From: Candidatus Omnitrophota bacterium
Lineage (GTDB): Bacteria > Hinthialibacterota > Hinthialibacteria > Hinthialibacterales > JAKPRU01
Direction of reading: 5' to 3'
NCBI GenBank assembly: GCA_029570205.1
Contig: JAKQSI010000081.1
Coordinates: 1 to 15,856, forward strand
Length of the DNA: 15,856 nt
The notes below the pieces were generated by a model. The model saw nothing but the letters and a program-made list of their open reading frames with translations. It was not told the origin of the DNA and ran no database searches. The position numbers and the translations under genes are program-made. Shown here in pieces: positions 1 through 15,856 of this stretch (its first letter is position 1; every line of letters starts with the position of its first letter).

Positions 1-363
1 CTCCGGTAACAGGCACGGAGGTCTGTCCCACATCTCCGGTAACAGGCACGGAGGCCTGTCCCACATCTCCGGTAACAGGCACGGAGGCCTGTCCTACATC
101 TCCGGTAACAGGCACGGAGGTCTGTCCCACATCTCCAGTAACAGGCACGGAGGCCTGTCCCACATCTCCAGTAACAGGCACGGAGGCCTGTCCTACAACT
201 CCGGTAACAGGCACGGAGGCCTGTCCTACATCTCCAGTAACAGGCACGGAGGCCTGTCCCACAACTCCAGTAACAGGCACGGAGGCCTGTCCCACATCTC
301 CGGTAACAGGCACGGAGGTCTGTCCTACAACTCCGGTAACAGGCACGGAGGCCTGTCCTACTG
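1..363. repeat. 33-bp tandem repeat, 11 contiguous units
   Basis: Eleven head-to-tail 33-bp units fill positions 1-363 and run off the left edge, so the true copy number is unknown. Units differ at only four sites: unit positions 5 (G/A), 22 (T/C), 29 (C/T) and 33 (T/A). The last unit also diverges at its 3' end. Each unit contains ACAGGC, six bases, then GCCTGT, so each can fold into a small hairpin. The T at position 22 keeps a G-U pair in plus-strand RNA. There are no spacers, so this is not CRISPR. The array starts 20 bp past the stop of the minus-strand 95-codon gene. In plus frame 3 it reads as an open 11-residue repeat, PVTGTE[AV]CPT[ST], to a stop at 411-413; another open frame exists on the minus strand (VGQ[AT]SVPVTG[DV]). 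Coding status is undecided. Confidence 0.97.
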
Positions 364-383
364 ATCTGCCTGGCAGGGTCCCA

Positions 384-671
384 TCAATAGAACAAATAAA
401 TGATCACCTGTGACAGCAGCGCCGCAATCGCGTAGGGGCGCAAACTCACGGTCTTTCCCGTGCGTTCATCCGTCACAAACACTTCCTCTTTTTTCAGTGT
501 CAAAACCCAGATAATCAACAATGTAAAATAGGCGATAAAGACCCCTTTCGCCGTGGTGATATCGATGGATACCAATACGTCCCGGAAGAATCCGCCCGGA
601 ACACGCAGAATGTTCGCAAAGAAATCGGCAATTGGCGTCAGAATGGGAGAAAATTGATTCGACTCAGGCAT
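384..671 (-). CDS. Small two-helix membrane protein, likely partner of the symporter
   Basis: This 95-residue protein is not recognised as a named family. Two hydrophobic segments are visible, about residues 42-59 (GVFIAYFTLLIIWVL) and 79-95 (AIAALLSQVIIYLFY, at the extreme C-terminus). They are joined by a charged loop rich in Lys, Glu, Asp and Arg. A moderately hydrophobic stretch lies near residues 14-31. Its ATG overlaps the TGA of the symporter gene by one base (TGATG). An AAAGGAGG Shine-Dalgarno sits about 9 bases upstream, inside the symporter's last codons, so translation is very likely coupled. Small membrane proteins co-translated with a transporter often act as accessory subunits. 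That role is inferred from gene order only. The 33-bp repeat array begins 20 bp beyond its stop. Confidence 0.85.
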   Translation of the reverse strand: MPESNQFSPILTPIADFFANILRVPGGFFRDVLVSIDITTAKGVFIAYFTLLIIWVLTLKKEEVFVTDERTGKTVSLRPYAIAALLSQVIIYLFY

Positions 672-2488
672 CAGGCATTTCCTCCTTTATAGCGATATAC
701 AAGGCCGCGAAGTTTCTCCTCCGGCTCCATGGGTGTGATCAGGCTCACAACGACAGTCAATACAACGGCAAAGACAAAGGACCACCAGGCGATATACAGA
801 AACGGATCCTGGATCAGAAACAGCGGCTCGCTGGCGTAGGAGTTGATGAACAGCATCCCGCTCGAACAGCAGAGGCCGCCGATAAGGCCGACAAAAGCGC
901 CGATCCCGGTTGCCCGTTTCCACAGAACGCCCAGGACAATAATCGCGAGGCTGGGCCCCTGGAATAACGTCAACAGCGTTTGGATGAGGGTGTAAATGCT
1001 CTCGAAATTGGCGGAGAACTCAGCGAACAAGATGGCCCAGACAATAAAAGCGAAGGTCAGGATTCTACCGACAGTGAGGTAATGCGTGTCATCCGCGTGG
1101 GGCTTGAAGAAACGTTGATAAATGTCCTTGGTCCAGAGAGTTGCGGCGGAGTTCAGGCAGGAATCCACGCTGGACATAAGCGCCGCCAGGAACGCCGCGA
1201 AGAAGATCCCCAGGACCCCGGTCGGCAGCAGGTCCCGCACGAGGGTTGCCATGGCCTTGTCGGCATCGGCGACATAGGGGTTGTATGCCAGAGCTACCAT
1301 CCCCGGAACCACCATGATAAACGGAATAAAGACTTTCAGAATAGCACCCCAGACATAAGAGGCTTTCGCTTCCGCCTCGGAACGCGCGCCCAGCGACCGT
1401 TGCACAATCGCCTGGTTGCCGATCCAATAGGCGTTCGCCAGAACCAATCCCAATCCCAGGAAAATACCGGACCATGGATAGGGTGTCGGCGTATCCGCCG
1501 GAAGGACGAGATGAAAATGGTCTTTCGTGCGATCCCCCAGCTGGTGAATCAGGTCCACGAATTCCCCAAATCCGCCGAGTCGATGGATCCCATAGATGAG
1601 AACGAAAGCACAGCCCAGCATCATCACGATACATTGAATGACATCCGTGTACACCACAGCGGTCAACCCCCCGGAGTACGTATAGAGACCGACAGCCACT
1701 CCCATCAAAACGATAGAATAGAACAGGGGCCAGGCGGGAGGACGGGCAACATCGGCGGCACGTTCGGCCAGCTGCTCAAGATTCTCTCCCATGCGAAAGA
1801 GAACTACGGGGACCTCTTTTCCCGGGGGAAGGTCTTTCAGGCGACCGATGATCTCATCTTTCAGCGGACTGGCTTCATCAATCAGCAGCAGGTTGGGGCG
1901 ATGCTCCACAGCCATGGTGATCGTATCATCCACCGTGTCGAGGCGGACAGAATCATATTTCTTGCCCGCAACTACATTCAGAACCTCGGTGACAGCGGCT
2001 GTCTCAGCCGGACTGACAATCACCGTTTTCGGATTCAAATCGAGCAATACGTTCAGCATCACGGCAGTGGCATACAGCATGATTCCCAGGTTGCAGGCCA
2101 GGAAACTTCCCCAGATCAGGGCCGAGGTGGTTCGAACCGCAATGTTATATCGTCTGCCGAACCATTCGGGGACTGTGGTGACCCCGGTTCGCCAGAAAAT
2201 GGGAATGAAGATAAAGGCGGCAATAATCATCACGGGCACAGAACCGAGCCAGTCGAAATTCCCCATGACAATTCCATAGAGATAGGCCGATCCGGCAATC
2301 CCCACAATATCAATCGCACCGATGTCGGTCACCACGAGGGACATGCCGATCGCCCACCAGGGCAATTTCCGTCCGGCCAGAAAATAGTCATGGCCGGTTT
2401 TGATTCGCCGTCCCAGGTACACGCCGTACCCGACGGTTCCGACGAGGTAGATGAGAACGATGATGTAATCGATGATTGACAGGCCCAT
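671..2488 (-). CDS. Na+/solute symporter (SSS family) with an inserted receiver-like domain
   Basis: This is a 605-residue multi-helix transporter that should couple sodium entry to uptake of a sugar or similar solute. Family marks are GGLTAVVYTDVIQ at about residues 273-285, and the helix with ALMSSVDSCLNS near 436-447. The two serines there (439, 440) fall where vSGLT has its Na2-site serines. An LxGR motif follows the first helix (residues 37-40). Most relatives have only a short loop after the helix ending near residue 150. Here residues about 152-251 form a soluble alternating beta/alpha stretch: KTVIVS, then a helix, then NLLLID (Asp204), then VPVVLF, then a helix. This resembles a degenerate response-regulator receiver. 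By the usual LeuT-fold topology that loop faces outward. Shine-Dalgarno is weak (GAGAGTGAG). It lies 57 bp after the GT2 gene in the same direction. The substrate cannot be read from the sequence. Confidence 0.95.
   Translation of the reverse strand: MGLSIIDYIIVLIYLVGTVGYGVYLGRRIKTGHDYFLAGRKLPWWAIGMSLVVTDIGAIDIVGIAGSAYLYGIVMGNFDWLGSVPVMIIAAFIFIPIFWRTGVTTVPEWFGRRYNIAVRTTSALIWGSFLACNLGIMLYATAVMLNVLLDLNPKTVIVSPAETAAVTEVLNVVAGKKYDSVRLDTVDDTITMAVEHRPNLLLIDEASPLKDEIIGRLKDLPPGKEVPVVLFRMGENLEQLAERAADVARPPAWPLFYSIVLMGVAVGLYTYSGGLTAVVYTDVIQCIVMMLGCAFVLIYGIHRLGGFGEFVDLIHQLGDRTKDHFHLVLPADTPTPYPWSGIFLGLGLVLANAYWIGNQAIVQRSLGARSEAEAKASYVWGAILKVFIPFIMVVPGMVALAYNPYVADADKAMATLVRDLLPTGVLGIFFAAFLAALMSSVDSCLNSAATLWTKDIYQRFFKPHADDTHYLTVGRILTFAFIVWAILFAEFSANFESIYTLIQTLLTLFQGPSLAIIVLGVLWKRATGIGAFVGLIGGLCCSSGMLFINSYASEPLFLIQDPFLYIAWWSFVFAVVLTVVVSLITPMEPEEKLRGLVYRYKGGNA
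1736..2035 (-). other. Region coding for the inserted alpha/beta domain of the symporter
   Basis: These bases code for residues about 152-251 of the symporter. The stretch is hydrophilic and predicted by eye as beta-alpha-beta-alpha-beta-loop-beta-alpha. The third strand ends in an Asp (LLLID, residue 204), the position of the phospho-acceptor in CheY-like receivers. The acidic pair after strand 1 is absent (VIVSPAE). The Ser/Thr after strand 4 appears to be replaced (LFRMG), and no receiver-type Lys is evident. If it is a receiver relative, it is degenerate. A flavodoxin-like or other alpha/beta sensor fold is equally possible. Confidence 0.6.
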
Positions 2489-2545
2489 AACTCACTCTCA
2501 TGCTTTTCAAGATTTTTTGAAGGATCAGATATTCAGGTTTGGATG

Positions 2546-3610
2546 TCAACCCTGTCCTCCACTCTTCAATCCGAAATCCGCAATTGACAGGATTTCCTCC
2601 CGATATCTCTGATATCGCGAATCCCGCAGCACCTCCGTATGTTTCGGGGTGTACCCCCACAGCCTCATCGGACTTACGAAGAATCTCGCAAAAATCTCCT
2701 CGTCCGAGATCCGCCTTCGTGACTGCACTACCCGGCGTTTCTCCCGCCATCTCGTCAGATGATCGAAGAATGCCTGTACTCCGCACAGGTGCGAGTACCC
2801 ATCGCACGGCAATTGCATCAGCGCCTCGGTTCGATGGACCGCCAGCCGGAACAGCGCGGGCATGAGAACCGCCCAATTCTCCGCTCCGAGGTTCTTATAC
2901 ATGGTTGCGAGGCTGTTGCGCTCGTAATAGACTGCCTTGCGACGATATTCGACCTGGGCTAGGGAAGCATGTTGCCGGTGGTAGACCCTGGACCGTGGCG
3001 CATATCGGACCTTGTAACCATAGAGGTTCAGACGCCAACCGAGATCCACGTCTTCGTAAATCAACTCATATTCCCGGTCAAATCCGCCTGCATCCACAAA
3101 CAGGTTACGCCGGATCAGCATCGCGCCCCCGCAGGCGAACAAAAGGTCCCGTTCCGCCTCGACATCGCAGTCCTCATCGGTCCATTCGAATCCCTTCCCC
3201 AGCAGGTTGATTTCACCGCCCGCAAATTGCGTGCGCGTTCCATCCCAGCTCAGGATACGACTTGCGACACAGTCCACATTGTTCCGTCCGGCGCATTCCA
3301 TTGCCTCGATCAGCCACCGTGAATGCACACGCATATCATTGTTGAGAAAAGCGATCCACTCGGTTTGGGCGTGTACCACGGCGAGGTTCAGAGCATGGGC
3401 AAATCCGTAATTCGCATCGAGAGGAAGGATATCGACTTCCGTGAATTGCTCGTCCAGCATTTCCCTGCTTCCGTCCCGTGATGCGTTATCCACAATGAGG
3501 GTCCGATAAGAGGGACCGTCAGGGGCCAATGCATGCAGAGAGAGAAGCAGAGTCTGAAGGTGCTGCCAACCGGCATGATGGGGCACGCAGATAGTGACAG
3601 TCGGTTCCAT
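2546..3610 (-). CDS. GT2-family glycosyltransferase (rhamnosyltransferase-like)
   Basis: This 354-residue GT-A enzyme should transfer a sugar from a nucleotide donor during cell-surface glycan or exopolysaccharide assembly on the cytoplasmic side. The N-terminal fold starts with VTICVPHH. VDNASRDGS (residues 40-48) is the typical donor-binding segment. NND (90-92, in AFLNNDM) replaces the DxD metal motif as in WbbL-like enzymes. CGGAMLIRR (160-168) and YEDVDLGWRL (185-194) are the acceptor and catalytic-base region. No membrane helix is obvious. The C-terminal third (about 230-354) is charged. The last residues, ADFGLKSGGQG, are coded by an intergenic-type repeat and are probably not conserved. 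The start lies 5 bp after the stop of the upstream GT-B gene, so the two are one transcript. The exact sugar specificity is unknown. Confidence 0.93.
   Translation of the reverse strand: MEPTVTICVPHHAGWQHLQTLLLSLHALAPDGPSYRTLIVDNASRDGSREMLDEQFTEVDILPLDANYGFAHALNLAVVHAQTEWIAFLNNDMRVHSRWLIEAMECAGRNNVDCVASRILSWDGTRTQFAGGEINLLGKGFEWTDEDCDVEAERDLLFACGGAMLIRRNLFVDAGGFDREYELIYEDVDLGWRLNLYGYKVRYAPRSRVYHRQHASLAQVEYRRKAVYYERNSLATMYKNLGAENWAVLMPALFRLAVHRTEALMQLPCDGYSHLCGVQAFFDHLTRWREKRRVVQSRRRISDEEIFARFFVSPMRLWGYTPKHTEVLRDSRYQRYREEILSIADFGLKSGGQG
2567..2585. repeat. Degenerate 7-bp repeat (AATCCGM) at the 3' end of the GT2 gene
   Basis: The plus strand reads AATCCGA AATCCGC AATT, preceded by C. Short runs of this sort are common intergenic junk in some bacterial genomes and often translate as IRNPQ-like or ADFGLR-like peptides. 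Here the run lies inside the last codons of the GT2 gene, about 20 bp before its stop. Confidence 0.45.
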
Positions 3611-3615
3611 TCTGT

Positions 3616-4989
3616 TCAGCCGGAGAAGGTCCGCTGGATTCGGCGCAGGATTCCTTTGGGATGTTCGCGCTCATCCAACCACTGCGCAATCTCCCGGTCC
3701 AGCTCATGGAGGAATCCTTGCGCCTCTTTTCTGGCCATTGCGTCCGGGGCCGGTTTCGGGTTTGTCACCCATTGGCGAAGAGGGCGGGTAGTGGCTTCAA
3801 AGGTGAAATTCTCATCGCCATACAGGTGCGCCTGTCTGGCCATCTCGCGGCATTCTTTCCGATGATCGGCGGCATAGAGAAGCGCTTTCCGAAACTCCTC
3901 CCAATTCCCCGGATCGACCCCGAAACAAAGCCCCTCACGATGAAGAATCTGGGAGATTTCACTGACTACCGTAGTCAGAATCGGCAACCCCGCACGAATC
4001 CAGGACAGGAAGCGGTTTCGGCTGCCGAGCAGGGTTTCGGCGATATCCAAATCCACATTCACTCCCAAGTCCGACTCCAACATGCAGGCATCTGCCTCTT
4101 CGGTGGGGATCCAACCCATGAGGTGATACCGTTCTTTGCGGGGCGATTCATTGACCAGGGATGTAAAGCGGTCGAATCCTGCTTCGTGATGACCGGTAAT
4201 CGCACCGCCGGTCACAACAACATGAATGGCGGGATTCTCTGCCATGGCCGTGTCAAGGCCCCAAAACAGCGTGTCCACATCGGCCCATGTGTTGAAGCCG
4301 CCGCTGCACAAGACGACAAAATCTTCATCCGAAACTACGCTGCCTCGAAGGACCTTCCGAGGGTGTTCCGGTTTTGTGGACCCGTCATAGGCACAGGGGA
4401 TATTTCGAACAAACGGATAGCCCAGCGTGTAATGATCGAGCCGCCCCAGAACTCCCAGCTGTCCGAGAGTGGCGAATCGCTGTGCATCGGAAACCGAAGA
4501 GAACATGTCGCCTCGCCGAAGAATCGGAAGATAGATTCGGTGAAAAATATTCAGCTGCTCGCTCCCCGCAAAAGTGGATTTCGCTTGCGCTTCCGCCAGA
4601 AGATCTCCGAACAGATCGGCCCAGATCGGCAGATCGATGGGAAGACCACATGCCATCGACGACGAAATCGTCGAACCGGCTGTGACAATGCAATCAGGTT
4701 GATATTCCTGAATGATCTCGCGCAGGCGTGTGAATAAATCTCCTCGATTCTCGTCGTTCGGTTCCGGCAGCGGGATATGAACGACATCCCCTCGTGCGCT
4801 CGGATCTTCCCGGTAGTCCAGCTGAACCGGGTCTTTGGGCTGTCCGAATTCGAATGTGACCAGGATCACACGATGCCCATCCGCCAACAAAGGCAGAAGA
4901 AACTGCCAAGTCCGAATTCCGAATCCATACAGGGTCTTCGAACGGTAGCAGGGCAATGGACCGACACCGGCGAGAAGAATCGTAGACAT
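3616..4989 (-). CDS. GT-B glycosyltransferase (GT4-like, group 1)
   Basis: This 457-residue protein opens with a Rossmann-like segment (TILLAGVGPLP, residues 3-13). A conserved aromatic patch follows (YGFGIRTWQF, 21-30), then a second beta strand, HRVILVTFEFG. The C-terminal Rossmann half begins near FVVLCSGGFNTWADVDT (224-240). It contains HVVVTGGA (256-263), YHLMGWIP (288-295), and the donor-site region with Glu318 and GSRNRFLSWIRAGLPILTT (322-340). This is the usual architecture of retaining group-1 enzymes, although the canonical EGFG-type loop is replaced by AETLLGSRNRF, so the donor is uncertain. The C-terminus ends in a basic helix (RRIQR) that could touch the membrane. It is the first gene of the minus-strand operon, and the GT2 gene starts 5 bp after its stop. 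No Shine-Dalgarno is clear before its ATG. Its likely role is surface glycan assembly. Confidence 0.88.
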   Translation of the reverse strand: MSTILLAGVGPLPCYRSKTLYGFGIRTWQFLLPLLADGHRVILVTFEFGQPKDPVQLDYREDPSARGDVVHIPLPEPNDENRGDLFTRLREIIQEYQPDCIVTAGSTISSSMACGLPIDLPIWADLFGDLLAEAQAKSTFAGSEQLNIFHRIYLPILRRGDMFSSVSDAQRFATLGQLGVLGRLDHYTLGYPFVRNIPCAYDGSTKPEHPRKVLRGSVVSDEDFVVLCSGGFNTWADVDTLFWGLDTAMAENPAIHVVVTGGAITGHHEAGFDRFTSLVNESPRKERYHLMGWIPTEEADACMLESDLGVNVDLDIAETLLGSRNRFLSWIRAGLPILTTVVSEISQILHREGLCFGVDPGNWEEFRKALLYAADHRKECREMARQAHLYGDENFTFEATTRPLRQWVTNPKPAPDAMARKEAQGFLHELDREIAQWLDEREHPKGILRRIQRTFSG

Positions 4990-5146
4990 GAGGAGCGTCT
5001 GTTTTTCTGCTTTGTATCAATAGTCTTGCGGCCACGATGGCGAACAGTCTAAGGGTAACAGAACGGAAGTGGAAATTCCACCACTGCCGTTTTGTCTTTC
5101 CGTCCCGGTCTGCTAACATGGGGGGAAAAGTGGTTCGCGAGAGGGG
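4990..5146. promoter_or_regulatory. Divergent intergenic region between the GT operon and the unknown gene
   Basis: This 157-bp space must hold promoters for both directions. On the plus strand, TTGTCT (5092-5097) and TAACAT (5114-5119) with 16 bp between them make a weak promoter match ending about 28 bp before the start codon. On the minus strand no convincing promoter pair was found, although the region upstream of the ATG is AT-richer. A GTGGAAATTCCAC palindrome lies in the middle. Confidence 0.4.
5069..5081. promoter_or_regulatory. 13-bp perfect palindrome, possible operator
   Basis: GTGGAAATTCCAC has two 6-bp arms around a central A. It lies about 10 bp upstream of the weak plus-strand -35 box and about 80 bp upstream of the minus-strand start, a sensible place for a repressor or activator shared by both transcripts. 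Operator function is inference only. Confidence 0.3.
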
Positions 5147-5173
5147 ATGGGACGAATGGGACCAATGGCCTCC
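5147..5173 (+). repeat. 9-bp repeat ATGGGACSA, three units, at a gene start
   Basis: Units are ATGGGACGA, ATGGGACCA and the diverged ATGGCCTCC. Each begins with an in-frame ATG, so the array supplies three candidate start codons for the downstream gene. GAGAGGGG immediately upstream can act as a Shine-Dalgarno with proper spacing for the second ATG (5156) or third ATG (5165), rather than the first. Confidence 0.7.
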
Positions 5174-6928
5174 CCGCAAGGACAGGCGGATGGTCCGAAC
5201 GGGAGAGGGGGCGAACCGGAACAATCAACATCAGATCGGGATCGGAACGCCATGGCAGAAGGACGCACACCGCCGACACGAGATCAACTGATCGCTTACA
5301 TCCGCAAACTGGAAAAGCGGTTGAGATTCCTTGAAAGCGAACTGGCGGAATACAAGCGCTCCGGTGAATCGACCAACGGGCTGAAAACCACGCAGGAGGC
5401 CGTTTCCACCTCTGCCGCAACGGGCCAGCCTCCCAAGGTCGTTATTCCGCCCCAACCGGTCCCTGTGTCGCAACGGGACAAGCCGCCCACCTTTGTCACT
5501 GGGAAAAGGCCGGTCCTCCCACCAACAGCCACACCTTTATCCGCACCAAAAGCCGAAATGGAAGAGCCGAGACCGAGACCCGAAGAGCCGGTCGATCTCG
5601 GTGTGGGGCCAGCAGCCGCACCGGCCGAAATGCGCGACATTACGGATATCGACGAGGAGGCGCCCCCCGCCCCCTTATCGGAAAGCGTAACCTATCCTCA
5701 CCCCCAAAACGAACCTGTTTACATTCCTATCCCGGATATTCTTCCACCCGTGTTCAAACCGGGCGAATTTACACGCCTGGTACTTCACGGAGAGGAGGAG
5801 GACATCGTCGATCCCATGCTGCGAAGCCTGGATCAGCTTAAAACCTGCCCGCCGGAAGAGAGGCGGAATGTCTTCATCCGGATGACCGGCATCTTCTGGA
5901 CGGCGGTGGATCGTATGGGCAGACGGACAGGCTCCGGGAAACTCTCCTGGCCCAAGCGGCTGTTTATGCGGTTCGGCATCATCGACCCGGATCTTTTGAG
6001 CGATGAAGTCTGGCGCACGCTTTACAATGAAAACAGTTCCGTCGGCGATACGGGGATTTATTATTTGGATGAATGGCTTGAGGCGATCTATCGGCAGGAG
6101 ATCAAGCACAGCTCGATTGATGAAATAGCCCTTCAGGGCGACAAAGCGAAAAAGGATGCTTCCGGGGAAGAGTGCCTGGCCTACGAGCTGCTGAACATTC
6201 CCCAGATGCAACGTATGGTCGTGGGGCCACGGGCAAATCTGACCACAATCCTGACCTCCGACTACTGTCTGCCCACACGTGACAATCCGCTTCTCACACG
6301 GGAATGGGTTTATCGAACCGTCAAGATGCTGATGCCGTTCGACTACACGGTGTTCCAGCGCAAATACCGGGGGGAGGATATTGAGGTCAAACCGCTCTGG
6401 CTGATCCTGCCGGGCTATGGAACACGGGCTGCGTGCTGGGAGCCTTGGAGCCCCGGTTCAAAACGGACCGGCCCACGGCTGCTGATTTGCCTGTTCCCGC
6501 CACGCGCTTCCCTCAAGACCCTCATCGATGGGCTTTCCGATTTCCGCTGGACCTTCGCCAAAGAGGATGCCATGCACTACTGGCTGACCGAGGGCCTGAC
6601 CGGCAAGTTCCTGGGCATGTTCAGCATGAAAGAACAACGCCAGGATATGAAAGCCCTGTTCCGCGCCTACTACAGGGAATGGATACTCAATGAACCACGG
6701 CGTGTTCCGAAACTCGACAAGAGAATACGTGAATTCTTCTACCACAACTGCCCTTATTCAGATGATGTCAAACAGACCCTTCGCAGCGGCGGCCTGTTCA
6801 TGCGCATGATCGAGCTGGAGATGGCGAAACGGGAGCGCGACGAGAAGGAAAAGGAAGAAATCGAGCGGATCAAGGCCATGCGGCAGGCGAAAAAGGCCAT
6901 GCGGCAGGCGAAACTCGAAGGGGGTTGA
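5147..6928 (+). CDS. Protein of unknown function: coiled coil, Pro-rich linker, conserved-looking C-terminal half
   Basis: This 593-residue protein is not recognised. Residues 1-35 are low-complexity and partly made by the 9-bp repeat. Met36 (5252, MAEGRTPPTRDQL) is a reasonable alternative start. Residues 45-70 form a likely coiled coil (LIAYIRKLEKRLRFLESELA). Residues about 95-205 are a proline-rich flexible linker. Residues about 206-400 look helical (RNVFIRMTGIFWTAVDRMG, WRTLYNE, GIYYLDEWLEAIYRQE). Residues 405-450 look beta-rich (KPLWLILPGYG, RLLICLFPP). Residues 465-545 are again helical. Residues 553-590 form a long charged helix with a duplicated KAMRQAK. There is no signal peptide or membrane helix, so it is predicted cytoplasmic. 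The glycosidase lipoprotein gene follows 9 bp later, implying one transcript. No catalytic motif was seen. A scaffold or regulator is possible, but this is a guess. Confidence 0.85.
   Translation: MGRMGPMASPQGQADGPNGRGGEPEQSTSDRDRNAMAEGRTPPTRDQLIAYIRKLEKRLRFLESELAEYKRSGESTNGLKTTQEAVSTSAATGQPPKVVIPPQPVPVSQRDKPPTFVTGKRPVLPPTATPLSAPKAEMEEPRPRPEEPVDLGVGPAAAPAEMRDITDIDEEAPPAPLSESVTYPHPQNEPVYIPIPDILPPVFKPGEFTRLVLHGEEEDIVDPMLRSLDQLKTCPPEERRNVFIRMTGIFWTAVDRMGRRTGSGKLSWPKRLFMRFGIIDPDLLSDEVWRTLYNENSSVGDTGIYYLDEWLEAIYRQEIKHSSIDEIALQGDKAKKDASGEECLAYELLNIPQMQRMVVGPRANLTTILTSDYCLPTRDNPLLTREWVYRTVKMLMPFDYTVFQRKYRGEDIEVKPLWLILPGYGTRAACWEPWSPGSKRTGPRLLICLFPPRASLKTLIDGLSDFRWTFAKEDAMHYWLTEGLTGKFLGMFSMKEQRQDMKALFRAYYREWILNEPRRVPKLDKRIREFFYHNCPYSDDVKQTLRSGGLFMRMIELEMAKRERDEKEKEEIERIKAMRQAKKAMRQAKLEGG
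6872..6913 (+). repeat. Perfect 21-bp tandem duplication inside the unknown gene
   Basis: The segment coding KAMRQAK occurs twice in a row without any difference, so the duplication is recent or is being kept uniform. It adds seven residues to the charged C-terminal helix and keeps the frame. Confidence 0.95.
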
Positions 6929-6937
6929 TAGGGAAGA

Positions 6938-8191
6938 ATGATGAGACCAATGGGCCGAATGGGACCGATAGGACAACTTGCCCTCTCAATCCTGATCCTG
7001 CCGATCCTGTTGACGGGCTGCCAATTTTCGCTCACAGAGGAGAGCGCACGGTTGAGATTTCGCGAAGCAATTGACTTGAATGCATTCGAGTGGCTGCGTG
7101 AGGCTACACGGAAAGAGATTCAAGGCTGCATTATCCCCGCGCACGACGGAACCTCGCTGTATACACCCGACGGGGTCGGGAATTACCACGCGCTCTGGAC
7201 ACGGGATTTCTGTTTTATGGTGGAATACGCCGGGGATCTTCTGGACCCGAATGAAATTCAGCGCGCCGTTCGTTACCTGCTGGCGGGACAGCGCGAGGAT
7301 GGCTGTATGCCGGATCGGGTCCGCGCCGATGGGGTTCCTGTTTATAGCCCCGGCGGGGACACCAACCCGATTAACGATCACGCCAAGGACAACGGCCCGT
7401 TCATGGCGAAACTGGTGGCGCTGGATGTCAACCGTCGAGGCGATCTTGATTTCTTCCGTGAAGTGGAACCCGCACTGCGCAGAGGACTCGATTTTCTGGA
7501 ACGGTCTCCCGACGGCCTGGTCTGGAACGATCCCGATAATCCGCAATCCCCATTCGGATTCACCGATACGGTCGCGAAAACCGGCGATCTGCTGTTCAGC
7601 TCCCTTCTGTACTGGGAAGCCTGCAAATCGCTGGAGGATCTCTCCACACAATCGGGAGCCGGGGATACCGACGAGTACGCCTTACGGGCGAGAGCCATCG
7701 AGCAAGGTCTTCAGACATTATGGGACGAAGAGAGCGGGATGTTCTTTGCCGCGAGCCGGGACTGCCGACAGATCGACCTGTGGGGCAGCGCGTACGCGGT
7801 CTATATCGGAATCGCGACGCCTGAGCAGATCGAGCGCATTGCGCAGTATCTCGACGCGAACATTAGCCGCATGGTACAGCACGGGCAGGTGTGTCATCTA
7901 CCGGATGGCGCATCCTGGGATCGGATGCTGGTTCCGGTTAAGCCCGGTACATACCAGAATGGCGCGTACTGGGGAACGGGTTCCGGCTGGATCATCTACG
8001 CGCTGCACAAGAGAAGTCCCGAACGAGCGGGCAAGATGTTTAATGATCTGGTGGCCTATTACCGGCGATATGGCATCTACGAATGTGTGAACGGCGAAGA
8101 CCGCAAACTGCCGCATTACGTAGCGAGCGCCACGAATCCGTACGGGATTGTGCGGGACCTGCTGGATAAGGCAGGGGCATCCCGCCCATGA
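6938..8191 (+). CDS. Lipoprotein of the six-hairpin (alpha/alpha)6 glycosidase type
   Basis: This 417-residue protein has a lipoprotein signal: basic start, hydrophobic LALSILILPILL (14-25), then LTGC with the lipidated Cys at 28. The mature part has the repeated helical-hairpin look of glucoamylase/GH63/GH78-like enzymes. Marks are HALWTRDFCFMVEYAG (84-99), RYLLAGQREDGCMPDRV (112-128), NDHAKDNGPFMAKL (146-159), FTDTVAKTGDLLFSSLLYW (208-226) and GTYQNGAYWGTGSGW (337-351). Conserved acids in WTRD, EDGCMPD and TDT are candidate catalytic or substrate residues; which ones act is not decidable here. It should hydrolyse or process a glycan at the cell envelope. It lies 9 bp downstream of the unknown gene. 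GGGAAG sits just before the first ATG, suiting the second or third ATG better. The first codons are made of the 9-bp repeat, so the n-region of the signal is repeat-derived. Confidence 0.85.
   Translation: MMRPMGRMGPIGQLALSILILPILLTGCQFSLTEESARLRFREAIDLNAFEWLREATRKEIQGCIIPAHDGTSLYTPDGVGNYHALWTRDFCFMVEYAGDLLDPNEIQRAVRYLLAGQREDGCMPDRVRADGVPVYSPGGDTNPINDHAKDNGPFMAKLVALDVNRRGDLDFFREVEPALRRGLDFLERSPDGLVWNDPDNPQSPFGFTDTVAKTGDLLFSSLLYWEACKSLEDLSTQSGAGDTDEYALRARAIEQGLQTLWDEESGMFFAASRDCRQIDLWGSAYAVYIGIATPEQIERIAQYLDANISRMVQHGQVCHLPDGASWDRMLVPVKPGTYQNGAYWGTGSGWIIYALHKRSPERAGKMFNDLVAYYRRYGIYECVNGEDRKLPHYVASATNPYGIVRDLLDKAGASRP
6941..6976 (+). repeat. 9-bp repeat ATGGGACSA, four units, at a gene start
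   Basis: Units are ATGAGACCA, ATGGGCCGA, ATGGGACCG and ATAGGACAA. They match the consensus of the array at 5147-5173. They code for MRPMGRMGPIGQ, the positively charged start of the lipoprotein signal peptide. Confidence 0.7.
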
Positions 8192-8203
8192 AAAGGCATG
8201 TGT

Positions 8204-8237
8204 GGTGGGCTAGCCCGCAGACGGGCTTGAGCCCACC
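8204..8237. repeat. Intergenic hairpin (14-bp stem, 2-nt bulge, 4-nt loop)
   Basis: GGTGGGCT (8204-8211) pairs with AGCCCACC (8230-8237), and AGCCCG (8212-8217) pairs with CGGGCT (8222-8227). This leaves a CAGA loop and a TG bulge. It begins 12 bp after the stop of the lipoprotein gene. There is no T-tract, so it is not a standard intrinsic terminator. It could still stabilise or end the upstream transcript, or be a dispersed palindromic repeat. Confidence 0.8.
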
Positions 8238-8289
8238 CTACCGGCTGTAATACAATCTTTCCGATTCTGTTTTCCGGACGTGGAGTACA

Positions 8290-8874
8290 ATGTTTTCAAC
8301 CTTCCGCAATACTCTTCAACGTATCGTTTCCTTCCTCAATCGTCGGTTTTGGCTGGTGTATGTTCTTGTTATGTTCGCGAATGTGGCGTTTCTTTGGCTG
8401 ATTTTGCCGATAACATCAGAAGAGGGCATTATCGGATCTTTTCATTCATCGCTTGTCATGGCTCTCTTGGAACTGGCAGGCGAATATCGGCATTTCTCAT
8501 TTATCTGGGTCTTTTCTACTCATTTAACTTTCGCATTGTTGCTTCTTTGGCCTGTGGTTCTCCTTTGGGTGTATCACCGGAAAGGAATGCTTTCAGCAAC
8601 GATACTCTGCCTTTCCGTTGCATTGGCGATATCCCTGCTGGATGTACATCAACTTCAATGCACGTTGCAGCATGCCAGATTGGCTATGCATCACGGCGAG
8701 ACAATGCCGGAGAAAGAGGTTCTGGGAAGTATTGGTCCCCCCTTGATGATTCGTAGAGACATCTATGGGGAAGAATGGATTTACACGGATGGCATTTGGC
8801 GTAGCACGGTCTGGCTGGATTTGGAAAGAAAGGGGCGTATCAATTCCGCTCCGGGACGACTCTTATTTGATTGA
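8290..8874 (+). CDS. Hypothetical inner-membrane protein with soluble C-terminal tail
   Basis: This 194-residue protein is not recognised. Three hydrophobic segments are visible at about residues 20-40 (FWLVYVLVMFANVAFLWLIL), 70-95 (STHLTFALLLLWPVVLLWV) and 101-118 (LSATILCLSVALAISLL). Residues about 120-194 are soluble. The tail has LGSIGPPL (145-152), EEWIYTDG (161-168) and WLDLERKGRINS (175-186). That is a G-P / W-x-Y / strand-then-G pattern vaguely like BamE/SmpA modules, a weak resemblance. GGAG at 8282-8285 lies four bases before the ATG and supports this start over the overlapping frame. It stands alone between two hairpin-bearing spacers and is convergent with the sulfatase gene. Confidence 0.8.
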   Translation: MFSTFRNTLQRIVSFLNRRFWLVYVLVMFANVAFLWLILPITSEEGIIGSFHSSLVMALLELAGEYRHFSFIWVFSTHLTFALLLLWPVVLLWVYHRKGMLSATILCLSVALAISLLDVHQLQCTLQHARLAMHHGETMPEKEVLGSIGPPLMIRRDIYGEEWIYTDGIWRSTVWLDLERKGRINSAPGRLLFD

Positions 8875-8917
8875 TTTTCCGGGTGGTTGTTCGCGGCTAT
8901 ATGGGTAGGCCGTGAAA

Positions 8918-8968
8918 AGGGGCAACCACGGGGGATGGCCCCTACGAAGGCGGGATCTGCGCTCCCGC
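8918..8968. repeat. Two adjacent intergenic hairpins between convergent genes
   Basis: The first stem is AGGGGC (8918-8923) with GCCCCT (8938-8943). The second is GCGGGA (8950-8955) with TCCCGC (8963-8968). A small palindrome, ACTCCAAGGAGT, follows at 8969-8980. They fill the 147-bp space between the ends of the membrane-protein gene and the sulfatase gene. They may serve as a bidirectional transcript end or be dispersed palindromic repeats. No T-tract is present. Confidence 0.65.
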
Positions 8969-9021
8969 ACTCCAAGGAGTACAGCCGTGCGCCTACGGAT
9001 CGCCAACAGAGACCGAAATCT

Positions 9022-10353
9022 TTACAACAGCGGATCGCCTGTTTTCTCGCGCCAGGCGTGAAGTTGTTTAGAGAAAGCTAGCCGAGTTTGTGCGTGTTCG
9101 GCGGATTTTGACAGGTTGTGTAGTTCCCCCGGATCGGATTCCAAATCGTACAATTCTTCCTCTCCGCTGATGTAAAGGTCGTATTTCCATTGGACGGTGC
9201 GAATTGTACGGATGGGGCATTTCCACTGCTGCTTGCCGTGATACTCAGCGAAGATTTCCGTTCGGCATTCACTCGCGGGGTTCTGCATCGCGGGCGAAAG
9301 ATCCACACCCGAAAGCGGCGCAGGCCAGCGGACATCGGTCATGGCACATAAGGTCGGCACAAGATCGACAAGGCTTACGAGGGAATCCGTAACAACAGGA
9401 TTCCGAAACTGTCTTGGATAGGAAATCACAAGGGGCACATTTAAGAGTTCGTCATACATGAACGGACCTTTCATCGGCAACCGATGGGAACCGCCCATGT
9501 CGCCATGATCCGATGTGTAGACAATAATTGTATCGTCCTGCTCACCCTTCTTATGCAGGGCATCGAGAAGAAGCCCCAGATGCCCATCCACCTTTTCGAT
9601 CAGGCCGCAGTAATACGAACGATAACGAATCCAATCCTCCGTGCTGTATGTGAGAGTAAACTTGCCTTGGTTCTCGGTGAGAAATCGCTTCTGGTCGGGC
9701 GGCTTGTTCTCCAGAGGATCCTCAAAATTCGACGGCAGGGAAACCCCCTCACGAATCGGCGCTTTCGGTCCCATTGAATATTGACAAATATCGTGCGGAT
9801 TCAAAAATGAGACCATCAGGAACCACGGCTCGGACTGCGGGCGAGTAATCCAGTCAGCGGCAGCCACGGCGAGGTCGTCATCTTTCATGTTGCGGTATCC
9901 GGGAAACCCAAACGCCTGGAGACCTGTTTTCGTGTCGCCCAGATGCCACTTGCCGAGATACCCGGTCTGATAGCCTGCTCCCTGAAAAACTGTGCCCAGG
10001 CACGGTAATTCGGAAGACAGGGGAACGCCCATGGAACCCTCATCCACATTTGCCACGACACCGGCCTCGTGCGGATAAAGGCCGGTGAGCAGTGTGGCCC
10101 GTGAGGCCGAGCATTGCGGCGTGGTGCAGAACGCGCGGGTGAAATGCACTCCCCGACGCTCCAGTTTTTCCCGATTGGGAAGATGCAGGCAGGATCGCGG
10201 AACATTCTCACGTTCCTGGTCCGAAAAGACAAACAGGACATTCGGCTTGCGGTCCGCACTCGTCGAGGACACCATGGACGGCGCAACTCCGGCAGCCAGA
10301 AAACCAAGGCCATACTGAAGGAATTCACGTCGGCTTTGTAAGGAGAATGTCAT
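9022..10353 (-). CDS. Tat-exported sulfatase (formylglycine-dependent, S1 type)
   Basis: This 443-residue enzyme should hydrolyse sulfate esters (or related esters) of an external substrate. I chose the ATG at 10353 over the open frame's earlier start at 10485. It has GGAG seven bases upstream, and it begins directly before a twin-arginine leader, SRREFLQ (residues 7-13), followed by a hydrophobic stretch. The formylglycine site is CSASR with Cys81, fitting C-x-[PA]-S-R. Other family marks are NVLFVFSDQ (Asp45, Gln46), GKWHLG (134-139), NPHD (185-188), TSDHGDMGGSH (280-290) and Lys295. The DQ pair in place of DD resembles choline-sulfatase/phosphonate-hydrolase-like members. The length is ordinary for the family. 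It needs a formylglycine-generating enzyme not found in this window. It diverges from the GH116 gene. Confidence 0.95.
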   Translation of the reverse strand: MTFSLQSRREFLQYGLGFLAAGVAPSMVSSTSADRKPNVLFVFSDQERENVPRSCLHLPNREKLERRGVHFTRAFCTTPQCSASRATLLTGLYPHEAGVVANVDEGSMGVPLSSELPCLGTVFQGAGYQTGYLGKWHLGDTKTGLQAFGFPGYRNMKDDDLAVAAADWITRPQSEPWFLMVSFLNPHDICQYSMGPKAPIREGVSLPSNFEDPLENKPPDQKRFLTENQGKFTLTYSTEDWIRYRSYYCGLIEKVDGHLGLLLDALHKKGEQDDTIIVYTSDHGDMGGSHRLPMKGPFMYDELLNVPLVISYPRQFRNPVVTDSLVSLVDLVPTLCAMTDVRWPAPLSGVDLSPAMQNPASECRTEIFAEYHGKQQWKCPIRTIRTVQWKYDLYISGEEELYDLESDPGELHNLSKSAEHAQTRLAFSKQLHAWREKTGDPLL

Positions 10354-10524
10354 GATTCGGCTCCATTTGTCGGGGTCAAAGTTTATTTTACGGTGTCGGC
10401 CGATTTGTTGAAAGGGGAACGAACGCGGGCAGACATGGACAGACACGGGAAGACATCGCATGATTCTTCCGTCATCCGGGAGCAAGAGTTGTATGAACCG
10501 CGTGGATTATTTCAGGAGAGGCCC
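10354..10524. promoter_or_regulatory. Divergent intergenic region between sulfatase and GH116 genes
   Basis: This 171-bp space must carry signals for both genes. TAAAAT on the minus strand (10385-10390) is the best -10-like hexamer for the sulfatase, but no good -35 box was seen at the right distance. On the GH116 side only the Shine-Dalgarno AGGAG (10514-10518) is clear. A 30-bp degenerate repeat occupies 10417-10446. Confidence 0.35.
10417..10446 (-). repeat. Degenerate 10-nt periodic repeat, copy 1
   Basis: Read on the minus strand this is GTGTCTGTCC, ATGTCTGCCC, GCGTTCGTTC: three 10-nt units. It matches the element at 13388-13417 at 24 of 30 positions in inverted orientation, and all six differences are C/T changes. 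The two copies flank the GH116 gene. Confidence 0.6.
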
Positions 10525-13167
10525 ATGGCTCTAAATCGTCGAGAGGTACTCAAAATGTTTGGAGCATCACCCTTTATCGGAATGTTCGGCGACGCGCCCG
10601 CGTCCGGGAAAGAATCGAAAAGTCGAGATTCCGGCCGGACCGGCAATGAGCAGACTTGGCGTGTTTTCGAGGAACCATACCTGTCTGAGATAGCCTTTCC
10701 GCTTGGAGGAATCGGCACGGGTACGGTGTCGCTGGGCGGACGGGGGGATCTTCGCGATTGGGAAGTCTGTAACCGTCCCGCAAAAGGCCGAACCCTGGAG
10801 AACACGGGATTCGCGCTGTGGTTCCAGGAGGAAGGTTCATCGCCGAAGGCGCATATTCTCGAATCCCAGATCCGGCCTCCGTACCGGGGCGCATTCGGCC
10901 TGGGCCGTGAGAATATGCCCGGAATGCCGCGATTCGAGAACGCACGGTTTTTTGGAGCCTACCCCTTTTCACGCCTGGAACTCTGGAAAGACTCCGTTCC
11001 GCTCGATGTCCGCCTCGAAGCATTCAATCCGTTCATCCCTGGAAATGCGGATGATTCCGGCCTGCCGGTCGCCATTTTCTATTGGCATCTGCGAAACCGG
11101 TCCCGAAAGAAACTGACGGTAACCGTGCTGTTTTCCATGCTCAATATCGCCGGAATTGACCGGTTCGGCAAGAACCTGAACCGTTTCCGGGATGAAGATA
11201 CACTCTGCGGGATTTTTATGACTACCGAGAAGTTCGGACCGGAAGATATACATTACGGAAATCTCGCCATCCTTTCTCCCTGTAAAGATGTAACATACCT
11301 GACCCGCTGGAGCCGTGGCGGCTGGTTCGACGACCAGACCCTGTTCTGGAAAGATTTCGTTCAAGACGGCTTGCTGGATCGACAATGGGAGGAAGGCCCC
11401 TCCCCCGACGAGAGAACGGATATGGCCTCGCTGGGGCTTCGGGCTGTACTGGAACCCAACGAATGCAGAACATTCCCGTTCCTTCTGACGTGGTATTTTC
11501 CACGGCGCGAAAACTACTGGAATAGCGAACCGGAGGTAAAAGGGAAGATCCTGAAAAACTACTATGCAACCCGGTTCCACGATGCCTGGGAAGTCGGCAA
11601 CTATGTCTATTCCAACCTGGATCGCCTGGAAAACGAAACTCGGTTGTTCCACAGGGCGCTTTTCCGAAGCACATTGCCGCCGGAGGTTCTCGATGCGGTA
11701 TCCAGCCAGATGTCGACGATCCGAACGAATACCTGTTTTCGAACAGATGACGGATATTTTTACGGATTCGAAGGAACCGGCGACACAGGCGGTTGTTGTC
11801 CGATGAATTGCACCCATGTCTGGAATTACGAGCAGGCCCTGGCGCATCTGTTCCCTGCTCTGGAACGGACAATGCGTGTAGTCGATTTCTGCTACAACAC
11901 GGAAGAATCCGGCCACATGGCTTTTCGAACGTTGATTCCCTTGTCGGCGGGAGTGCGCTGGAAATTCAAACCGGCCGCGGATGGGCAAATGGGGACCATA
12001 GTTAAACTGTACCGGGAATGGTTGCTTTCCGGAGACCTGGATTTTCTGAAACAGGTTTGGCCGGGGGCCAAACGCGCGCTGGAATGTGCCTGGAAAGACT
12101 GGGACCCGGACCAGGATGGTGTCATGACCGGCGAGCAGCATAATACTTATGACATCGAGTTCTACGGCCCCAACCCGATGATGGGGGCGATCTACCTCAC
12201 CGCTCTTCTGGCGGGCGCGGAATTGGCCGAGGTAATGGGAGAGAACGAGTCCGCGGCACGTTACCGCGAGATATATCGTTCCGGCAGGGAACAATTAGAC
12301 AATGCGCTTTGGAACGGCGAATATTACATACAGGTTTATGATCCGGCGGAACACCGGAAATATCAACTGGGCGACGGCTGCCTGTCGGACCAATTACTGG
12401 GGCAGTGGATGGCGCATGTAGTGGGCTTGGGGTATGTCCTGCCGGAGGAACATGTCAAATCGGCAATCAACGCGGTATTCAAGTACAATTTCCGTGAAAC
12501 CATGTCGGAGCATGAGAATCCGCAGCGGATTTACGCATTAGCCGATGAATCCGGGCTTCTACTGTGTACCTGGCCAAGGGGCAACAAGCCGGACCTGCCG
12601 TTCGTCTACTCGGATGAGGTGTGGACCGGGATCGAGTACCAGGTCGCGGCGCATTTGATTTACGAGGGAAGGGTCCAGGAAGGATTGCGGATTGTCGCGG
12701 GGGCGCGAAATCGCTATGACGGACAGCGTCGGAATCCCTGGGACGAGGTCGAATGCGGTCATCACTACGTGCGGGCGATGTCCGGCTGGTCGCTGCTGTC
12801 GGCCCTTTCGGGATTTCATTACCATGCTGCACAGGAACGAATTGCTTTTCGCCCCGTTGTGCATGAGAGACGGTTTGATTGCTTCTGGTCGGTCGATAGC
12901 GGCTGGGGGGTGTATCGTCAGAGAGCGGGGATGTTCGGCCTTCACTCCGAGATGGAGGCACTTCAGGGACAATTAAGGCTCAGAACGATCGGTTTACCGC
13001 CGATCGGTCGAAAAGAAGAAGGTGATTCTCTAGTGATAAAAGTGGAATGCGGAGAGCGGCTGATCGATAGCCGTGGCGTAATGAGCGGCAAATCGTCACA
13101 GATAGAATTACAGGAGGCGATTGTGCTGACTCCGGGGCAAATCCTGACGCTGGAGATCCGTAAATGA
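10525..13167 (+). CDS. GH116-family glycoside hydrolase, Tat-exported
   Basis: This 880-residue enzyme is related to GBA2-type beta-glucosidases. It should release beta-linked glucose, xylose or a similar sugar from glycosides. I start it at 10525, which has AGGAG six bases upstream and begins with a twin-arginine leader (NRREVLKMFG). The open frame continues 44 codons further back but without such signals. The N-terminal domain has FPLGGIGTGTVSLGGRGDLRDWE (split here: about residues 58-80), typical of the family. The catalytic domain has GFEG with Glu416 aligned to the nucleophile. HNTYD with Asp543 aligns to the acid/base, followed by FYGPNPMMGAIYL. CTHVWNYEQALAHLFP (429-444) is also characteristic. 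Length is normal. Being paired with a sulfatase suggests a sulfated glycoside as target (inference). Confidence 0.94.
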   Translation: MALNRREVLKMFGASPFIGMFGDAPASGKESKSRDSGRTGNEQTWRVFEEPYLSEIAFPLGGIGTGTVSLGGRGDLRDWEVCNRPAKGRTLENTGFALWFQEEGSSPKAHILESQIRPPYRGAFGLGRENMPGMPRFENARFFGAYPFSRLELWKDSVPLDVRLEAFNPFIPGNADDSGLPVAIFYWHLRNRSRKKLTVTVLFSMLNIAGIDRFGKNLNRFRDEDTLCGIFMTTEKFGPEDIHYGNLAILSPCKDVTYLTRWSRGGWFDDQTLFWKDFVQDGLLDRQWEEGPSPDERTDMASLGLRAVLEPNECRTFPFLLTWYFPRRENYWNSEPEVKGKILKNYYATRFHDAWEVGNYVYSNLDRLENETRLFHRALFRSTLPPEVLDAVSSQMSTIRTNTCFRTDDGYFYGFEGTGDTGGCCPMNCTHVWNYEQALAHLFPALERTMRVVDFCYNTEESGHMAFRTLIPLSAGVRWKFKPAADGQMGTIVKLYREWLLSGDLDFLKQVWPGAKRALECAWKDWDPDQDGVMTGEQHNTYDIEFYGPNPMMGAIYLTALLAGAELAEVMGENESAARYREIYRSGREQLDNALWNGEYYIQVYDPAEHRKYQLGDGCLSDQLLGQWMAHVVGLGYVLPEEHVKSAINAVFKYNFRETMSEHENPQRIYALADESGLLLCTWPRGNKPDLPFVYSDEVWTGIEYQVAAHLIYEGRVQEGLRIVAGARNRYDGQRRNPWDEVECGHHYVRAMSGWSLLSALSGFHYHAAQERIAFRPVVHERRFDCFWSVDSGWGVYRQRAGMFGLHSEMEALQGQLRLRTIGLPPIGRKEEGDSLVIKVECGERLIDSRGVMSGKSSQIELQEAIVLTPGQILTLEIRK

Positions 13168-13387
13168 GGGTTGCGGTACCGGGAAATGGGCGCACCGAGC
13201 CATCCGACCAGTGGGAAAGAAATCCCGCGCGGTCAGGCGACGGATCAAGGGGGCGCGGAAAAACCGAGTAACCCAGCGTGCGAGTCAGCATCCTCTCCGG
13301 CCCAGGAATGAAGCTCCTTTCATGACGGCCCCTGCCATTGCCGCACGCGGACCATAGCTCCCCCCGCGCACTTCTGTGCCTTTCGGT

Positions 13388-13417
13388 GTGTTTGTCCATG
13401 TTCGTCTGCGTTCGTCC
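13388..13417 (+). repeat. Degenerate 10-nt periodic repeat, copy 2
   Basis: Units are GTGTTTGTCC, ATGTTCGTCT and GCGTTCGTCC. The element is inverted relative to the copy at 10417-10446. Confidence 0.6.
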
Positions 13418-13479
13418 GTGCCTCTTTTTTTCTGTCCACTCCCTCTACCTGTCCTATTTCAAATTGCGCCTCATTTCTC

Positions 13480-13485
13480 TATAAT
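13480..13485 (+). promoter_or_regulatory. Perfect -10 box TATAAT upstream of the peptidase gene
   Basis: TATAAT lies 36 bp before the start codon, giving a short leader of about 30 nt. The hexamer 17 bp upstream, TTTCAA, is a poor -35 box, so recognition may depend on the -10 element or an activator. A GAGGA Shine-Dalgarno at 13508-13512 follows. Confidence 0.5.
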
Positions 13486-13521
13486 GTCATCAGTCTAAAT
13501 CATCTCCGAGGATGTCTCAGC

Positions 13522-15699
13522 ATGAAACATAGATTGCTCTCCACCATCGTTTGCCTCTCAACACTGTTCATAGCAAGCGTCACCTTTTCGCAAACCCCTG
13601 TTCCATTCGAGCAGGGGGATGATCTCCATACGATCCGTCAGAAAATCAAGCAGAATGGGTATTCGTTCACCGTTCGCGACTATAAGGCCGAGCTGGGAAA
13701 GGAGTTCTTCGTGTCCGGGCTTTTCCCGGCGAGGTCAAGAAGTGGGCTGAACGCCAAAATGCTCCCCGTGAAAGAAATGGCAATCCCGGAGCAACTGCCC
13801 GAATCGTTCGATTGGCGCAATGTCAACGGGAAATCCTATATCGGCCCGATCCGCAACCAGATGCAGGCAGGTACCTGCGGGATGTTTGCCGCCTGTGCCG
13901 CCGCCGAATCCGTGTTCAACATCCATGGGGGATTCACGGATGAACAGTGTATCGACTTATCCGAATCCTATTTGTCGTGGACTCTCGGACAGGTTCCCGG
14001 ATATTCGGAGCACTTCTCCGGCTGGATCGGCGCGGATACCGATTTCTATGAAATGACGGCCCTGACAAAGATGGGGATCGGAACCGGAAAAGAAGGGACA
14101 TGCTTTGAATCGGATTTCCCCTATCAGGATGTTTATCCGGGAAATGAATACTCGGATAATTCCTTGTCCTTCCCGCGCATTTACATGGACAACTGGTTTC
14201 GCGTGTCCACTCCACGTTATGAGGACATGACGAATGCAATCAAAGCCGCCATTCTCCAATACGGATGCGTCACTACCGCGGTGAACGTCATTGATGCATT
14301 CTACGGTTATGCAGGCGGTGTTTATGAAGATAGCCAGACCGTACCCGACGCTTCCCCCTATTTCTACTCCACGGCGAATCATGCCATTGCCCTGGTCGGT
14401 TGGGATGACAATCCTCCCGAAGGCGGCGGGGGATGCTGGATCCTCAGGAATAGCTGGGGAACCGACTGGGGGGAGAACGGCTACATGCGGATCCGTTACA
14501 AATCAGCCAGGGTCAATATGTATCCGTGTGTATTTCTTATGGATGAAGAATCGATTCACGCCTATACGACTGGCGTGGAACAGGCGGGAGGAGACCGTGC
14601 CGCCCTGGCAGGTTATGTGAAAACTGGAACGGATGAGAACGTCTCGTATTACTTCGAATACGGCACGGACAAATCCTTTAGTCGAAAAACGCAGGCCAAA
14701 ACTATTCCGCATGTCAGTGCCCGGGACATCTATCGTGTTACAGAAGTGATTTCCGGCCTGTCGCGAAATCAGACGTATGAATATCGCCTGGTTGTTCTGA
14801 ATGGAACGAAACCGATTGTCGGGATGACGGATTCCTTTACGCTGAAAGAACCTCTTGCAGACCCGGAACCGCCCGTGGTCCGCAAGAATTACCTGAACAC
14901 GACTTTCTCAACCGCGATACAGACCCGAAACCTGCCGACCAGCATTTCTCTCGAATACGGAGGGACACCTGAATATGGCAAAACAAGAACTGTCGCAACA
15001 GTGCCGCGAGACCAGGAAATCCGCGTAGACATTCAAGACCTGCTTCCGGCTACGACCTACCATTACCGTTGGGTACTCGATAATGGAGTCGGTCCGGTGT
15101 ATTTGAATGACGCAACATTTACCTCATCGGAGAACATTTTCCGCAACGGATTCGAATCGGATGAGGACAATCCGGGATTGTATATCTCGTATTACATCAA
15201 CGGACAGCGGTTCTTCGATCATAGCTACAGTTGGATTAAGGCTGACGGATCTCTTATGCCCAAACAGAATCCGTCTTCGGCTTTTGGTGGGAAAAAGAAC
15301 TGTGTCTTCGCATTTGATCCTCTTTTTGAATTTGAAAAGGATTACACCGAAGAGGTAGGCATTCAGTCCTATTTGACATCGCTCCCGCTATGTCTGCACC
15401 AATTCGACCGGGCTTGGCTTTCTTTCTATTATGCGCAACCCGCCTGGGGGGAGGATCAGGATGAGCTGCGTGTGTACTACCAGAGTTCTCCCAATGGAAA
15501 CTGGACCTTGCTGCCGGGCGCGGAGTTCCGGGACAATGTAACGGAGTGGACACGTCAGGTCCTCGAATTGCCTGATCTCAGCGATTCGTACAGCATTCGG
15601 TTCGGCGCAACCGGGAATTTTGGATGGGGTGTTCTTCTGGATGAAATCGAGATTCTTCGGACGTTCGATACCGGCGTGCTTGACTGGAATCTATATTGA
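13522..15699 (+). CDS. Secreted papain-family (C1A) cysteine peptidase with FnIII-like and jelly-roll-like modules
   Basis: This 725-residue protein starts with a Sec signal peptide (basic MKHR, then a hydrophobic stretch to about SFSQ-like residue 24). A short propeptide-like region follows (25-90). The peptidase domain (about 92-345) opens with LPESFDWRN. The active-site Cys is in AGTCGMFAA (Cys119), the Gln of the oxyanion hole in RNQ (113), the His in TANHAIALVGW (His287) and the Asn in ILRNSWGTDWGENGYMRI (Asn310). The Trp that normally follows the catalytic Cys is Gly. Residues 346-442 and 450-536 are two fibronectin-III-like modules ending in TYEYRLVV and TYHYRWVL. From 538, IFRNGFES opens a jelly-roll or choice-of-anchor-J-like domain ending in GVLLDEIEIL. 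It likely acts outside the cell or on its surface. It has its own promoter and stands alone. Confidence 0.94.
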   Translation: MKHRLLSTIVCLSTLFIASVTFSQTPVPFEQGDDLHTIRQKIKQNGYSFTVRDYKAELGKEFFVSGLFPARSRSGLNAKMLPVKEMAIPEQLPESFDWRNVNGKSYIGPIRNQMQAGTCGMFAACAAAESVFNIHGGFTDEQCIDLSESYLSWTLGQVPGYSEHFSGWIGADTDFYEMTALTKMGIGTGKEGTCFESDFPYQDVYPGNEYSDNSLSFPRIYMDNWFRVSTPRYEDMTNAIKAAILQYGCVTTAVNVIDAFYGYAGGVYEDSQTVPDASPYFYSTANHAIALVGWDDNPPEGGGGCWILRNSWGTDWGENGYMRIRYKSARVNMYPCVFLMDEESIHAYTTGVEQAGGDRAALAGYVKTGTDENVSYYFEYGTDKSFSRKTQAKTIPHVSARDIYRVTEVISGLSRNQTYEYRLVVLNGTKPIVGMTDSFTLKEPLADPEPPVVRKNYLNTTFSTAIQTRNLPTSISLEYGGTPEYGKTRTVATVPRDQEIRVDIQDLLPATTYHYRWVLDNGVGPVYLNDATFTSSENIFRNGFESDEDNPGLYISYYINGQRFFDHSYSWIKADGSLMPKQNPSSAFGGKKNCVFAFDPLFEFEKDYTEEVGIQSYLTSLPLCLHQFDRAWLSFYYAQPAWGEDQDELRVYYQSSPNGNWTLLPGAEFRDNVTEWTRQVLELPDLSDSYSIRFGATGNFGWGVLLDEIEILRTFDTGVLDWNLY

Positions 15700-15751
15700 T
15701 CGTCCAAACTGCCTTATTACTAATCCAAACCATATATAGTAGGCATGTGGC

Positions 15752-15779
15752 TTGACTAACGAATGGATTCGGGTAGAAT
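15752..15779 (+). promoter_or_regulatory. Promoter for the edge gene: TTGACT, 16 bp, TAGAAT
   Basis: TTGACT (15752-15757) and TAGAAT (15774-15779) each match the sigma-70 consensus at five of six bases. The expected start of transcription, six to eight bases after the -10 box, falls on or next to the ATG at 15788. The transcript is therefore nearly or fully leaderless, and no Shine-Dalgarno is seen. Confidence 0.6.
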
Positions 15780-15787
15780 GTGTAATT

Positions 15788-15856
15788 ATGACAAAATCGG
15801 ATGCACGTTCGCTGAGTCAAGAGAGTCAAGAGGACCTTCGGATGCGGGTGGTGCGC
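15788..15856 (+). CDS. N-terminus of a probable IS630-type transposase (cut by window edge)
   Basis: Only 23 codons are present and the frame is open to the edge. The start reads MTKSDARSLSQESQEDLRMR, then VVR. This matches my memory of the opening of IS630/Tc1-mariner-type helix-turn-helix transposases, where a stretch like LSQEAQEDLRRRAVxAVLEG leads into the helix-turn-helix. The gene begins 89 bp after the peptidase stop, behind a good promoter. The insertion sequence's left end should therefore lie in 15700-15750. A candidate boundary is the TA-rich CATATATAG near 15731-15739, since IS630 elements insert at TA. No terminal inverted repeat can be confirmed without the other end. Confidence 0.55.
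   Translation, partial: MTKSDARSLSQESQEDLRMRVVR

Follow-up and report, generated by a model that had tools for sequence, protein, structure and literature searches.

Introduction

Few signalling domains are as common in bacteria as receivers, which work in the cytoplasm. In transporters with the LeuT fold, TM3 and TM4 are scaffold helices, and SLC6 transporters have a long outer loop (EL2) between them. Proteins of the sodium/solute symporter (SSS) family have their N-terminus outside the cell, and one SSS histidine kinase, MxtR, carries a REC domain (PMC7918813). Pseudo-receivers are receiver-derived domains that are without at least one of five residues (PMC12632262), and an orphan receiver, Rv3143 / MSMEG_2064, is found on mycobacterial complex I (PMC9274095; PDB 8e9i_O). 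Here we describe an SSS symporter gene in a 15,856-nucleotide stretch of DNA (the window) from a Candidatus Omnitrophota bacterium (GCA_029570205.1, contig JAKQSI010000081.1), for which a preliminary description from the sequence had proposed that a receiver-like domain is spliced into a core loop of the transporter.

Results

The open reading frame at positions 671..2488 of the reverse strand encodes a 605-aa protein with 13 predicted transmembrane helices that, by profile and model, is an SSS (SLC5-type) sodium/solute symporter with transport as its predicted activity. It is matched by TIGR00813 at E 3.9e-89 (299.6 bits, against a cut-off of 184) and by PF00474 (Pfam SSF) at E 1.1e-67 (229 bits, against a cut-off of 22.8), and the full-length AF2 model (pTM 0.80) retrieves SGLT1, SGLT2, vSGLT and NIS in Foldseek, as expected of a LeuT-fold core. 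The match to vSGLT (2xq2, E 2.3e-66) covers residues 2-150 and 254-587 and skips 151-253, and both the PDB sequence matches and the family profiles are split in two pieces around residues ~151-252. In the PDB sequence alignment S439 and S440 align with S364 and S365 of vSGLT, which we take to be its Na2-site serines. Residues K385 and D79 are the equivalents of vSGLT K294 and E88, and, given the roles known for these in vSGLT, the pair is compatible with a sugar-like solute as substrate. The chain stops at residue 605, right after the last helix; its significant matches are to SSS models only, and Pfam, NCBIfam-type models and the AF2 model reveal no STAC or kinase domain C-terminal to the SSS domain.

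A gene for a 95-aa small membrane protein (384..671, reverse strand) overlaps the symporter stop codon. The protein has two likely membrane helices, as judged by eye, and no Pfam or NCBIfam match, and it is likely a candidate small subunit of the symporter, an arrangement comparable to that of MAP17 with SGLT (PDB titles). It is not tied to the feature described below, because it adjoins the symporter both in sequences with the inserted domain and in close relatives without it. Other window neighbours of the symporter encode a GH116 enzyme, an MGH1-like glycosidase and a sulfatase. In two Marinimicrobia contigs (L032:6092-8742 and L029:6059-8738) the symporter and small gene are followed by genes for possible PAP2-like phosphatase, esterase-like and carbohydrate deacetylase-like proteins. 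Elsewhere in the window, a 33-bp tandem repeat (positions 1-358, 10.8 copies, 94% matches) lies just downstream of the 95-aa gene, two forward-strand ORFs (5147-6928, 593 aa; 8290-8874, 194 aa) have no Pfam match at E 0.01, and a 725-aa protein (13522-15699, forward strand) has a papain-type peptidase domain and weak phosphatase N-terminal domain matches.

The segment skipped by the family profiles is a 102-residue insert between core helices TM3 and TM4 (residues 151-252; 1733..2038, reverse strand), within one codon of the limits, about 152-251, first suggested for an interruption of what is usually a short connection. Such an insert is non-standard for the family, because close relatives join TM3 to TM4 directly and others do so via -2 to 27 aa: in four genomes of the window's order (G005, G006, G007 and G008) the gap between the flanking segments, each 63-74% identical, is 0, and the range of -2 to 27 aa, counted from the counterpart of residue 150 to that of residue 253, holds for the remaining SSS proteins that were measured, some encoded in the window's genome and others in relatives belonging to different phyla. 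Fifteen further sequences carry the insert at the identical place. A frame or assembly artefact is ruled out by that recurrence and by dN/dS values of 0.02-0.37 for the insert. One insert-free relative (L018:1051-2934) has a different insertion, more than 100 residues long, which falls at the counterpart of residues 551/552 in another loop predicted to be outer.

Because SSS proteins have their N-terminus outside (PMC7918813), the TM3-TM4 loop is an outer loop, where the preliminary description had also put it. Lys/Arg counts agree, with 13 in 69 residues of the inner loops and 4 in 82 residues of the outer loops when the insert is left aside, and by analogy with SSS homologues the insert very probably faces the outside of the cell. 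A predicted outer-face position near the pathway would suit a gate or lid above it, but TM3 and TM4 are part of the LeuT-fold scaffold, which makes direct gating less likely. Moreover, the SSS members that have been studied close their outer side with the cTM7-8 loop and with cTM1, 2, 9 and 10 (PMC7918813), and we regard a gate as very improbable.

The beta/alpha rhythm read from the sequence is borne out by structure prediction, in which the insert is neither disordered nor made of ordinary SSS helices and instead forms a compact domain. In the full-length AF2 model its blocks have pLDDT ~78-90, and modelled alone with AlphaFold it reaches pLDDT 86.7 and pTM 0.80, the input alignments being shallow in both cases (16 sequences for the full protein, nine for the insert alone). 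Both models predict four strands and four helices in the order beta-alpha-beta-alpha-beta-alpha-beta-alpha, and not the (beta-alpha)5 topology of a receiver. As assigned by DSSP on the AF2 models, and all on the reverse strand, these begin with beta1 (residues 154-158, 2015..2029), alpha1 (163-173, 1970..2002), beta2 (179-183, 1940..1954) and alpha2 (186-195, 1904..1933); beta3 (200-204, 1877..1891) is the LLLID strand and ends in D204, and is followed by alpha3 (210-218, 1835..1861), which is shortened in Marinimicrobia, and beta4 (228-231, 1796..1807). The last helix (237-247, 1748..1780) is, from the MAFFT and structural alignments, the probable equivalent of receiver alpha5. The structural alignment extends to DivK residue 121, and the span of this alignment together with the MAFFT alignment, rather than coordinates, suggests that alpha4-beta5 has been deleted and that alpha5 survives as the last helix.

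Profile comparisons turn the proposed receiver likeness into significant similarity. Searched against all PDB sequences, a profile of nine inserts has the PhoP receiver as its top match (E 7.6e-5), nearly all that follow being response regulators, and in the alignments printed D204 stands opposite the receiver phospho-acceptor, in line with the CheY-like position suggested for the Asp ending the third strand. Against the window's 4.4-Mb genome the same profile yields three non-self matches (E <0.01), all of them to receivers called by PF00072. With hhalign the insert matches an alignment of 30 receivers from the window's genome at P 5.4e-7, ahead of B12-binding domains (1.7e-3) and Peripla_BP_4 (0.31); the receiver score is 39.9, whereas none of 100 column shuffles exceeds 17.9, and the reversed alignment is also far below. 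The divergent Marinimicrobia subgroup alone has a weak receiver match (P 0.007, hhalign), and weak matches to PhoB-type and NblR-type models are seen for six of the nine inserts. In structural comparison, VIA-align gives DivK at Z 12.3 (rmsd 2.1 over 96 residues), and the best 50 matches are almost all receivers, a few bearing other titles (USP11, Dsk2 Sti1); Foldseek gives receivers at E-values no better than ~1e-3, and the flavodoxin-like fold is a common one.

Other assignments were tried and rejected. A Peripla_BP_4 half-domain attains a score that 39 of 100 shuffles also reach, the B12-binding match is weaker than that to receivers, and a reading of LLLIDEA as an AAA Walker B motif fails since relatives do not conserve it and a Walker A is absent.

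The receiver likeness could nevertheless be convergence, with the insert an unrelated flavodoxin-like or AAA-like domain. The commonness of the fold would allow this, PF00072 matches neither the window protein (up to E 10) nor any of the nine inserts (up to E 1), and the single sequence has an AAA_22 Pfam match (E 0.0017; 19 bits, against a cut-off of 27), but that match comes from the LLLIDEA string and is seen in just two of nine members, a Walker A is lacking and DE is not conserved, and the profile tests favour receivers over B12-binding and Peripla_BP_4. We consider convergence quite improbable, and derivation of the insert from a receiver (CheY-like) domain well supported by sequence profiles and models.

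The observation that other receiver residues are missing also stands. At the DD1 position, after beta1, the sequences have Ser, Thr or Ala; DD2 varies, no Thr/Ser is conserved after beta4, and the conserved Lys falls within the missing segment, leaving the insert without the full five-residue catalytic set (DD1, DD2, D, T/S, K). Judged from these residues, the insert is not a working receiver; normal aspartyl-phosphate chemistry would not be expected because alpha4-beta5, Lys, Thr/Ser and DD1 are lost, and from what is known of the family we infer that phosphorylation has been lost. By the published definition (PMC12632262) it classifies as a pseudo-receiver, with a shortened fold. Of 16 sequences, 13 have Asp at residue 204 and the other three (L070-L072) have His, and the retention of the Asp may point to some use of the old pocket. 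One such use would be that of an outer ligand sensor, in which the solute or a related molecule binds the old phospho-pocket at D204 and alters transport. Other pseudo-receivers do bind ligands (PMC12632262), but the remaining pocket positions vary, the substitution by His affects the very residue concerned, and no conserved pocket is seen beyond D204, such that a sensor is unlikely.

A single protein query against contigs with one genome per species identified eight MAGs with full-length carriers: one labelled Omnitrophota (93% identity overall), one from Verrucomicrobia (66%) and six of Marinimicrobia type (~62%). Profile searches of 245 genomes of the Marinimicrobia phylum found insert-bearing copies in 14 (that of L073 a partial sequence) and an insert-free relative only in one more (L074). 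Among 387 genomes sampled from the phylum of L027 a carrier was present, at the threshold used, solely in L027's own genome, and a search of 386 relatives' genomes found none outside the window's genus. In an unrooted tree built on the transporter core with the insert left out, the 16 carriers analysed, which belong to the window's genus, to Marinimicrobia and to a single Verrucomicrobia MAG, form one clade (support 100/99) adjoining insert-free proteins of the window's order. Because they do so, the insert was probably gained once, and the distribution is most simply explained by one gain with later horizontal transfer. The tree is formally compatible, too, with the insert having been lost once on the opposite side of the branch, though distant relatives are also without it.

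The insert changes several times faster than the transporter and yet is under purifying selection. Identity to distant carriers is 22-29% for the insert and 64-75% for the core, and dN/dS in the pairs compared is 0.02-0.37 and 0.03-0.05 respectively, both well below 1. Conservation is concentrated in the membrane-proximal linkers (LLDLNPK before the insert and ARxPxW after it) and a few single positions, and no invariant surface patch beyond these is seen among the carriers. The combination of conserved linkers and a fast-changing insert would fit an interaction surface on a fixed mount and a tolerated spacer equally well, and conservation alone does not tell them apart. The second of these would make the insert a passenger or structural spacer, neutral in itself and kept folded only since misfolding would harm the transporter. 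Its rate of change is in keeping with this, as is the different large insertion of the close insert-free relative L018, because of which outer loops appear to tolerate additions. On the other side, every clade member found keeps the insert, in three phyla and with no clean loss seen, and the linkers are conserved, and we judge a passenger rather unlikely.

Discussion

The best explanation of the whole is a receiver-derived outer insert that has lost phosphorylation and now offers a surface for docking or assembly, an explanation to which we give a probability of roughly 0.55. A receiver (CheY-like) domain would have been inserted, in a single event, into the TM3-TM4 outer loop of an SSS symporter and would afterwards have lost alpha4-beta5, Lys, Thr/Ser and DD1; phospho-chemistry outside the cell would in any case be without a donor. 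The compact four-strand remnant, mounted on the rigid TM3/TM4 scaffold by the conserved linkers, could then act as a phosphorylation-independent surface on the outer face, either for a periplasmic partner or for self-association of the symporter.

We rank docking or assembly first since every member found, in all three phyla, has kept the domain. Taken by itself this role is the part of the explanation with the least support, and its chances fall slightly short of even. No insert-specific partner gene was found among the neighbours compared, the adjacent 95-aa gene being present with or without the insert. The preliminary description had offered docking, ligand sensing and gating as possible functions; the first is the one we favour, sensing stands in between, and direct gating has receded. 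A broader statement, in which a cytoplasmic receiver was exported in a transporter loop and took on a new phosphorylation-free job outside, recruiting a periplasmic partner or regulating transport, is tentative and would sooner be wrong than right.

If the docking explanation is true, a receiver fold has survived both export and a complete change of job and has been kept in the outer loop of a transporter in at least three phyla. With insert-free relatives at ~70% identity, deleting or exchanging the insert would be a direct test of what it does. The part of the open-access literature covered yielded no precedent for a receiver located in a transporter or beyond the cytoplasm, and this is a weak indication that none exists.

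Compared with the described SSS/SLC5 symporters (vSGLT, SGLT1/2, NIS and SiaT), the window protein has the common fold, a match in two parts and aligned Na2-site serines, but where known members have a short loop or a direct junction between TM3 and TM4 it has a 102-residue domain. The EL2 of SLC6 transporters is an enlargement of the same LeuT-fold loop, although not by a receiver-like domain. With receivers and pseudo-receivers (PF00072; PMC12632262) the insert has in common the order beta1-alpha1-beta2-alpha2-beta3-alpha3-beta4, the Asp at the end of beta3 and profile similarity; it differs from them in having four strands, no Lys, no DD1 and no conserved Thr/Ser, and in sitting in a transporter loop that is, by homology, outside the cell. 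The named pseudo-receiver families, in contrast, have a complete (beta-alpha)5 fold (PMC12632262). The SSS histidine kinases CbrA, CrbS and MxtR (SLC5/STAC) likewise combine SSS and two-component parts, but there the signalling parts are C-terminal to the SSS domain, whereas the window symporter has no kinase or STAC domain and its receiver-like part is an insert in an outer loop. The role proposed here resembles that of Rv3143/MSMEG_2064, in which a receiver fold is a protein-binding accessory of a membrane complex, although that receiver is a separate protein on NuoD, a cytoplasmic-side subunit, and the one described here would be built into the transporter itself.
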